64,000 nucleotides of DNA from Chromohalobacter sp. 11-W (GTDB lineage: Bacteria; Pseudomonadota; Gammaproteobacteria; Pseudomonadales; Halomonadaceae). The DNA is taken from positions 1 through 64,000 of the forward strand of contig NZ_JARANZ010000004.1 of the NCBI RefSeq assembly GCF_029889905.1, read 5' to 3'. Positions 1 through 64,000 of the stretch are shown piece by piece (position 1 is the stretch's first letter; each line of letters starts with the position of its first letter). Below the pieces are notes generated by a model. That model ran no database searches and had not been told where the DNA came from. It saw nothing but the letters and a program-made list of their open reading frames with translations. Both the position numbers and the translations under genes were made by a program.

Positions 1-60
1 TCCACTCAGGTATTGCTGCACCACTTGCCACTTAAACTGGTCGCTGTACTGGTTCTTCAT
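1..60 (-). CDS. IS3-family transposase OrfA, N-terminal 20 residues only
   Basis: The minus-strand frame begins with ATG at 60-58 and reads MKNQYSDQFKWQVVQQYLSG, the start of a helix-turn-helix OrfA protein of the IS3 family, which binds the element ends. The reading frame leaves the window at position 1, so length and intactness are unknown. It sits directly inside the terminal repeat, as expected for this family. Confidence 0.75.
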   Translation of the reverse strand, partial: MKNQYSDQFKWQVVQQYLSG

Positions 61-111
61 AGAAACACCCCGAAGGTTGGATTGGGTGTCCAACTTTCGG
101 GGTGCAGTTCA
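1..111 (-). mobile_element. Left end of an IS3-family insertion sequence (truncated by window)
   Basis: Read on the minus strand, the element begins at 111 with TGAACTGCACCCCGAAAGTT, the type of TG-starting terminal inverted repeat used by IS3/IS150-group elements. An internal hairpin follows at 71-100, where the CCGAA...TTCGG arms face each other, and then a transposase start codon at 60. Only this terminus lies in the window, so the direct repeat and the second end cannot be seen. It borders the AT-rich island that carries the Kiwa genes and is a plausible agent of that island's assembly. Confidence 0.8.
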
Positions 112-233
112 GATGCCGGGCGTGGAGATCCGGTGCCGGGACAGGATTGGGCGGGTGTCGTGAGCGAGAAAGCAATAGTATGAGGAGTGTGCTTTGTTTA
201 GATTTTTTATTTCTCCTCCCTTGAGGCAGGGAA

Positions 234-824
234 ATGCAGCTTAAAATTCTTTCGGCTTTTTTGATTTTTTGCGGATCATACTTGCCGCTAAGTCTTATAC
301 TTTTGATTAAGGATTTTGAAAGCTCTGCGCTGAAGGATAATATTTGCTGGGGTTATTTTAAAGATAGTGATGCATGCTATATCCCGTTCTCCAATCCCTT
401 TTTAAGCTTTGGAGTGGTGGTTCTTTGCTTTCTTTGTCTGCTATTGTCAGTTTTGGTTCTTGGGCAAATACGGTGCAAGCACGAAGTTAAGATCACAGAG
501 GTTAAGCATGTGCCAATGGATTTGATGAATTATGTTTTGCCATACCTGGTTGCCTTTATATCGATTGAGTATTCACAAGGAAAAGAGTTTTTAGGTTATT
601 TGTTGTTTTTGTTGTGGCTTTTTTGGATAACTTATAAGTCGGGGCGAGCCGTATTAAACCCTGTTCTTACTGTTTTTAATTGGAAGCTTTATGAGGTCTC
701 TTACGTTGTAGGGGGGAGCGGTGCTAAGCGAACGGGGGTTATGCTTTCTAATGCAGAAGTGATTCCTGCGGAATATATTAGTCATAATAAAATACAGGAT
801 GTGATGATAGTGCGGAGGGAATAA
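234..824 (+). CDS. kwaA: KwaA-like membrane protein of a Kiwa anti-phage system
   Basis: A 196-residue protein with four hydrophobic segments, at roughly residues 5-26, 58-80, 95-112 and 117-134. They are followed by a soluble C-terminal tail with an LNPVLTVFNWKLYEVSY stretch typical of this small membrane family. In Kiwa, KwaA is the inner-membrane sensor that works with DNA-binding KwaB against phage. The start is supported by a purine-rich site (GGCAGGGA) just upstream. The stop codon shares one base with the kwaB start (TAATG), indicating translational coupling. Base composition is clearly AT-richer than the rest of the window, a sign of transfer. The assignment rests on topology, length and the diagnostic partner gene rather than on a catalytic motif. 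Confidence 0.8.
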   Translation: MQLKILSAFLIFCGSYLPLSLILLIKDFESSALKDNICWGYFKDSDACYIPFSNPFLSFGVVVLCFLCLLLSVLVLGQIRCKHEVKITEVKHVPMDLMNYVLPYLVAFISIEYSQGKEFLGYLLFLLWLFWITYKSGRAVLNPVLTVFNWKLYEVSYVVGGSGAKRTGVMLSNAEVIPAEYISHNKIQDVMIVRRE

Positions 825-1750
825 TGAGTGATGATTTAAGCTCTCTAAAAAGTTTTAATTTTGATGAGGCAAATGTTCACCTTTGGGTGTTCAAGACTGG
901 TGTGGATGTGAATAACAAACAGCTCCCGAGATACACTGGACGCTGGGTAGAAACAGGAGGTTATCTTGATGATGGTCTGTCAGATGTTGCTAGCTCTGTA
1001 ATTCAGGATGTTACAGAAACAACACCTTATAGTATTCTGGCGCAAAACAATGAAGGCAGTGCTCTTACTATACCTTTTGAAGAAACACATGTGGGTTTGA
1101 TTATTGATGCTTGTGGTGAGCAATCGCAAAAAAAGAAAATAGCAGATGTTAAGCATCTTAGGAATGGTGTCTTTTACGTGGCTAAGTTTGAAATAAATGG
1201 TGAGGCTGTATACGGAATAACAAGAACTCCTCCGGAGTGGAAAAATGTTAAGCGTCGAAATTTGATTTCTGCAACATTTAGAGACCAAGCGCTTGAGGTT
1301 GAAGAAACCGATACGTTCTCACTCCATAAAACTTTTGATGTTTTTGTTTGTGGCTCTACAGTTTTTGCTCTTCATAAAAATAACTGTGAATCTATCCTCA
1401 GTTATAAGCAGGCGCATCTGGAGAATTTCGACCAACTGAATCAAGATGCAGACTTTGTTGATCTTTTTAGTGACGTTGAGCCAATTAAAAGGTACGTGGG
1501 AAGAGACAAGATACAGTTAAGGAGAGCTGCTGCTATTCAGCAGAAAGGGCATTATAAGAACGCCGATTTCATCAATAGTTTGATAGCAAACAAAGATCGT
1601 TTGAAGCTAAATATTACTATTGATGGTAATAACAAGATAGTTGTTACAGATGATGCTTGTAGAGATATATTTCAAGCGCTTCTCGATCATCGTTTGATAT
1701 CACATTATCAAGGCAATGTTTATGACGTGCAGCACACTGTAGATGTGTGA
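824..1750 (+). CDS. kwaB: KwaB-like (DUF4868) effector of a Kiwa anti-phage system
   Basis: A 308-residue soluble protein that I recognise as the DUF4868 type, the defining domain of KwaB. It has no signal peptide or membrane segment. The N-terminal half is beta-rich, and the C-terminal part holds a conserved-looking segment (IQLRRAAAIQQKGHYKNADF) and an alpha-helical end. KwaB is known to bind DNA and to act with membrane-bound KwaA to block phage replication. Length matches the usual 300-320 residues, and the frame is open throughout, so the gene looks functional. It is coupled to the preceding kwaA by a one-base overlap, and both genes share the same AT-rich composition. Immediately downstream lies a broken SRAP gene. 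Confidence 0.82.
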   Translation: MSDDLSSLKSFNFDEANVHLWVFKTGVDVNNKQLPRYTGRWVETGGYLDDGLSDVASSVIQDVTETTPYSILAQNNEGSALTIPFEETHVGLIIDACGEQSQKKKIADVKHLRNGVFYVAKFEINGEAVYGITRTPPEWKNVKRRNLISATFRDQALEVEETDTFSLHKTFDVFVCGSTVFALHKNNCESILSYKQAHLENFDQLNQDADFVDLFSDVEPIKRYVGRDKIQLRRAAAIQQKGHYKNADFINSLIANKDRLKLNITIDGNNKIVVTDDACRDIFQALLDHRLISHYQGNVYDVQHTVDV

Positions 1751-1753
1751 TGA

Positions 1754-1957
1754 GTGATATGTGCCCGCTTTGCTCTCTATAGCCCATATCCCAAGCTCGT
1801 CCAGCCCCTTCGTCTACCGCTGGAATCGGGTGAGGTGAAGCCACGCTATAATATGGCGCCGGGCACCTGGATCACCACGGCGCGTCATCCTGGCGATGAC
1901 GCGCCGTTTGTAATGGACGAGGTGTGGTGGATCTACCGGCCGCACTGGGCTAAAGAG
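1754..1957 (+). pseudogene. SRAP-domain (YedK/HMCES-like) gene remnant, 5' part only
   Basis: The frame reads ICARFALYSPYPKLVQ, then KPRYNMAPGTWITT, then a DEVWW...YRPHWAKE segment. These match the first ~68 residues of SRAP proteins, which crosslink to abasic sites in single-stranded DNA through Cys2. The initiator methionine position is ATA and the following Cys-Gly is Cys-Ala, so the N-terminal catalytic cysteine could not be exposed normally. Similarity stops after AKE, leaving about two thirds of the domain missing. The frame stays open for 46 more codons of unrelated sequence. It is therefore a decayed fragment, possibly the gene into which the island inserted or a piece carried with it. 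Confidence 0.75.
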
Positions 1958-2277
1958 CAAGCGTTCGATCGATCTGGTTCGATCCTTATTAGACGGGTCG
2001 CGAGACAATCCATCACGTTACGTTGTTCGTCTTCTGCTTGCCGAGCTGCTCATCCATTGGCTGGTGAACTCGCGGGTTCATCGGTCCGCGAGTGACGGTG
2101 TCTGCTGGACCGTTCCTGTATAAAACGCCTTTTCTTATGTAGCCGTTTGACTATCGTGGGCATTCCCTTCCTGTGGTATAACTTATAAGATTGGCCTTAA
2201 GAATCATTCGGTATGGGGTGATTCTATGTAAAAAATTATTAGCAAAGTGATCAATATCTACGACAGGGGCTGTTGGC
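1958..2277 (+). other. Intergenic stretch between SRAP remnant and GNAT-type gene
   Basis: About 320 bases with no recognisable gene. Composition shifts from GC-rich (to ~2100) to AT-rich, which marks a junction between pieces of different origin. The AT-rich part contains TATAAC at 2178-2183, a reasonable -10 element for the following gene, but no convincing -35 at the right distance. Confidence 0.5.
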
Positions 2278-3333
2278 ATGAGTATGTATTTTCAACTATT
2301 TTCAGACATAAACTTCTCGGATCCATTTTTTGAATCATTGAAGCATGATTATTCGGAGTTTTCTGACTGGCTTTCTCGTAAGGCCGCACAAGGGCATTCA
2401 GCTTATGTTTTCTACAATGCGCCAGGAGTGATTGATGGCTTTCTTTACCTAAAGAGAGAAGATGAAGCGGTAGATGATGTCTATCCTTCTCTACCGGCCT
2501 CGCCTCGTCTTAAGGTCGGTACTTTTAAAATAAATCCGCATGGCACGAGATTGGGCGAGAGGTTTATTAAGAAAATATTCGATCATGCGATTGAAATGTC
2601 GTTGCCCGAGATCTATGTGACTGCATTTGCTAAGCATGAGGCCTTGATTAACCTTTTGATGCGATATGGTTTCGGTGTCTGTGGTGAAAAAAATACTCAT
2701 AACGGCACTGAGCTTGTCCTTATCAAGCGCATGGCGTTGACGAGCCCTGATCCCTTGATTAATTATCCCATGATCAACCTCAGGCCCGGGCGTTGCTTTT
2801 TGTTACCTATCCATCCTGAGTATCATACGCGTTTGCTGCCTGATTCTATCCTGAACAATGAAAATATGAGCATGATTCAGGATGTCTCGCACACAAACAG
2901 TATTCACAAGGTTTACCTGACGGCGATGCATGGTGCGCGGAATCTACAGCGTGGAGATTTGCTGATGGTCTATCGCACAGGCGACGGCGTTGCACCTGCC
3001 AGGTTTCGCGCTGTCGTCACTTCCATTGGCGTTGTTGAGGAAATTAAGAACATTCAGGAGTTCAGTAGCTACGAAGGTTTTTACCGTTACTGTGCTTCTT
3101 ATAGCGTATTTTCTGACGATGAATTGGCGCGTTTTTATAGGTCAGGAAAGTATCCATATATCATCAAATTCAGCTATAATGTAGCCATGAGGAAGCGTAT
3201 CACTCGCGGAGATCTCCTTGACAATTTTGGGTTTCCTGATGGTGTGCGTTGGGGGGTTGATTCGGTCAATACTGACGCTATGAGGCACATTATGATGAGA
3301 GGCGGGGTCGATGAAAGTATTATTGTCAATTAA
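2278..3333 (+). CDS. GNAT-like acetyltransferase fused to a PUA/EVE/ASCH-like domain
   Basis: A 351-residue protein with two apparent domains. Residues ~1-155 resemble a GNAT N-acetyltransferase: a beta strand leads into KINPHGTRLGERFIKK, the place of the acetyl-CoA pyrophosphate-binding loop, and is followed by strand, helix and a GF turn. Residues ~165-345 look like a PUA-fold domain of the ASCH/EVE type: a GRCFLLPIHPEYHTRLLP start, then KVYLTAMHGARNLQRGDLLM and beta strands. PUA-fold domains usually bind modified bases or RNA. The C-terminus overlaps the next gene by 23 bases, so the two are co-translated. AT-rich codon use and position beside Kiwa suggest an acquired module, perhaps defence or toxin-antitoxin. 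The function is not established, and the domain calls are by eye. Confidence 0.65.
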   Translation: MSMYFQLFSDINFSDPFFESLKHDYSEFSDWLSRKAAQGHSAYVFYNAPGVIDGFLYLKREDEAVDDVYPSLPASPRLKVGTFKINPHGTRLGERFIKKIFDHAIEMSLPEIYVTAFAKHEALINLLMRYGFGVCGEKNTHNGTELVLIKRMALTSPDPLINYPMINLRPGRCFLLPIHPEYHTRLLPDSILNNENMSMIQDVSHTNSIHKVYLTAMHGARNLQRGDLLMVYRTGDGVAPARFRAVVTSIGVVEEIKNIQEFSSYEGFYRYCASYSVFSDDELARFYRSGKYPYIIKFSYNVAMRKRITRGDLLDNFGFPDGVRWGVDSVNTDAMRHIMMRGGVDESIIVN

Positions 3334-3682
3334 GCCTGAATTTGCTGAATCCATCCTTGATGGAAAAAAGCATTTTGAGTTTCGAAAGAGAATTTTTAAG
3401 AGAGATAACATCGAAAAGGTAATCATCTATGCAACGATGCCTGTCGGCAAGGTCATAGGTGAGTTCGATATCGATGGAGTCCTTGCCATGGAGCCTAAAG
3501 ATCTTTGGCAAGAAACCAAGGATAATGCTGGGATTAGCTTGAACTTCTTTGAGTCCTATTTTTCTGGTAAGCAGCAAGGGTTCGCGATAAAGGTGAAAAA
3601 CCCTAAGCGCTATGAAAATCCATGCAACCTCAATGACATTTTGGACAACGCCGTAGCTCCCCAATCCTACCGCTATCTCTGA
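3311..3682 (+). CDS. ASCH-domain protein (PUA-like fold)
   Basis: A 123-residue single-domain protein beginning LLSIKPEFAESILDGKKHFE, the signature of ASCH proteins, with the conserved K-P, I-L-D-G-K and E-F-R-K positions. IIYATMPVGKVIGEF and later strands complete the barrel. ASCH domains are predicted nucleic-acid or nucleotide binders, often annotated as transcriptional regulators. The start ATG lies inside the 3' end of the GNAT/PUA-like gene (23-base overlap, different frame), so expression is coupled. A hairpin with a T run follows 18 bases after the stop. I recognise this gene pair as recurring in bacterial islands, but its biochemical role is not known to me. Confidence 0.75.
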   Translation: MKVLLSIKPEFAESILDGKKHFEFRKRIFKRDNIEKVIIYATMPVGKVIGEFDIDGVLAMEPKDLWQETKDNAGISLNFFESYFSGKQQGFAIKVKNPKRYENPCNLNDILDNAVAPQSYRYL

Positions 3683-3699
3683 GCTTTATTTTCTCCTTT

Positions 3700-3724
3700 A
3701 AGCCCTGGCCTCCCCGGGGCTTTT
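3700..3724 (+). terminator. Rho-independent terminator after the ASCH gene
   Basis: AAGCCC at 3700-3705 pairs with GGGCTT at 3717-3722 around a GC-rich loop and runs into TTTT. It lies 18 bases beyond the stop at 3682. It also overlaps the far 3' end of the decayed umuC on the other strand. Confidence 0.6.
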
Positions 3725-4170
3725 ATCTAATAGCGCCTTTACTTTAGGCAACTCATCCCACCTCGTCGTCCGCCTAGGTGTACGGTGCGCTCAGCGCAGG
3801 CGCCAGGCGGCGTTCTGACGCGGCGCGCCCAGGCGCACAGTGCCTTTGCCCATCTTCCCGTTGAGCGCGTCCAAGGCGGCCATCAGTTGGTGGTCGCGTT
3901 CGGGCAGGGCTTCCCGCTCGGGGGGGGGGCGAGTAGCGAGAGCTGCTCGCGCTTGGCGTCCAACAGGTCGGGCAGCATCACGCCGCCCTTCATGAATCGG
4001 TAACCACGGCGATAGATCGTCTCGAGCCCTTGGCGGGCGGCGGCGAGGATCGGTCGGCTGTCGTCGGTGGGCTCGGGCAGCTCGAAGACGATGCTGGGCG
4101 AGTACTGGGTAAGTCGAGGGGTGCGGTTGGCCTTGAGCAAGGAGATCACCGATCGCAACACTATTCGCAC
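3700..4170 (-). pseudogene. umuC: umuC (DNA polymerase V subunit) 3' remnant with frameshift and nonsense codon
   Basis: Read leftward from about 4170, the frame gives YSPSIVFELPEPTDDSR, GLETIYRRGYRFMKGGVML and PDLLDAKREQLSLLAPP. This is the C-terminal little-finger/DUF4113 part of the Y-family polymerase UmuC. At a run of ten G (3920-3929) the match jumps to another frame and continues with ERDHQLMAALDALNGKMGKG, TVRLGAPRQNAAWRLR, then a TGA at about 3795. After the stop the same frame still reads TTRWDELPKVKA, so the stop is a nonsense mutation inside the old gene. The polymerase core upstream of 4170 is absent. The gene cannot be functional. Confidence 0.8.
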
Positions 4171-4281
4171 GCTTCGTGCGCCACATTCCCACCGAGGCCG
4201 TTACGAATTCACCTTCTCGACTTCGTGAAGAAGCAGGGGAGGGCTGGTGAATCCAGCGTAAGCAATTTTCTACAGCTCTGG

Positions 4282-4308
4282 TTGACTGGGCTGAATATCC
4301 GTTATCAT
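4282..4308 (+). promoter_or_regulatory. Possible sigma-70 promoter for the lipoprotein gene
   Basis: TTGACT (4282-4287) and TATCAT (4303-4308) are separated by 15 bases, a little short of the optimum. They lie 40 bases upstream of the ATG at 4348 in an AT-rich patch. Composition and position support it, but the short spacer lowers confidence. Confidence 0.35.
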
Positions 4309-4347
4309 CTGTTGTGCATTATTAATATACGAATAATAGGGGAACGC

Positions 4348-5001
4348 ATGAAAAATCTACTCGCGGTAGTCAGCATGATGATGCTGGTCGGGTGTACATC
4401 AGTCGCCTACAACGGCGGTGGTAATGTCGTAGACCGGGTTAGTTATCCGAAAGTTGGCGAGGTGGTGACTGCGCAGGTGGGAGACCACTTAGTCGAGAAG
4501 GGATCACTAGTTAAAGAGGGGGTGCTCAAAGTCAATCAGCGCGTAGATGGTTTTCTATATGACATCCCCGCCCAAGCATACCGGCAAGTCGGCGCTGACT
4601 CCGAGAATGATTTTTATGGAAGTGTTGGCGTGACTCGCAATCCACTGGCAGACCCTGTGCAGGCGTTGGCTGTGGCGAAGGAAGACGATGCTCAGGTTTG
4701 TGTCATCTCAACATTCGGAGCATCGAATTGCTACAATGCCAACTACGATAAGACTTCACGGCTTTCCGTTTCGGATGATGGGTTTAAGCAGACTCTTATT
4801 TATAATGGGAGGGTTGGTGATCGTATCAATATTGGCTACCGGGAGTTTAGCAATAACTCAGCGCGGCCAGCTTTCAATAATGAAGTCGAGTATGATTTGA
4901 GTAGTTCGCATCGCATTGGTTACAAGGGGGCTAGTATAGAGGTTCTTGAAGCCGGCAATAATTCCATTACTTATCGACTTATTAGTAATTTTCCAGATTG
5001 A
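4348..5001 (+). CDS. Orphan lipoprotein of unknown function
   Basis: The chosen start at 4348 follows an AGGGGAAC ribosome site and gives MKNLLAVVSMMMLVGCTSVA, a lipoprotein signal peptide whose lipobox LVGC places the modified cysteine at residue 16. The 217-residue protein should be anchored in a membrane facing the periplasm. The open frame extends further upstream, but that part is GC-rich umuC remnant DNA and lacks a signal peptide. The mature part is beta-strand rich with no family I recognise. It stands alone between the umuC remnant and a strong hairpin, with AT-leaning codon use, and is probably island cargo. No function can be assigned. Confidence 0.75.
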   Translation: MKNLLAVVSMMMLVGCTSVAYNGGGNVVDRVSYPKVGEVVTAQVGDHLVEKGSLVKEGVLKVNQRVDGFLYDIPAQAYRQVGADSENDFYGSVGVTRNPLADPVQALAVAKEDDAQVCVISTFGASNCYNANYDKTSRLSVSDDGFKQTLIYNGRVGDRINIGYREFSNNSARPAFNNEVEYDLSSSHRIGYKGASIEVLEAGNNSITYRLISNFPD

Positions 5002-5051
5002 CTGTCATGGATTTTAGTTTCTGTGCAGTAGAGCAGGGAGATATATGACAT

Positions 5052-5091
5052 GGATTATGCTGATCTCCTGAGCAGGAGGTCAGCATAATCC
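5052..5091. repeat. 18-bp near-perfect inverted repeat (hairpin)
   Basis: The arm at 5052-5069 and the arm at 5074-5091 are complementary over 18 positions with a single T/G wobble, around the loop GAGC. There is no T run on either side, so it is not a standard intrinsic terminator. It lies 50 bases after the lipoprotein stop and 69 bases beyond the end of the convergent nuclease-like gene, so it may block read-through in both directions or be a recombination relic. Confidence 0.8.
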
Positions 5092-5160
5092 GCGAGACGA
5101 TCGGCCCGCGCATGATAATGGGGCTTCACGGTCCCCAGATGATTCAGGGCCATAGGCCTG

Positions 5161-6237
5161 TTATTCGAGGTATTCGCTCACAGTCGTTTTCAGTCGATCT
5201 TTGTGCTTAAAGAGGTCACTAACGGAGTCTATCTCGATGCGGCTTTCTTGTTTGTCGGTGAAAAAGCCTACCCGTTTGACTGATTTCGCGTTGAAGTGGA
5301 AGCGGCAAATGGGCTTGCGGTTGTTGTCGTCGAGGAGCACTGCGCAGTAGGACTTCGCATCGCGCATGGCTATACGGCTGACATCGACCTGTTCTGCGAG
5401 CAGTGATCGTACGATGTTATAGGCGTCGATTTCTTCTTGGGTAGTGATGATTCCATCATCATCAGGCTCGGGCTCTTGCGACGAACTTTCGGGAGTCGAG
5501 GTAGGGTGGGGCGCATCGATATCGTTGCTGGCCAGAGCGCCACGTAGTCGCTGGGCGACTTGCTCTTTGATATAGAGCTTGCCTGCTTCCTTGATGATCG
5601 GCGTGAATTCTTCGACCACTTGCCGTGTCTGGCGACCCTCGTAGATCTTGCCCACTACGAACTTGACGAATTCTTCCGGTGTGTCTCGGAAGACCTCACC
5701 AATGGCCTGTTTGGCAAGGTTGGTGTACTTGAGCCGGTTGGCCGTACTGAGAATGGCATCAACATCAAAATTGGGCTTGGTAAATTTCTGAAGCTCGTCG
5801 ATATCCTGTTCGTTAAAGTCTTCTAGGTCGAAAGTGAAAAAGGGGCGCGTGTCCAGCTTGTTCTCGGAGTCCAAGTCAGAATAGAAGCGGTATTCAAAAC
5901 CGTTCGTCAAGATGGCGAATTTGGCATCCGTGCAAGAAAAGTAACGATAGAGCTGGTTGTACTGGACGTTGGCGAGATTGGTGCCCAAGGGTTTGCATTC
6001 CATAAGGATCGAAATGTTGCCATCTGCACGAATGGCGTAATCGACCTTTTCACCCTTCTTGGTGCCTACATCCGCCGTGAATTCTGGCACTACCTCTCGG
6101 GTATCAAAGGGATCGTATCCAAGCGAGTTGATGAAGGGGAGTACTAACGCCGTCTTGGTCGCTTCCTCGTTCTTGATGTGTTCGACCTGTTCTTCACCAC
6201 GACGTGCGATGCCGTAAAGCTTCTCGCTCAAGTCCAT
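5161..6237 (-). CDS. Orphan HsdR-N-type (PD-(D/E)xK) nuclease-like protein
   Basis: A 358-residue protein whose N-terminal half matches the restriction-enzyme R-subunit N-terminal domain family (HSDR_N). The PD-(D/E)xK active site is visible as Glu25, Asp66 in KVDYAI and Glu80-x-Lys82 in LMECKP, followed by a Q-L-Y-R-Y-F motif at about 95. There is no helicase/translocase part and no methylase or specificity gene nearby, so it is a stand-alone nuclease-like protein, not type I restriction. Residues ~240-275 form an acidic Ser/Pro-rich linker to a C-terminal beta domain. Such orphan proteins are widespread and usually annotated as restriction endonuclease-like. A defence role is plausible from its island position but unproven. 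Confidence 0.75.
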   Translation of the reverse strand: MDLSEKLYGIARRGEEQVEHIKNEEATKTALVLPFINSLGYDPFDTREVVPEFTADVGTKKGEKVDYAIRADGNISILMECKPLGTNLANVQYNQLYRYFSCTDAKFAILTNGFEYRFYSDLDSENKLDTRPFFTFDLEDFNEQDIDELQKFTKPNFDVDAILSTANRLKYTNLAKQAIGEVFRDTPEEFVKFVVGKIYEGRQTRQVVEEFTPIIKEAGKLYIKEQVAQRLRGALASNDIDAPHPTSTPESSSQEPEPDDDGIITTQEEIDAYNIVRSLLAEQVDVSRIAMRDAKSYCAVLLDDNNRKPICRFHFNAKSVKRVGFFTDKQESRIEIDSVSDLFKHKDRLKTTVSEYLE

Positions 6238-6446
6238 GATGCCCCCTGTGTTTAGTTTTTGGCGTATAGGTAACCTTACATTACGCGAAGTTTCCTGAGT
6301 TTACCAAAAGACCAAAGTCAAATGAGAACCTCGTCCTGTCGACTCCCATGTTGTTCTATTCAGGCGACCAAGCCCGGCCGCTGATCGAGCAACGGCAGGG
6401 AAGTAGGCCATCAAGGGGGCGCTAGACGATACGATACCGTGAACGC

Positions 6447-6971
6447 CTAGCGCCCGAGCATCCGTTGCAGCGTGTCGTCGCGCCGGATCAACCGGTGGTA
6501 GCCGGCCATGACGATATGCCCGGTCACCAAGGCGGAGAGTAACCAGGAAAGGGGCGCATGGAGTTGGCCGACCGCGGCGGCCCAGGGCACATCGGCGTCG
6601 ATCCAATACGCCGTATCGAATATATAGACGCCGTAGCCTAATCCCCATGTGAACGCCATGCCCGAGAGTGGCATCAGAAGCAGCACCAGATACATCAGCG
6701 CGTGACCCCATATCGCCGCCTTTTGAAGTGCGCCACGGTGCTCTGGCCGGTTTCTGAGTTGCGAGATAGCCCACAGCGTGCGTATGGCCATCAATGCCAG
6801 AATGCCGACGCCGATGGTTGTATGCCACTGCACGATAAGCTGACTGTAGGCATTCCCCTGCCATAAGATATTGAAAAAAGAGCTGGTCAGTTGAAGGATG
6901 ACCAGAATCGCGATGAGCCAGTGCAGGCATCGCGTGATGCTGCCGTAATGGCTTGGTGAATCACCCAACAT
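6447..6971 (-). CDS. Cytochrome b561-family membrane protein
   Basis: A 174-residue four-helix membrane protein of the bacterial cytochrome b561 type. Histidines expected to hold two b hemes occur in RCLHWLIA (about 17), QWHTTIG (about 49), WGHALMYL (about 90), and near the C-terminus in LHAPLSW and TGHIVMAGYH. These proteins pass electrons from the quinol pool or superoxide in the inner membrane. It is monocistronic, divergent from the binding-protein gene at 7168. The start is at the ATG on 6971, only 19 bases from a perfect inverted repeat that could be its operator. Confidence 0.9.
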   Translation of the reverse strand: MLGDSPSHYGSITRCLHWLIAILVILQLTSSFFNILWQGNAYSQLIVQWHTTIGVGILALMAIRTLWAISQLRNRPEHRGALQKAAIWGHALMYLVLLLMPLSGMAFTWGLGYGVYIFDTAYWIDADVPWAAAVGQLHAPLSWLLSALVTGHIVMAGYHRLIRRDDTLQRMLGR

Positions 6972-6990
6972 GATGTGAATCCGCTTAAAC

Positions 6991-7009
6991 GAGAATATTT
7001 CATATTCTC
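6991..7009. promoter_or_regulatory. Perfect inverted repeat, possible operator
   Basis: GAGAATAT (6991-6998) and ATATTCTC (7002-7009) form a perfect 8-bp inverted repeat with spacer TTC. It is in the divergent region between the cytochrome b561 gene (start 6971) and the ABC binding-protein gene (start 7168), close to the former's likely promoter. The size suits a dimeric repressor, but the protein is unknown. Confidence 0.45.
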
Positions 7010-7167
7010 ATCTTTGGATTCAAATTTCCTCATCGATGTTCTCTCTGCCCGACGCTTTGTCTATTACCAGCGATCCGCTTATGCTGAACCACGGGTTGAT
7101 ATCAAACATGAAGGGTCATACCCGCCGATCACTCAACAATTAAGGTCTGCACAAGGAGTCTTCTGCA

Positions 7168-8382
7168 ATGACCGTCAAGAAACCGCTTATCGGTGCTATT
7201 TCCGCGGTGGCCTTGGCCACCAGTCTTTCCGCCCTGGCCGAACCGCTCAAGATCGGTGTGCTGGTGCCGCTGACCGGCGACCTGCAAAGCTATGGTGAGC
7301 CCGCGCTCAAGGCCGCGCAGCTGGCTGCCAAGGAGATCAATTCCGCCGGCGGCGTACTCGGCGAAGACGTCGCGCTCAGCAGTGGCGACACTCAGACCTC
7401 ACCGCAGCCCGGCGTCGCCGCGGCTCAGAAGCTGGTCAACATCGAAGGCGTCAACGCGATCTTCGGCGCGCTCTCCAGTGGGGTGACCATCCCCGTGGCG
7501 CAGAGCGTCTCCAAGCCCGAGCAGGTGCCGCAGATCAGCAGTGCCTCGACCTCGCCGGTAATTACCTCGCTGGATGACGACGACTTCCTGTTCCGGACCG
7601 TACCCTCGGACGCTTTCCAGGGCGTGGCGCTCTCCGAGGTGACTCAGGAGAAGGGCTACAAGAACGTTAGCATCATCTATATCAATAACGACTACGGCAA
7701 GGGGCTTGCCGACGCCTTCACCAGCGCCTTCGAAAAAGCGGGCGGCACGGTCTCTGCGACGGTGGCTTACGAGCAGGGCCAGGCGGCCTATCGCGGTGAG
7801 CTGCAACAGGCCGCCAATGACGCCGCCGAGGCGCTGGTGTTGATCGGTTATCCGGAGAATGGCCAGACCATCCTGCGTCAGTCGCTGGAAGGCGGATTCT
7901 TCAAGAACTTCGTGTTCACCGATGGCATGAAGGCGCCCGAGCTGGTCGACAACTTGGGTGCGCAATACCTCGAGGGGTCGGTGGGCACGGTTCCCCAGGC
8001 TCGCGCCGACTCGCCGGGGGCGCAGCACTTCAGTAGCGCCTACGAGAGCGAATACGGCTCGCTGCCGCCCAAGCCCTATCTGGATACCGCCTACGACGCC
8101 TTCTACCTGCTGTCGCTGGCGGCTCAGGCGGCCGGCTCCACCGACAGTGTGGCGATTCGCGATCAACTGCGCGCGGTTGCCAACCCGCCGGGCGAGCAGG
8201 TCGGTCCGGGCGAGTTCGAGAAAGCCGTCAAGCTGCTCGAGGAAGGTCAGGAGATCGATTACGAGGGCGCTTCCGGCTCGGTCAACTTCGACGACAACGG
8301 CGACGTGCCGGGGACGTTCGGCGAGTGGACCTTCAAGGATGGCGAAGTGGTCACCAACAGGATCTTCGAACCCACGATGTAA
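7168..8382 (+). CDS. ABC transporter periplasmic binding protein, branched-chain amino acid type
   Basis: A 404-residue protein with a Sec signal (residues 1-24, cleavage after ALA) followed by KIGVLVPLTGDLQSYGEP, the opening of LivJ/LivK-type (HAAT family) periplasmic binding proteins. The two-lobed type I fold spans the rest, with SSGVTIPVA and a GLADAFTSAFEKAGG segment at the lobe crossover. The start follows an AAGGAG site 12 bases upstream. It faces the livGFHM permease operon tail-to-tail across a shared terminator and is very likely its binding partner. The ligand could be leucine/isoleucine/valine, another amino acid, or an amide; the sequence does not decide. Confidence 0.88.
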   Translation: MTVKKPLIGAISAVALATSLSALAEPLKIGVLVPLTGDLQSYGEPALKAAQLAAKEINSAGGVLGEDVALSSGDTQTSPQPGVAAAQKLVNIEGVNAIFGALSSGVTIPVAQSVSKPEQVPQISSASTSPVITSLDDDDFLFRTVPSDAFQGVALSEVTQEKGYKNVSIIYINNDYGKGLADAFTSAFEKAGGTVSATVAYEQGQAAYRGELQQAANDAAEALVLIGYPENGQTILRQSLEGGFFKNFVFTDGMKAPELVDNLGAQYLEGSVGTVPQARADSPGAQHFSSAYESEYGSLPPKPYLDTAYDAFYLLSLAAQAAGSTDSVAIRDQLRAVANPPGEQVGPGEFEKAVKLLEEGQEIDYEGASGSVNFDDNGDVPGTFGEWTFKDGEVVTNRIFEPTM

Positions 8383-8424
8383 GCGCGAACAGTCGATCGA
8401 CCGATCGCCTGTCAACACGCCCAG

Positions 8425-8468
8425 AACTAAAAAGCGCCCCCGGCCAAAGTCGGGGGCGCTTTTTAGTT
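8425..8468. terminator. Bidirectional intrinsic terminator
   Basis: AACTAAAAAGCGCCCCCG (8425-8442) and its exact complement (8451-8468) form an 18-bp stem around an eight-base loop. An A run before and a T run after make it efficient in both directions. It ends the binding-protein gene from the left and the livGFHM operon from the right. Confidence 0.93.
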
Positions 8469-8520
8469 AGCAACGAGTAGCTGCTTTAGCGACCGTCCGC
8501 GCCGCGGGCGGTCTTTACGC

Positions 8521-9468
8521 TCAACGCTTTTTGGCGATCAGCTTGGGTGGCTTCTCGGGCAGTATCCCCTCGGGGCGCAGCACCAGGATCACCTGCAGCA
8601 GTACGCCGATCAGCAGCACGCGCAGGGCTGCCGCTTGGGTGGCGTGCTCGGAGGGTAGCAACCCGGTGAGCAGGTCGGTACCCGACCATACGCCCCACAC
8701 CACGATGGCACCGAGGATCGCGCCTCGATTGTTACCGCTGCCGCCGGCAATCAGCATCACCCAGACCAGGAAGGTGCCGTAGAGTGGCATGAACGCCTCG
8801 GGACTCAAAAAGCCGAAGAAGTGGGCATAGAGTCCGCCGCCCAGGCCCATGATCGCCGAACCCAGCACGAACGCCTGCAGGCGGAAGCCGGCTATGGATT
8901 TACCCGCCGCTGCGGTGGCCGGTTCGTTCTCGCGAATGGCGCGGAGCACACGGCCCCAGGGCGAGGCGTAGGCGCGTTCGACCAGGAAATACACCCCGGC
9001 GACGAACAGCGCGACGATCACCAAATAGGCGAAGGAGCTATCCAGTGCAATGCCGGCCAGCGGCCGGTCGATGCCGGCGATGCCGCGCACGCCGTTGGTT
9101 AGCCAATCCTCGTTCTTGACGAACAGACGAACCATTTCGGCGATGCCGATCGAGGCGATGGCCAGGTAGTCGGTACGCAGCCGAGCGGTGATCAGGCCGA
9201 CGACCAAGCCGAGCACGGTCGAGGCGATGACGGCGCCGAGCAGGCCGATCAGGAACGGCATGCCGAAGCCGCCTAGGTAGGCGGGGCTCGAGGGCGTGGT
9301 GAGGATCGCGCTGGTGTAGGCGCCGACCGCGAAGAAGCCGGCGATACCGATGTTGAATTGGCCGGTGAACCCCCACTGCATGTTGAGGCCTAGCGCGAGC
9401 ACGGCGTAGACGCCGGCGAAGGTCAGAAACGAGACCAGGTACGAGGCGATGCCGGTGAGTTCCATCAC
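8521..9468 (-). CDS. livM: Branched-chain amino acid ABC transporter permease LivM
   Basis: A 315-residue inner-membrane permease with eight or more hydrophobic segments. It has the family signature regions NMQWGFTGQFNIGIAGFFAV near the N-terminus and LRAIRENEPAAA-like cytoplasmic loop residues (LRAIRENEPATAAAGKS) where the ATPase docks. It forms the channel with LivH and is powered by LivG/LivF. It is last in the operon; its start overlaps the livH stop by four bases. The basic tail EKPPKLIAKKR lies in the cytoplasm. Confidence 0.92.
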   Translation of the reverse strand: MMELTGIASYLVSFLTFAGVYAVLALGLNMQWGFTGQFNIGIAGFFAVGAYTSAILTTPSSPAYLGGFGMPFLIGLLGAVIASTVLGLVVGLITARLRTDYLAIASIGIAEMVRLFVKNEDWLTNGVRGIAGIDRPLAGIALDSSFAYLVIVALFVAGVYFLVERAYASPWGRVLRAIRENEPATAAAGKSIAGFRLQAFVLGSAIMGLGGGLYAHFFGFLSPEAFMPLYGTFLVWVMLIAGGSGNNRGAILGAIVVWGVWSGTDLLTGLLPSEHATQAAALRVLLIGVLLQVILVLRPEGILPEKPPKLIAKKR

Positions 9469-10334
9469 ACAGTCCCCTTGAAAATACCCTGCGGACGCAG
9501 GATGAGCATGCCGACCATGATCGCGAAGGCCACGGCGGGTTTATAGGCGGCGGGAATCAGCAGCGTCGACATCTCCATCGATACACCGATGATCATGCCG
9601 CCGGCGATGGCGCCATAGGGTCGGCCGATGCCACCCAGGATCGCCGCGGCGAACACCGGCAGCAGCGTGGTCCAGCCCATCATTGGGTGCAAACGCGTGT
9701 CGATGCCCAGAAACACCCCGGCGGCGGCCGCCAGTGCACCACCGATCACCCAGGTGACCATGATCACGCGCTCGGCGGGGATCCCCGAGACCAGCGCCAG
9801 GTCCATGTTGTCGGACATCGCGCGCATCGCCTTGCCCAACCGGGTGCGGGTCAGGAACAGATGCACGCTGGCGACTAGGCCCAGCGAGATCAGCATGATC
9901 CACAAATGGTCGGGCTTGAGCCGCAGCCCGCCCAGCCAGTCGAGACGCCAGGGGAACTGGATGCCCGAGGCATAGGTCTGGTTGTCGGAGCCCCAGATCA
10001 ACTGCACCAGGCTGCGCAGGATCAAGGCCATGCCGAACGACGCGATCAGCAGTATCACCGGCTGGGTGCGGCGAATGCGCCGGTAGAGCACCTGGTCGAT
10101 GAACACCGCGACCGCGGCCATGCCGACCATCGCCGCGGGCAGCGCCCACCACGAACTCAGCCCGAAGGCCGAGATGAAGGATAGGCCGAGGTAGGCGCCC
10201 AGGGTCATGAAGTCGCCATGCGCGAAGTGCGCGAAGCGCAGGATGCCGAAGATCATCGACACGCCAATCGCGCCCATGGTCAGGACGCTGCCCAACACCA
10301 GGCCATAGACGAGCAGTTGCAGGATATCGGTCAT
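9465..10334 (-). CDS. livH: Branched-chain amino acid ABC transporter permease LivH
   Basis: A 289-residue inner-membrane permease with about eight membrane segments. FGILRFAHFAHGDFMTLGAY near the N-terminus is the LivH family hallmark, and the coupling loop reads LGKAMRAMSDNMDLA. It pairs with LivM. It starts three bases after the livF stop and ends overlapping livM by four, so the four transport genes are read as one tightly coupled unit. Confidence 0.92.
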   Translation of the reverse strand: MTDILQLLVYGLVLGSVLTMGAIGVSMIFGILRFAHFAHGDFMTLGAYLGLSFISAFGLSSWWALPAAMVGMAAVAVFIDQVLYRRIRRTQPVILLIASFGMALILRSLVQLIWGSDNQTYASGIQFPWRLDWLGGLRLKPDHLWIMLISLGLVASVHLFLTRTRLGKAMRAMSDNMDLALVSGIPAERVIMVTWVIGGALAAAAGVFLGIDTRLHPMMGWTTLLPVFAAAILGGIGRPYGAIAGGMIIGVSMEMSTLLIPAAYKPAVAFAIMVGMLILRPQGIFKGTV

Positions 10335-10337
10335 GGT

Positions 10338-11041
<704 letters not shown>

Positions 11042-11045
<4 letters not shown>

Positions 11046-11857
11046 GAGGGCTCTCCTTTATCCGCTGCAGGCTTGGTGGCGGATTCACCCATCCGGCCGC
11101 TGGCACCGCCGCCGAGGTAGGCCTCGCGGACCTCCTCGTCCTGGCGCAACACATCCATCGAGCCGGAGGCGAGCAGTTCGCCGTTGGCCATCACGTGAAC
11201 CGGTTCGCACAACGCCGAAATCAGGTCCATGTCGTGCTCGATGACGCAGAAGGTGTAGCCGCGTTCGCGGTTGAGCCGCAGGATCGCTTCGCGGATCTTG
11301 CCGAGCAGGGTGCGGTTGACGCCGGCGCCGGGTTCGTCGAGAAGTACCACCTTGGCGTCGGTCATCATCGTGCGCCCCAGGTCGAGCAGCTTCTTCTGGC
11401 CGCCCGACAGGTTGCCGGCCAGCTCGTCGGCGACGTGGGTGATCTCGAGAAATTTGAGTACGTCGTCGACGCGGTCCAGCACCTCACTGTCCTGTTGCTT
11501 GACCTTGCCCCAGCGCAGCCAGCTCTTGAACAGGTTCTCGCCGCTCTGGCCGGACGGCACCACCATCAGGTTCTCGCGCACCGTCATGCGTGAAAATTCA
11601 TGGGGGATCTGAAACGTGCGCACCAAGCCGCGGTGAAACAGCTTGTGCGGTGGCAGGCCGGTGATGTCTTGGCCGTCGAGCAGTACGCGGCCGCTGGAAG
11701 GGGGGAAGAGTCCGGCGACCATATTGAACAGCGTACTCTTGCCGGCCCCGTTGGGGCCGATCAGCCCGGTAATGCTGCCCTGCGTCACCTCGAAGGAAAC
11801 GCCCCGTACCGCCTGCAGGCCGCCGAACGCCTTGGAGACGTTGTCGATTCGAATCAA
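11042..11857 (-). CDS. livG: Branched-chain amino acid ABC transporter ATPase LivG
   Basis: A 271-residue ABC ATPase, first gene of the transport operon. Walker A GPNGAGKST lies at about residues 34-42, the signature is NLSGGQKKLLDLGR, the Walker B region is KVVLLDEPGAGVN, and the switch His is in VIEHDMDL. The extra segment after the Q-loop (about residues 95-130) is typical of LivG. The C-terminal ~20 residues are an unconserved tail (SGRMGESATKPAADKGEPS). The operon promoter must lie in the 142 bases between this gene and the chemotaxis gene, on the minus strand. Confidence 0.93.
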
Positions 11858-11999
11858 GAGAGAATGCCTCGTAAGCGTTTTGTTGTGGTTGTGTGCGTGC
11901 GGATCTGGCGGTTAGCCGGGCTCCTCTCGCCTAGTCGAACTTGTTCACGCAATAACACAATTGAGCCTATCAGGCGATTGATATCAATGTCATGTTTGC

Positions 12000-13754
12000 C
12001 TAGAACGCCTCCCAGTCATCACCCTCGCTGGGTACCGGCGATCTGGTTTTCTCGCTTCGCACCGGTGCCGAGTATCCCGCCGGCTGCGAAGCAGATGGAC
12101 GGGAAGTCGTCGATCCCTCGTCCTCGCCGAGCACGAAGCCGTTGATCAATTGGCTCAGACGCTGGGAGTGTTCGCGCATGGCGTCGGCGCTGGCAGCGGT
12201 ATGCTGGACCATGGCGGCGTTCTGCTGGGTCATGGTGTCCATTTCCGTCACCGCGACATTGACTTGGCTGATGCCACTGCTTTGCTCTCTTGCGCCTGCG
12301 CTGATCTCGCCGATCACATCGGTGACGCGGGCGACGCTGGAGACGATCTCCTGCATGGTCTCGCCCGTACTGCGCACCAGTTCGGTGCCTGAGCGGGTGT
12401 ACGTGACGGACGTATCGATCAGCTCGCGTATCTCCCGCGAGGCCTCGCTGGAGCGGCTGGCGAGTGTGCGCACTTCCTCGGCGACCACGGCGAAGCCGCG
12501 ACCATGCTCGCCGGCGCGGGCTGCTTCCACCGAGGCATTGAGTGCCAGGATATTGGTCTGGAAGGCGATCGAATCGATCATGGTGATGATCTCGCCGATC
12601 TTGGCCGCCGAGGCATTGATATCGTTCATGGTGCGCTCGACCTGGCTCATCGAGGTTTCACCGCGGCGTGCCACGTCGGCCGTGGTCTGGGCCAATTGAT
12701 TGGCCTGCTGTGCCGATTCGGCGCTATGCGTGACGGTGGAGGTGATCTCTTCCATCGAGGCCGAGGTTTCTTGCAGGTTGGCGGCAGCTTGGTCGGTACG
12801 TGTTGCCAATTCTTCGCTACTGCGGGCAATTTCGTCCGAGGCGTGAGAGACCTGAGCGGTGCTGGCGCGCACATCGCGCAGGGTCTCTTGCATGCGCGCC
12901 ACGAAGGCATTGAATTGGGTAGCCAGCTCGCCGACCTCGTCGCGACTTTCAATTTCGAGTCGCCGCGTCAGGTCACCCTTGCCTTGGGCGATGTCCTGCA
13001 TGGCATGGGCGGTGCGACGGATGGGCTGGATGGTGCGCCGGATCAACCAGTAGGCGATGAGAGCAACGGTGACGAAAATGGCTGCACCGATCAGTACGGT
13101 AGCGATTAGAACCCTGCGCAGTTCGGCAGCTTGAGTGGCCTCGACAGCAACCATGGCCTCGTCGATTCCGGTTACATACGTGCCGGCGCCCAGCATCCAG
13201 TTCCACTTGTCGATCCCGGTAGCGTAGGAATACTTGGTTTCGATCTCGCCGCTGTCCGGATGCGGCCAGGCGTACTGGTAATGACCGCCACCTTGCTTGG
13301 CGAGCTCGATCATGTCGCTAATCAGCAGATTGCCATGCTTGTCCTGGGTCTTGATGGCGTTCTTGCCGATGCTCTCCGGCTTCAACGGTTGCACCAGAGT
13401 GGTACCTTGATAATCGTAGACGAAGACATAGTTGCTGCCATCGAAGCGCATGCTGCTGAGGATCTCTTTGGCGCGGGCCTTGGCTTCGGTGTCGTTGGGA
13501 CCGGCCTCGGCGACGATCGGTGCAATGGCAGACTTGGCAGTCTCGATAACGTTCTGTACGGCGGCTTTACGCGACTCGACCAACATGTCGCGCTGCTCAG
13601 CCAAGGCGGTGCGTGATGCTTGGACGAGATCGTAGGCGACCACCCCAATCAGCGTCATCGTCGTCAGCAATAGTGGAACGAGTACCAGCAGCAGAACCTT
13701 GCCCTGCAGGCTTAGCGAAATACCGCGGTGCGCCCCGTGTTTTGTTGTAGCCAT
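12000..13754 (-). CDS. Methyl-accepting chemotaxis protein with single Cache domain
   Basis: From the chosen ATG at 13754 (GGGAG site upstream) the protein has 584 residues. A membrane segment at ~18-38 is followed by a periplasmic sCache-type sensor with [20 protein letters not shown] and [12 protein letters not shown] signatures, a second membrane segment at ~195-218, a HAMP linker, and a long signalling coiled coil. The hairpin tip reads [20 protein letters not shown]. The C-terminus ends DWEAF, the pentapeptide type that tethers CheR/CheB. Cache-2 sensors usually bind small organic acids. The open frame extends 12 codons upstream without a ribosome site, so the shorter start is preferred. 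Monocistronic. Confidence 0.9.
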
Positions 13755-13862
13755 CCAGACGAGCTCCCGTCTACAGAGTGAATGCTTCATGCCATTGTCA
13801 TATCGGCATATCCGAGAGCGTCTGGATGCGACTTTGGTTAACCGTGGGGCTGCTGTTTCGCG

Positions 13863-15377
13863 TTATGAGCCCCTCGAGGCCAAGAGCTTGATGATCACGG
13901 CCTGAAGCACCAGACCGATAGCCAGCAGGATATAGGGGGACGCGATGACGATCGTCCCGAGGTAGAGCAGGGCGCTGACGGAAGCCGGGACAAGCGCATA
14001 GGGGATCTGGGTTTTGACGTGAGCGACGTGGTCGGAGCCGGAGAAGATGGAGGCCATCACCGTCGTGTCCGAGATGGGAGAGCAGTGATCGCCGAATATC
14101 GAGCCGGAGAAAATAGCGCCGATCGCCATGCTCACGAGCGTCATGTCGCCGATGTTGTATGCCAAGGGGACTCCAATCGGCGTCAGAATCGCCATGGCGC
14201 CCCAGGAACTCCCGGTCGAGAAGGAGATCACCATGGCAATGGCGAAAATGAGGATCGGCAGGAGCGTTGGCGATAGCCAGCTCTGCGTGGCTTCTATGAC
14301 GTGATCGCCGGTTTCGAGAGCGCCGGTGACGGTGCCGATCGACCAGGCCAACACCATGATGACCAGCGCCGGTAGCATGGTCTTGAAGCCCGCCAGCAAG
14401 GTGTTCTCGCAGGCCTCCAACGATTGGCGCTGAAGCAGCGCCATGACGATTCCCACCACGACCATCGCGAACGCGGCCCAACTCAGCGAGACACTGACAT
14501 CGGTATCTGCAATCGCCTCCATCAACGGCTTGCCTTCGTTACCGCCGCCCGTATACCAAAGCGCCCAGCAAGCGACGCCGATAAGCACCACAAGCGGGAT
14601 CAGGAAATTCCAGACGCGTCCTCTATCTTCGGGAACGTCTCCCAGATCTTCCTCGACGCTGGAGAGCGGGCTATCACCGGGAGCGACGAGTTCACCGCTC
14701 TCTTGCGCGCGCCGCTCAGCTCGCTGCATGGGGCCGAAGTCACCCATGAGAATGATCATGGGCACCGATGCCAGGCAAAGCAGGGCATAAAAGTTCCAGG
14801 GAATCGATTGCAGAAAGGTCCAGTAGGGTTGTTCGCTGGTCAAACTGAGTACGGCGAACGCGCCAGCGATGAGCGAGACCTGATAACCGATCCAGTCGGA
14901 GACGGGGCCCAAGGTCGCCATGGGCGCCGACGTTGCGTCGATGGTCCAGGCGAGCTTTTCCCTCGAAACGTTGTGTCTGGCCGTCAGGTCTCGCGACGCA
15001 TTCCCCACGATGACCGAGTTGACGTAGTCATTGAAGAAGATGACGACGCCGAGCAGCCAGGTAAGGAGAAGAGACCCTCTTGAGGAGGAAACCTTGCCTG
15101 AAAGCCACTTCGCCAAGGCCTGAGAGCCACCGGTGGTATGCATGAAAGCGGCACCGGCGCCGAGCAAGGAGACAAGGACGAGAAAGCGGGCATTCCATTC
15201 ATCCGTCATCACCTCCGCGAACCAGTCGAACGTCTGGCCAACGGCGGCAAACGGATTGCCAGCGACGATCCAGGCGCCCAGCAAAATGCTCAAGAAGAGC
15301 GAGATATTGACTCGGCGCGTGAGTAGCGCCAGCACGACAGCGGCGATAGGGGGAGCCAGCGATATTAGAGCATCCAT
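13863..15377 (-). CDS. NhaC-family Na+/H+ antiporter
   Basis: A membrane protein of 504 residues from the ATG at 15377, with about eleven to twelve hydrophobic segments. The segments FFNDYVNSVIVGNASRDLT and STGSSWGAMAILTPIGVPLA, and the segment DHCSPISDTTVMAS, are characteristic of the NhaC superfamily. It exchanges sodium for protons at the inner membrane, matching a halophile. A start 19 codons further upstream is open, but that stretch lacks a ribosome site and is hydrophilic. Monocistronic; no regulator next to it. Confidence 0.88.
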   Translation of the reverse strand: MDALISLAPPIAAVVLALLTRRVNISLFLSILLGAWIVAGNPFAAVGQTFDWFAEVMTDEWNARFLVLVSLLGAGAAFMHTTGGSQALAKWLSGKVSSSRGSLLLTWLLGVVIFFNDYVNSVIVGNASRDLTARHNVSREKLAWTIDATSAPMATLGPVSDWIGYQVSLIAGAFAVLSLTSEQPYWTFLQSIPWNFYALLCLASVPMIILMGDFGPMQRAERRAQESGELVAPGDSPLSSVEEDLGDVPEDRGRVWNFLIPLVVLIGVACWALWYTGGGNEGKPLMEAIADTDVSVSLSWAAFAMVVVGIVMALLQRQSLEACENTLLAGFKTMLPALVIMVLAWSIGTVTGALETGDHVIEATQSWLSPTLLPILIFAIAMVISFSTGSSWGAMAILTPIGVPLAYNIGDMTLVSMAIGAIFSGSIFGDHCSPISDTTVMASIFSGSDHVAHVKTQIPYALVPASVSALLYLGTIVIASPYILLAIGLVLQAVIIKLLASRGS

Positions 15378-15551
15378 GCGATTGATCCCTTTGTGTCTTT
15401 TTGACTGATGCGTAGCAGGATCGAGCGTAAGCATTAGGCCGAGGTCTAGTGCTTATTCCTTTTTAGCCCCATCGTTTTAGCAGCACCCAAGGACCGCCGT
15501 CGATACCCATTCGCGCCTGTGTACTAAGCCTATAGTTTTAGGCGTTCGCGT

Positions 15552-15650
15552 ATGTCGCCGCCGGCCTCGGTGGACGAGTTGGCTGGCCTGGCCGAGAACA
15601 AGCAGGTGGAGAAATACGATGAGTATTTGCCGGAGGATCTTCTATGCAGG
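15552..15650 (+). pseudogene. Possible gene fragment, origin uncertain
   Basis: A short open stretch reads ELAGLAENKQVEKYDEYLPE and then DLLC, a charged, conserved-looking patch with no start signal and no extended frame. It vaguely recalls the C-terminal region of large Lhr-type helicases, but this is recollection, not proof. It lies between the NhaC gene and the end of the Bcr/CflA gene, both on the other strand. Confidence 0.25.
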
Positions 15651-15670
15651 CAAAACCGATCGATCCGGCG

Positions 15671-16897
15671 TCACTTTGCCTGGCGATCGAATCGCAGAGC
15701 GGTTCTTAGCGCTATCTGTCCGATGATGGCGGCCGTGGCAAGCACCATGGCCGCTGCCTGAGCCGGATTGTCACCTAGTCCGGCGAGCGCGGTACACAGA
15801 GCGCCGATGCCCATCTGGGCAAATCCGTAGAGGCCGGCGGCCGAGCCCACGACCTTGGGGTTGATGCTGACGGCCAGCGTCAGTGCCGTCGGGCCGGTCA
15901 TGCCCACGCCCAGCGTGAACAGTAGCATCGAAGCCTCGAGGGTGACGACAGACGCCCAGCCGGCGAACACGACGACCAGCATCGAGATGCCACCGGCCAG
16001 GCTCAGCAGGCTCGCCGATAGCATCAATCGAACCAGCCCGACACGATGAGTGGCGCGGTTGGTGATGAAGTTGCCCAACGAAATGCTCAGAATCAGCAGG
16101 GAGAGATAATACGCCACGTGACTCGCTGGCTTTCCCAACTGTTCGACGAAGATGAACGGCGCCGAGGCAACGAAGGCAAACATGGCCGTGGTGGCGCAGC
16201 CGCCCCCGATCGCGTAGCCGATGAAAGCAGGGGAGCGAATCAAGGTGCGATACTCATAGGCCAGACCGGGCAGATTGATACGCCCCGTGGCTTGCGTGGT
16301 TTCCGGCATCAGCCGCCACACGAACAGCAGGTTACCGATCCCCATCAAACACAACGCCAGTAGTACGCTACGCCAGCCCAGAGTGGTGGTTAGCAGGCTC
16401 CCGGCCAACGGCGCTAGCGCTGGGCCGATGGCCACCACCAAGTTGAGTACCGCTAGCCGTTGTACGGCGCGGTCCGGGGCGGCAGTATCGCGGATCATGG
16501 CGCGCCCCAATGCCAGGCCTGCACACCCGCCAAAGGCCTGAAAGAAGCGGGCCGTGATCAGCGTTTCGACGCTCTGAGCCTGCCAGGCGACGATGCCCGC
16601 AACGCTATAGATCAACATGCCCAGCATCAGTGCGGGTCTTCTACCCAGCGCATCGGACAGTGGCCCATAGAAGAGTTGGCCGAGCGCCAGTCCCAGAATG
16701 TAGAGGCTGATCGTCAACTGCATCTGGGCGTTGTTGGCGTGCAAGGCCTCGCCGGCAATGGGTAGCGACGGCACGAAAATATGCATGGCCAGTGTGCCGG
16801 CCAACGTGATGAGCACCAGCATCCATAGCGCCGGCACTGCACGTGCGGGAGTGCTCTGCGTAGCGGAGGTGGGTGTCGAATTGGTGGGGTCGGTCAC
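15671..16897 (-). CDS. Bcr/CflA-family multidrug MFS exporter
   Basis: A 408-residue major facilitator protein with twelve predicted membrane helices. The TM1 region contains MHIFVPSLPIAGEALHA, and the loop after TM2 reads GPLSDALGRRPALMLG, the MFS motif A. TM4/5 contains ALGRAMIRDTAA, typical of Bcr/CflA drug:H+ antiporters. Substrates are likely small drugs or dipeptides. It stands alone. A second paralogous exporter lies at 61492-62709, with clearly different sequence. Confidence 0.88.
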   Translation of the reverse strand: MTDPTNSTPTSATQSTPARAVPALWMLVLITLAGTLAMHIFVPSLPIAGEALHANNAQMQLTISLYILGLALGQLFYGPLSDALGRRPALMLGMLIYSVAGIVAWQAQSVETLITARFFQAFGGCAGLALGRAMIRDTAAPDRAVQRLAVLNLVVAIGPALAPLAGSLLTTTLGWRSVLLALCLMGIGNLLFVWRLMPETTQATGRINLPGLAYEYRTLIRSPAFIGYAIGGGCATTAMFAFVASAPFIFVEQLGKPASHVAYYLSLLILSISLGNFITNRATHRVGLVRLMLSASLLSLAGGISMLVVVFAGWASVVTLEASMLLFTLGVGMTGPTALTLAVSINPKVVGSAAGLYGFAQMGIGALCTALAGLGDNPAQAAAMVLATAAIIGQIALRTALRFDRQAK

Positions 16898-17132
16898 GAA
16901 TCGCCTCGTGAAGATGAAATAAGAGTGTGCAAGAATTAAATAGCACGATATCTATTAGCACTTTACGCGAGTTAGCGTTGTATGACTATTTGACCAACGC
17001 CTCGCGAATGTTCTTGGCGTGGCGAACGCGCTTAGCAACGCTAGCCGCAGCCTTGTCCGCCGTTATTTTGCTAAGCTGTGTGTCTGTCATCCTGGCTGCT
17101 GCCCAGTCTTTTCACCCGACAAGGATTTCCCC

Positions 17133-18134
17133 ATGCCGAATGTGTTGTCTCTTCTCGAGGAGGTTGCGTCGCCGAGCATCGGGCTTGGCTGCATGAACTT
17201 GTCCCATGGCTATGGGACGCCGGTGCCGGAAGCCGAGGGTGTGCGGGCGTTGCAGGCGGCGTTCGAGATGGGCTATCGCCATTTCGACACCGCGACGCTT
17301 TACGGGGCGACGGCGAACGAGTCGCTGGTGGGCAAGGCGCTCGAAGGGCGGCGCGATCAGTTGATGCTGGCCAGCAAGTGCGGCATGGCGATTGACCCGG
17401 CGCTGGGCCGCAAGGTGATCGACGGGCGCCCCGAAACGCTGCGTCGCCAGTGCGAGGCGAGCTTGCAGCGCTTGCGTACCGACCGGTTGGATCTCTATTA
17501 CTTGCATCGCATGGATCGCCAGGTGCCCATCGAGGAGAGCGTCGGGGCGCTGGGACGGCTGGTCGAGGAGGGCAAGCTGCGTGCGGTGGGCTTGTCTGAG
17601 ATCTCTGCCGAGACGCTACGCCGTGCCCACGCCGAGTATCCGGTGGCGGCGGTGCAGTCGGAATATTCGTTGTGGACGCGCAATCCCGAGATCGCCTTGC
17701 TCTCGGCATGTCGCGAACTGGGCTCCACGCTGGTGGCGTTCAGCCCGCTGGGTCGGGGCTTTCTGGCGGATGCGGTGCCGGACACGGCGCGTCTGGAAGA
17801 AAGCGATATGCGGCGCGGTATGCCCCGTTTCAGCGATGAGCATTATCCGCACAATCAGCGTCTGTTGGCGGATTTCACCGCGCTGGCCGCTGAGCTTGAG
17901 ATCACGCCAGGGCAGTTAGCGCTGGCGTGGGTGAAGGCGCAGGGCACCGATATCGTGCCCATTCCCGGCACGCGTGATGTCGCGCACATGCGCGAGAACC
18001 TGGCAGCGGAGACATTGCGATTGGATGCCGACTCGCTCGAAAAGTTGAACGCGATGATGACGCCCGATCAAGTGCGCGGCGGACGCTACAGCGATGCCCA
18101 GCAGGCGGATATCGATACCGAGGAATTTGCCTGA
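17133..18134 (+). CDS. Aldo/keto reductase
   Basis: A 333-residue cytosolic NADPH-dependent reductase of the (alpha/beta)8 barrel AKR superfamily. The catalytic tetrad is visible: Asp in HFDTATLYG with the paired Tyr, Lys in LASKCGM, and His in YYLHRMD. The C-terminal cofactor motif appears as VPIPGTRDVAHMREN. IGLGCMNLSHGYG near the start is typical of the AKR11/AKR13 groups. The ATG at 17133 was chosen because it begins at the family N-terminus and is preceded by AAGGA. Substrate unknown. Monocistronic, ending before a strong terminator. Confidence 0.9.
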   Translation: MPNVLSLLEEVASPSIGLGCMNLSHGYGTPVPEAEGVRALQAAFEMGYRHFDTATLYGATANESLVGKALEGRRDQLMLASKCGMAIDPALGRKVIDGRPETLRRQCEASLQRLRTDRLDLYYLHRMDRQVPIEESVGALGRLVEEGKLRAVGLSEISAETLRRAHAEYPVAAVQSEYSLWTRNPEIALLSACRELGSTLVAFSPLGRGFLADAVPDTARLEESDMRRGMPRFSDEHYPHNQRLLADFTALAAELEITPGQLALAWVKAQGTDIVPIPGTRDVAHMRENLAAETLRLDADSLEKLNAMMTPDQVRGGRYSDAQQADIDTEEFA

Positions 18135-18250
18135 TGCCGAGGCGTCCCACGCGCCGTCTTTAGCGCACAGGTCGTGTCGGTAATATCTGACAGGCAAACG
18201 ACCGTCCAGGTTTTAGTATAAAAGTGCGGCAAGGGAAACGCCGTGCAAAC

Positions 18251-18277
18251 ACCCGGCCAGGATGGCCGGGGTTTTTA
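18251..18277 (+). terminator. Intrinsic terminator after the aldo/keto reductase
   Basis: ACCCGGCC (18251-18258) pairs with GGCCGGGGT (18264-18272), five-base loop, followed by a T run. It lies 117 bases downstream of the stop codon. Confidence 0.85.
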
Positions 18278-18361
18278 TTATCCCCCTCCGTGCTGCGTTT
18301 CTATCCCTCTCTTCCCAGCACCGTTGATCAAGACGTGAAAGTGATCATGAAGCGAAAGTGA

Positions 18362-21300
18362 TCAAGAAGCGAAAGTGTCATGTGACGTCATGCCCATTTC
18401 GCGCTCGAGGCGTCGTGTCACATCGCTGGGCGAGCCGGTGTGCCGTGCCAGAAGATCGTAGGCCACGGGCACGACGAGGAGCGTGAACAGCGTCGCGGCG
18501 GCCACGCCACTGAAGATGACCGTGCCGATGACCAGGCGTGTTTCGGCGCCGGGGCCGCTGGCGAGAATCAACGGCACGGCGCCGGCCATGGTGGTCACAG
18601 CGGTCATCAGGATCGGGCGTAGGCGCGTCACCGAGGCGTCGATCAGGGCGTCGCGGAAGGCGCGCCCTTCGTCGCGGAGCTGATTGGCGAACTCGACGAT
18701 GAGGATGCCGTTCTTGGCGGCGAGCCCGACCAACATCACCATGCCTACCTGGCTGTAGATGTTCAGCGACTGACCGGTCAGCCATAGGCCGAGCAGGGCG
18801 CCGCTGATCGCCAGGGGGACGGTCAGCATGATGACCAGCGGATGCACGAAGCTCTCGAACTGCGCCGCGAGCACTAGGAAGACCACCAGCAGGCCCATGA
18901 GCATCAGGAAGGCGGTAGCGCCACTGGCTTCCTGATAGTCTCGCGACGGGCCCTTGTAATCGATCATGGCGTCGGCGGGTAGTTCCTCGTCGGCGATGGC
19001 GTTGAGATATCCCAGCGCCTCGCCCATGGAAGTGCCGTCCTCGAGATTGGCTTCCAGGGTGATCGCGCGGACGCGATTGAAGCGGTTGAGCTCGCTGGCA
19101 TCGGCATAGTTGCTGAGAGTGACCAGGCTCGCCAGTGGAATCAATTCGCCGCTGCGCTCGGAGCGCACCTGGATGTTGTCCAGTGCACTGGGGCTGCGCT
19201 GCGTGTCGCGCTCGCCTTCGAGCATCACGTCGTATTCCTCGCCGTCATCCACGTAGCTGGTCACACTGCGCCCACCGAGTAGCGTTTGCAGGGTGCGGCC
19301 GATGGTGTCGACGGTCACGCCGAGGGCGGCGGCGCGCTGGTAGTCGATCTCGATACGCAGTTGGGGCTGGGTTTCCTTGTAGTCGCTCTCCACGGCGGTG
19401 AGTCCCGAATCGTCCTCGCGAATGCGCTCGAACAGGCGGTCGCGCCAGGCAACCAGCGATTCGTAAGTGCCGCCGCCGATCACGAATTGCACCGGTTTCT
19501 GAATGCGCCCGCCGAAGCCTTGTCGCATCACCGGGGCGGCCTCGACCCCGGGGAGGTCCGCGAGGCGCTGCCGCACGTCGGCCATGATGTCCCAGGCCGA
19601 ACGTCGCTCCCCCCAATCCGAGAGACTGACAATCACCATGCCGTCGTTGAAGTTCTCGATATTGCCGTAGCCGCGCGGTGCGCGTACCGAGATGTTGCGG
19701 ATCTCGCCTTCGTCGACCAGTGGCAGCAGGCGCGCTTCTATCTCGTCCATGTAGTCCTGCATGTAGTCGAAGGTGGCACCTTCGGGGCCGTTGACGAGGA
19801 TGAAGAAATTACCGCGATCCTCCTTCGGGGTGTACTCGTTGGGTAGCTCGGTGAACAGCCAGGCCGTGGCGCCCAGCAGTGCGACGAATACGACCAGGCA
19901 CAGCCAGCGCACGCCTAACAGAGTAAAGAGTACGTAGCGATAAAGGCGCTGGGTGGCGTCGAGCAAGGTATGTACGGCATGGCTGATGCGGCTTTCGTGC
20001 ATCCGCGGGTCGAGGATCTTGGAGCACATCATGGGGGCCAGCGACAGCGCCAGCAGGCAGGAGATCGCCACGGCGGCGGCCAGGGTCAACGCGAATTCGG
20101 AAAACAAGCGCCCGATATCGCCGCGCAGAAAGCTCAATGGCACGAACACCGCGATCAGCACCAAGGTGGTAGCGATGACCGCGAAGCCGATCTGGCGTGT
20201 GCCATGAAAGGCGGCCACCAGCGGTGTTTCACCATAGAGCTGCATGCGGCGGTGGACGTTTTCGAGTACCACGATGGCGTCGTCGACGACCAGGCCGATG
20301 GCCAGCACCAGGGCGAGCAACGTGAGCAGGTTGAGCGTGAAGCCGAAGGCGTTCAGGGCGATGAAGGTACCAATGATCGAGATCGGTACGGTGACCGCGG
20401 GCACCAGCGTTGTCCGCACATTGCCCAGAAACAGGAAGATCACGATGACGACCAGCCCCATGGCAATGAACAGCGTGGCGACGACTTCCTTCAGGGCGCC
20501 GGAGACGAACACCGAGGAGTCGAAGTTGAGGCGTAGTTGCATGCCGTCGGGCAACGTCGGTTGCAGACGTTCCATCTCTGCCTTGACGCCCTGGGAGACT
20601 TCGAGAATGTTGGCGGTTGATTGTTTCATGACGCCCAGGCCGACCATGGGCACGCCGTTGCCGCGAAACAGTGAACGCTCTTCCACCGAGCCCACTTCGA
20701 CACGCGCCACGTCGCTCAGTCGCGTGAGATAGCCGTCATTGCCCTGGTCGATGACCAGGTCGCGAAAGTCCTCGGCGGTCTCGAAGCTGCGCGGCAGTCG
20801 CAGGGTGAACTGGCGCGAGTCGGACTCCAGAAAGCCTGCCGGGAGTTCGACGTTTTCGGCGCGCAATGCGCCTTCCACATCGCTGACGGTCAGGTCGCGG
20901 GCGGCCAGTGCATTGCGCTTCAACCACACCCGCATGGCGTATTCTTTGCCACCGCCGACGCGTACGCGCGAAACGCCGGTTTGCGTGGAGAAACGGTCGA
21001 CCAGGTAGCGATTGGCGTAATCGGTCAGTTCGGGTACCGAGTAGCCTTCAGCCGTGAGGCTCAGCCACATGATGACGTCGTCGCTGCTATCGGATTTTTC
21101 CACTTCCGGTGGGTCGGCTTCCTCGGGCAGGTTATCGCTGACCCCGGACACCCGGTCACGAATATCATTGGCCGCCGCTTCGATGTCGCGGTCGAGGTTG
21201 AAGGTGATGTCGATCTCCGATTCGCCATCGCTGCTGGTCGACTCGATGAGATCGATGCCTTCGATGCCGGCAATGCGGTCTTCGATCACCTGGGTAATGC

Positions 21301-21484
21301 GCGTTTCCACGACATTCGCCGACGCGCCCGGGTAGTTCGTCTCGACGCTGACCACCGGTGGGTCGATGGCGGGGTATTCCTGCACCGGCAAGCGTTCGAG
21401 CGCGAGGATGCCGAAGGCGATCAACAACAGGGCGAAGACGGTCGCTAGCACCGGGCGCTGAATGGCGGTATCGGAAAGGCGCAT
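18362..21484 (-). CDS. RND-family efflux pump inner-membrane transporter
   Basis: A 1040-residue hydrophobe/amphiphile-efflux RND protein (AcrB/MexF-like superfamily) with two repeats of one helix, a large periplasmic loop and five further helices. The proton-relay acidic pair is in LAIGLVVDDAIVVLENVHR (helix 4) and the relay Lys in VGLAAKNGILIVEFANQ (helix 10). N-terminal LERLPVQEYPAIDPP matches the MdtBC/MexI-like branch. It uses the proton gradient to export compounds and needs a TolC-like outer channel, which is not encoded here. Its start overlaps the end of the adaptor gene (ATG within the TGA junction). Confidence 0.93.
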   Translation of the reverse strand: MRLSDTAIQRPVLATVFALLLIAFGILALERLPVQEYPAIDPPVVSVETNYPGASANVVETRITQVIEDRIAGIEGIDLIESTSSDGESEIDITFNLDRDIEAAANDIRDRVSGVSDNLPEEADPPEVEKSDSSDDVIMWLSLTAEGYSVPELTDYANRYLVDRFSTQTGVSRVRVGGGKEYAMRVWLKRNALAARDLTVSDVEGALRAENVELPAGFLESDSRQFTLRLPRSFETAEDFRDLVIDQGNDGYLTRLSDVARVEVGSVEERSLFRGNGVPMVGLGVMKQSTANILEVSQGVKAEMERLQPTLPDGMQLRLNFDSSVFVSGALKEVVATLFIAMGLVVIVIFLFLGNVRTTLVPAVTVPISIIGTFIALNAFGFTLNLLTLLALVLAIGLVVDDAIVVLENVHRRMQLYGETPLVAAFHGTRQIGFAVIATTLVLIAVFVPLSFLRGDIGRLFSEFALTLAAAVAISCLLALSLAPMMCSKILDPRMHESRISHAVHTLLDATQRLYRYVLFTLLGVRWLCLVVFVALLGATAWLFTELPNEYTPKEDRGNFFILVNGPEGATFDYMQDYMDEIEARLLPLVDEGEIRNISVRAPRGYGNIENFNDGMVIVSLSDWGERRSAWDIMADVRQRLADLPGVEAAPVMRQGFGGRIQKPVQFVIGGGTYESLVAWRDRLFERIREDDSGLTAVESDYKETQPQLRIEIDYQRAAALGVTVDTIGRTLQTLLGGRSVTSYVDDGEEYDVMLEGERDTQRSPSALDNIQVRSERSGELIPLASLVTLSNYADASELNRFNRVRAITLEANLEDGTSMGEALGYLNAIADEELPADAMIDYKGPSRDYQEASGATAFLMLMGLLVVFLVLAAQFESFVHPLVIMLTVPLAISGALLGLWLTGQSLNIYSQVGMVMLVGLAAKNGILIVEFANQLRDEGRAFRDALIDASVTRLRPILMTAVTTMAGAVPLILASGPGAETRLVIGTVIFSGVAAATLFTLLVVPVAYDLLARHTGSPSDVTRRLEREMGMTSHDTFAS

Positions 21485-22629
21485 CAGCCGTCTTCTCCGT
21501 CACGTTCTTGCTCGCCGCGTACCTCGCCGTCGCGCGCGGTCTCGAGGATTTCGCTGATGGTGCGGCTGCCATCGTCGAGCGCCAGGATATCCACGTGATC
21601 GCCATCGCGTACCTTGTTCATGCCATGGCTGACGACCCAGTCGCCCGGCGCGAGGCCGTCGAGGATTTCGACGTTCCCGGCGCGGCGTTTGCCGATCTCC
21701 ACTTGGTGGCGTTGGATGCGGTTGTCCGCATCCCGGAGGATGCGCATGACGTATTGGCGGTCGCCGCTGGGCACCAGGACGGACTCCGGCACTACCAGTG
21801 TCTGGCGTGGATTGCGTTCTAGCGTGACCACCATCAGCATGCCAGGGCGCAGCATGCGCTCGGGGTTTGGCAGGCGCGCGCGTACGCTGACGCTGCGCGA
21901 GACGGGGTCGATACGCGTGCCGATGCTGGTCACCTCGCCACGAAAGGTGCGTTGGGGATAGCTGGGAGTGGTGGCGCTGAGCGAAAGCCCTGGTGTGAGC
22001 ATGTCGAGTACCGTCGCGGGAACGGTGAAATCGAGTTTCATGTAATCGAGCTTGTCGAGCGTTACTAGCTCGGTGCCGGGCGTGACCAGTGCCCCGACGC
22101 TGAGATTGCGCTGACCGACGGTGCCGTCGAACGGCGCGCGCAAGCGGTGATCGGCGAGGCGTGATTGGATCTCGTCGATTTGGGCGTCGACCTGGGCAAG
22201 TTGGGCCTGGGCATCCTCGAAGTTGGCGCGGGTACCGACGTTGCGGTCTTGCAATTGCCGGGCGCGTCGCACGGCGTTTTCGCGTTCTTGACGCAATGCG
22301 CGGGCGGCGCGCAGTTCGGCCTGTTCTGCGCTATCGTCGAGGCGAATCAGTAACTCGCCCTCGGCGACGCGCTGGGCGTCATCGAAATTGAGTTCGGCCA
22401 CGGTCTCGGTCACGGTTGCGGAAAGCGTCACGCTCTCGTCGGCACGCAGCGTGCCCAGTGCTTCCAGCGGATCGCTCCACGTGGCGGTGGAGGCCTTCAC
22501 GGCGATGACCTGCGTGCGGTCGGTGTCTTCCTGTGCCTGAGCGCCTGTCAGTGCCAGCAGGCTCAATGCCGCCAGCCCGAGAGTGTACCGACCGAGTGCG
22601 CTCACGGCCGGGAGAGGAAATACGGGCAT
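21484..22629 (-). CDS. RND efflux pump periplasmic adaptor (membrane fusion protein)
   Basis: A 381-residue adaptor with an N-terminal export signal (about residues 1-32, ending GAQAQ). A biotinyl-lipoyl-like half-motif (LGTLRADESVTLSA) precedes an alpha-helical hairpin around residues 95-150 (RQLQDRNVGTRANFEDAQAQ), which is followed by APFDGTVGQRNLSVGALVTP and the beta-barrel and membrane-proximal domains. It links the RND protein to the outer-membrane channel. First gene of a two-gene operon, coupled by overlap to the transporter. There is no lipobox, so it is probably anchored by an uncleaved or cleaved Sec signal. Confidence 0.92.
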   Translation of the reverse strand: MPVFPLPAVSALGRYTLGLAALSLLALTGAQAQEDTDRTQVIAVKASTATWSDPLEALGTLRADESVTLSATVTETVAELNFDDAQRVAEGELLIRLDDSAEQAELRAARALRQERENAVRRARQLQDRNVGTRANFEDAQAQLAQVDAQIDEIQSRLADHRLRAPFDGTVGQRNLSVGALVTPGTELVTLDKLDYMKLDFTVPATVLDMLTPGLSLSATTPSYPQRTFRGEVTSIGTRIDPVSRSVSVRARLPNPERMLRPGMLMVVTLERNPRQTLVVPESVLVPSGDRQYVMRILRDADNRIQRHQVEIGKRRAGNVEILDGLAPGDWVVSHGMNKVRDGDHVDILALDDGSRTISEILETARDGEVRGEQERDGEDG

Positions 22630-22918
22630 AGTGTCTCGTTATTATGCTACTCGTTGACGATGAGCGCGGGCACGCCCCTGCGTGGTGCTGACCCTGTGAC
22701 ACCGGATAATACGCGCCCGGGAGACTGTCGTTGTATCCGACCTGGACGCTGGATAAAAGTACGTATTGGCTCACAAGGCATCATGCACGCTTTTTTCACG
22801 TTTGGCGCGGCCGGTCACGACGTTGCGTTCAACGCGATAGGCGGGTGCAGAGTCCGTGCTCGTCGCTTTCTCGGATAACGCTTAGAATGTTCGCCTTTGC
22901 CAGCAATGAGACGCGACG

Positions 22919-24103
22919 ATGGCGCAAACCTATGACGTAGTGGTGATCGGTGCCGGCGCGGCGGGACTGATGTGTGCACTGACCGCTGGTTACGAGGGGC
23001 GGCGTGTGTTGGTGCTCGACCATGCCAACAAGGCGGGCAAGAAGATATTGATGTCCGGGGGCGGGCGCTGCAATTTCACCAACCTGGCGACGGGGCCGGA
23101 GCATTTCTTTTCCGCCAACCCGCATTTCTGCATCTCTGCGCTCAAGCGCTATACGCCGGGCCATTTCGTCGAGCTCGTCGAGCGCCATGGCATCGAGCAT
23201 GTCGAGAAGGCGCCGGGGCAGCTCTTCTGTGCCGATTCGGCCAAGCAAGTGGTGTCCATGTTGCTCACCGAATGCGAATGGGCCGGGGCGGAGGTGCGCC
23301 TCAAGACGCGTATCACCTCCCTCGAACGACGCGGCGAGGGCATGCGTCTCGAGACCTCGGGTGGCGTCATCGATGCCGGTGCGGTGGTCATCGCCACCGG
23401 CGGATTGTCGATTCCCACCATGGGGGCCACCGGTTTCGGCTATGACATCGCCCGTCAGTTTGGCTTGGGCGTCACGGAGATGCGCGCCGCGCTGGTGCCG
23501 TTCACGCTGACCTCGCAATGGCGAGAAAGAGCCGCGTCGCTGGCGGGGGTGAGTTGCCCGGTGACGGCCGAGGTCGGCGAAGGGCGTTATCGTGAACCCA
23601 TGCTGTTCACGCATCGCGGTGTCTCGGGGCCGGCTATGCTGCAGGCCTCCAGCCATTGGCAGCCGGGCATGGCATTGTCCATCGACTTGCTGCCGGATAT
23701 CGACGTTGCCGGGGAACTGGCCAGCATGCGTCATGAAGCGCCCAAGCGGCATGTGTCCACGTGGCTGGGTGAGTGGCTTCCCAAGCGCCTGGCGCAGGCC
23801 TGGTGCGAATGGCAAGGGGTGACGGAACAGCCGCTGGGAGCGCTTTCCAACCGTGAGGTGGCGCGCCTGGAGGGTGAACTAAAACGCTGGCAGCTCAAAC
23901 CCGCCGGGACCGAGGGTTGGCGGACCGCCGAGGTGACGCTGGGAGGCGTCGAGACGCAGGCGATTTCTTCCAAGACCTTTGCCGTGGAAGGGCTGCCGGC
24001 GCTGCGTTTCATCGGCGAGGCGTTGGATGTCACCGGTCAGTTGGGCGGCTTCAACTTTCAATGGGCTTGGGCCTCGGGCGTGGCTTGCGGACAGGCTCTG
24101 TAA
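22919..24103 (+). CDS. FAD-dependent oxidoreductase of the HI0933/BaiN family
   Basis: A 394-residue flavoprotein. The N-terminal FAD Rossmann motif is VVVIGAGAAGLMCALTAGYE, followed by the family hallmark KKILMSGGGRCNFTNL at ~40-56. The C-terminal GEALDVTGQLGGFNFQWAWA closes the FAD site. The middle insert (HI0933-like) lies at ~190-330. The E. coli homologue is YhiN; the physiological reaction is not established for most members. A small gene follows after 29 bases and is probably co-transcribed. Confidence 0.88.
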   Translation: MAQTYDVVVIGAGAAGLMCALTAGYEGRRVLVLDHANKAGKKILMSGGGRCNFTNLATGPEHFFSANPHFCISALKRYTPGHFVELVERHGIEHVEKAPGQLFCADSAKQVVSMLLTECEWAGAEVRLKTRITSLERRGEGMRLETSGGVIDAGAVVIATGGLSIPTMGATGFGYDIARQFGLGVTEMRAALVPFTLTSQWRERAASLAGVSCPVTAEVGEGRYREPMLFTHRGVSGPAMLQASSHWQPGMALSIDLLPDIDVAGELASMRHEAPKRHVSTWLGEWLPKRLAQAWCEWQGVTEQPLGALSNREVARLEGELKRWQLKPAGTEGWRTAEVTLGGVETQAISSKTFAVEGLPALRFIGEALDVTGQLGGFNFQWAWASGVACGQAL

Positions 24104-24132
24104 TAAGAGGCAAAAAACAAGAGGAGGCGTCC

Positions 24133-24555
24133 ATGCTGCAACGCGCATCGCAAGCGCTCTGGCAGGCCATAGGCCAGTGGCTCCCTTCCCGTCGTGCCAA
24201 GAAAGCAACGCGGGAGCGATTACCGGTCGTCGTTTGCGGGTTGGAATACGCGCATTACCGACTGCTGACGCATTTCGCACGCTCGACACGCTATAGGGCG
24301 CTGGCGGTGGTCGACGACTACCCCTGGCATCACGGCACGCAAGTGGAAGGCGTACGTGTCTACTATCCCAGTGAGGTGCCGTCATTGGTGGAACGTCATG
24401 GCGTGGCGGCGGTGGTTTATTGCCATGCGGACGAGCTGGCCGTCTTCGCCGATGCAACGCGTGAGCGGCTGACGACATGGGGCGTACCCTATGTACGCCT
24501 GTCGCCGGACGAAGAGGATATCGATGCCGAGCTGACGCGCCGGCTGACACTTTGA
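24133..24555 (+). CDS. Small Rossmann-like protein of unknown function
   Basis: A 140-residue protein starting after a GAGGAGG ribosome site. A basic N-terminus (SRRAKKATRERL) precedes VVVCGLEYAHYRLL, an alternating strand-turn-helix, then RALAVVDDYPWHHGTQVEG, VYYPSEVPSLVERHGVAAVV and later strands. The layout resembles the nucleotide-binding half (CoA_binding_3-like) found at the front of FlaA1/WbpM-type sugar epimerases, but without the catalytic dehydratase part. It probably shares a transcript with the flavoprotein gene. The intrinsic terminator just after it carries its T run for the opposite strand. Confidence 0.65.
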   Translation: MLQRASQALWQAIGQWLPSRRAKKATRERLPVVVCGLEYAHYRLLTHFARSTRYRALAVVDDYPWHHGTQVEGVRVYYPSEVPSLVERHGVAAVVYCHADELAVFADATRERLTTWGVPYVRLSPDEEDIDAELTRRLTL

Positions 24556-24560
24556 ATATG

Positions 24561-24584
24561 AAAAAGCCCCCGAGCGGGGGCTTC
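24561..24584 (-). terminator. Intrinsic terminator for the yqjDEK operon
   Basis: GAAGCCCCCG and CGGGGGCTTTTT on the minus strand form a tight 8-9 bp GC stem followed by a T run, ending leftward transcription 18 bases after the yqjK-like stop. On the plus strand the A run precedes the stem, so it can also stop the gene ending at 24555, less efficiently. Confidence 0.88.
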
Positions 24585-24601
24585 ATGCCCATAGCATGGG
24601 G

Positions 24602-24892
24602 CTAACGGCGTACGAGGTGATACAAGGCGCGGGCTCGATTGAACAATAAGAAGGTCGAAAGTCCGCGACGCATCCAGGCGCGTGTGGACCTCGGCCGTCG
24701 CACGCCCTGCGCCGCGAGCAGACCGAAGCCGCCGAGCAAAGGCGCACGCCACTGCATCAAGCGCTGCCAGCCATGATCGATAGGCGCCGTGGCATCGCGC
24801 CAGTCATGCAATGCATGCCCCATATCGAGACGCTGCTGCAGGATGCGGGTCTCGAGATATTCGAGTTCCGCAGCGCGTTCACGACGATTCAC
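24602..24892 (-). CDS. YqjK-like small basic protein
   Basis: A 96-residue basic protein, MNRRERAAELEYLETRILQQ at the start (predicted coiled coil), a tryptophan-rich middle and a weakly hydrophobic GGFGLLAAQGV patch. Position after a YqjE-like gene and overall pattern match YqjK proteins. The gene overlaps the end of yqjE by 14 bases. The function is unknown; the E. coli yqjD-yqjE-yqjK set is a stationary-phase/osmotic-stress operon. Confidence 0.7.
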   Translation of the reverse strand: MNRRERAAELEYLETRILQQRLDMGHALHDWRDATAPIDHGWQRLMQWRAPLLGGFGLLAAQGVRRPRSTRAWMRRGLSTFLLFNRARALYHLVRR

Positions 24893-25274
24893 GAGAGCCT
24901 CCCAACGCTTGGCGGTCTTGTTCCAAATGACTCAAGGTGGACTGCATCAAGCGCCGACGTTTGGCGATGCGCTTGGCACCGAACGCAAAGCATGCGGTGA
25001 TGATGAACAGTACAGCCGCGCAAACACCAATGGCTAGCAGGCGATGATCTTCCCAATACAGAACCACCAGCATTAAAAGCAACATGCCGAGGGCGAAAGA
25101 GAAAGTGATCAGCGCTGCGCCCGCCAGCAATAGCAGGCTGAGCATACGATCGCGTTCGGCTTCCAACTCGAGCACGGCGAGACGCAAACGCGTCTCGCCT
25201 GTGGCGATCATATTGGAAAGCAGACGGCGCGCCGAGGTGATGACGCGCTCCGCCGGTCCCTGGCGATCCGCCAT
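24879..25274 (-). CDS. yqjE: YqjE-family (phage holin superfamily) membrane protein
   Basis: A 131-residue protein with a helical N-terminus (ETRLRLAVLELEAERDRML), two membrane helices at ~44-70 and ~75-100 and a basic tail. This is the YqjE/Actinobacterial holin-X pattern. Despite the domain name, the setting (between yqjD- and yqjK-like genes) is chromosomal stress biology, not a prophage. Its start shares one base with the yqjD stop (TAATG), so it is translationally coupled. Confidence 0.82.
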   Translation of the reverse strand: MADRQGPAERVITSARRLLSNMIATGETRLRLAVLELEAERDRMLSLLLLAGAALITFSFALGMLLLMLVVLYWEDHRLLAIGVCAAVLFIITACFAFGAKRIAKRRRLMQSTLSHLEQDRQALGGSRESS

Positions 25275-25606
25275 TAGCGACGCCCGATGAGCAAGCCAAT
25301 GACGACCCCGACACCAGCGCCGATGCCGATGCTGGTCCAGGGATTGTCACGCACGTAACGATCGCAGCAATCCATCTGGTCGCGTGCGCTTTCGTAGAAT
25401 TTTTCGCCGCGTGCTTCGAGCTTGGCGCGCGTTTCGCTCAGACGCTGTTGAGCACGCTCGCGTGCCTCGGTGATGTGGCCGCGGGAATCGTCAGCTGTCG
25501 CCTTGACCAGTTCTTCAACGGTCTGTGACAGGTGGCGCAGGTCATCCTTGAGCTGCTCGGTGGAAGCTTCGCTTTCGCGGTGGCCGCCGGTAGGCTGCAT
25601 GGTCAT
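25274..25606 (-). CDS. yqjD: YqjD/ElaB (DUF883) inner-membrane-anchored protein
   Basis: From the ATG at 25606 (GAGGAAG site eight bases upstream) the protein has 110 residues. A long amphipathic helix, STEQLKDDLRHLSQTVEELV and beyond, leads to DRYVRDNPWTSIGIGAGVGV, the DUF883 hallmark with a C-terminal membrane anchor and a final GRR. In E. coli YqjD binds ribosomes at the membrane in stationary phase. Upstream in-frame codons lack a ribosome site. First gene of a three-gene operon that ends at the terminator near 24570. Confidence 0.88.
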   Translation of the reverse strand: MTMQPTGGHRESEASTEQLKDDLRHLSQTVEELVKATADDSRGHITEARERAQQRLSETRAKLEARGEKFYESARDQMDCCDRYVRDNPWTSIGIGAGVGVVIGLLIGRR

Positions 25607-25689
25607 GGTGTCTTCCTCTGACAGGTTAATGGCGTCTTCAGCATAGCAGGCCAAGCAGGCGTATCAACAGCCCTTCCTGGCCTGCATCG

Positions 25690-26724
25690 TTACTCTAGAC
25701 CAGGAATGCCGGCCAGGAAGGTGTTGATGCTGAAACCGAGCCCTATGCGGCGGTTGCTGTGGTCGTAGTCGATCAGGCTTTCGCCATAGCCGTGATAATA
25801 CTGAACGTAACCGCGCACCTTACCGAATAGCGGGAACGAGTAGTCCAACTGGGCGCCGTAATGGTCCTTGCCGGGATTGCCGCGCATCAGCAGGGAAATT
25901 TCCTGATCGCCAAAAGCGCGCACCATGGTGATGTCGCCATAGCCGATGTAGTCCTCAAGGTCGGGATTGTCGTCGTCTTTTTCGTTCTCGGGAACTCGCC
26001 AGTGGGGCGCGACGCTCACCGCCCACTCGCCGCGTTGGAACACCATATCGGCGTAGACACGATTCCAGCTACGCGACAACGGGTCGGAGCGGCCGTTGGA
26101 CTGGTGAGCGAAGCCGATGCGATTGATGGTATTGGTCCAGCCTAGGGCACTCATACGGTTATCGAAGCTGATGAAAGCCTCGGGTTCGTAGTTGGTCTCG
26201 CGAAAGGGGGCCGACGCTTCGGAATTGTAGGCTTGCCACCAGCTTCGCTGGGTGTAGGCGAAGTACACATCGCCGTTATCGTCGAACAGATCTTCGATCA
26301 GGTTGACCTTGAAACTCAACTGGTACTTGACCTCGGCGCTATCGGCGTTGGCCGCATCGCTGACCTGGCGGAAGCGGTCTTGATCCGGATTGGCGTTGTA
26401 GGCCCACGGCAATAGATAATTGCGCCGATACGTGGTCACCGCCAGAGGGTTGCGCGACGACTCGCGTTCCAGCTCGCGACGTTTGTCGGCGCGGGTTTCT
26501 ACGTTCTGCACCTTGCGTTCTTCGGGCGTGGCGTCGGCCTCTGTGGTCGTGGCGTCGTCGGCCAATGTTTCACGCAGTTCGTGAAGCTCCGCTTCCAGTG
26601 ACTGGACGCGTGCTTCAATGGCCTCGCGCTCGCTGTCGCTCAGGGTGGCGGCGGCCTGCGCAGGAGCGGACAGCACGAGCGTGAGCAACATGAGAATCGG
26701 CAAGCAGGGGCGTGGTGACTCCAT
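25690..26724 (-). CDS. pldA: Outer-membrane phospholipase A
   Basis: From ATG at 26724 the protein has 344 residues: signal peptide 1-24 (cleavage after PAQA), a helical/charged stretch to ~80, then a beta-barrel. The OMPLA catalytic residues are clear: His207 and Ser209 in FAHQSNGRSD and Asn221 in SRSWNRVY. It hydrolyses phospholipids in the outer leaflet when the outer membrane is disturbed, using calcium at the dimer interface. The N-terminal coiled extension (EARVQSLEAELHELRETLAD) is longer than in the E. coli enzyme. A start ten codons earlier would spoil the signal peptide. Divergent from the MscS-family gene. Confidence 0.93.
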   Translation of the reverse strand: MESPRPCLPILMLLTLVLSAPAQAAATLSDSEREAIEARVQSLEAELHELRETLADDATTTEADATPEERKVQNVETRADKRRELERESSRNPLAVTTYRRNYLLPWAYNANPDQDRFRQVSDAANADSAEVKYQLSFKVNLIEDLFDDNGDVYFAYTQRSWWQAYNSEASAPFRETNYEPEAFISFDNRMSALGWTNTINRIGFAHQSNGRSDPLSRSWNRVYADMVFQRGEWAVSVAPHWRVPENEKDDDNPDLEDYIGYGDITMVRAFGDQEISLLMRGNPGKDHYGAQLDYSFPLFGKVRGYVQYYHGYGESLIDYDHSNRRIGLGFSINTFLAGIPGLE

Positions 26725-26870
26725 GTCATTTAGTACCTTGTCGATGGCTAGCATTGGTCATCGTGAATGTTTCTATCACGCTGGTGTTAGAACGCAAATA
26801 TCCGCACAAGATTGCCATGTGCGTGTCACGCACCGACAATCGGCGCAACGCATGGGGACGAGGACAGAGC

Positions 26871-29800
26871 ATGTCGTGTCGACGCTGGCATCATTTATTC
26901 GCTTGGCAATGCTGGCCTGGGCGGCATGGGCGTGCGCATGCCATGTGGCGTGTCAGCCATTGTATCGTATATGTGGCGATTTGCCTGCTGTGGGCGATTG
27001 GCGACGCCTCGGCGCAGTCGGCATTACCTGAACATGACGCGCTGACGACGCGCCTGGATCGACTGCAGTCCATTGAGCAGCCCAATAGCGGCCAGCGCGC
27101 GGCCATAGACGATACCCGCGCGACGCTGGAGGCGCTGAAAGAGCTCGACACGGTCGACGCTAAACTCGACGCGCTCGAGCAGCGTGCACAGAACGCGCCT
27201 CAGGAATCGCAATCCTTGACGCAACAGCTGCAGCGTCTGGAAAAGGCGTCGGCGTCACCGAGTGAGCGCGATCTTGGCGATTTATCGCTGGACGAGTTGC
27301 GCGAGCGCACCGGCGATGCCCTAGAACAGCTCGAGACGCTGCAAAGCCGTCTGGCGGACGTCAACGCCCAGTTGATCAGTGCCCAGACCCTGCCCGAGCG
27401 CGCCCAGACGGCGATCGCCGAAGCTCGAGAACGTGCCGATACGCGCCAGTCGCAACTTGCCGATCTGGACGACGTCGAAGAATCAAACGAGGTGGAGCTG
27501 GCCAAACGCGACCGCTACCGGGTCGAGCAGACATTGGCTGAGCACCGCGCGCGGTGGCATCAGAGCGAGCTTTCTCACAACACTCGGCTGCGCGAGTTGG
27601 CAATGCAGCAGCGCGATGTGTTGGAAAAGCGCATCGCGCTCCAGGAAGACCAATTGTCGGCGTTACAGTCTGCGCTGGACCGGGAGCGACGTGAGCAGTC
27701 GGAGAAGGCTATCGCCGATGTCGGCCGTGACGATGCCGAGGCCATCGCTTCTCATCCCGTGTTGACCAAGGTTCAGCAGGTCAATCGTGATCTGAGCGAT
27801 GAGTTGCTGGAGGTGACCGACCGTGCTAACGACCTGGTGCGTGAGGGTATCGAAACGCGTACCCAACTTGACCGTGTACGTCAGGTCCAGCGCACGCTCA
27901 ACGAACAAATCGACGCGATTCGCGGCAGCCTGTTGCTGTCGCGCATTCTCCGTGAGCAGCGTGAGTCGTTACCCGAGGTGGATGAGCTAGGCGGTTTGCA
28001 GGATGAGATCGCCGACCTGCGTCTGCGTCAGTTCGATCTATCGCAGCAACGCGATGTTCTGCGTCGCCCCCAGCAACTCGCTGATAAAAGCCTGGCCGAC
28101 GCGGATATCGACGACGCCTCGGGCCTGCGCGAGGCGTTGATCAAGCTATTCGAGTCGCGCCGTAAGTTGCTCGATCAGCTCGACGAGGAATACGGCAATC
28201 TGCTGACGATTGCCATCAACCAGCAGCTCAATCAGCAGCAGTTGCTGGAGATCAGCGGCGCGCTGCGCGCGACCATTGAAGAGCAGCTGTTTTGGGTGGC
28301 CAACGGACGGCCTCTCGACTGGACATGGCTGCGGCAATTTCCACGCACGCTGTGGCAAGCCATGACGCAGGGCGACTGGCGTTCGACGTTGGTGTCCGCC
28401 TGGCAGCGCCCCGATGCTGAGGCGTTTGCCATGATACCGCTGTGGCTGCTTTCCGCTGGACTGTTGCTGTTGCGGCGTCGTATCAAGGCGTCGCTACTCC
28501 GGCTTCACGAGGAAATCGGGCGTCTCAAGCGCGATACTCAGATGCATACGCCCCGGGCGATTGCGCTCAACGCATTACTCGCCGCGCATGGTCCCTTGTC
28601 GTTGGCGGCCGTCGGCGGCGTGCTCAACTTGGGCGGTCATGGGTTTGCCGTCATGTTGGGCGCCGCGCTGTTGCAGTTAGCGCTGGCATGGGGCGTCGTC
28701 GCCTGGTCGCGACGCTTGCTGGTCGCCGATGGTGTGGCGGCGCGTCACTTTCATTGGTCGCCGCAATACGTGTTGCGCTTGCGGCACTTGTTGTTGTGGC
28801 TGGGCATCGCGTTGATTCCGGTCATTTTGATCAGCAACGTCGCGCCCTACAGCGATGTGCGTCTGGCGGAGCAGCCGTTGTCGCTGCTGTTGCTGCTGCT
28901 GGGGCTGGTGACGATGACCGTCGTATTGGTGCGTCTGATCCTCGCGCATGTGCCGTTTTTCGGCCTCAAACTCTTCCGTCTGCTGCTGGGCTTGGCGTTG
29001 TCGGTCGTGCCTTTGATACTCGCGGGCCTGATCGTCATGGGGTTCGAGTACACCGCGCTCAGTTTGGTCGGACGTTTTATCACCTCGCTCTATATTCTCG
29101 GGTTGTGGATTCTTGTTGAAGCGGCGGTCGTTCGCGGGTTGGCGGTCGCGGCACGGCGACTGGCTTATCGGCGCGCGGTGGCGCGTCGCCGTGCGCAGGC
29201 CAAGGAGGACACCGAAAGCGGACTCGAGGTGATCGAAGAGCCACCGCTGGACATGGAGCAGGTCAACCAGCAGTCGCTGCGCCTGTCCAAGCTGATTCTG
29301 TTTCTGGGTTTTACCTTGCTGCTTTACGTGGTGTGGGCGGATTTGCTGAGCGTGTTGTCTTATCTCGATAACGTCACCGTGTGGCAGATCGAGCGCGGCC
29401 AGGGCGAGGCGATGACCACCAGCCCGATCACCGTGGCCGATGTACTCACGGCGCTGGTGCTGGTCGCGTTGACCTTGATGATGGCGCGCAACCTGCCCGG
29501 GCTTCTGGAGGTCATGGTACTTTCGCGCTTGAGCCTCAAGCAGGGCAGTGCCTATGCCATTTCCTCGCTGTTGTCCTACACCATCGTGGGCACCGGGGTC
29601 GTGGTGTCGTTGGGAACGCTCGGGGTGTCGTGGGACAAGCTGCAATGGCTGGTCGCTGCGCTGGGCGTGGGGCTGGGCTTCGGGCTACAAGAAATCTTCG
29701 CCAACTTCATTTCGGGGCTGATCATCCTGTTCGAACGCCCGGTGCGTATCGGCGATACCATCACCCTAGGGAACTTGCACGGGACGGTCAGCCGTATCCG

Positions 29801-30356
29801 CATTCGCGCCACTACGGTGACGGATTTCGACCGCAAGGAAATCATCATTCCCAACAAGACCTTCGTCACCGATCAACTGATCAACTGGTCGCTTTCCGAC
29901 AACATCACGCGGGTGGTGCTGACCTATGGTGTCTCGCACGGCTCCGACCTGGAGCAGGTGCATCGCCTGATGCGCCAGGCCGCCGAGGAAAATCCACGCG
30001 TGCTGCGGGAGCCCGAGCCGCAGATATTTTGCCTCGAATACGGCGCGACGGCGTTCAGCTTCGAGTTGCGGATCTTCGTCAATGACTTGATGGATCGCCT
30101 TTATGCCAGCGATGAAATCAATCGACGCCTCGATGCCTTGTTCTACGAGCACGGCATTCGCATTGCGTTCAATCAGATGGATGTCTGGCTGCATGATGCG
30201 TCGGGGCGGCAGGCCTGGGTAAGTTCGCAGCCCCAGGCGGATGCCCCATTGGGTGGCGAGGTGTCGACATCGAGGCCGGCGCGACGCGATGGAATCGAGG
30301 ATGTCGATACCGGTCGCAGCCCCGGCGGAGACGGTACGACTGGCAGCGATGAATGA
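26871..30356 (+). CDS. Large MscS-family mechanosensitive channel (MscK/MscM type)
   Basis: From the ATG at 26871 (AGGA site upstream) the protein has 1161 residues. A long n-region and a hydrophobic signal to about residue 50 (ending GDASAQ) are followed by a ~450-residue periplasmic coiled-coil domain full of Gln/Glu/Arg. Then come about eleven membrane helices and the MscS core at ~920-1100: LGFGLQEIFANFISGLIILF, the pore helix, followed by the beta domain. Total length resembles E. coli MscK/YbiO/YjeP. It opens under membrane tension to release solutes on hypo-osmotic shock, fitting a halophile. The acidic C-terminal tail of ~60 residues is low complexity. Confidence 0.9.
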   Translation: MSCRRWHHLFAWQCWPGRHGRAHAMWRVSHCIVYVAICLLWAIGDASAQSALPEHDALTTRLDRLQSIEQPNSGQRAAIDDTRATLEALKELDTVDAKLDALEQRAQNAPQESQSLTQQLQRLEKASASPSERDLGDLSLDELRERTGDALEQLETLQSRLADVNAQLISAQTLPERAQTAIAEARERADTRQSQLADLDDVEESNEVELAKRDRYRVEQTLAEHRARWHQSELSHNTRLRELAMQQRDVLEKRIALQEDQLSALQSALDRERREQSEKAIADVGRDDAEAIASHPVLTKVQQVNRDLSDELLEVTDRANDLVREGIETRTQLDRVRQVQRTLNEQIDAIRGSLLLSRILREQRESLPEVDELGGLQDEIADLRLRQFDLSQQRDVLRRPQQLADKSLADADIDDASGLREALIKLFESRRKLLDQLDEEYGNLLTIAINQQLNQQQLLEISGALRATIEEQLFWVANGRPLDWTWLRQFPRTLWQAMTQGDWRSTLVSAWQRPDAEAFAMIPLWLLSAGLLLLRRRIKASLLRLHEEIGRLKRDTQMHTPRAIALNALLAAHGPLSLAAVGGVLNLGGHGFAVMLGAALLQLALAWGVVAWSRRLLVADGVAARHFHWSPQYVLRLRHLLLWLGIALIPVILISNVAPYSDVRLAEQPLSLLLLLLGLVTMTVVLVRLILAHVPFFGLKLFRLLLGLALSVVPLILAGLIVMGFEYTALSLVGRFITSLYILGLWILVEAAVVRGLAVAARRLAYRRAVARRRAQAKEDTESGLEVIEEPPLDMEQVNQQSLRLSKLILFLGFTLLLYVVWADLLSVLSYLDNVTVWQIERGQGEAMTTSPITVADVLTALVLVALTLMMARNLPGLLEVMVLSRLSLKQGSAYAISSLLSYTIVGTGVVVSLGTLGVSWDKLQWLVAALGVGLGFGLQEIFANFISGLIILFERPVRIGDTITLGNLHGTVSRIRIRATTVTDFDRKEIIIPNKTFVTDQLINWSLSDNITRVVLTYGVSHGSDLEQVHRLMRQAAEENPRVLREPEPQIFCLEYGATAFSFELRIFVNDLMDRLYASDEINRRLDALFYEHGIRIAFNQMDVWLHDASGRQAWVSSQPQADAPLGGEVSTSRPARRDGIEDVDTGRSPGGDGTTGSDE

Positions 30357-30371
30357 GGGGAAGGGCAGCCG

Positions 30372-31130
30372 TCAGATACTCTTGACCGCATGCAGCAGGA
30401 ACTCGCGGTTACCATCGCCGCCGCGTAGCGGGCTTTCCTGCCAGTGGCGGATCTCGAAGCCGGCGTCGGCGCAACTCTCGCGGATGCGAGCTTCCACCGC
30501 CGCGTAAAGAGCCGGATCGCGGACGATGCCGTGGGCGTCGACCTTGTGGGGACCGACCTCGAATTGCGGCTTGACCAGTGATACCAGGTGCGCGCCGGAG
30601 GATAGCACGGCGGCGAGCTGGGGCAGGATCAAGGTCTGCGAGATGAAGGAAACGTCCATGACCGCCACGTGCAGTCCTTCCGGCGCCAGGGCAGCGAGCC
30701 GTTCTTGGGGAAGCGCGCGGGCGTTGACGCCTTCCAGGCAGATAACGCGCTCATCCTCGCGCAGCGATGCGTCGAGCTGATCGCGCCCGACCTCGATACC
30801 CACCACGCGCATGGCACCGTAGCACAGGGCGCAATCCGTGAAACCGCCGGTGGATTGCCCCACGTCGAGTACCGTCATGCCTTCGAGGCGAAGTCCCAGC
30901 GTGTCGAGCACGGCCTCCAGCTTGAGGCCGGCGCGCGAGACGTAGCGTTCCTCCGGGTCGTCGGCGAGCTGGAAACGGCTGTCGTCGGCGACTTTCTCGC
31001 CGGGCTTGGTCAGCGTGCGCGGAGGGTCCGTCGAGACCAGCGTGACGCGCCCATGACGGATCAGACGCTGGGCCCGCGTGCGTGAGCGTGCCCAGCCCTG
31101 GGCGACGAGAAGTTGGTCGAGACGTTGCAT
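30372..31130 (-). CDS. tlyA: TlyA-family S4/FtsJ-like rRNA methyltransferase (hemolysin A family)
   Basis: A 252-residue protein from ATG at 31130, where the family start MQRLDQLLVAQGWARSRTRA (S4 RNA-binding domain) begins. The methyltransferase domain carries SAM motif DVGQSTGGFTDCAL and MDVSFISQTLILP, with the catalytic-type Lys in SLVKPQFE. In mycobacteria TlyA methylates 16S and 23S rRNA ribose; in proteobacteria the target is less clear. A GTG two codons upstream is also open and cannot be excluded. The gene ends 16 bases from the stop of the convergent channel gene. Confidence 0.88.
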   Translation of the reverse strand: MQRLDQLLVAQGWARSRTRAQRLIRHGRVTLVSTDPPRTLTKPGEKVADDSRFQLADDPEERYVSRAGLKLEAVLDTLGLRLEGMTVLDVGQSTGGFTDCALCYGAMRVVGIEVGRDQLDASLREDERVICLEGVNARALPQERLAALAPEGLHVAVMDVSFISQTLILPQLAAVLSSGAHLVSLVKPQFEVGPHKVDAHGIVRDPALYAAVEARIRESCADAGFEIRHWQESPLRGGDGNREFLLHAVKSI

Positions 31131-31213
31131 GCCCACACCGCTGGAGGAGTTGATAAAAAGGCGTCGCTAAAACGCCGCGCAGTATAGCGCGAGGCCGCGT
31201 GACGTTCATGCGG

Positions 31214-32314
31214 TCACGGTCCGCTGTCGCTGAGTCGCGTGTACTCACGCTGCCAACGCTCGAGCAGCGAGTGGCGCTTGAGGGTGTCGAGCGTGGCCAG
31301 CAGGCTGGGATCGATGGCGATCGGGTGAAGGGCATCGCCAAGGGTCTTGCGTAAGTCACGGGCAGTGCCTTCGCCTTCGAGTGCAGTGTGTACCGCCCCG
31401 AGGGGCGTATTGTCGCGGATCACCTGTTGGCCTTGACGACTGAGAAGGTAATTGACGAAGCGCTCGGCGGTCTCGGGGTGGGGCGCGCGCTTGGGAATCA
31501 GCACCAGGCGCTGTGTCACCAGGGCATAATCGCTGGGAATGACCATTTCCAGTTGCGGGTGATCGGCCACGAAATCGCGCGCATAAGAACCCAGCAAGTT
31601 ATAGCCGACGGCGTAGCGTCCGTCGGCCAGACCGTCGAGCATTTCGCCGGTGGTATCGGCCAGCGCCGCTTTCACGCCGCCCAAGGCGGCCACCAGTTCC
31701 CAGTAGCGCGGTGACATGTGCGCGTCTTCGGTGGCATAGGTATAGCCGGCGCCGCTGCGCCAGGGATCGTAAGTCACCACGCGGCCTGTTAGGCGCTGGC
31801 GTTCGTGGGTGAGCAAGCGCAGCAAGGCTTCGTGGCTATCCGGTGGTGTGGCGCCCTCGAGGGCATCGCGTCGATAGACGATGACTACGGGCTCGAAGGT
31901 GAAGCCGAACAATTCGTGGCGCCAGCGAGACGCCTGGGGCCACTGCCTGGCTGCGGAGGTGGTCAACGCCTGTGCATGGCCTCGGTTGGCGAGTTGGTAT
32001 TGCCAGGGCATCGCCGAGGACATCACCACATCGGCGGAAGCCTCGTCTTCCGCCAGGAAGCGCCGGTACAACGTGAGCGTGGTCAGGTTGCGGTAGGTGA
32101 GGTCGATATCGGGATAGCGCGCATGAAAGTCGGCAAGTAGCGGGGCCATCAGATCATTGTCCAGCGCGCCGTAAATTTCCAGTGGCTGCGCGGTGGCCTC
32201 GTGGGCGGCGGCGTAACGCAGCACATGGGCGTCGTCGGCCAGCGCCATGGCCGATAGCATCAAGCCGGTGAGGGCGACGACCCAGTGCGCGAGTAAGCGA
32301 CATGGCGTGGTCAT
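31214..32314 (-). CDS. Periplasmic binding protein (family 1/AfuA-like) in a two-component operon
   Basis: A 366-residue protein with signal peptide 1-26 (cleavage after ALA), then a two-lobed solute-binding fold of the iron/phosphonate-type: EIYGALDNDLMAPLLADFHA, VVMSSAMPWQYQLANRGHA and RQGQQVIRDNTPLGAVHTAL. No ABC permease or ATPase is near. Its start overlaps the histidine kinase stop by four bases. The arrangement echoes Salmonella PgtC, a binding-protein-like accessory that feeds a sensor kinase. I infer that it detects the ligand in the periplasm for the kinase. Last gene of the regulatory operon. Confidence 0.85.
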   Translation of the reverse strand: MTTPCRLLAHWVVALTGLMLSAMALADDAHVLRYAAAHEATAQPLEIYGALDNDLMAPLLADFHARYPDIDLTYRNLTTLTLYRRFLAEDEASADVVMSSAMPWQYQLANRGHAQALTTSAARQWPQASRWRHELFGFTFEPVVIVYRRDALEGATPPDSHEALLRLLTHERQRLTGRVVTYDPWRSGAGYTYATEDAHMSPRYWELVAALGGVKAALADTTGEMLDGLADGRYAVGYNLLGSYARDFVADHPQLEMVIPSDYALVTQRLVLIPKRAPHPETAERFVNYLLSRQGQQVIRDNTPLGAVHTALEGEGTARDLRKTLGDALHPIAIDPSLLATLDTLKRHSLLERWQREYTRLSDSGP

Positions 32315-33693
32315 GGTGTTGAGTCCTCGGTGAAATGCAAGCGCACGCGCAAGCCCTGAGATTCGGCATTCGGGCGTGCCGGCACCAGGGTGAGTCTGGC
32401 GGCATGGGCGCGAGCGATACCGTCGACGATCGCCAGGCCAAGCCCCGAGCCTTGGCCGCCTTCCATGCCCCGATGAAAGGGGCGTAGCACCAGCAGGCGT
32501 TGCGCCTCGGGGATGCCGGGGCCGTTATCCTCGACCTCGAGACGCGTCGGGGCCTCGCCGACGCGTACCGTAATACGCGATGCGCCGTAGCGGCTGGCGT
32601 TATCGATCAAGTTGGCCAGAGCCTCGGCGAGCTGCCATTGAACTGCACGCTGGATGACGGCATGTGACGGTGTCTCGACGCCCAGGTCGATCCCTGCGCG
32701 ATGACAGCTCGACAGGGCGTCGCGTACGGCTTGCCGTGCGATGTCGCAAAGATCGATGTCGCGGGCTTCCGGCATCGACTCGGGATTGTTGAGGCGCGTC
32801 AGGGAAAGCAGTTGTGACGCAAGGCGCGCGGTCTTGTCGGCACTACCGCGCATGACGCCGAGTGCATCGTGCCAGGCGCGGGGATCGTCCTGGCGCAGGG
32901 CAAGCTCGGCGCGTGCCGAAAGCCCCGCTAGTGGGGTGCGCAATTGGTGTGAGGCGTCGCCGATGAAACGTTCCTGGTTGGCGCGCACACGGCGCATGCG
33001 CGCCAGCAGGTCGTTGAGGGTCTCACGTAGTTCGGCGAGCTCGCGGGGGAGCGTCAGGTCGAGCGGTGCCAGGGTGCGCGGGTCGCGGGCGCGGATCGCC
33101 CGGCGTAACTGGGTCAGGGGCATCAACGCCATGCGTACCCCGAGCAGCACTACGCCAATGGCCAACATCGCCATGGCAATCAAACGCAGCATGCTGCCCT
33201 GGAACAGCGTCTGCGTCAGTGCCTCGCGGCCTTCGCGGGTATGCGCCACGCGGACCTCGAAAGGCTGGCGGTCGCGCCACCCTTCGAGTTGAGAGCGCCG
33301 CACACCGAGGCGCAGTGCCATATCGTGCCACTGGATGTTGGTGAAGCGCATGTTGCCTTGGCCGTCATCGATGCGCGGTAGCTCGGCATTGCCGCTGATG
33401 AAGTTGTCATGGGCATCGTAGAGGGCATAGAAAACGCGTTCTTCGGCGTTCGAGGCCAGCATTTTCAGGGCCGCCGGGGGCAGATCCATCCACAGCTGGC
33501 CTTGCTGGCGCTTGACCTGCTCGGCGATGGAGAGCGAGGCCGACTCGAGCAGGCGATCGAACGCCCGGTCGGCGGTATCGCGCGAGGCCAGATAGGCCTG
33601 AACGAGCATCAAGGTCCCCAGGGCCAGCATGGGCACCAGCAGCCAGATCAGCAGTCGCCGGTAGAGGCTGGGGGAGTTGACCGGTGGGCTCAC
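32311..33693 (-). CDS. Sensor histidine kinase, TctE-like
   Basis: A 460-residue membrane kinase. Transmembrane segments lie at ~12-34 and ~169-191, flanking a ~130-residue periplasmic sensor (2CSK-N type, as in TctE). Then HAMP-like linker, H-box DASHQLRTPLAGL with phospho-acceptor His249, N-box EALANLIDNASRYG, G1 DNGPGIPEAQ and G2 GQGSGLGLAIVDGI. It should phosphorylate the response regulator encoded just upstream, and the binding protein just downstream may supply its ligand. Coupled on both sides by four-base overlaps. The divergent tctCBA transporter is the obvious target. Confidence 0.92.
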   Translation of the reverse strand: MSPPVNSPSLYRRLLIWLLVPMLALGTLMLVQAYLASRDTADRAFDRLLESASLSIAEQVKRQQGQLWMDLPPAALKMLASNAEERVFYALYDAHDNFISGNAELPRIDDGQGNMRFTNIQWHDMALRLGVRRSQLEGWRDRQPFEVRVAHTREGREALTQTLFQGSMLRLIAMAMLAIGVVLLGVRMALMPLTQLRRAIRARDPRTLAPLDLTLPRELAELRETLNDLLARMRRVRANQERFIGDASHQLRTPLAGLSARAELALRQDDPRAWHDALGVMRGSADKTARLASQLLSLTRLNNPESMPEARDIDLCDIARQAVRDALSSCHRAGIDLGVETPSHAVIQRAVQWQLAEALANLIDNASRYGASRITVRVGEAPTRLEVEDNGPGIPEAQRLLVLRPFHRGMEGGQGSGLGLAIVDGIARAHAARLTLVPARPNAESQGLRVRLHFTEDSTP

Positions 33694-34379
33694 GCGTCGC
33701 TCTCCAACAGATAACCCAGCCCCCTCACGGTGCGCAGTGTCAGCGACGAGCCGGCAAGACGCCGCCGTAAGCGGTGGATATAGACCTCGATGGCATTGTC
33801 ACCGAGCGTTTCCTCGGCGAAGACCTGCTCGAGCAGGTGGGCTTTTTCCACCGCTTCGCCGGCATGGCGCATCAGGTAAGCCAGCAGGCGCTGCTCGCGA
33901 GGCGGCAGCTCGAGCGTGACATCATCCAGAGTAAAGCGTTGCGTCAGGGTGTCGAAATGCAGCGCTCCGACATGCAACTGTGTGCCGTCGTCGTGCTGAC
34001 GCCGACGCAAGAGGGCGCGCACCCGGGCTTCCAGTTCGTCCAAGGCGAAGGGCTTGGCCAGGTAGTCGTCGGCGCCCAGGTCGAGCCCTTTGACGCGATC
34101 TTCGATGGCGCCGCGTGCGGTTAAGATCAAGACCGGCGTGTCGCGATCATGGCGTCGCATGGCATCGAGTATCTCGAGGCCACCACGGCCTGGCAGGTTG
34201 AGATCGAGCAGGACCAAGGCGTGGCCATGGTCGGGAGCGGCGAGGCGCGTAAAGGCGGCGTCGCCGTCCTCGAGGGCGTCGACTTGGTAGCCCGCCAAGC
34301 TCAGGACGTCGTACAACGTACTGGCCAGCAGGGCATCGTCCTCGACCAGCAACAGGGGGGCGGTGGTCTCGGGCGTCAT
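33690..34379 (-). CDS. OmpR/TctD-family response regulator
   Basis: A 229-residue regulator: receiver domain with acidic pocket VEDD (13-14), phospho-acceptor Asp59 in LVLLDLNLPGRGG, and the LAKPF lysine near 110. A winged-helix DNA-binding domain at ~130-226 contains PREQRLLAYLMRHAGE and DNAIEVYIHRLRRRL. It is the partner of the kinase downstream and overlaps both neighbours by four bases. Likely DNA target: the palindrome at 35092-35109 or nearby repeats before tctC. Confidence 0.92.
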   Translation of the reverse strand: MTPETTAPLLLVEDDALLASTLYDVLSLAGYQVDALEDGDAAFTRLAAPDHGHALVLLDLNLPGRGGLEILDAMRRHDRDTPVLILTARGAIEDRVKGLDLGADDYLAKPFALDELEARVRALLRRRQHDDGTQLHVGALHFDTLTQRFTLDDVTLELPPREQRLLAYLMRHAGEAVEKAHLLEQVFAEETLGDNAIEVYIHRLRRRLAGSSLTLRTVRGLGYLLESDA

Positions 34380-34966
34380 GACGGATAGTCCTGCAATGCG
34401 CGGTGGCTTAGTACTGTCGCGGCCTCTTGCAGGGCGCGTCGCGCGTCGCGGGCGGACAAGCGTCCCTTGGGGCCGGAAAGGCTCAACCAGTACGCGGTGT
34501 CGGGGACCGCTTGGCAGATCATCGTCCCGCCCGGCAAGGCCAAAGTGGGATCACTGTCCTGCCACTGCCAGCGGTAGCCAGGGCGCAACGCATGGCGTAG
34601 ATCCGTGTCCGGCAAGGCGCTCAAGCGGCATTCCATCTGGCCTTCCTCACATGACAGCAGCGCGGCGGTTTCTCCTGTGTCGCGGCATAAACGTTCGAGA
34701 ACCGGCATCACCAAGCTGGCCAACTGACGCGAGGGCGCATGCCGACGGGCCAGGCGCGCCGGCGTAGCCCCCAGGCGGTAGCGCCCGCGTGCATCGCGCT
34801 GCACGTAATCGTAACGCTCCAGCGAGCCGAGCAAGCGTAAAAGCGTGCTTTTATAGAGTGTGGTTGCCTCGGCCAGCTCGGCCAAGGACAGGCTTTCATG
34901 CTGCGTGTCGAAGGCTTCCATGACGGATAGTGCACGTTCGACAGCCTCTACCCGGTCTTGCGCCAT
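34376..34966 (-). CDS. Short IclR-family transcriptional regulator
   Basis: From the ATG at 34966 (GGGAGA site upstream) the protein has 196 residues. The N-terminal winged helix is typical of IclR: AVERALSVMEAFDTQHESLS, LAELAEATTLYKSTLLRLLG, then RYDYVQRDARGRYRLG. The C-terminal effector part is only about 115 residues instead of the usual ~170, so the GAF-like ligand domain is reduced. Earlier in-frame codons give no better family match. Its stop overlaps the response-regulator start by four bases: a one-component and a two-component regulator are thus made from one transcript, opposite tctCBA. Confidence 0.85.
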   Translation of the reverse strand: MAQDRVEAVERALSVMEAFDTQHESLSLAELAEATTLYKSTLLRLLGSLERYDYVQRDARGRYRLGATPARLARRHAPSRQLASLVMPVLERLCRDTGETAALLSCEEGQMECRLSALPDTDLRHALRPGYRWQWQDSDPTLALPGGTMICQAVPDTAYWLSLSGPKGRLSARDARRALQEAATVLSHRALQDYPS

Positions 34967-35091
34967 GGCGGGTCTCCCAAGGTGTTTGTGTGCCGCAATG
35001 GCGATATTCAACTTTAGTCTTGAACGGCGGTGCGAGCGTTGACGCTCGCGCATGACACGCCTAGTTTTCTGCTCAAGGGAACGTTGTTCTG

Positions 35092-35109
35092 CCTTACAGA
35101 ACTGTAAGG
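35092..35109. promoter_or_regulatory. Perfect palindrome in the iclR/tctC divergent region
   Basis: CCTTACAG (35092-35099) and CTGTAAGG (35102-35109) are exact inverted repeats with spacer AA. It sits 54 bases before the tctC start codon and 126 bases from the iclR start, in the shared control region. It is a good candidate operator for the IclR-type or TctD-like regulator encoded alongside. Confidence 0.6.
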
Positions 35110-35163
35110 TAAGTGTCAGGTTGCCTGCAACCCATTTCAATTCTCGCAAAGGGGATAACAACA

Positions 35164-36150
35164 ATGGCTTTCAAAACGCCGCTCAAAATCATCATGGCGG
35201 CCGCGCTGACACTGGGTGCCAGTACGGCCATGGCCTTCGAACCGTCCGGCAAGGTCGAGTGCATCGCGCCTTCTGACCCGGGCGGCGGCTGGGACTTCAC
35301 GTGCCGTAGCATTGGCAATGTACTCGAGGATCTCGACCTCGTGCCGCGCAGCGTGCAGACCATCAATATGGCGGGCGCCGGCGGTGGGGTTGCCTATGCA
35401 CACACCGTGAGCAAGCGTGCCGGAGACGAGCAGTTGCTGGTCGCTGCCTCGACGGCTACCACCACACGCTTGGCGCAGGGCCAGTTTCAGGGCCTGGATG
35501 CTGACATGGTCAATTGGATCGGCGCGCTGGGGGCCGATTATGGCGTCATCGCGGTCAGCAAGGATTCCAAATACGAAAACCTCAATGAGCTGATGGATGC
35601 CCTCAAGGACGACCCGCGCGCGGTGAAGTTCGCCGGTGGTAGTGCCAAGGGCGGCTGGGACCATCTCAAGGTGCTGATCGCGGCGAAAGCGGCCGACGTC
35701 GGCAAGCTGCCGAAGATCCCCTATCTCTCGTACAACAATGGGGGCGAGGCGCTGACGCAGGTGGTGGGTGGCCACGTGGACGCGTTTACCGGTGATATTT
35801 CCGAGGCGAAAGGCTTTATGGAATCCGGTGATCTGCGCATCCTGGCCGTGCTCTCGGAAGAGCGCCTGCCCGGCGAATTCAGCGACATTCCTACCGCACG
35901 TGAGCAGGGTATCGATGCGCTGGGCCCCAACTGGCGTGGTTTCTACATGCCAGCGGATATTTCCGATGACGCCCGTGAGTACTGGATCGATGCGATGGAC
36001 ACCGTCTACGCAAGCGACGAATGGAAAGAACTCATGAAGAAAAACGGATTGATGCCGTTCCACAAGAGCGCCGATGAGTTCAACGAATTCGTGAAAAAGC
36101 AGATCCAGGATATCCAAGAGCTCTCCAAGGAAATCGGACTGGTTAAATGA
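35164..36150 (+). CDS. tctC: Tripartite tricarboxylate transporter binding protein TctC
   Basis: A 328-residue periplasmic protein: signal peptide 1-24 (cleavage after AMA), then KVECIAPSDPGGGWDFTCRS, the TctC/Bug family carboxylate-binding loop region, and VKFAGGSAKGGWDHL and NNGGEALTQVVGGHVDAF motifs. It captures a carboxylate (citrate, tricarballylate or similar) for the TctAB permease. ATG at 35164 is preceded by AAAGGGGA. First gene of tctCBA; the stop overlaps tctB by four bases. Confidence 0.93.
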   Translation: MAFKTPLKIIMAAALTLGASTAMAFEPSGKVECIAPSDPGGGWDFTCRSIGNVLEDLDLVPRSVQTINMAGAGGGVAYAHTVSKRAGDEQLLVAASTATTTRLAQGQFQGLDADMVNWIGALGADYGVIAVSKDSKYENLNELMDALKDDPRAVKFAGGSAKGGWDHLKVLIAAKAADVGKLPKIPYLSYNNGGEALTQVVGGHVDAFTGDISEAKGFMESGDLRILAVLSEERLPGEFSDIPTAREQGIDALGPNWRGFYMPADISDDAREYWIDAMDTVYASDEWKELMKKNGLMPFHKSADEFNEFVKKQIQDIQELSKEIGLVK

Positions 36151-36599
36151 AATGCAATGACCGCGTCTTCGGTCTACTGATGCTCGTCCTGGCCGTCGCG
36201 TACGGCTGGGGCGCCACTCAGTTTCCCGAACCATTCGGAGGAGGCGAGGCCATTGGGCCCGAGACCTTCCCCCTCTTGCTGGCCGTGGTGCTCGCGCTAA
36301 GTAGTTTGTATCTGATCGTCAAACCCGATCCGGGATCAAAATGGCCACCGATGCGAACGGGGCTGGAACTGCTGATCGCCGTGGTGGTGTTGATCGCCTA
36401 TGTGCTGTTGCTTCAGCCCTTGGGCTTCATCATCACCACGACCCTAGCCGTCGGCACCTTGTGCTGGCGCATGGGCGCGGCGCCCATTCGCGCCTACGTC
36501 ACGGGGCTGATCGCGGGCATCGTGGTGTATTTTCTGTTTACGATCGGCCTTGATTTGTCCCTGCCGCTGGGCGTGCTGAGTGTACTGGAGGGAAGCTGA
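36147..36599 (+). CDS. tctB: Tripartite tricarboxylate transporter small membrane subunit TctB
   Basis: A 150-residue membrane protein with four hydrophobic segments (about 8-25, 45-60, 75-105, 115-140). LQPLGFIITTTLAVGTLCWR near the third is characteristic of TctB. It is the small subunit that supports TctA. It is coupled to both neighbours by start/stop overlaps (four bases with tctC, one with tctA). The family is poorly conserved, so position is part of the evidence. Confidence 0.9.
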   Translation: MKCNDRVFGLLMLVLAVAYGWGATQFPEPFGGGEAIGPETFPLLLAVVLALSSLYLIVKPDPGSKWPPMRTGLELLIAVVVLIAYVLLLQPLGFIITTTLAVGTLCWRMGAAPIRAYVTGLIAGIVVYFLFTIGLDLSLPLGVLSVLEGS

Positions 36600-38113
36600 T
36601 GGAAACCCTGGGCTATCTGATTGATGGGTTTGGCGTCGCGTTAGCGCCGCACAACCTGATGTTTGCCTTGATCGGGGCCTTTCTGGGGACCTTGATCGGG
36701 GCCTTGCCGGGGTTGGGACCCGCCAATGGCGTGGCCATCCTGATCCCGCTGGCCTTCACGCTGGGCCTGCCACCGGAAACCGCGCTGATCATGCTGACCT
36801 CCGTTTATGCCGGGGCCATGTATGGCGGGCGCATCTCGTCGATACTGCTCAATATTCCTGGCGATGAGCCGGCGATGATGACCTGTCTCGACGGTTACCC
36901 GATGGCCCAGAAAGGCAAGGCCGCCGAAGCGCTGGCGATCTCGGCGATTGCCTCCTTCATGGGGAGCTTGATCGCCACTATTGGCCTTATCTTGCTGGCG
37001 CCGTTGCTGGCCAAGTTCGCGTTGACGTTTGGGCCTGCGGAGTATTTCGCGTTGTTTGTGCTGGCCTTCGCGACTCTGGGCGGGATTACGGGCAAGAATC
37101 CCGTCAAGACGATCCTGGCCGCGGCTATCGGGTTGATGATCGCGACGGTGGGTATCGACAGCACCGGGACCCAGCGCTATACCTTCGGGGTGCTGGAGCT
37201 TTACGAGGGCGTCGACTTCATCATCGCCATCGTTGGCTTGTTCGCGATTTCTGAGTTGCTGTTCTTCATCGAAAGCCGTGCTGGCGGTGGTAAAGGGCCG
37301 ATGAAGGTCAACAAGCTCTCGCTGTCCTGGAAAGAGATCGGTTCCATCTTCCCGACCACGCTGCGTGGCGGTGTGCTGGGCTTCATCTCCGGTGTGCTAC
37401 CGGGGGCCGGCGCCTCGCTGGGTAGCTTCATCAGCTATACCCTCGAAAAGAAAATTCTGGGCAGCAAAGGACGTTTCGGCGAGGGTGATCCGCGCGGTGT
37501 TGCGGCACCTGAGGCGGGTAACAACGGGGCATCCTCCGGCGCCTTGGTACCCATGCTCACGCTCGGCGTGCCGGGAAGTGGCACGACGGCAGTGCTGCTG
37601 GCGCTGCTGATCTCGATGAATATCACTCCCGGGCCGATGATGTTCACCCAGAATGCCGATATCGTCTGGGGGGTCATCGCCGCCTTGTTGGTGGGTAACT
37701 TCCTGCTGTTGTTGCTCAACATTCCGCTGGTAGGCATCTTCGTCAAGCTGCTCTCGGTGCCGCCCAAGTATTTGCTGCCGATCGTCACGATGGTGGCCTT
37801 CGTGGGCATCTACTCGATCAGCAATTCCGCCTTCGATCTCTATTTCATGGTGGCCTTCGGCGTGGCGGGCTATATCCTGCGTAAGCTGGAGATCCCGCTG
37901 GTGCCGATTATCCTGGGCTTGTTGCTGGGGCCGGAAATGGAAAAGAACCTCGGCCATGCGCTAACCCTCTCCAATGGCGACTGGAGCGTGCTCTGGAGTA
38001 GCGGACTGTCGATCACGTTGTGGGCGCTGGCCATCATCGGGCTGGTGTTGCCCGTAGTCGTGGGGCCGATCCTGCGGCGTCGCATGCGTGCCGCGCAGGA
38101 TAACGTCGAGTAA
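36599..38113 (+). CDS. tctA: Tripartite tricarboxylate transporter large permease TctA
   Basis: A 504-residue permease with about twelve hydrophobic segments. GALPGLGPANGVAILIPLAF near the N-terminus and GVLPGAGASLGSFISYTLEK in the middle are the two family glycine/proline signatures, and YGGRISSILLNIPGDEPAMM completes the first repeat. It carries the substrate across the inner membrane using the ion gradient, probably sodium in this halophile. Last gene of the operon, followed by a three-copy direct repeat and a hairpin. Confidence 0.94.
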   Translation: METLGYLIDGFGVALAPHNLMFALIGAFLGTLIGALPGLGPANGVAILIPLAFTLGLPPETALIMLTSVYAGAMYGGRISSILLNIPGDEPAMMTCLDGYPMAQKGKAAEALAISAIASFMGSLIATIGLILLAPLLAKFALTFGPAEYFALFVLAFATLGGITGKNPVKTILAAAIGLMIATVGIDSTGTQRYTFGVLELYEGVDFIIAIVGLFAISELLFFIESRAGGGKGPMKVNKLSLSWKEIGSIFPTTLRGGVLGFISGVLPGAGASLGSFISYTLEKKILGSKGRFGEGDPRGVAAPEAGNNGASSGALVPMLTLGVPGSGTTAVLLALLISMNITPGPMMFTQNADIVWGVIAALLVGNFLLLLLNIPLVGIFVKLLSVPPKYLLPIVTMVAFVGIYSISNSAFDLYFMVAFGVAGYILRKLEIPLVPIILGLLLGPEMEKNLGHALTLSNGDWSVLWSSGLSITLWALAIIGLVLPVVVGPILRRRMRAAQDNVE

Positions 38114-38134
38114 CTCGATCCCCGGCGTTCGATC

Positions 38135-38172
38135 AGTACGATGTAATTAGTACGATGTGATAAGTACGACGC
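38135..38172. repeat. Three short direct repeats with 14-bp period
   Basis: AGTACGATGT occurs at 38135-38144 and 38149-38158, and AGTACGACGC at 38163-38172, separated by AATT and GATA. Starts are exactly 14 bases apart. The array lies between the tctA stop and its terminator hairpin, an odd place for a regulatory site. It is too small and too short in period to be CRISPR. Confidence 0.75.
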
Positions 38173-38180
38173 GTGTTTCT

Positions 38181-38208
38181 CGCCCCCGCCGGTATGCCGG
38201 TGGGGGCG
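38181..38208. terminator. Hairpin terminator between tctA and the convergent 673-residue gene
   Basis: CGCCCCCGCCGG (38181-38192) pairs with CCGGTGGGGGCG (38197-38208) around TATG, with one wobble. Only short T stretches flank it (TTTCT before, GTCGTTT after), so it may work in both directions with moderate strength for the converging transcripts. Confidence 0.6.
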
Positions 38209-38224
38209 AATGTCGTTTACGGCT

Positions 38225-40246
38225 TCAATGCGGGGAGGAAAGCGCCTGTAGTTCCGCAGCAGGGACACGATTAGCTCCCCAGCTGCGATAGACATGGCCT
38301 ATCACGCGATCGAGTTCGGCCTGAGGAATATGCGCCAGTTCGCCGTGTTCCAGCGGGTCGTAGTGGAAGATATAAAGCCGCGAGGCGAACTGCTCGAAGG
38401 GCAGCGACGCCTCGCCGAAGCGTTCGCCGCAACCGGCGGTGCTGACTTTGGTGTCGTCGCCCCAGTCCTGGCCGCTATCGTTGTTGGGGTTGAAGAAGTA
38501 GGCGCGCATCACGTCCTGGGGGTCCAGATTGACCCGCAGCAGGGTGATGGCGTGCCAGCCAATGAAACGTGCCGCACTGTCGGTCACCGCGATGCCGGCA
38601 GGCTGCGGGTGTATCAGCGGCTGATTGCCGTTGTAATACGGATGGTAGCTGGCATAGAAGTGACGTAGGAACGCGTCGAGATCCTGAAGCTGGCCGGTCT
38701 CGACGTCGACATTGATGCGAAAGCCGCGGCCGGCCCACCAACCATGGAATTCCGGGTTGACCCAGCGATGAGGGTCGCCCTCACGGCCTGCACAGCGCCG
38801 GCCCATTTCGGCGTAGATGCGGTCGAGATGCGGCACCACGATCAGCGATACCGGGTCGAGATCCAGCGGCAGGGCGGTGGCCACGCCGGATAGGCTGGCC
38901 ATCGACGATAGCGGCATGCCCTCAAAATGCATGATGATCTCGTCGTCGCGGGCTGCCCAGGTAACCATCTGCAGCAGGTAGTCAGGGTCGTTATAGGCCC
39001 ACATCGATAGCGCTCGGGCCGACTGGCAGGTCGGGTTGTTGCCCTGGCCGACGCCCAGCGGCAGACCGAGCATGCATAGCACGCCTTCAAGCAGTCGCGC
39101 GCGGGGCGCCACGGCGTCGCCATAGGCCATGCGGATGCGTTCCTGCGACCAGGCCGAGACCGGCAGGCCGATCTGGCGCCACAGCGCGGGAGCGACCGGC
39201 GGCTGGTAGAGGATGCCGCGCTCGAGCATCAGCGCCAGCCCATACACCGCCTGGGGCGTCTCGGGGAAGATGCTTTCCTCGATGAGCGCCTGAACCAACT
39301 GGCGGTAGCAGAGCAGGCAGTCGCGCCCGGTGGCTGAAAGGCCCAGCGCCTCGGCGAGAAGATGATCGCCCTGGTCGAGCAGGTGGCGCAGCAGTACCGC
39401 ATGATAGGCCGAGACCAGCCCGGTATCGTGCATGGCGCGGGCGAAGCCGGTGGCCTCGTACTGCAGGGCACCGCTGTCCATTGCTTGCAGGCGCTCGAGG
39501 TAGACCTCGACACCGGGGTCCTCTCGGGACGCCTGGGTCGCCCCGAAGAGGCTGCTGACCAGGCGGTCGGCACCTTGGCCGCTGGCGCCCAGATCGATAT
39601 CGGGGTTGGCCTGGCAGATGGCGATCTGGGTGATCATGCGCTTGATCGCCTCGACCTGGATGGGGCGCTGCTGAAGGATGCGCCAGATCTCGTCGATCAG
39701 CTGGTCGATGACATGTTCGTAGCCGATGGTCTCGGCCAAGTGCGCGAAAAGGCCACGCGTCAACTGCGCCAAGCGGCCCTGGGTTTCGCGCTCGGCTTCG
39801 CTGGGTGCGCTGAACAGCAGCTCGAGATTGAGCGCCAGGACCTGAGTGAGGTAGTGGTGCGCCTGCTCGTCGGAGATCAGCGCATGCTCGTAGCGGCCCT
39901 GAGCCACGGCAAGCAAGCGCAGCTCGCTGAGCGCCTCGAGCACCACGGTGTCGCTCTCGGGGCTCTTAAGCGAATGCACGGTTAGCGGCGGTATCAAAAT
40001 CTGCGGCTGGGCCCAGTCGGAGCCGTCGAAGATGCCGGCGGCCTCGATCGTTTGGGCGCGCGCCTCAATAGCGGCGCAGCCACCCGGTTGCAGCATCACC
40101 TTGCGGGCGCCGTCGAAGACCCGGCGTAGCTTGCCGGGCTTGGCGAAATCGCGGGCGTTGGCGAGGATCTCGACCGCTTCGTCGAGCTTGGCCAGCGCGG
40201 CGTCCAGCATGGCGCTATCCGGCGCTTGTTCGTCGTAGCTCGTCAC
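38225..40246 (-). CDS. Unknown protein with a C-terminal papain-like Cys/His/Asn arrangement
   Basis: A 673-residue soluble protein without signal or membrane segments, starting at GTG with AAGGAG seven bases upstream. Residues 1-350 are alpha-helical and resemble nothing I know. In 390-600 the layout recalls papain-fold enzymes: Gln401 and Cys407 in QGNNPTCQSARALSMW keep the papain Gln-to-Cys spacing of six with the Cys at a helix start. His565 lies in FIGWHAITLLRVN, and Asn586/588/589 in AYFFNPNNDSGQDW. Seen: these residues and spacings. Inferred: a cysteine peptidase, amidase or transglutaminase-like activity. It is 33 bases downstream of an ATP-grasp ligase gene on the same strand, so the two probably work on the same compound. 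The true substrate is unknown. Confidence 0.6.
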   Translation of the reverse strand: MTSYDEQAPDSAMLDAALAKLDEAVEILANARDFAKPGKLRRVFDGARKVMLQPGGCAAIEARAQTIEAAGIFDGSDWAQPQILIPPLTVHSLKSPESDTVVLEALSELRLLAVAQGRYEHALISDEQAHHYLTQVLALNLELLFSAPSEAERETQGRLAQLTRGLFAHLAETIGYEHVIDQLIDEIWRILQQRPIQVEAIKRMITQIAICQANPDIDLGASGQGADRLVSSLFGATQASREDPGVEVYLERLQAMDSGALQYEATGFARAMHDTGLVSAYHAVLLRHLLDQGDHLLAEALGLSATGRDCLLCYRQLVQALIEESIFPETPQAVYGLALMLERGILYQPPVAPALWRQIGLPVSAWSQERIRMAYGDAVAPRARLLEGVLCMLGLPLGVGQGNNPTCQSARALSMWAYNDPDYLLQMVTWAARDDEIIMHFEGMPLSSMASLSGVATALPLDLDPVSLIVVPHLDRIYAEMGRRCAGREGDPHRWVNPEFHGWWAGRGFRINVDVETGQLQDLDAFLRHFYASYHPYYNGNQPLIHPQPAGIAVTDSAARFIGWHAITLLRVNLDPQDVMRAYFFNPNNDSGQDWGDDTKVSTAGCGERFGEASLPFEQFASRLYIFHYDPLEHGELAHIPQAELDRVIGHVYRSWGANRVPAAELQALSSPH

Positions 40247-40279
40247 AAGGGCTCCTTTTGCCCAAGAGTACAGGCGTGA

Positions 40280-41503
40280 TTATACATAGAAGTCGAGCTC
40301 TTCCTGATGCTTGAGCAAATCTCGCATGGTGTGCGGGTCATCGCCGAAGAAATACAAAAGCCCCCAGTGCGTGCCGAAAGCCGTCCGCTTGGTGACGGTT
40401 TCCTCGAGCGGCGCGGTCAATTCATGAGACTCGAAGTAGGGGTGGTCCTCGGTTTCCTCGGGCATCTGCAGGCGGCTGACCACACGGCGGCGCGGATAAA
40501 CGCCGAAACAGCCAGCGACGCCCTTGGCATCGACCACCTCGCGAGGGAAGAAGTCGGTGATCTCTTGTTCGGTGGTCTTGGGATCGAAGGACAGGATCAG
40601 CCCCTGATAGGCGTTGAAGCCGTAGGCGCGTTCGAGCAGCTCGAAGACCTTGAAACCGGGCGGACGGTAGGCGACTTCGCCGAAGTACATTTCGCCATCG
40701 CTGGTGACGAAGTATTCCGGATGTACGAAGCCGAAATCGATGTCGAAGGTCTTGATCAGTTTCTCGATCTGGCGGGTGATCGACTCGCGGTACCTTTCGA
40801 GTTCCGGCGTTGCCGGGACGAACACCGAATATCCCAGGGTCACGTATTCGGAGATGTTGAGAAAGCGGATCTTGCCATTGTGGATCCACGCCTCGACGGC
40901 GAATTCCCAACCATCGAGGTGCGATTCCATGAGCACCGGGAATTCTTCCTCGGGAATGGTATCGACCTCGTCCGGGGTACGAATCACACGGTGTCCCAGA
41001 CAGCCCGCCTTGTCGAAGGCCTTGAGGTGGATCGGATCGTTGGGATCGCCATCGAGTTTCAGGAGCGTCTGGTTGACCCGTTTGAGGAAGCGGATGACGT
41101 CTTCCTTGTCATGCGCTTCCTCAAAGATGCCCACGCGGATGCCGCCCAATTGCGCGCGGCGCTTCATCAGTGCCTTGTCGCGCAGCAGCAGGGCTTGGCC
41201 ATAAAGGCGGGGATTGTCGAGCAGCACCGAATTGATCGCGCCGGCCCATTCGACGGTTTCCTCGTACAGCGGAATGGCGACGTCGACGCCCATCTCCTGG
41301 AGCGTCTCGGCGATTTCCATCGAGCGGTCGTTGAGGCGCTCGAAATTCCAGGGCACGTAGGGGATTGCGTGTTCTTTGCAGTATTCTTCGGCCCATTCGG
41401 GGGCTACGACGACATAGCGTCGGTCGAAGTTCTCGGCGGCCTCGATGGCATTCAGGCTCCAGCCCAGAAGCGCGATATGTCCCTTGTCGAGGGATTTTTC
41501 CAT
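40280..41503 (-). CDS. ATP-grasp domain ligase of unknown product
   Basis: A 407-residue cytosolic protein with ATG at 41503 after AAAGGAG. The front ~110 residues form a pre-ATP-grasp Rossmann domain (HIALLGWSLNAIEAAENFDR). ATP-grasp features follow: KALMKRRAQLGGIRVG, a lysine-containing strand IHLKAFDKAGCLGHRV, VLMESHLDGWEFAVEAWIHN, and FVHPEYFVTSDGEMYFGEVA with RPPG, the metal/ATP-binding carboxylate end. Such carboxylate-amine ligases join an acid to an amine using ATP through an acyl-phosphate. The last ~90 residues are an extra C-terminal domain. First gene of a probable two-gene operon with the papain-like protein. The substrate cannot be read from the sequence. Confidence 0.8.
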   Translation of the reverse strand: MEKSLDKGHIALLGWSLNAIEAAENFDRRYVVVAPEWAEEYCKEHAIPYVPWNFERLNDRSMEIAETLQEMGVDVAIPLYEETVEWAGAINSVLLDNPRLYGQALLLRDKALMKRRAQLGGIRVGIFEEAHDKEDVIRFLKRVNQTLLKLDGDPNDPIHLKAFDKAGCLGHRVIRTPDEVDTIPEEEFPVLMESHLDGWEFAVEAWIHNGKIRFLNISEYVTLGYSVFVPATPELERYRESITRQIEKLIKTFDIDFGFVHPEYFVTSDGEMYFGEVAYRPPGFKVFELLERAYGFNAYQGLILSFDPKTTEQEITDFFPREVVDAKGVAGCFGVYPRRRVVSRLQMPEETEDHPYFESHELTAPLEETVTKRTAFGTHWGLLYFFGDDPHTMRDLLKHQEELDFYV

Positions 41504-41587
41504 GATGATTCTCCTTTAACGCGGGGAAGGGCCGTGCCCTTCCAGCCTAGCCTATAATGCTGGGTGGGCGTTGGATTGTTTGATGCC

Positions 41588-41616
41588 TTGCCGAGCAGTG
41601 GTCTCGCTGTTATAGT
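41588..41616 (+). promoter_or_regulatory. Sigma-70 type promoter upstream of the SRP RNA gene
   Basis: TTGCCG (41588-41593) and TATAGT (41611-41616) are spaced by exactly 17 bases. Transcription would start near 41623, about 97 bases before the mature SRP RNA, which would then need 5' trimming. A nearer promoter may exist, but no equally good hexamers were seen. Confidence 0.5.
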
Positions 41617-41719
41617 GCAGCGGCGTTCGAGGCAAGTCATTGAAAGCGCATAGCGTTTTCTGATGTTCGAACGACTCGGTGGCGACAAGCAACACGACGC
41701 TCGCAACCGATTTTGCTGT

Positions 41720-41829
41720 GGTGGCCCTGTCGGTCCTCCCGCAACGCTAAACCGCGAACCCCGCCAGGCCCGGAAGGGAGCAACGGTAGTGGTGGCTGCG
41801 TGTGCCGGGATGTGGCTGATGGGGCCGCC
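41720..41829 (+). ncRNA. ffs: Signal recognition particle 4.5S RNA
   Basis: The stretch CTCCCGCAACGCTA followed by GGCCCGGAAGGGAGCAAC and GTGTGCCGGGATGTGGCTG is the conserved core of bacterial 4.5S RNA, including the GGAA tetraloop and the asymmetric internal loop bound by Ffh. Terminal arms GGTGGCCC (from 41720) and GGGCCGCC (to 41829) pair with one wobble, giving a ~110-nt hairpin like E. coli ffs. It sits just upstream of dnaX, a common gammaproteobacterial position. End coordinates are uncertain by a few bases. Confidence 0.92.
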
Positions 41830-41995
41830 TCCATTTCGTCCCCCCGTATTGCTGTTCGACCTCGATGTCGACTCGCCCCTCGTCGAAGTTCTCGCTACCC
41901 GCTAGAATGGACGCTTTAACGATCTTCCCCTCTGTGTCGAGTGCTTGGTGCTGCCAGGTGGGAATCGGCCCGATCTGCAAGGACATCCCGACGGT

Positions 41996-44044
41996 ATGAG
42001 TTACCAGGTTCTGGCCCGCAAATGGCGCCCCCGAACGTTTCACGAACTGGTCGGCCAGGAGCATGTCTCGCGTGCGCTGGTCAATGCGCTCGATCAGGGG
42101 CGTCTGCATCATGCCTATCTGTTTACCGGCACGCGTGGGGTCGGCAAGACGACGCTGGCGCGGATTCTCGCCAAGTGCCTGAACTGCCGGCAGGGCGTGA
42201 CCTCGGTGCCATGCGGTGAATGCGAGACTTGCCGCGAGATCGACGAGGGGCGTTTCGTCGACCTGATCGAAGTCGACGCCGCCTCGCGGACCAAGGTCGA
42301 GGATACCCGCGAGCTGCTCGACAACGTGCAATACGCACCGACCCAGGGGCGTTACAAGGTGTACCTCATCGACGAGGTGCACATGCTTTCCACGCACAGT
42401 TTCAATGCGCTGCTCAAGACGCTCGAGGAGCCGCCGCCCCACGTCAAGTTCTTGCTGGCGACGACCGATCCGCAGAAGCTCCCGGTGACGGTACTTTCGC
42501 GCTGCCTGCAGTTCACGCTCAAGAACATGCCGCCGGAGCGCGTGGTCGGGCATCTGACGCATATTCTCGAAGCCGAGTCGGTGGCCTTCGACGAGCAAGC
42601 GCTGTGGCTGCTGGGCAAGGCCGCCGAGGGCTCGATGCGCGACGCTTTGAGTCTGACCGACCAGGCCATTGCTTTCGGGCAGGGTGAGGTGCGCCATGCC
42701 GATGTCGCCGCGATGCTGGGCACGCTCGATCATCGTCACCTATTGGCATTGGCCGAGGCGCTGGCCGAGGTCGATGCCGCGCGGGTATTGCAGGAAGTCG
42801 CCAGCCTGGCCGAACAAGGGCCGGATTTCGGTGCCATCCTCGACGATCTGGCCGGCGTCTTCCACCGCCTGACCATCGCCCAGATGGTGCCGGATGCGCT
42901 GGATAACGGCCACGGCGACCGTGACACACTGCTGCCGTTGGCCGCTCGCTTCACCGCTGAGGATGTGCAGCTCTATTATCAGATTGCGCTGCAAGGCCGC
43001 GGTGACATGGAGAGCGCGCCGGACCCGCGTACCGCGCTGGAGATGACGCTGCTGCGCATGCTGGCGTTCCGGCCCCAGGGCGTACCCAAACCGCCGCAGA
43101 CCCCGTTGCCGATTCGCGGCTCGGCCGAGAATGAGGCGCCAGCTGCAGCGCCGCCGAGCACTCCCGCTGCTGAGCCTGCGCCTAGCCAGCCGGCACCTAG
43201 CCAGCCGGCGCCGGCCGTCGCGCCTTCGTCTCGCGAGCCGTCGCCTCCCGAGACCCAGGCGCCCGGAGCGGGTGATAGCAATCCCGTGGCGGATGATAGC
43301 GGCGAAGAGGCACCGCGCGAGCTGCCTGAGACTGAGACATCTGAAGCCGAGGCGCCTCCGGTAGCGGAAGAGGCGCCGCCTCCCGTGGCCGATGCTCCCG
43401 ATGATGCCGGCGATGCCGCGCTCGAAGACGAGGCGCAACGCCAGGCGGACGCCGCTGGCGTAGCCGCTGTGGACGATGCGCCGCCTTGGGCGCTCGATGA
43501 CGCCCCGGCGCCTGTCGCCTCCGAGTCACCCGCCGCTGCGCCGGAGCCCCCGGCGATGGATGCCGCCGCAGAGGCGAGTGAGCCTGATCCCGAGCCCGCG
43601 ACGCCGGCCCTCGTCGCTGTCACGCACGAGGCGGGTGCTTTCGACCACGCGCGTTGGCTGGCGGTTTTCGAATCGCTGGCGCTGGGTGGCCTGACGCGTA
43701 ACCTGGCGGCGCACTGCATCGTCGAGCACGACGACGGCGAAACGCTGGCGCTACGGCTGGACCCTTCGCAGGGGGCGATGCTGGCCGATGTGCACATCGA
43801 GCGTCTCACCAAGGCCTTGGCCGATCAGGGCGTCGAGCGGCGCTTGAATGCCACGGTCGAGGCTCTGCCCGAGGACCTGGATACGCCACGTTCGCAAAGC
43901 GAGCGGCTGGCGCGCGAGCGTCATGCCCAAGCGGTTGAAGCGTTGCGCCGCGACCCGCATATTCAGATGCTAGAACACGATTTTGGCGCCCACTTGCTGG
44001 AACGCAGCGTGACGCCGACCGATGGCGCCGCTTCCGAGACGTAA
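41996..44044 (+). CDS. dnaX: DNA polymerase III subunits tau/gamma
   Basis: From ATG at 41996 (MSYQVLARKWRPRTF, the family start) the protein has 682 residues. The clamp-loader AAA+ module contains Walker A GTRGVGKTT, the zinc cysteines in CLNCRQG...CGECETC, Walker B YLIDEVHMLS and sensor-1 LLATTDPQKLP. Residues ~365-540 are a very long Pro/Ala/Glu linker, then a tau-specific C-terminal domain (MLEHDFGAHLLERSV at the end) that binds the polymerase and helicase. No A-rich slippery heptamer was noticed near the gamma end point. Followed by ybaB and recR, the usual cluster. Confidence 0.95.
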   Translation: MSYQVLARKWRPRTFHELVGQEHVSRALVNALDQGRLHHAYLFTGTRGVGKTTLARILAKCLNCRQGVTSVPCGECETCREIDEGRFVDLIEVDAASRTKVEDTRELLDNVQYAPTQGRYKVYLIDEVHMLSTHSFNALLKTLEEPPPHVKFLLATTDPQKLPVTVLSRCLQFTLKNMPPERVVGHLTHILEAESVAFDEQALWLLGKAAEGSMRDALSLTDQAIAFGQGEVRHADVAAMLGTLDHRHLLALAEALAEVDAARVLQEVASLAEQGPDFGAILDDLAGVFHRLTIAQMVPDALDNGHGDRDTLLPLAARFTAEDVQLYYQIALQGRGDMESAPDPRTALEMTLLRMLAFRPQGVPKPPQTPLPIRGSAENEAPAAAPPSTPAAEPAPSQPAPSQPAPAVAPSSREPSPPETQAPGAGDSNPVADDSGEEAPRELPETETSEAEAPPVAEEAPPPVADAPDDAGDAALEDEAQRQADAAGVAAVDDAPPWALDDAPAPVASESPAAAPEPPAMDAAAEASEPDPEPATPALVAVTHEAGAFDHARWLAVFESLALGGLTRNLAAHCIVEHDDGETLALRLDPSQGAMLADVHIERLTKALADQGVERRLNATVEALPEDLDTPRSQSERLARERHAQAVEALRRDPHIQMLEHDFGAHLLERSVTPTDGAASET

Positions 44045-44089
44045 GACGTCGGCGGCTCTGACTTTTTAGAACTCCTTGAGGATACGACC

Positions 44090-44416
44090 ATGATGAAGGG
44101 CGGAATGGGCAACATGATGAAACAGGCCCAGGAAATGCAGGAAAAGATGCAGAAGGTCCAGGAGGAAATCGCCGAGACCGAAGTCACGGGCGAGGCCGGG
44201 GCCGGCATGATCAAGGTCACCATGAACGGTCGTCACGACGTGAGTGACGTGAATATCGATCCCTCGGTGATGGAAGAAGACAAGGAATTGCTCGAAGACT
44301 TGCTGGCCGCCACCGTCAACGACGCGGTGCGCAAGGTCGAGACGACATCCAAGGAGCGTATGGAAGAAGTCACCGCAGGGATGAACCTGCCGGCGGACTT
44401 CAAGATGCCGTTCTAA
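44090..44416 (+). CDS. ybaB: YbaB/EbfC nucleoid-associated protein
   Basis: A 108-residue protein: [20 protein letters not shown] (long amphipathic helix), then [20 protein letters not shown] (beta hairpin) and a C-terminal helix. It forms a tweezer-like dimer that binds DNA and is nearly always encoded between dnaX and recR, as here. Start ATG follows GAGGATACGACC. Three bases separate its stop from recR. Confidence 0.95.
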
Positions 44417-44419
44417 GCG

Positions 44420-45031
44420 ATGGCGTTTTCTCCCCTCGTCGATCAACTGCTGGAGACGCTGCGTGTGTTGCCGGGCGTGGGCCCCAAGACCGCGCAGCGC
44501 ATGGCCCTGCATCTGCTTGAGCGCGACCGCGATGGCGGCCGTCGGCTTGTCGCCTCATTGGGCGAAGCCTTGGAGCAGGTTGGCTATTGTCAGCGCTGCC
44601 GCACGCTAACAGAGACGCCGCTATGCACCATTTGCGAGGATGCACGGCGCGATGAAGGGCTGCTGTGCGTCGTCGAGTCGCCGGCCGATATGCTGGCGAT
44701 CGAGCAGGCTGGCGGCTATCGCGGCCATTATTTCGTGCTCCACGGCCATTTGTCGCCGCTGGATGGCATCGGTCCCGAGGACATTGGGCTCGATCAGCTC
44801 GATGAGCGGCTCGCGAACGGTGCTATCGAGGAACTGATTCTGGCCACCAATCCCACCGTGGAAGGCGAGGCCACCGCGCACTACATTGCCGAACAACTGC
44901 GCGGCACTGGCGTGCGTCTATCGCGTCTGGCGTACGGTGTGCCCATGGGTGGCGAGCTGGAATACGTGGATGGCGGCACGCTGAGTCGTGCCTTCAATGG
45001 CCGTTTGCCGTTCGCGCAAGAGTCGAGCTGA
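44420..45031 (+). CDS. recR: Recombination mediator RecR
   Basis: A 203-residue protein. An N-terminal helix-hairpin-helix ([19 protein letters not shown]) is followed by the zinc finger [16 protein letters not shown], then a Toprim domain with [12 protein letters not shown], and a Walker-B-like C-terminus ([18 protein letters not shown]). It works with RecF/RecO to load RecA at single-strand gaps. All structural cysteines are present and the length is normal. Third gene of the dnaX cluster. Confidence 0.96.
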
Positions 45032-45059
45032 CCCTCATTATCGTCAACAAGGATACGGG

Positions 45060-46187
45060 ATGCCCCCGAGTTTCGAGATTCGCTGGGTGGAAACGCCCAC
45101 CGCGCTGGCTGAGGCGTGCGAGACGCTGGCCGACGCCGATTGGTTGGCGGTGGACACAGAATTTCACCGCGAGTCGACGTTCTTTCCCATCGCAGCGCTG
45201 GTGCAGCTCTACGCCGGCGGCGATGAGGCCTTCCTGATCGATCCGCAAGTCGTCGCGGCCGATAGTGCGCTGCAGGCGCTCTTGGGGGCCGACGGACCGC
45301 TCAAGTTGCTACATGCCAGCGGCGAAGACCTCGAAGTGCTGGAGAGCTGGGCCGATGTCGCCGTCGCGCCAATCGCCGATACGCAGGTGGCACAAAGCCT
45401 GCTGAGTACTCAGGCATCGCTGGGTTATCAACGCTTGGTCGAGCAGTGGACCGGCGACGTGTTGCCCAAGGAAGAAACGCGCTCGGATTGGCTACAGCGT
45501 CCGTTGTCCGACTCACAGCTACGCTATGCCGCGCTGGACGTGGTCTATCTGCCGCTTGTCTGGCAGGCGCAGCGCGACGCGCTGGTGCAACAGGGGCGCC
45601 TGACTTGGCTGGAAGAAGAATGCGCACGCCTGTGCGAGGCCAATCGTCGCAACCGCGATGCCGATGAACAGTGGTATCGTCGTCATCGCCAGTTATGGCG
45701 TCTTGAGCCGCGTCAGCTGGCGCTTTATCAGGCGCTCACGCGGTGGCGCGAAGGCGAGGTGCGCCGTCGCGATCTGCCACGAGGCTGGCTGGCGAGTGAC
45801 AAGGTGCTGTTCGCGATCGCGGTGGAAATGCCGCACAACCGTTATCAGCTCTCGAACATCGAAGGCGTCAGGCCCAAGCTGATCAAACATGACGGCGATA
45901 CGTTGCTGGCGATGGTACAAGCAGCCGTTCACCTCGATGACGAGGCATTGCCGGCACCGCTTCCACCCCCGCATTCAGCGGCGTTCAAGACGCGGCTCAA
46001 GGCGCTCAAGACTGTCGTCAACCGCGAGGCTGAACGCCTGGACATCGCCCCTGAGGTGCTGGCCAATCGTCGCGATCTCGAAGCCCTGGTGATGGCGGAT
46101 CTGGACGGCGTGCCGTTGTCATTACCCCAGGGCTGGCGCGGCACCTTGCTGGCCGAGGCGTTCACCCAGGCACTGGCCGATCACTGA
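45060..46187 (+). CDS. rnd: Ribonuclease D
   Basis: A 375-residue 3'-5' exoribonuclease. DEDD-family motifs are clear: ExoI AVDTEFHRESTFFP, ExoII ADTQVAQSLLSTQ and ExoIII LRYAALDVVYLPLVW (the DEDDy tyrosine). An HRDC domain follows at ~210-290. It trims tRNA and other small RNA 3' ends. ATG at 45060 is preceded by AAGGATACGGG. It follows recR by 28 bases and leads into ycgL, the conserved neighbour. Confidence 0.93.
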   Translation: MPPSFEIRWVETPTALAEACETLADADWLAVDTEFHRESTFFPIAALVQLYAGGDEAFLIDPQVVAADSALQALLGADGPLKLLHASGEDLEVLESWADVAVAPIADTQVAQSLLSTQASLGYQRLVEQWTGDVLPKEETRSDWLQRPLSDSQLRYAALDVVYLPLVWQAQRDALVQQGRLTWLEEECARLCEANRRNRDADEQWYRRHRQLWRLEPRQLALYQALTRWREGEVRRRDLPRGWLASDKVLFAIAVEMPHNRYQLSNIEGVRPKLIKHDGDTLLAMVQAAVHLDDEALPAPLPPPHSAAFKTRLKALKTVVNREAERLDIAPEVLANRRDLEALVMADLDGVPLSLPQGWRGTLLAEAFTQALADH

Positions 46188-46199
46188 GAGGCGAAGACG

Positions 46200-46490
46200 A
46201 TGTCCAAACGACTCTGTGAAATCTTCAAGAGCCCGCGTCGCGACGAGATGTATCTATACGTGGATCGCGCACGAGGGCTGACGGATGTGCCCGAAGCCCT
46301 GCTCGAGCGGTTCGGCAAACCGGTATCGGTGACCGTGATGATGCTCAGCGAAGACAAGACGCTGGCGCGGGCGAAGGCCGGGGACGTGTTGGCCGCCATC
46401 GAGACACAAGGCTTTTATCTGCAGATGCCGCCGGCGCGCGAGGCCTACATGCTGGATTCATACAAGGCACCCACCGAGGCGCGGTACTGA
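46200..46490 (+). CDS. ycgL: YcgL-domain protein (UPF0745)
   Basis: A 96-residue protein with the YcgL pattern: CEIFKSPRRDEMYLYVDRAR, VPEALLERFGKPVSVTVMML, and the conserved GFYLQMPPAREAYMLD near the end. Structure of the family is known (alpha/beta fold) but not its biochemical role. It lies 12 bases after rnd and three bases before ycgN, a conserved operon order in gammaproteobacteria. Confidence 0.9.
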   Translation: MSKRLCEIFKSPRRDEMYLYVDRARGLTDVPEALLERFGKPVSVTVMMLSEDKTLARAKAGDVLAAIETQGFYLQMPPAREAYMLDSYKAPTEARY

Positions 46491-46493
46491 CCC

Positions 46494-46940
46494 ATGCGTG
46501 AACGTTTCTGGGAGCGCTTTTCCCTGCAAGAACTCGACGATGAAGAGTGGGAAGCGCTTTGTGATGGGTGCGGTCTGTGCTGCCTGCTCAAGCTCGAAGA
46601 CGAAGAGAGTGGCGATGTTGCCACGCTCAACGTGGCCTGCCAGTTGCTGGATATCGATACTTGCCGTTGCAGCGATTACGAAAACCGCTTCGAGCACGTG
46701 CCGGGATGCACCAAGTTGACCCGCGACAACTTGGCGGCGTTTCACTGGCTGCCGGTATCATGTGCCTATCGTCGATTGGCCGAGGGGCGCAAGCTCGCGG
46801 CCTGGCATCCGCTGATCGCGGGCGATGCGCGGCGCATGCATCGCAAGCAGAAGAGCGTGCGCCACTTCGCGGTGAGTGAGTGTGAGGTGGCCGATGAGGC
46901 GCTCGAGGATCACATCATCGACATCATTCCATGCCAGTGA
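46494..46940 (+). CDS. ycgN: YcgN/UPF0260 cysteine-cluster protein
   Basis: A 148-residue protein with the cysteine cluster CDGCGLCCLLK near residue 25 and later cysteines in ACQLLDIDTCRCSDYENRF and VPGCTKL, the UPF0260/YkgJ pattern thought to coordinate an iron-sulfur cluster or zinc. Function is unknown. Last gene of the run dnaX to ycgN, ending 31 bases before a strong hairpin. Confidence 0.92.
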   Translation: MRERFWERFSLQELDDEEWEALCDGCGLCCLLKLEDEESGDVATLNVACQLLDIDTCRCSDYENRFEHVPGCTKLTRDNLAAFHWLPVSCAYRRLAEGRKLAAWHPLIAGDARRMHRKQKSVRHFAVSECEVADEALEDHIIDIIPCQ

Positions 46941-46971
46941 CGTGTTCGGTGGCATGGCGTAGTGATTGATA

Positions 46972-47002
46972 CGAAGAAGGCCCCAGCACGGGGCCTTCTT
47001 CG
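46972..47002. terminator. Hairpin terminator between ycgN and ptrB (convergent)
   Basis: CGAAGAAGGCCCC (46972-46984) pairs perfectly with GGGGCCTTCTTCG (46990-47002), loop AGCAC: a 13-bp stem serving the two converging genes. The right arm is repeated once more in tandem (see the repeat entry), so an alternative longer-range pairing with 47007-47019 is also possible. No long T run follows. Confidence 0.75.
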
Positions 47003-47023
47003 TTACGGGGCCTTCTTCGTTAC
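46990..47023. repeat. Perfect tandem duplication of 17 bp at the ptrB 3' end
   Basis: The unit GGGGCCTTCTTCGTTAC occurs at 46990-47006 and again at 47007-47023. The first copy forms the right arm of the terminator; the second runs into the ptrB stop codon (47020-47022). A simple slippage or recombination duplication of a terminator arm. Confidence 0.9.
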
Positions 47024-49140
47024 GGGGCATCACTCGCTGGGTCAGCGCGCATTTCGTTGTCGGCGAGGCCCAGGGCCCAAAGCAGAAAGGCATCCTGGCG
47101 GGCGTTGTCGTGCCAGGCCTTGAAGCGCCCCGAGGCACCACCATGCCCGGCGGCCATGTCAGTGCGCAGGAGGATGGGGCGTTCACCCGCCGGGTGGCGC
47201 TGCTCGGCGGGCAGTTGTGAGACGATCTCGGTCAGGCGCGCGTAAAGCTTGGCCGGTTCCCAGTAAGGCACGCGCGAGTCATGCCAACTGCCTTGCAGGA
47301 ACAGCGCGGGGTAGGGCTGCGAGACGAGGTTGTCGAGGGGCGAATAGTCGCGTATGCGGCGTTTCGCTTCGGGCTCATTGGGGTTGCCCCATTCGCTGTA
47401 TTCCGCGGTCGTCAGCGGCAGGTCGGGATTTTCCATGGTGCGCAGCACATCGACGAATGGCACGTCGAGCACGGCGGCACAGAACGCGTCCGGTTCGAGA
47501 TTGAGACTGGCACCCACCAGCAGCCCACCGGCACTGGCGCCATAGGCGGCGATGCGATGGGTATCTGCTACACCATTTGCCACCAGGGCATGACGCGCCG
47601 CGAGAAAGTCGCGGAAGCTGTTTTCCTTGTGCGCCAGCTTGCCGGCCAGGTACCAGGGTTCGCCCCGGTCGCCGCCACCGCGTACATGGGCGACGGCGAA
47701 CGCCACACCCCGCGACAGCAGTTCGAGCCGCGCCACGGAAAACCACGGATCGAGCACTTCCCCGTAAGCGCCATAGCCATAGAGCAAGGTCGGCAGTGGC
47801 CCTTGCTCGATAAGATCGCCCCGCGCCACGACGGAGACCGGGATGCGTTCGCCGTCGTGGGCTTCGGCCCACAGGCGGCGGCATACCAGTTGCTCGGGGG
47901 CAAGATCGCCGTGCACGGGCTGGGCCTTGAGCAGGCGGCGCGCGTCGGTATCGAGATCGTGCTCGATCCAGCGCGGCGGCAGCGTGAACGATTCCTCGTG
48001 CAGACGCAGGCGGCGGGTGTCGAAGTCGGGTGTATCGCCCAGTATCAGGCTGCAGGGCGCTTCGGGCAGTGGCAGGCGACGCTTGATCGGCGTATCCGCG
48101 TCGAGCGTGACCACGCTGAGATGCACCTGGGCCTCGCGGTGGTCGCGTTCGGTGATGACGAGCCCCCAGGCAAAGGCATCGACGCCTTCCAGCGTCAGGT
48201 GCTCCTGGTGGTCGAGCAGCGGTGTCCAGTCACCCGGCGTGGACTCGGCCGCGATATCGAGCCGGAAGTGCGGTGCGTCCTGGTTATGCAGGATGTAAAA
48301 GTGACCGGGGCGATGTTCGAGGCCGTATTCGACGCCCTTGACGCGTTCGCGTACGCAGCGCGGCGGCGTATCGGGCGCTGTCGCGGGGATCAGGTGGCAC
48401 TCCGAGGTGTCCTTGGAGGCGGTTTCCAGCACCAGCCAGGCGCGTGAGCGGGTCTTGCCGAGTCCCACCCAGAATTCGGCGTCCGTTTCACGGAACAGAC
48501 ACGCGCTTTCCCCGCTTTCGATATCCAGCCGCCAGATGCTGTCTGGGCGCTGCGTGTCGTCGTAACGCGTGAACAACAGGCTGCGGTTGTCCTCCGCGCA
48601 ACATAGCTCGGGGCCGATGTCGGTCAGCAGACATCGGGGTTCGCCGCCGGGCAGAGCACGCAGGAAGAGGTCGAAATTCTCGTCGCCGCTGGTGTCCTCG
48701 GTCCACGCTAGCCAGCTTTCATCGGGGGCGATGGCCATGTCGGCGACTTCCATGAAGTCTTGATGCAGGGCGCGGGCCTGGACATCGAGCACGCATTCAC
48801 GCCGTGACGCGTCGTGGTTGGGGTGGCGCCACCATACCGGATAGTCAGCGTCGTGGGCTGTCTCGCTCCAGTAGGTATGGTGATCGAGCGGCGTGCGCAG
48901 GCCATCGACGGCCAGTTCACGACGCGCCAGGTGGCCGGCGTAGAGCGACTCGACGAGCGGCTCGAGGGGCGCGAAGCAGGCAGTGGACTCTGCGTTGGCT
49001 TGCTCGAGAAAGCTCTCCACCTCGGGGTCGTCGCGATTCTCCAGCCAACGCCAGTGAGGATCGTCCTTGCGTTTGAAGCGTGCGACCGGCGAGAGTTGGG
49101 TCGCGTCGTGGAGCGCAAGGATGTGCGGCTGTGCTTTCAT
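47020..49140 (-). CDS. ptrB: Oligopeptidase B (S9A serine peptidase)
   Basis: A 706-residue cytosolic peptidase. Residues ~75-400 form the beta-propeller that limits substrate size; the C-terminal alpha/beta hydrolase carries the catalytic Ser536 in GASAGG, Asp621 in SWHDSRV and His666 in AAGHGG. LYGYGAYGEVLDPWFSVARL and RGGGDRGEPWY are family hallmarks. It cleaves short peptides, in this family after Arg/Lys. The length is slightly above the E. coli enzyme. Monocistronic, convergent with ycgN, divergent from the small membrane protein at 49189. Confidence 0.93.
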   Translation of the reverse strand: MKAQPHILALHDATQLSPVARFKRKDDPHWRWLENRDDPEVESFLEQANAESTACFAPLEPLVESLYAGHLARRELAVDGLRTPLDHHTYWSETAHDADYPVWWRHPNHDASRRECVLDVQARALHQDFMEVADMAIAPDESWLAWTEDTSGDENFDLFLRALPGGEPRCLLTDIGPELCCAEDNRSLLFTRYDDTQRPDSIWRLDIESGESACLFRETDAEFWVGLGKTRSRAWLVLETASKDTSECHLIPATAPDTPPRCVRERVKGVEYGLEHRPGHFYILHNQDAPHFRLDIAAESTPGDWTPLLDHQEHLTLEGVDAFAWGLVITERDHREAQVHLSVVTLDADTPIKRRLPLPEAPCSLILGDTPDFDTRRLRLHEESFTLPPRWIEHDLDTDARRLLKAQPVHGDLAPEQLVCRRLWAEAHDGERIPVSVVARGDLIEQGPLPTLLYGYGAYGEVLDPWFSVARLELLSRGVAFAVAHVRGGGDRGEPWYLAGKLAHKENSFRDFLAARHALVANGVADTHRIAAYGASAGGLLVGASLNLEPDAFCAAVLDVPFVDVLRTMENPDLPLTTAEYSEWGNPNEPEAKRRIRDYSPLDNLVSQPYPALFLQGSWHDSRVPYWEPAKLYARLTEIVSQLPAEQRHPAGERPILLRTDMAAGHGGASGRFKAWHDNARQDAFLLWALGLADNEMRADPASDAP

Positions 49141-49188
49141 GTGCAGCGGTGTACCATGTCGAAGAAAGATCGAACGCGAGAGGACGCG

Positions 49189-49644
49189 ATGCTGATTTCC
49201 GATTCCCTGCCACAGTTGTGGCTGAGTTACTTTGTATTATCGCTGCTGGTACTGGTCACCGGCTACCTCGGGGTGCGCTTTTTGCCCAAGTTACCGCGTT
49301 GGATCGTGACGGGGGCGGTCGCGGGGATGTTATGGGCGGTGGCGCCATTTACCTCGCCTTTGTTGGAGGACGGTGAGCATTATTCCGGTCTCGCGCCGGC
49401 CATCGTCGTCGCTGCGGTGGGCGTGTTGCAGGGCGATGGGGGCCAGCTTGCCGTGTCCACGCCGCTGTTGTTGGTCGGCATGGCGATAGGCGGCGTGCTA
49501 GGTGCGCTGCTGTATATATGGCGCCGGCGGCGCAATAGCGGTGGTGATCACGACGCACCACGCGGTGGTGGCAAGCAGCGTAAGTCGCCCTCCGGAAATG
49601 CGCAGGACGACGACGCTCGGCGTCGTGAGCCAGTGCTCAACTGA
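49189..49644 (+). CDS. Small membrane protein upstream of the VWA gene
   Basis: A 151-residue protein with ATG at 49189 (AGAGGA site upstream). Hydrophobic segments at ~10-28, ~37-55, ~65-85 and ~95-112 are followed by a basic, hydrophilic tail (RRRRNSGGDHDAPRGGGKQR). No family recognised. An ATG 11 codons upstream is also in frame, but without a ribosome site. It is 38 bases before the VWA-domain gene on the same strand; co-expression and joint function at the inner membrane are likely but not shown. Confidence 0.7.
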   Translation: MLISDSLPQLWLSYFVLSLLVLVTGYLGVRFLPKLPRWIVTGAVAGMLWAVAPFTSPLLEDGEHYSGLAPAIVVAAVGVLQGDGGQLAVSTPLLLVGMAIGGVLGALLYIWRRRRNSGGDHDAPRGGGKQRKSPSGNAQDDDARRREPVLN

Positions 49645-49682
49645 CACTCTCTGATATCCGTATTACAAAAGAAGGAAGGGTC

Positions 49683-51497
49683 ATGCGAGCGCTGTTCGCG
49701 TTGCTGTTGTTGTGCGTTGGTGGGGGGCTCTCGCCCCTCGGCTGGGCACAGGACTCCGCCGCATCCCAGACACCGGATGTCCGCATGATTTTCGATGTCT
49801 CGGGGAGCATGAAAGCCAACGATCCCGGCAACCTGAGGGCTTCGGCCCTGCAACTGGCGGCGACCTTGTTGCCCTCGCAGGCGCGTGGTTCGGTGTGGAC
49901 GTTCGGCTCGCAGGTGCGCAACCCCTTGCCCGATGGCAAAGTCGACGCCCAATGGCGGCGACGTGCTCGGTCGCTGGCCCCGCAACTGGTCGATTATCAG
50001 CAGTTCACGGATATCGAAGGAGTGCTGCGTGACGCCACCGATGCGCCGGGCGGTAAACGCCATGTGGTGCTGTTGACCGACGGCATGGTCGATCTGCCGG
50101 GGAGTGGCGAGGAAAAACGCACCCGCGATACGGCGTCGCGCGAGACATTGCTGGCCTCGCTGGCGCCTGAGCTTGCCTCGCGCGATGTGGTGGTACATAC
50201 CATTGCGCTATCGCATAACGTGGATCGCGAGTTGCTCGAGCGGATATCTCAGGTCACAGGTGGCTTGGCGGCGGTGGCCGAAACACCCGAAGCATTGCTG
50301 CGGGCGTTTCTCGATGTGCTCGAGCGCATCGTGCCCAGCGACCAGTTGCCGCTTGAAAAGGGAAGCTTCGATGTCGATGACGAGGTCGAGGGCTTCAATG
50401 CGTTGCTGTTTCACGACGAGGACGCGCCCGAGATCGCCCTGGTGGGCCCCGACGGTGAGCGTTACACGCGTGACGATCACCCCGACGACATGCTCTGGCA
50501 GAGCAACCCGCGTTATGACCTGATTCGCGTGCCCGAGCCACAGGTGGGCGAGTGGCATATCGAAGGGCCGGTGGGGCGCGATAGCCGCGTGAGCATCGAG
50601 TCGCCGCTGCAATTGCGCAGTGACACTCTGCCGCCAACCTTGTACTTGGGCTTCGATGTGCCGATCGATGCCTGGCTGGCCCGCGAGGGCAAGATTCTCA
50701 AAGGCGATACGTTGCCGGAAGACGTGCGCCTCCGGGGAGAGTTGCGCGGGCTCGATGACGAAACGCTGGCTTCCACGTCCTTGCAAGACAGAGGCGATGG
50801 GCACTTCACGGGTACGCTGGCGGCGCCCGAGGAGGCAGGCAATGCCCGCCTGGTGCTCAACGCCGATAGCGACTCATGGCAGCGCGAGCGCGTGCAGGGC
50901 GTCAATGTGGTCACTCCCGTAAGCGCGACGCTGAACGACGATGCCACGCAGGTCACGCTGGAAGCGCAGCATCCGCTCCTGAACGTCGACAACACGCAGA
51001 TATCGGCGAGCCTGTTGGGCGAAACGCTCGACGTGGTGCCCGATGGCGAGCGGACATGGCAGGTCGCGCTGCCGGAGATCGATCCCGAGCAATCGGTGCC
51101 GCTGGATCTTGATGTGTCGGTGACACTCGATGATCGGACCTGGTCCATCGCCTTGCCCGCGCTACGCCTCAACCCCGAGGCGCGTATCGGCGTCTCCGGG
51201 GCCGATGTCGGTGGTGGGCCGCGTGCCGAAGCATTGTCGGACGGCGACACTACCGCCCCCCCAGAGGACGCAAGCGATGCGCGCGAAGAGGGCAATTTGA
51301 CCGCCCTGGCCGGCGCGCTTTGGGACAAGGCCGGCGATGAGTGGCAGGCGCTGCGCCCCCATGTCGAACCCTATGCCAAGCGTCCCACGACCTGGGCTGT
51401 GTTAGCTGCGCTGTTACTAGCGTTGTTGCTCTTGTGGAGGCTGCGTCGTCGCTCCCAGCGGCGTCGTCATCGGCGGCGGCACGAACCGCAGGTATAA
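49683..51497 (+). CDS. Membrane-anchored VWA-domain protein
   Basis: A 604-residue protein with signal peptide 1-22 (cleavage after GWA), then a von Willebrand A domain at ~32-215. The complete MIDAS metal site begins at Asp38, Ser40 and Ser42 (DVSGS), with Thr and Asp in later loops (FTDIEGVL, LLTDGM). Residues ~230-510 look like two or three immunoglobulin-like beta domains. A transmembrane helix near 575-590 (WAVLAALLLALLLLW) is followed by an Arg-rich cytoplasmic tail. The soluble part therefore faces the periplasm. VWA domains usually mediate metal-dependent protein contacts. Partner and function unknown; ancestors of this layout occur in Halomonadaceae/Pseudomonas-type genomes as vWA proteins. 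Confidence 0.82.
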   Translation: MRALFALLLLCVGGGLSPLGWAQDSAASQTPDVRMIFDVSGSMKANDPGNLRASALQLAATLLPSQARGSVWTFGSQVRNPLPDGKVDAQWRRRARSLAPQLVDYQQFTDIEGVLRDATDAPGGKRHVVLLTDGMVDLPGSGEEKRTRDTASRETLLASLAPELASRDVVVHTIALSHNVDRELLERISQVTGGLAAVAETPEALLRAFLDVLERIVPSDQLPLEKGSFDVDDEVEGFNALLFHDEDAPEIALVGPDGERYTRDDHPDDMLWQSNPRYDLIRVPEPQVGEWHIEGPVGRDSRVSIESPLQLRSDTLPPTLYLGFDVPIDAWLAREGKILKGDTLPEDVRLRGELRGLDDETLASTSLQDRGDGHFTGTLAAPEEAGNARLVLNADSDSWQRERVQGVNVVTPVSATLNDDATQVTLEAQHPLLNVDNTQISASLLGETLDVVPDGERTWQVALPEIDPEQSVPLDLDVSVTLDDRTWSIALPALRLNPEARIGVSGADVGGGPRAEALSDGDTTAPPEDASDAREEGNLTALAGALWDKAGDEWQALRPHVEPYAKRPTTWAVLAALLLALLLLWRLRRRSQRRRHRRRHEPQV

Positions 51498-51933
51498 CCC
51501 TCAGCAAGATCCAGAGCCTCGGCATGATTGCTGGGGCTCTTTGTCTTCCGTTCCTTGTGAACCGTTTTTTATGGATATTTGTCGGTGGTCGATATTGAAC
51601 GTTAGTTTCAATCGACTGTTTTAATTCCTGCTGGCCTGTTATAACGGAAACGAAACCGTCAAGGATGTTGTCCGACAGATGTCGAACAACGTTTCATCAC
51701 GCGCGCCGAACCGGCTGGTGTAGTGGCTGGTGTCGCGCTATCTTGCCGAAAGCCTGTGTTTTTTCAGCATGACCCAGGCGCGAGATTCAATAATAAATGT
51801 CGGCGCCCTGAGGGTGTTTACAAATGAGTATTTTGACCGGGCTCGCGTACGAGGCCGATTTTAACGCCGAATTGTCGAGTGCAGCCCTTTTGTAAGCACC
51901 CTCTGAAGTCGACCCGGTCAGCGGAGATATACG
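51498..51933. other. 436-base intergenic region before fadD
   Basis: No coding potential seen. It holds a weak terminator-like hairpin (AGAGCC at 51513-51518 with GGCTCT at 51535-51540) after the VWA gene, an imperfect palindrome (listed separately), and two copies of GGCTGGTGT at 51713-51721 and 51725-51733. A relatively AT-rich patch at 51560-51650 is where a promoter for fadD could lie. Length suggests more regulation than usual for this window. Confidence 0.5.
51667..51690. promoter_or_regulatory. Imperfect palindrome upstream of fadD, possible operator
   Basis: GTTGTCCGACA (51667-51677) and TGTCGAACAAC (51680-51690) are inverted repeats with one mismatch and a two-base centre. It sits about 245 bases before the fadD start. 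The size fits a TetR-type fatty-acid regulator dimer, and GAAC...GTTTC just beyond it (51684-51695) faintly resembles PsrA-type sites. The regulator is not encoded nearby. Confidence 0.35.
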
Positions 51934-53625
51934 ATGAGCCACGCCACCTCGCCGGTCGTTTCCGGTCCGCCTCTCGAAGGAATGGAGGAGTTCGCCTCGG
52001 TCAACGAGGTGTTCGTCCACACTTGCGGGCGCTTCGCCGACAAGCCGGCGTTTACCTGCATGGGACAAACGCTGAGCTATTCGGAACTCGAACGCCTCTC
52101 GCGGGATTTCGCCGCCTGGCTCAGCGAGGAAACCGACCTCGTGCCGGGGGACCGCATCGCCATCCAGTTGCCCAATGTGCTGCAATTTCCCGTGGCGATC
52201 TTCGGTGCCATGCGTGCCGGGCTGGTGGTGGTCAATACCAACCCGTTGTATACCGAGCGCGAGATGGCGCATCAATTTCAGGATGCCGACGTCAAGGCGA
52301 TCCTGATTCTCGCCAACATGGCCGACAAGCTCGAGCGAATACTGCCGCGCACGGCGATTCGACACGTGCTAGTGACCGAACTCGGCGATATGCATGACTT
52401 TCCAAAGCGCACGCTGATCAATGCCGTGGTCAAGCACGTCAAGAAGATGGTGCCGCGCTACACATTGCCCGAGGCGACGCGTTTTCGCGATGCGCTGACA
52501 CGCGGGCGAGGGCAGTCGAGTGAAGCCGCCATATGCCAGGCCGAGGATGTGGCCGTGCTGCAGTACACCGGCGGTACTACCGGCGTGGCCAAGGGCACCA
52601 TGCTCACGCATCGCAACCTGATCGCCAACATGCTGCAAACGCGCCAGATGATCGCCGGACTGATCGAGGAAGGGCGCGAGACGATCATCGCGCCGCTGCC
52701 CGTCTATCATATCTACACCTTCACGGTGAATTGCCTGTTCACCATGGTCACCGGCAATCACACCGTGCTGATTCCCAATCCGCGCGATATCGACGGCTTC
52801 ATCAAGACGTTGCGCAAGACCGATTACACCGGTTTCGTGGGGCTCAATACGTTATTCAATGCGCTCTGCCAGCGTGAAGACTTTCGCGCTCTGGATTTCT
52901 CGCGTCTCAAACTGACCATTTCCGGTGGCATGGCGCTGACCAAGGCCGCCGCGAAACGTTGGGAAGAGGTGACGGGCTGCGCGATCCTGGAAGGTTACGG
53001 GATGACCGAGACCTCGCCCATCGTATGCGTCAATCCGCCGGATGGTATTCAGTTGGGCACCATCGGCAAGCCGGTGCCCGGTACCTCGATCAAGGTGGTC
53101 GGGCCCGAAGGCGAAGAGGTCGCGCGGGGCGAGCCCGGTGAGCTGTGCGTCCAGGGCCCGCAGGTGATGAAGGGGTATTGGAACCGCCCCGAGGATACGG
53201 CCAAGACGCTGGACGCCGAGGGCTGGATCCGCACCGGCGATATCGCCGTGATTCAGGACGACGATTACGTGCGCATCGTCGACCGCAAGAAGGACATGAT
53301 CATCGTCTCCGGCTTCAACGTCTATCCCAACGAGGTCGAGGACGTGGTAGCCACGCACGAGGACGTGATCGAGGTCGCCGCCATCGGAGTGTCCGACGAT
53401 GCCTCCGGCGAGGCGATCAAGCTCTTCGTGGTGAGTCGCAACGAGGCGTTGGATGCCGAAACCTTGCGTGCCTGGTGCAAACAGGAACTCTCCGCCTACA
53501 AGGTGCCCAAGCTCATCGAGTTTCGCGATGAGTTGCCCAAGACCAACGTCGGCAAGGTGCTGCGCCGCGAACTTCGCGACAGCCAGGACGGCAAAGAATC
53601 GGCGCAGGATGACGGGGCAACATAG
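51934..53625 (+). CDS. fadD: Long-chain fatty acid-CoA ligase
   Basis: A 563-residue adenylate-forming enzyme. Motifs: P-loop YTGGTTGVAKGTML (~210), YGMTETSPIVCVNPP, the hinge RTGDIAVIQDDDYVRIVDRK and the C-terminal lysine in PKTNVGKVLRRE. It activates fatty acids to acyl-CoA at the inner face of the membrane, the entry step to beta-oxidation. Length equals E. coli FadD. Start ATG is preceded by GCGGAGATATACG. Monocistronic, ending before a strong terminator. Confidence 0.93.
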   Translation: MSHATSPVVSGPPLEGMEEFASVNEVFVHTCGRFADKPAFTCMGQTLSYSELERLSRDFAAWLSEETDLVPGDRIAIQLPNVLQFPVAIFGAMRAGLVVVNTNPLYTEREMAHQFQDADVKAILILANMADKLERILPRTAIRHVLVTELGDMHDFPKRTLINAVVKHVKKMVPRYTLPEATRFRDALTRGRGQSSEAAICQAEDVAVLQYTGGTTGVAKGTMLTHRNLIANMLQTRQMIAGLIEEGRETIIAPLPVYHIYTFTVNCLFTMVTGNHTVLIPNPRDIDGFIKTLRKTDYTGFVGLNTLFNALCQREDFRALDFSRLKLTISGGMALTKAAAKRWEEVTGCAILEGYGMTETSPIVCVNPPDGIQLGTIGKPVPGTSIKVVGPEGEEVARGEPGELCVQGPQVMKGYWNRPEDTAKTLDAEGWIRTGDIAVIQDDDYVRIVDRKKDMIIVSGFNVYPNEVEDVVATHEDVIEVAAIGVSDDASGEAIKLFVVSRNEALDAETLRAWCKQELSAYKVPKLIEFRDELPKTNVGKVLRRELRDSQDGKESAQDDGAT

Positions 53626-53654
53626 GCGCGAGGTCGGCCTTGGCGTTACAATTG

Positions 53655-53688
53655 ACGGCTCGCCTTCCCGTGGAGGCGAGCCGTTTTG
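53655..53688 (+). terminator. Intrinsic terminator after fadD
   Basis: ACGGCTCGCCT (53655-53665) pairs perfectly with AGGCGAGCCGT (53674-53684), eight-base loop, then TTTT. It lies 29 bases after the fadD stop and 20 bases before the hrpA start codon. Confidence 0.92.
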
Positions 53689-53707
53689 CTGATTTCATGA
53701 GGCGCCC

Positions 53708-56700
53708 TTGAGCACGACACCGACGAGCGATTCCCACGATCAATTGGCGCACCTGCGCGCGCAACTCGACGACTGCCTGCTGCGTGATGCCCACGATCAA
53801 GGGAGGCGTCTCGACAAGCTGGTAGGACGCGCGCGCGGCGGCAAACCCATCGACCGCTCGCTGCGTGAGATCGAGACGCGTCTGGCGCGCTCGCGCGAGG
53901 CCTTGGCGGCGCGGCGTGCCCAGCCGCTGACGCTGAATTATCCCGAGCATCTGCCCGTGGCCGAGCGGCGCGACGACCTGCTGGCGGCGCTCGACGAACA
54001 CCAGATCGTCGTGGTGGCCGGTGAAACCGGCTCGGGGAAGACCACCCAACTGCCCAAATTGTGCCTCGAGTTGGGACTGGGACGGCGTGGCCTGATCGGT
54101 CACACGCAGCCTCGGCGCCTGGCGGCGCGTACCGTCGCCACGCGCCTCGCCGAAGAACTGGAAGTGCCGCTGGGGGCGCAAGTCGGTTACCAGGTACGTT
54201 TCACCGACCAGACCGATGAACGCACGCTGGTCAAGCTGATGACCGACGGCATTCTGCTCGCCGAGACGCAGAACGATCCGGATCTGATGCGCTATGACGC
54301 GATCATCATCGATGAAGCCCACGAGCGCAGTCTCAATATCGACTTTCTGCTCGGTTATCTCAAGCGCCTGACCGAACGGCGCCCGGACCTCAAGATCATC
54401 ATTACCTCGGCGACCATCGACGTCGAGCGTTTCAGCCAACACTTCGGACGTGAAGGCAAACCGGCACCGGTGGTCGAAGTCTCGGGGCGCACCTATCCGG
54501 TGGATGTGCTCTATCGGCCGCTGGTCCGCGATGCCGACGACGAGGAAGATCGCTCCCTGCAGGAAGGCATCCTGCATGCGGTGGAAGAGATCGAGACCAT
54601 CGAGCGCGAGCGACGCTGGTTCAGCGGGCCGCGCGACGTATTGATCTTTCTGCCCGGTGAGCGGGAAATCCGCGAGACGGCGGATACCCTGCGGCGTGCC
54701 GATCTCCGGGGCACCGAGATCCTGCCGCTCTATGCGCGCCTTTCCAACGCCGAGCAGAATCGTGTGTTTCAGTCGCACACCGGGCGGCGCATCGTGCTGG
54801 CCACCAATGTCGCCGAAACCTCGTTGACCGTGCCGGGCATTCGTTATGTCATCGATCCCGGCCTGGTGCGCATGAGCCGCTATAGCTACCGCGCCAAGGT
54901 CCAGCGGCTGCCCATCGAGCCGGTCAGCCAGGCGAGTGCCGATCAGCGCAAGGGGCGCTGCGGGCGCATCAGCGAGGGCGTGTGTATTCGCCTCTACAGC
55001 GAGGACGATTTCCTGGCGCGGCCGACCTATACCGAACCCGAGATTCAGCGCACCAACCTGGCCTCGGTGATCTTGTCGATGCTGGCGCTCAAGCTCGGCG
55101 ACATCGAGGCGTTTCCGTTCGTCGACGTGCCGGACTCGCGCTTCGTCAAGGACGGTTATCGCCTGCTCTATGAGCTGGGGGCCGTGGAGGCCGACAATCG
55201 CCTGAGCGAGCTGGGGCGGCGCCTGGCCCGTTTGCCCATCGACCCACGCCTGGCGCGCATGGTACTGGCCGGCGCCGAGCAGGGTAGCTTGCGCGAAACC
55301 TTGATCGTGGTCAGTGCGCTGGCCGCCCAGGATCCGCGTGACCGTCCGGCCGACAAGCGCCAGGCCGCCGATCAGCAACATCGCCAGTGGCAGGACCCCG
55401 AGTCCGACTTCATGGCCTGGCTGAATCTCTGGCATGGCGTCGAGCATGCGCGTGAGACGTTGTCCGGCAACCAGCTACGGCGCTGGTGCCGCGACAATTA
55501 TCTGAGTTATCTGCGACTACGCGAGTGGCACGATACCTTCCGCCAGCTCAAGCAATTGACCCGCGACATGGGTCTTGAGTCCTCCAGTGCGGTGCTGCCG
55601 CCCAAGGAAGACGCCCCCGCGACGGCGCATCCGCGTGTCGACGGCGAACGCCTGCACAAGGCGCTGCTCTCGGGGCTGCTCTCGCACCTGGGGACGCTGC
55701 AGGAAAATCGCGAATATCTGGGCGCGCGCAATCGCAAGTTCATGATTCATCCCGGCTCAGGCCTGGCCAAGAAGACGCCCAAGTGGGTCATGGCCGGCGA
55801 GCTGGTGGAAACCTCGCGGCTCTATGCGCGTGACGTGGCGCGCATACAGCCGGCCTGGGTCGAGCCCATGGCCGAGCACCTGATCAAGCGCAGCCACAGC
55901 GAGCCGCATTGGGAAATGAAGCGCGGCCAGGTGGTGGCCTTCGAGCAGGTTACGTTGTTCGGCCTGCCCATCGTCACCGGGCGGCGCGTCGACTATGCCA
56001 AGGTGGCGCCGGCGGAGGCGCGCGAAATCTTCATCCGCCGCGCCCTGGTGGAAGGCGAGTACCGCAGCCAGGCCGATTTCTTCCAGCACAATCGCGCCTT
56101 GATCGACGACGTCGAGGAACTCGAAGACCGTGCCCGCAAGCGCGATATCCTGGTCGACGAGGAGACGCTTTTCGCCTTCTACGATGCGCGCTTGCCGGCG
56201 GACGTCGCCGGCGCGCGCAGCTTCGAGCGCTGGCGCAAGAAGGCCGAGCGCGAAGCCCCCGAGGTGCTCAAGCTCGACCGCGACACGCTGATGGCGCGCG
56301 ACGCCGAGGAGATCACGCAGGAGGCCTACCCCGATGTGCTGGTACACAACGGCGTGCGCTACCCGCTCAGCTATCACTTCGCGCCCAGGCAGCCCGATGA
56401 CGGTGTGACCTTGACGGTGCCGGCGGCGATGCTCTCGCAACTGCCCGAAGGGCGCCTCGAATGGCTGGTGCCGGGGCTCTTGCGCGAGAAGTGCATCGCG
56501 CTGCTCAAGACGCTGCCCAAGGCGATTCGCCGCCAGGTGGTGCCGATTCCCGATTGGGTGGATGCCGCTCTGGCGACGCTGGTGCCCGATGAGCGTCCGC
56601 TGACCGAGGCGCTGGGCGAATTTCTGCGCCGGCGTACCGGCGTGCGCCTGGGCCCCGATGACTGGCACTCCGAGGCCCTCGAGGCGCATCTGATCATGAA

Positions 56701-57691
56701 TCTGCGTGTGGTCGATCACGATGGCAAGGTGCTCGGCGAAGGGCGTGACTTGAGCGCTCTCAAGCAGCGTTTCGACGAAGCGGCGAGCCAAGGCGCCAAG
56801 GCGCTGGCGGCAAGCGGGCCGACGGCCGAGGCGCTGGCCGAGTTGCCGGCGCAGGCGATTCCCGAGTCGCGCTCCACCCAGCAGGCGGGGATTCGCGTCG
56901 AGGCTTATCCTGCGCTGGTCGATCAGGGCGATAGCCTGGCCATCGAATCGTTCGATCATCCGGACAAGGCGCATGCGGCGCACCGCCATGGCGTCAAGCG
57001 CGCGGCGATGCTGCGTCTGCCTGAGCAGGTGCGCTACCTCGCTCGCGAGCTCAAGGGTGTGGACCGCTGCGCGTTGCTGTTCGCCAAGGTGGGCAGCAAG
57101 CAACAACTCGTCGATGACCTGATCGAGGCGGTTTTCCTGCAAGTCGTCGCCGTGGATCCGCTGCCGCGCGATCGCGACGCCCTCGAGGCGCGTATCGAGG
57201 GCACGCGAGGTGAGCTCGTCGCGCATGCCGAATCCCTGGTCGCGACTCTTCAGAAGGCCCTGGAAGGGCATCTGGAGGTAACCAAGGCACTCAAGGGCAA
57301 CCTCAATTTGTCCCTGGCCTTGGTCTACAGTGATTTGAAAGCCCAGATGGGGCGTCTGGTATATCCCGGCTTCATCAGCGACGCCGAAGCTTGGCTAGAG
57401 CAGTATCTGCGCTATATGCAGGCGGCGCTGATCCGGCTCGAGAAGGCGCCGCGCGAACGCAACCGTGACCAGGCCGCGATGCAGCAGGTGCATGAATTCG
57501 AGGAGCGCCTGTACGCGCGCCTCGAGGCCGATCAGCGCGAGGGACGTCGCGATCCATGTTTCATCGAGTTCGGTTGGTGGCTTGAAGAATTGCGGGTGTC
57601 GTTGTTTGCCCAGCAGCTTGGCACCCTGGCGCCGGTCTCGGTCAAGCGCCTCGAACGTCGCTGGGCGGAGCTGACGGGACGTCAGCAGTGA
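53708..57691 (+). CDS. hrpA: ATP-dependent RNA helicase HrpA
   Basis: A 1327-residue DEAH-box helicase, the long HrpA form. Motif I GETGSGKTTQLPK (~105), Ia TQPRRLAAR, II DEAH in IIIDEAHERSL, III SATID, and VI QRKGRCGR are all intact. The C-terminal 600 residues carry the helicase-associated and DUF3418-type regions specific to HrpA. It unwinds RNA and helps rescue stalled ribosomes or process mRNA. The start is TTG at 53708, supported by a GAGG site six bases upstream and the absence of a better ATG before the conserved region. Its promoter must sit within or just beyond the fadD terminator. Confidence 0.94.
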   Translation: MSTTPTSDSHDQLAHLRAQLDDCLLRDAHDQGRRLDKLVGRARGGKPIDRSLREIETRLARSREALAARRAQPLTLNYPEHLPVAERRDDLLAALDEHQIVVVAGETGSGKTTQLPKLCLELGLGRRGLIGHTQPRRLAARTVATRLAEELEVPLGAQVGYQVRFTDQTDERTLVKLMTDGILLAETQNDPDLMRYDAIIIDEAHERSLNIDFLLGYLKRLTERRPDLKIIITSATIDVERFSQHFGREGKPAPVVEVSGRTYPVDVLYRPLVRDADDEEDRSLQEGILHAVEEIETIERERRWFSGPRDVLIFLPGEREIRETADTLRRADLRGTEILPLYARLSNAEQNRVFQSHTGRRIVLATNVAETSLTVPGIRYVIDPGLVRMSRYSYRAKVQRLPIEPVSQASADQRKGRCGRISEGVCIRLYSEDDFLARPTYTEPEIQRTNLASVILSMLALKLGDIEAFPFVDVPDSRFVKDGYRLLYELGAVEADNRLSELGRRLARLPIDPRLARMVLAGAEQGSLRETLIVVSALAAQDPRDRPADKRQAADQQHRQWQDPESDFMAWLNLWHGVEHARETLSGNQLRRWCRDNYLSYLRLREWHDTFRQLKQLTRDMGLESSSAVLPPKEDAPATAHPRVDGERLHKALLSGLLSHLGTLQENREYLGARNRKFMIHPGSGLAKKTPKWVMAGELVETSRLYARDVARIQPAWVEPMAEHLIKRSHSEPHWEMKRGQVVAFEQVTLFGLPIVTGRRVDYAKVAPAEAREIFIRRALVEGEYRSQADFFQHNRALIDDVEELEDRARKRDILVDEETLFAFYDARLPADVAGARSFERWRKKAEREAPEVLKLDRDTLMARDAEEITQEAYPDVLVHNGVRYPLSYHFAPRQPDDGVTLTVPAAMLSQLPEGRLEWLVPGLLREKCIALLKTLPKAIRRQVVPIPDWVDAALATLVPDERPLTEALGEFLRRRTGVRLGPDDWHSEALEAHLIMNLRVVDHDGKVLGEGRDLSALKQRFDEAASQGAKALAASGPTAEALAELPAQAIPESRSTQQAGIRVEAYPALVDQGDSLAIESFDHPDKAHAAHRHGVKRAAMLRLPEQVRYLARELKGVDRCALLFAKVGSKQQLVDDLIEAVFLQVVAVDPLPRDRDALEARIEGTRGELVAHAESLVATLQKALEGHLEVTKALKGNLNLSLALVYSDLKAQMGRLVYPGFISDAEAWLEQYLRYMQAALIRLEKAPRERNRDQAAMQQVHEFEERLYARLEADQREGRRDPCFIEFGWWLEELRVSLFAQQLGTLAPVSVKRLERRWAELTGRQQ

Positions 57692-57740
57692 CAACGCGAA
57701 CCCTAACGACGACACGCCAAGCACACCTGGGAGCACGCTC

Positions 57741-58883
57741 ATGACGCATGCGGTCATCACCGGAACGGGGCTCTACACGCCCCCCAACGCCATCGACAAC
57801 GCGACGTTGGTGGCCTCGTTCAACGCCTGGGTGGATCGTGAAAACGCACGCCATCACGAGGCAATTCGCGATGGCCATCGCGAGCCACTCGAGCATTCGA
57901 GCAGCGAGTTCATCGTCAAGGCCTCGGGGATTCATAGTCGTTACGTGGTCGAGGCGGCGGGGATTCTCGATCCCGACCGCATGCGCCCGCAATTGGCGCC
58001 ACGCGCCAACGACGAGCTCTGCGTGCAGGCCGAGATGGGCCTGGAAGCAGCGCGCCAGGCGCTGTCCAATGCGGCAGTCACGCCCGACGCCCTGGATATG
58101 GTGATCGTGGCATGCTCCAACCTGCAGCGCGCGTATCCGGCCATTGCCGTGGAACTGCAGGCAGCATTGGGCGCTGGCGGGTATGCCTTCGACATGAACG
58201 TGGCGTGTTCCAGCGCGACTTTCGCCATCGATGTGGCCAATAATGCGATCCGTGCCGGCAGTGCCAGGCGCGTTTTGGTGGTCAGCCCGGAGATCTGCTC
58301 GGCGCATCTCAATTTCCGCGACCGCGATAGTCACTTCATCTTCGGTGATGCGTGCACGGCGGTGCTGCTGGAAGCCGATGACGTGGCGCAAGCAGAGGAG
58401 CGCTTCGAGGTCATGAGCACGCGCTTGGTGGCGCGCTTCTCGAATGCAATCCGTAACAATTTCGGTTTTCTCGACCGAGTGACGGAGCACGGAGTCGACG
58501 CCGAGCCGGCGTTCGTCGCTGACAAGTTATTCGTGCAGGACGGGCGTCGGGTCTTCAAGGAGGTGTGTCCGCTGGTGGCCGAGTTGATTGGCACACATCT
58601 CGAAGCGCAGAATGTGGCACCCCGCGATCTCAAGCGGTTGTGGCTGCATCAGGCCAATCGACATATGAATGATCTGATCGCCCGGCGCGTGCTGGGGCGT
58701 GTTCCTGAGGAAAGCGAGGCACCGGTGATTCTCGACCGCTATGCCAACACCAGTTCTGCCGGTTCGATCATCGCCTTTCATCTGAATCGCGACAATCTGG
58801 CCGTGGGCGATGTTGGGGTGGTCTGTTCGTTCGGAGCGGGCTACAGTGCGGGCAATATATTATTGCGGAAGGTAAAGGCTTGA
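57741..58883 (+). CDS. FabH-like beta-ketoacyl synthase III
   Basis: A 380-residue thiolase-fold enzyme. The catalytic triad is visible: Cys in MNVACSSATFA, His in WLHQANRHMNDL and Asn in DRYANTSSAGS. It is ~60 residues longer than housekeeping FabH, with an insert near 25-75, like the Pseudomonas PA3286-type enzyme that condenses medium-chain acyl-CoA with malonyl-ACP. The role is therefore probably shunting beta-oxidation products into fatty acid synthesis; I infer this by length and likeness. The stop codon overlaps the mlaA start by one base, linking acyl-chain supply with phospholipid trafficking. Confidence 0.85.
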   Translation: MTHAVITGTGLYTPPNAIDNATLVASFNAWVDRENARHHEAIRDGHREPLEHSSSEFIVKASGIHSRYVVEAAGILDPDRMRPQLAPRANDELCVQAEMGLEAARQALSNAAVTPDALDMVIVACSNLQRAYPAIAVELQAALGAGGYAFDMNVACSSATFAIDVANNAIRAGSARRVLVVSPEICSAHLNFRDRDSHFIFGDACTAVLLEADDVAQAEERFEVMSTRLVARFSNAIRNNFGFLDRVTEHGVDAEPAFVADKLFVQDGRRVFKEVCPLVAELIGTHLEAQNVAPRDLKRLWLHQANRHMNDLIARRVLGRVPEESEAPVILDRYANTSSAGSIIAFHLNRDNLAVGDVGVVCSFGAGYSAGNILLRKVKA

Positions 58884-59632
58884 TGAAAACGACCAAGTGG
58901 CTGGCCGTGGCATGCATGGTGACGGCGGTAAGCGGCTGCGCGACGCAGGGCCAGACGGAGGCCAACCCCGACGATCCCTGGGAGGGGTATAACCGTAAGG
59001 TATTCGCTTTCAACGACACACTGGATCGCTATGCGTTGAAACCCATTGCTCAAGGATATGATTATGTAACCCCCGAGCCGGTTCAGTCGGGGGTCGGCAA
59101 TTTTTTCAGCAACCTGGGTGAGATTGGCACCACGGTCAACAGCGTGTTGCAGTGGAAGTGGGGCAACGCTGGCGTGGCGTCCGGGCGTTTCGTGGTCAAC
59201 TCCATCCTGGGGATCGGCGGCATTCTCGACCCAGCCTCACGCATGGGGCTCGTCGAGCGCGAAGAAGATTTCGGCCAGACGTTGGCCACCTGGGGCGTCG
59301 GCGAAGGGCCTTACGTGGTCTTGCCGGTGCTGGGCGGGCGCACGCTGCGTCATACCTCGGGATTACCCGTGGATTGGTATACCGATCCGGTGACCTATGT
59401 CGAAGAAGATTCGGTGCGCTATGGTTTGCGCTTCGTCGATCTCATCGATACCCGAGCGGGACTCCTCGACCGCGAGGAGTTGATTAGCGGCGATCGTTAC
59501 AGCTTCATCCGTGATGCGTATCTCCAGAACCGGCGCTATGAGGTCAACGACGGTGAAACGGGCAAAGATCCCTTCGCCAACGGTGATTTCGGCGACGATT
59601 TCGAATACGACGAAGACGCCTTCGCCGATTGA
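58883..59632 (+). CDS. mlaA: MlaA/VacJ outer-membrane lipoprotein
   Basis: A 249-residue lipoprotein from ATG at 58883. Signal peptide with lipobox VSGC (modified Cys at residue 19). DPWEGYNRKVFAFNDTLDRY is the family hallmark, followed by NFFSNLGEIGTTVNSVLQWK and RFVVNSILGIGGILDPASRM. MlaA forms a ring in the outer membrane with porins and removes mislocalised phospholipid from the outer leaflet for the Mla pathway. The acidic C-terminus (DFGDDFEYDEDAFAD) is longer than usual. It is coupled to the FabH-like gene. No mlaBCDEF genes are in the window. Confidence 0.93.
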   Translation: MKTTKWLAVACMVTAVSGCATQGQTEANPDDPWEGYNRKVFAFNDTLDRYALKPIAQGYDYVTPEPVQSGVGNFFSNLGEIGTTVNSVLQWKWGNAGVASGRFVVNSILGIGGILDPASRMGLVEREEDFGQTLATWGVGEGPYVVLPVLGGRTLRHTSGLPVDWYTDPVTYVEEDSVRYGLRFVDLIDTRAGLLDREELISGDRYSFIRDAYLQNRRYEVNDGETGKDPFANGDFGDDFEYDEDAFAD

Positions 59633-59647
59633 TCTCGAGGCCCTTGC

Positions 59648-60787
59648 ATGGCCAACGCACGTACTCTGATCGGTCTGCTCGACACGCCCGGCGCATCGCG
59701 AGATGCGCTGGCGCGTCTCATTGGAAGCGGGCAGTTTGCCGTATTGGCGACGACATCCGTGGACGCGCTACCCGACGACGTGGCTTTGGTGGTGGCCCAT
59801 GTGCGAGCGGTCGCGCGGGATGACTGGGCCATGTTGGCCGCGCGCTGGCCGACCATCGTCATCAGCGAGACTCGCCTCGATGGCGACCTGCTGCAGGCCG
59901 TGGACGCCGGGTTGGTCGATTATCTGGTCGAACCGGAATGCCACGGCGATATCTTGCGTCGCTTGATCGATCGCTCCATCGAACATCATCGGTTGACCCA
60001 GGAGCATGCCCGCGATCGGCAACGCCTGTCCGAGCTCAACGAAAGCCTGGAAACCCATTTGGCTATGTTGCGGCTCGATCAGCAAGCGGGTTGGCAGATC
60101 CAGCGCAAGCTTTTGCCCGCCAATCCGATGACGCTGCATGGCGTGAGGGCCGATTACTGGCTGGCGCCATCTCTTTATCTGTCGGGCGACTTTCTGGACT
60201 TTCAGCGCTGTGATGCGCGCTACAGTTTCTTTTATTTCGTCGATGTCTCGGGGCACGGAGCGTCGTCGGCCTTTGTGACGGTGCTGCTCAAGTATCTTAG
60301 CAACCGCTGGCTGACACAGTGGCGGTCGCAAGAGGCCGAAACCTTCCCCGCGCGCTGCCTGACGGAGCTCAACCGCGAACTATTGGAGACGGGCATCGGC
60401 AAACATGCCACGGTGTTTGCCGGGGTGCTTGACCACGAGCAACGCTATCTCCACTATTCGCTCGGCGCGCAGATGCCGATGCCCTTTCTGCAAGTGGATC
60501 GCGACGTCAGCGTGCTCGAGGGCGAGGGGCCGCCGGTGGGGTTGTTTCCCCATGTCGAGTTCCCCACCTATGGCTGTACATTGCCGCAACGATTCCGCCT
60601 TTGGCTCTGCTCCGATGGCATCTTGGAGTGCCTGGGCGGCGATACCCTCGATCAGCGTCTCGAAGCACTGAAACGCCGGATTGCCTCTTGTGCGTCGGTG
60701 AACGCGTTGAAAGACGGGCTCGTGCTAGGCGATGAATTGCCGGATGATCTCACCGTGATGACTTTGAGTGGATTCGACCATGCATGA
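59648..60787 (+). CDS. SpoIIE-type protein phosphatase with degenerate receiver domain
   Basis: A 379-residue protein. Residues ~1-120 have a receiver-like fold, but the usual phospho-acceptor Asp after strand 3 is replaced (ALVVAHVR) and the strand-5 Lys is Glu (LVEPE), so phosphorylation is unlikely. A coiled-coil linker at ~120-150 leads to a PPM/SpoIIE phosphatase at ~155-375 with metal-site acids in SGDFLDF, FVDVSGHG, LCSDGILE and DDLTVM. It should dephosphorylate the STAS protein encoded next; the two genes overlap by eight bases. The mlaA/phosphatase/STAS order is also found in Pseudomonas, where related genes (rssB-like) affect sigma-factor control. Confidence 0.85.
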   Translation: MANARTLIGLLDTPGASRDALARLIGSGQFAVLATTSVDALPDDVALVVAHVRAVARDDWAMLAARWPTIVISETRLDGDLLQAVDAGLVDYLVEPECHGDILRRLIDRSIEHHRLTQEHARDRQRLSELNESLETHLAMLRLDQQAGWQIQRKLLPANPMTLHGVRADYWLAPSLYLSGDFLDFQRCDARYSFFYFVDVSGHGASSAFVTVLLKYLSNRWLTQWRSQEAETFPARCLTELNRELLETGIGKHATVFAGVLDHEQRYLHYSLGAQMPMPFLQVDRDVSVLEGEGPPVGLFPHVEFPTYGCTLPQRFRLWLCSDGILECLGGDTLDQRLEALKRRIASCASVNALKDGLVLGDELPDDLTVMTLSGFDHA

Positions 60788-61295
60788 AGGGCGTATTCAG
60801 GCGGCGTTCGACGCCGGTGTGTTCGTTCTCAAGCTCAGTGGTGACGTGCGTCTGACGTTATGCGCGACGCTCGATCAGCAGGCGCAGCGCGTGGCCGAGA
60901 GCCCGGGCCTCGTCGCGGTGATGATTGACCTGCGCGAGGCGACCAACGTCGACTCCACGGCGCTGGGTTTTCTGGCCAAGGTGGCGATGGCCGTCCAGGG
61001 GCGTCTCGAACAGCCGCCGACCATCGTCGCTGAGCATCCCGATGTGCGCCGCATGCTCGACGTCATGGGGTTTTCGCGTTACTTCACCTTGCTGGAAGCA
61101 CCGTTGACCGAACCGGCGAGCCTCGATGAGTTGCCACAGGTGAATGCCGATGAGCATGACATGCAGCAACGCATCCTCGAAGCACATCGTATCCTCATGC
61201 GCATGAGCGACCATAACCGCGACGAGTTCCAGCCGTTGGTCGACCTGCTAGAAGAGCAGAAATCCGACGAGGATTGTTCCAAGGCGCGACACTGA
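60780..61295 (+). CDS. STAS-domain anti-sigma factor antagonist-like protein
   Basis: A 171-residue protein from ATG at 60780. The STAS domain at ~1-100 has the phosphorylatable Ser in DLREATNVDSTALGFLAKV. A C-terminal helical extension of ~70 residues (MQQRILEAHRILMRMSDHNR) is not part of a plain STAS domain. The partner phosphatase upstream overlaps it by eight bases. STAS proteins in their unphosphorylated state bind anti-sigma/kinase partners. No anti-sigma kinase is present in this window, so the third component must be elsewhere. GTG four codons upstream is an alternative start. Confidence 0.85.
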   Translation: MHEGRIQAAFDAGVFVLKLSGDVRLTLCATLDQQAQRVAESPGLVAVMIDLREATNVDSTALGFLAKVAMAVQGRLEQPPTIVAEHPDVRRMLDVMGFSRYFTLLEAPLTEPASLDELPQVNADEHDMQQRILEAHRILMRMSDHNRDEFQPLVDLLEEQKSDEDCSKARH

Positions 61296-61491
61296 CGCGC
61301 GGCCTGGCGCGATCGTTTCATCATGCTATCGCCGTGATTCCCGCTACCGACTCCAGTTGCCGACGCTAATCTCGGTCCTCAGCGCGACCGTTATCGGCTA
61401 TGATGAGCGCACTAGCTTTTAGCCTTCTTCATGATCGCGTGCCGAGCCTCCAGGGCGTCGGTGCGTCGACGTACGTTTTTTGGGAGATGTC

Positions 61492-62709
61492 GTGACTCAA
61501 CTCAATGCGCGGCGATTGGCCTTGCTGGTGGCGGCCAACACCGCTTTGGCGCCTTTTGCTATCGATGCCTACTTGCCTGCCATGCCCACGCTCGCCGAGG
61601 CGGTGAATGCCAGCGTTCACCACACCGAGCTGTCGCTGAGCGTGTTCCTTTTCGGGTTTGCCATTGGGCAGCTGTTATGTGGGCCGCTATCGGATCGCTT
61701 GGGCCGGCGCCCGGTGCTGTTGACCGGTCTGGTCGTATTCTTGCTCGCCAGCCTGGGAATCATGCAGGTCTCGTCTCTGGAAACGCTGTGGGGGCTGAGA
61801 TTCATCCAGGCATTGGGTGGCGGAGCCTGTGTGGTCAACTCGGCGGCCATCGTGCGTGACTGTTTCAGCGGGCGCGAGGCCGCCAAGGTAATGTCGACCA
61901 TGGCGATGATCCTGATGCTGGCGCCGCTCGTGGCGCCCACGGTGGGGAGCGTGCTGCTGGGGATTTTCAACTGGCAGTCGATTTTCCTGTTCCTGGCCTT
62001 GTACGCGGCATTCCTGTTGTTCTTCCTCGGCACAAAGCTGCCCGAGACCCACGGACGCGATCCCGATGCGCCGTCGCCACGCCAAGTGCTGGGCAATTAT
62101 GCCAGCGTGATTCGTCATCGCGAGGCGATGGGGTATATCTGTGCAGTGTCGATGTCATTCGCGGGCATGTTCGCGTTCATCACTGGCTCGCCTTATCTGT
62201 ATATGGAGCATTACGGATTATCGGCGGCGGTCTATCCGTTCGTGTTCGGTGCCAACATTATCGTCATGGCCTCCTCGAACCGGCTCAATATTTATCTGTT
62301 GAAAACCCGCACGCCGCAGCAGAATCTCGTCGTCGGGCTGGGTATCCAGCTATGCGCTGGGGTGGCCCTGGTGGCATTGATCCTCTCGGGGCTGGATTCG
62401 ATCTATAGCGTGGCGCCGTTGATGGTCATCTTCGTAGGGATGCAGGGGCTGATCGCGCCGAATGCCATGTCGTCGATGTTGGATCACTTTCCGAAGATGA
62501 GTGCCACGGCGACGGCCCTGCAGGGATGCCTGCAATTTTCCAGCGGTGCGTTCGCCGGCATGCTGGTAGGGGCCTTCGAAATCGCCAGTGCCTGGCCAAC
62601 GGTGTTGACGATGCTCGGTGCCTCGTTGCTGGGCAATATTGGTGTGCGCTTGCTGGCCGGTCGAGCGCTACGCGGGAGCGAAAGCGAAGAAGCAGTCGCC
62701 AGTCGTTAG
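61492..62709 (+). CDS. Bcr/CflA-family multidrug MFS exporter
   Basis: A 405-residue transporter with twelve helices; GTG at 61492 follows GGGAG. TM1 contains APFAIDAYLPAMPTLAEAV, the Bcr family stretch; motif A is GPLSDRLGRRPVLLTGLVV, and AAIVRDCFSGREAAKVMSTM matches the drug-resistance group. Expected to export drugs such as bicyclomycin or dipeptides by proton antiport. A paralogue lies at 15671-16897. Divergent spacing (196 bases upstream) suggests an independent promoter. No regulator adjacent. Confidence 0.88.
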   Translation: MTQLNARRLALLVAANTALAPFAIDAYLPAMPTLAEAVNASVHHTELSLSVFLFGFAIGQLLCGPLSDRLGRRPVLLTGLVVFLLASLGIMQVSSLETLWGLRFIQALGGGACVVNSAAIVRDCFSGREAAKVMSTMAMILMLAPLVAPTVGSVLLGIFNWQSIFLFLALYAAFLLFFLGTKLPETHGRDPDAPSPRQVLGNYASVIRHREAMGYICAVSMSFAGMFAFITGSPYLYMEHYGLSAAVYPFVFGANIIVMASSNRLNIYLLKTRTPQQNLVVGLGIQLCAGVALVALILSGLDSIYSVAPLMVIFVGMQGLIAPNAMSSMLDHFPKMSATATALQGCLQFSSGAFAGMLVGAFEIASAWPTVLTMLGASLLGNIGVRLLAGRALRGSESEEAVASR

Positions 62710-62727
62710 GGAAAAATGCGTTCGCTC

Positions 62728-62745
62728 CTGTCATGAAGCTGTCAT
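62728..62745 (+). promoter_or_regulatory. Pho box (PhoB binding site) before pstS
   Basis: CTGTCAT (62728-62734) and CTGTCAT (62739-62745) are two exact copies of the Pho-box half site with spacer GAAG, giving the 11-bp repeat period used by PhoB dimers. It lies 61 bases before the pstS start, where it replaces the -35 element. It predicts induction of pstS and its operon under phosphate limitation. Confidence 0.93.
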
Positions 62746-62806
62746 CTTCATTGGGCATCTTAGGTGTCGCGAAGGTTGAACACTCTCATCGACAGGAGTT
62801 ACCCGC

Positions 62807-63847
62807 ATGAACCGTATTCTCAAGAGCCGTGTCTTGAAGAGCACTGCGTTGGCCGCCGCCGTGATGAGCGTCGCGGGCGTCGCCCAAGCGCAGGACGACA
62901 CGCGCGAACAGCTACGCATCGTCGGTTCCAGCACCGTCTACCCATTCGCAAGCTACGTCGTCGAGGAGTTCGGCGCGACCACCGATTACCCGACGCCCGT
63001 CATCGAATCCACAGGCTCTGGTGGCGGCTTGCGCCTGTTCTGTAATGGGGTCGGCCTGGACACGCCGGACATTACCAACGCCTCGCGTCGCATGAAGCCC
63101 TCCGAGTTCGAGCGTTGCCAAGAAAACGGCGTGACCGTTATCACCGAGGCTAAAATCGGCTATGACGGCATTGCGTTCGCCGAGTCCAACGCCAATGAGC
63201 CGATCAATTTCACCCGCGAACAGCTCTTCCTGGCACTGGCCGCCAAGGTGCCTCAGGACGGAGAGCTGGTCGACAATCCCTACACCAAGTGGAGCGATAT
63301 CGACGCCTCGCTGCCGGACCGCGAAATCATGGTATACGGTCCGCCGACCACCTCCGGTACCCGTGATGCCTTCGAAGAGCTGGTGATGGAAGCTGCATCC
63401 GAGGACATGGAGGCATACGGCGGTGAGGGCTATACCGATATCCGTCAGGACGGCCCCTATGTCGATGCCGGCGAGAACGACAACCTCATCGTTCAACGTC
63501 TCCAGGAGAATACGACCTCGTTCGGCATCTTCGGCTACTCCTTCCTTGAAGAGAACGCCGATGCTCTGACGGCCGCGAGCATCGATGGGGTGGCGCCTGA
63601 GCCCGAGGCGATCAGCTCTGGCGATTACCCGGTATCACGCTCACTGTTCTTCTATGTCAAGAATCAGCACGCCGACAGCGTGCCGGCCATGTATCCCTAC
63701 GTCGACTTGTTCATGAGCGAGCAGATGATCAGCCCAATGGGCTACCTCAAGGGTCTGGGACTGATCCCGCTGCCGGAAGATATGCGTGAACAGCAGCGTA
63801 ACGATGTCGAAAGCCGCGCCAGCCTTGAGCTGAGCGACCTACAATAA
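62807..63847 (+). CDS. pstS: Phosphate ABC transporter periplasmic binding protein
   Basis: A 346-residue protein: signal peptide 1-29 (cleavage after AQA), then RIVGSSTVYPFASYVVEEF with the phosphate-binding Ser/Thr loop, ESTGSGGGLRLFCNGVGLDT, and a second lobe with GPPTTSGTRDAFEELV. This is the larger PstS-like type of marine gammaproteobacteria. It captures phosphate for PstCAB. Transcription should be PhoB-dependent via the exact Pho box upstream. pstC begins 114 bases downstream after a hairpin. Confidence 0.93.
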   Translation: MNRILKSRVLKSTALAAAVMSVAGVAQAQDDTREQLRIVGSSTVYPFASYVVEEFGATTDYPTPVIESTGSGGGLRLFCNGVGLDTPDITNASRRMKPSEFERCQENGVTVITEAKIGYDGIAFAESNANEPINFTREQLFLALAAKVPQDGELVDNPYTKWSDIDASLPDREIMVYGPPTTSGTRDAFEELVMEAASEDMEAYGGEGYTDIRQDGPYVDAGENDNLIVQRLQENTTSFGIFGYSFLEENADALTAASIDGVAPEPEAISSGDYPVSRSLFFYVKNQHADSVPAMYPYVDLFMSEQMISPMGYLKGLGLIPLPEDMREQQRNDVESRASLELSDLQ

Positions 63848-63870
63848 GGTCGCATGCGGACCGATGAAGT

Positions 63871-63893
63871 GGCCGGCAGCGCAGCTGCCGGCC
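63871..63893 (+). terminator. Hairpin between pstS and pstC
   Basis: GGCCGGCAGC (63871-63880) pairs perfectly with GCTGCCGGCC (63884-63893) around GCA. Only CCATTT follows, not a full T run, so it may act as a partial terminator or mRNA-stabilising structure giving more PstS than permease. Confidence 0.6.
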
Positions 63894-63961
63894 CATTTGC
63901 ATGACGTCCCGCTAGAGTTTGAAGCCTCCCTCTGGGAGCAACGTTATCCTGAGAGACCGAT

Positions 63962-64000
63962 ATGCCGATGAATATCGTCTTCCTGCTGTTCTGCGCGGTA
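63962..64000 (+). CDS. pstC: Start of phosphate permease gene (partial, cut by window end)
   Basis: ATG at 63962 after GAGAG opens MPMNIVFLLFCAV, a hydrophobic N-terminus fitting PstC, which normally follows pstS. Only 13 codons are visible, so the assignment rests mainly on position. Confidence 0.6.
   Translation, partial: MPMNIVFLLFCAV

What the first reader, a model, noticed from the sequence alone, without database searches (positions are those of the whole stretch)
234..1750. Complete two-gene Kiwa anti-phage module in an AT-rich island
Directly seen: a four-helix 196-residue membrane protein coupled by a one-base overlap to a 308-residue soluble DUF4868-type protein, both AT-rich against a GC-rich chromosome and next to an IS end. 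Known: KwaA (membrane sensor) plus KwaB (DNA-binding) make up Kiwa. Inferred: a functional defence unit in a halophile, where phages and ionic conditions differ from tested hosts.
Basis: partly seen in the sequence, partly recalled or inferred. Interest (0 to 1): 0.75.

Follow-up and report, generated by a model that had tools for sequence, protein, structure and literature searches.

The report
Intact Kiwa anti-phage gene pair
Two neighbouring genes here form an intact but sequence-divergent copy of Kiwa, a known bacterial defence against viruses, sitting at a chromosomal spot where related bacteria carry other defence genes; it is a good annotation rather than a new system.

Summary
The finding holds. 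234-824 and 824-1750 (stops included) are intact ORFs sharing one base, at 38-39% GC against 62% for the chromosome. The first matches a PADLOC KwaA profile (3.2e-68), the second a PADLOC KwaB profile (1.3e-106) and Pfam KwaB far above cut-off. Predicted folds of both match only solved Kiwa proteins at E<=1e-3. kwaA was found next upstream of kwaB in 54 of 55 related loci. The pair is still far from the solved Kiwa: KwaB alone finds no KwaB in the PDB, KwaA misses NCBI's equivalog cut-off.

What the calls add is the setting. An insertion sequence ends at base 111; its other end lies in contig C1, 305 bp after a tRNA-Ser(GGA). In congeners the stretch between that tRNA and the conserved chromosome is nearly empty (2 of 6) or filled with other cargo (4 of 6), including restriction-modification genes. 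Kiwa thus appears to sit in a defence hotspot, beside a second candidate pair (2278-3682). Anti-phage activity, salt dependence and the promoter could not be tested. New member of a known kind.

The parts
1..111 (-). End of an insertion sequence (IS3-type by recall, from the reverse-strand start MKNQYSDQFKW... and the terminus GGGGTGCAGTTCA); target repeat GAT at 112-114 (or AGAT, 4 bp, if the last A is counted to the flank)
   Evidence: Bases 1-120 repeated at the start of contig C7; C1 ends inside the opposite IS end, preceded by GAT; the congener G004 reads through without the IS. After the IS C7 has CAT, not GAT
234..824 (+). kwaA, membrane component of Kiwa, 196 aa
   Evidence: PADLOC PDLC00215 KwaA 3.2e-68; solved KwaA 9mrg 4.1e-9 by sequence; fold match 9mrx_A 1.4e-9; NCBIfam KwaA 45.5 bits, below its cut-off of 100; no Pfam family at E<=0.1
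824..1750 (+). kwaB, cytoplasmic DNA-binding component of Kiwa (DUF4868), 308 aa
   Evidence: PADLOC PDLC00237 KwaB 1.3e-106; Pfam PF16162 100.5 bits; fold match 9mrx_D 5.3e-11 with a model of pLDDT 90.9
1754..2095 (+). Truncated SRAP (SOS response-associated peptidase) remnant after kwaB; a related piece lies in the congener G004
   Evidence: PF02586 30.6 bits over profile positions 1-72 of 214; 77% DNA identity of 1757-1875 to L080 8492-8610; the G004 ORF itself gave no Pfam match
2278..3333 (+). PDC-M11A, first gene of a PADLOC candidate defence pair in the same island
   Evidence: PADLOC PDLC04419 2.8e-133
3311..3682 (+). PDC-M11B, ASCH-domain partner
   Evidence: PADLOC PDLC04425 1.5e-50; Pfam ASCH 26.3 bits against 21.2
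4969..5148 (.). Right edge of the variable island; conserved chromosome begins here in four of six congeners
   Evidence: The long alignment with congeners starts at 4969 (G001), 5142 (G002) or 5148 (G003, G008); in G006 and G004 it starts at 6066 and 6446

Best explanation
The pair is a complete Kiwa system of a divergent clade found mostly in Alphaproteobacteria, probably acquired by horizontal transfer into a tRNA-Ser(GGA) defence hotspot. By transfer from the published Kiwa: KwaA forms a tetramer in the inner membrane and senses phage infection there, KwaB dimers dock on it, and KwaB then binds the injected DNA and blocks replication and late transcription without cutting it. Shown here: identity of both genes, intactness, fold family, gene order, genomic setting. 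Inferred: transfer, complex formation, sensing, DNA binding, anti-phage activity.
For: Family profiles; KwaA sequence match to solved KwaA; KwaB profile match to solved KwaB 2.3e-6; for both predicted folds every PDB hit at E<=1e-3 is a Kiwa protein (7 of 7; 6 of 6); kwaA next upstream of kwaB in 41 of 41 loci of the genome scan and in 54 of 55 related loci overall (7 of those 54 helped to build the kwaA profile, the 41 did not); low GC against the host; hotspot by synteny. Mechanism from passages of PMC12904381.
Against: KwaA misses the NCBIfam equivalog cut-off, 45.5 against 100 bits, and no NCBIfam model matches KwaB at E<=0.1. KwaB as a single query finds no KwaB in the PDB; identity in the fold alignments is 12-14% with query TM 0.54-0.56 and rmsd 6.4-7.0, so details of the published mechanism may not carry over. 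An IS lies 122 bp upstream of kwaA, and no promoter-like site was found between 112 and 233, so expression is uncertain.
Confidence: 0.92

Rival explanations
1. A Kiwa locus silenced by the IS: the genes are intact, but the insertion separated them from their promoter and they are on the way to loss.
For: The IS ends 122 bp before the kwaA ATG and no sigma-70-like site was seen at 112-233. Some related loci look decayed: KwaB of G018 lies in two frames, that of L037 is in two pieces and that of L060 is short.
Against: Both ORFs are intact, and by eye a ribosome-binding stretch (GGAGGG before kwaB) is kept. The consensus scan finds 5 promoter-like sites where shuffles give 4.9, so its silence means little. 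The stretch 112-159 is shared with G004, which carries other cargo, so the native promoter may lie in 160-233.
Confidence: 0.15
2. A KwaA/KwaB-like pair with another job (for example defence against plasmids, or a stress response) that only shares folds with Kiwa.
For: Strong divergence from the solved Kiwa proteins; 9 of 72,556 plasmid records and 0 of 50,697 phage records carry a relative of this KwaB, which says little about function.
Against: Two-gene order kept in relatives, fold match of both partners and a defence-hotspot location. A Kiwa from Streptococcus thermophilus also protects against phage (PMC11514479, passages), though its sequence was not compared.
Confidence: 0.06

Closest known systems
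Solved Kiwa (from Escherichia coli by recall; KwaA 9mrg/9mrr/9mrx, KwaB 9mrx/9mtn/9nyu)
   Same: 196 and 308 aa against 195 and 315 aa; both predicted folds match
   Different: 12-14% identity for KwaB and 17-22% for KwaA in fold alignments; KwaB not recognised by single-sequence search
Kiwa loci of the same clade in genomes and plasmids (for example Rhizobium acidisoli NZ_CP034999, Methylorubrum extorquens NC_012811)
   Same: KwaB identity 34-44% in 41 genome loci and 31-42% in nine plasmid records; kwaA next upstream; KwaB named Kiwa-like in 3 of the 6 plasmid records read
   Different: The upstream kwaA is called hypothetical protein in all five of those six records that carry annotation; none is known to me as tested (recall, no search made for each)
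Kiwa of Streptococcus thermophilus 90730
   Same: KwaA plus KwaB in a defence island, protective when cloned (PMC11514479, passages)
   Different: Distant host; kwaB is listed before kwaA; sequence not compared here

Membership tests
Kiwa | KwaA gene recognised by family profiles | tested here: met
   PADLOC KwaA 3.2e-68; but NCBIfam equivalog 45.5 bits, under its cut-off of 100
Kiwa | KwaB/DUF4868 gene recognised by family profiles | tested here: met
   PADLOC KwaB 1.3e-106; Pfam PF16162 100.5 bits against 26.3
Kiwa | kwaA and kwaB adjacent, same strand | tested here: met
   One-base overlap; same order in 54 of 55 related loci, in L003 no kwaA was detected
Kiwa | Folds of both proteins match the solved Kiwa proteins | tested here: met
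   KwaA 7 of 7 and KwaB 6 of 6 PDB hits at E<=1e-3 are Kiwa; confidence of the KwaA model is modest
Kiwa | KwaA is a multi-helix membrane protein | tested here: inconclusive
   The fold model gives the helices, hydropathy only two strong segments
Kiwa | KwaA tetramer bound by four KwaB dimers; DNA binding by KwaB | not testable with these tools
   Only single-chain prediction was on hand
Kiwa | Protection against phage | not testable with these tools
   Needs a phage assay

The most novel reading that the evidence does not exclude
The clade is a functionally distinct Kiwa subtype whose KwaB, about 13% identical to the solved one, senses or binds differently; and the tRNA-Ser(GGA) site is a genus-wide exchange slot in which Kiwa and other cassettes are swapped between shared flanking remnants (111-159 on the left, the SRAP remnant at 1757-1875 on the right, both also in G004).
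Probability: 0.3. Interest if true: 0.45.

Novelty: new member of a known kind. Interest (0 to 1): 0.25.

Why it matters
It places an intact Kiwa in a bacterium that carries an ectoine synthase gene, and points to a divergent clade that is under-annotated: in the five annotated plasmid records read, the partner kwaA is listed as a hypothetical protein, and the window's KwaA misses NCBI's equivalog cut-off. The tRNA-Ser hotspot is a short place to look for further defence genes in this genus, and the clade would test how much of the published Kiwa mechanism is general.

Tried and rejected
Phage origin: no relative of this KwaB in 50,697 phage records; in viral contigs 17 stretches matched a pattern and none encoded a relative. 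Salt adaptation visible in charge: KwaB pI 5.47 against a median of 5.50 in 51 relatives, KwaA 8.16 against 8.45 in 53; not supported. A second copy in the genome: none found. Prior mention of Kiwa in Halomonas (the genus is a guess and was never established): a search for both words gave 14 papers; judged by titles and abstract starts none is about that, and none was opened. A search for KwaB or DUF4868 gave mostly unrelated papers. PDC-M11 gave no paper. A search on hotspots gave 4 papers, not opened. The primary Kiwa paper (Cell 2025) is not held; its content is taken from passages of the review PMC12904381. Of PMC11514479 passages were read. Of the other papers only search listings were seen.

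Rows left out: of the loci held, L001, L002, L007, L008 and L012 (own genome or repeats of the same place) were not scanned, and L009 (the IS on C7) is not Kiwa, which leaves 55 related loci of 56 scanned. The KwaB tree holds 51 of these 55 plus the window; L003, L014, L037 and L060 are absent because they did not give a matched stretch over 270 residues. The fold alignment A4 used 38 of the 41 loci of the genome scan (L037, L046, L060 left out by choice), seven loci from whole-genome searches and the window. The gap lengths use the longest frames and are not annotated starts.

Full report
Observation. The window begins at the first base of contig C33. ORFs 234-824 and 824-1750 are complete, start with ATG and share base 824. 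Their GC is 0.387 and 0.383 against 0.623 for the sequence from 7168 on.

Identity. The first protein matches 11 PADLOC KwaA profiles at E<=0.1, best 3.2e-68 over nearly its whole length; the second matches four KwaB profiles, best 1.3e-106, and Pfam KwaB at 100.5 bits. By sequence KwaA finds the solved Kiwa KwaA at 4.1e-9. KwaB alone finds nothing relevant, but a six-sequence profile finds solved KwaB at 2.3e-6. Results against an easy label: NCBIfam's KwaA equivalog scores 45.5 bits, under its cut-off of 100, no NCBIfam model matches KwaB at E<=0.1, and Pfam has no match for KwaA.

Folds. The KwaA model (8 sequences, mean pLDDT 65.0) has seven PDB hits at E<=0.001, all KwaA chains. The KwaB model (46 sequences, pLDDT 90.9, pTM 0.81) has six, all KwaB, with query TM 0.54-0.56, rmsd 6.4-7.0 and 12-14% identity. 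The next hits have E of 0.23 and 0.6. A second aligner was not on the machine, and no complex could be modelled.

Relatives. The Pfam KwaB family occurs in 6 of 97 genomes searched, own genome included, and the closer PADLOC profile in 5 of 369 genomes of the class, own included. A scan of genome contigs found 41 loci: 33 are filed under Alphaproteobacteria, 4 under Gammaproteobacteria, 1 under Actinomycetota, 1 under Candidatus Saccharimonadota, and 2 have no class on file; names of metagenome bins may be wrong. kwaA was found next upstream of kwaB in 41 of 41, and in 54 of 55 related loci over all searches, L003 being the exception. Nine plasmid records and no phage record carry a relative. 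In the KwaB tree the window pairs with G031, a genome of the same family (54% identity, support 100/100); next by path length are a Pseudomonas bin and three alphaproteobacterial rows. With the low GC this suggests horizontal transfer, which is inference.

Setting. Bases 1-120 recur at the start of contig C7. The IS ends at base 111 and is followed by GAT. Contig C1 of the same genome carries tRNA-Ser(GGA) at 607080-607167 and ends inside the opposite IS end, whose first base is 607473, 305 bases further on, preceded by GAT. The congener G004 has the uninterrupted sequence with a single GAT. C7, the other contig that begins with this IS end, continues with CAT. So C1 and C33 are most likely neighbours across one IS copy with a 3-bp target repeat (4-bp, AGAT, if one base is counted otherwise); no read spans the join.

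Hotspot. Of 10 genomes of the genus, own included, 9 match window 7001-9000, two of them (G005, G007) only over about 40 bases; G009 has no match. In six congeners the region was fetched. The long alignment starts at window 4969-5148 in four of them; in G006 and G004 it starts at 6066 and 6446. In G003 and G008 the tRNA-Ser lies 55 and 66 bases from the conserved block: nearly empty sites. G001, G006 and G004 have about 3.1, 3.2 and 7.7 kb between; in G002 no tRNA lies in the 10 kb fetched on that side. Of ten cargo proteins of G002, G004 and G006 given to PADLOC six match at E<=0.01: a type II methyltransferase and restriction enzyme in G004, a PLD-helicase, Orf5 and JukA in G002, and a partial match to candidate PDC-S49 in G006; four do not match. 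Whole systems were not checked. G004 also has Vsr. The cargo of G001 was not tested. The window's island holds kwaAB and the candidate pair PDC-M11A/B.

Slot exchange. Window 111-159 and 1757-1875 match G004 on either side of different cargo, so kwaAB occupies the slot that in G004 holds other ORFs and a gene that looks like a transposase (by eye). Exchange by recombination in shared flanks is inference from one congener.

Mechanism. By the review passages read, KwaA tetramers carry four KwaB dimers, sense infection at the membrane, and KwaB binds phage DNA and stops replication and late transcription without cutting; how KwaA senses is unknown. PMC11514479 (passages) cites an earlier preprint for a trigger by inhibition of host RNA polymerase, a RecBCD-dependent effect, and activity of KwaB without KwaA. 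I transfer the membrane-sensor model to the window's pair; nothing here tests it. The Kiwa of Streptococcus thermophilus gave 5- and 4-log reduction against two lactococcal phages and about 1 log against streptococcal phages, so another Kiwa far from the usual host can work.

Verdict. A well-supported new member of Kiwa from a divergent clade, in what looks like a defence hotspot; interest modest.

Noticed in passing
window 2278-3682: Candidate defence pair PDC-M11A/B beside Kiwa. M11B has an ASCH domain; M11A looks like an acetyltransferase (GNAT) fold by eye, with only a non-significant PDB hint (E 0.26) and no Pfam GNAT match. From recall, some ASCH proteins remove acetyl groups from cytidine, so a modify/unmodify pair is conceivable. 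Relatives of the pair also lie just downstream of Kiwa in L047 (1 of 56 loci scanned, flanks of unequal length), in reverse gene order.
   Followed up: partly
L075-L080; window 1-5148: Apparent defence hotspot between tRNA-Ser(GGA) and the cytochrome b561 region in this genus: nearly empty in 2 of 6 congeners, other cargo in 4.
   Followed up: partly
window 5161-6237, minus strand: Protein with a type I restriction HSDR_N domain (PF04313 46.8 bits), whole in G002, G003 and G008, in two frames in G001 and mostly missing in G006.
   Followed up: no
window 1754-2095: Truncated SRAP gene; a related piece lies in G004.
   Followed up: partly
window 3820-3920: 101-base stretch at 86% identity to the congener G001 just left of its conserved block; a further shared remnant inside the island.
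   Followed up: no
L014 (G018): KwaB of another genome of the family lies in two overlapping frames, a likely decayed Kiwa.
   Followed up: no
L006 (G006): A congener carries a very different Kiwa (KwaB about 14% identical) at another chromosomal place.
   Followed up: no
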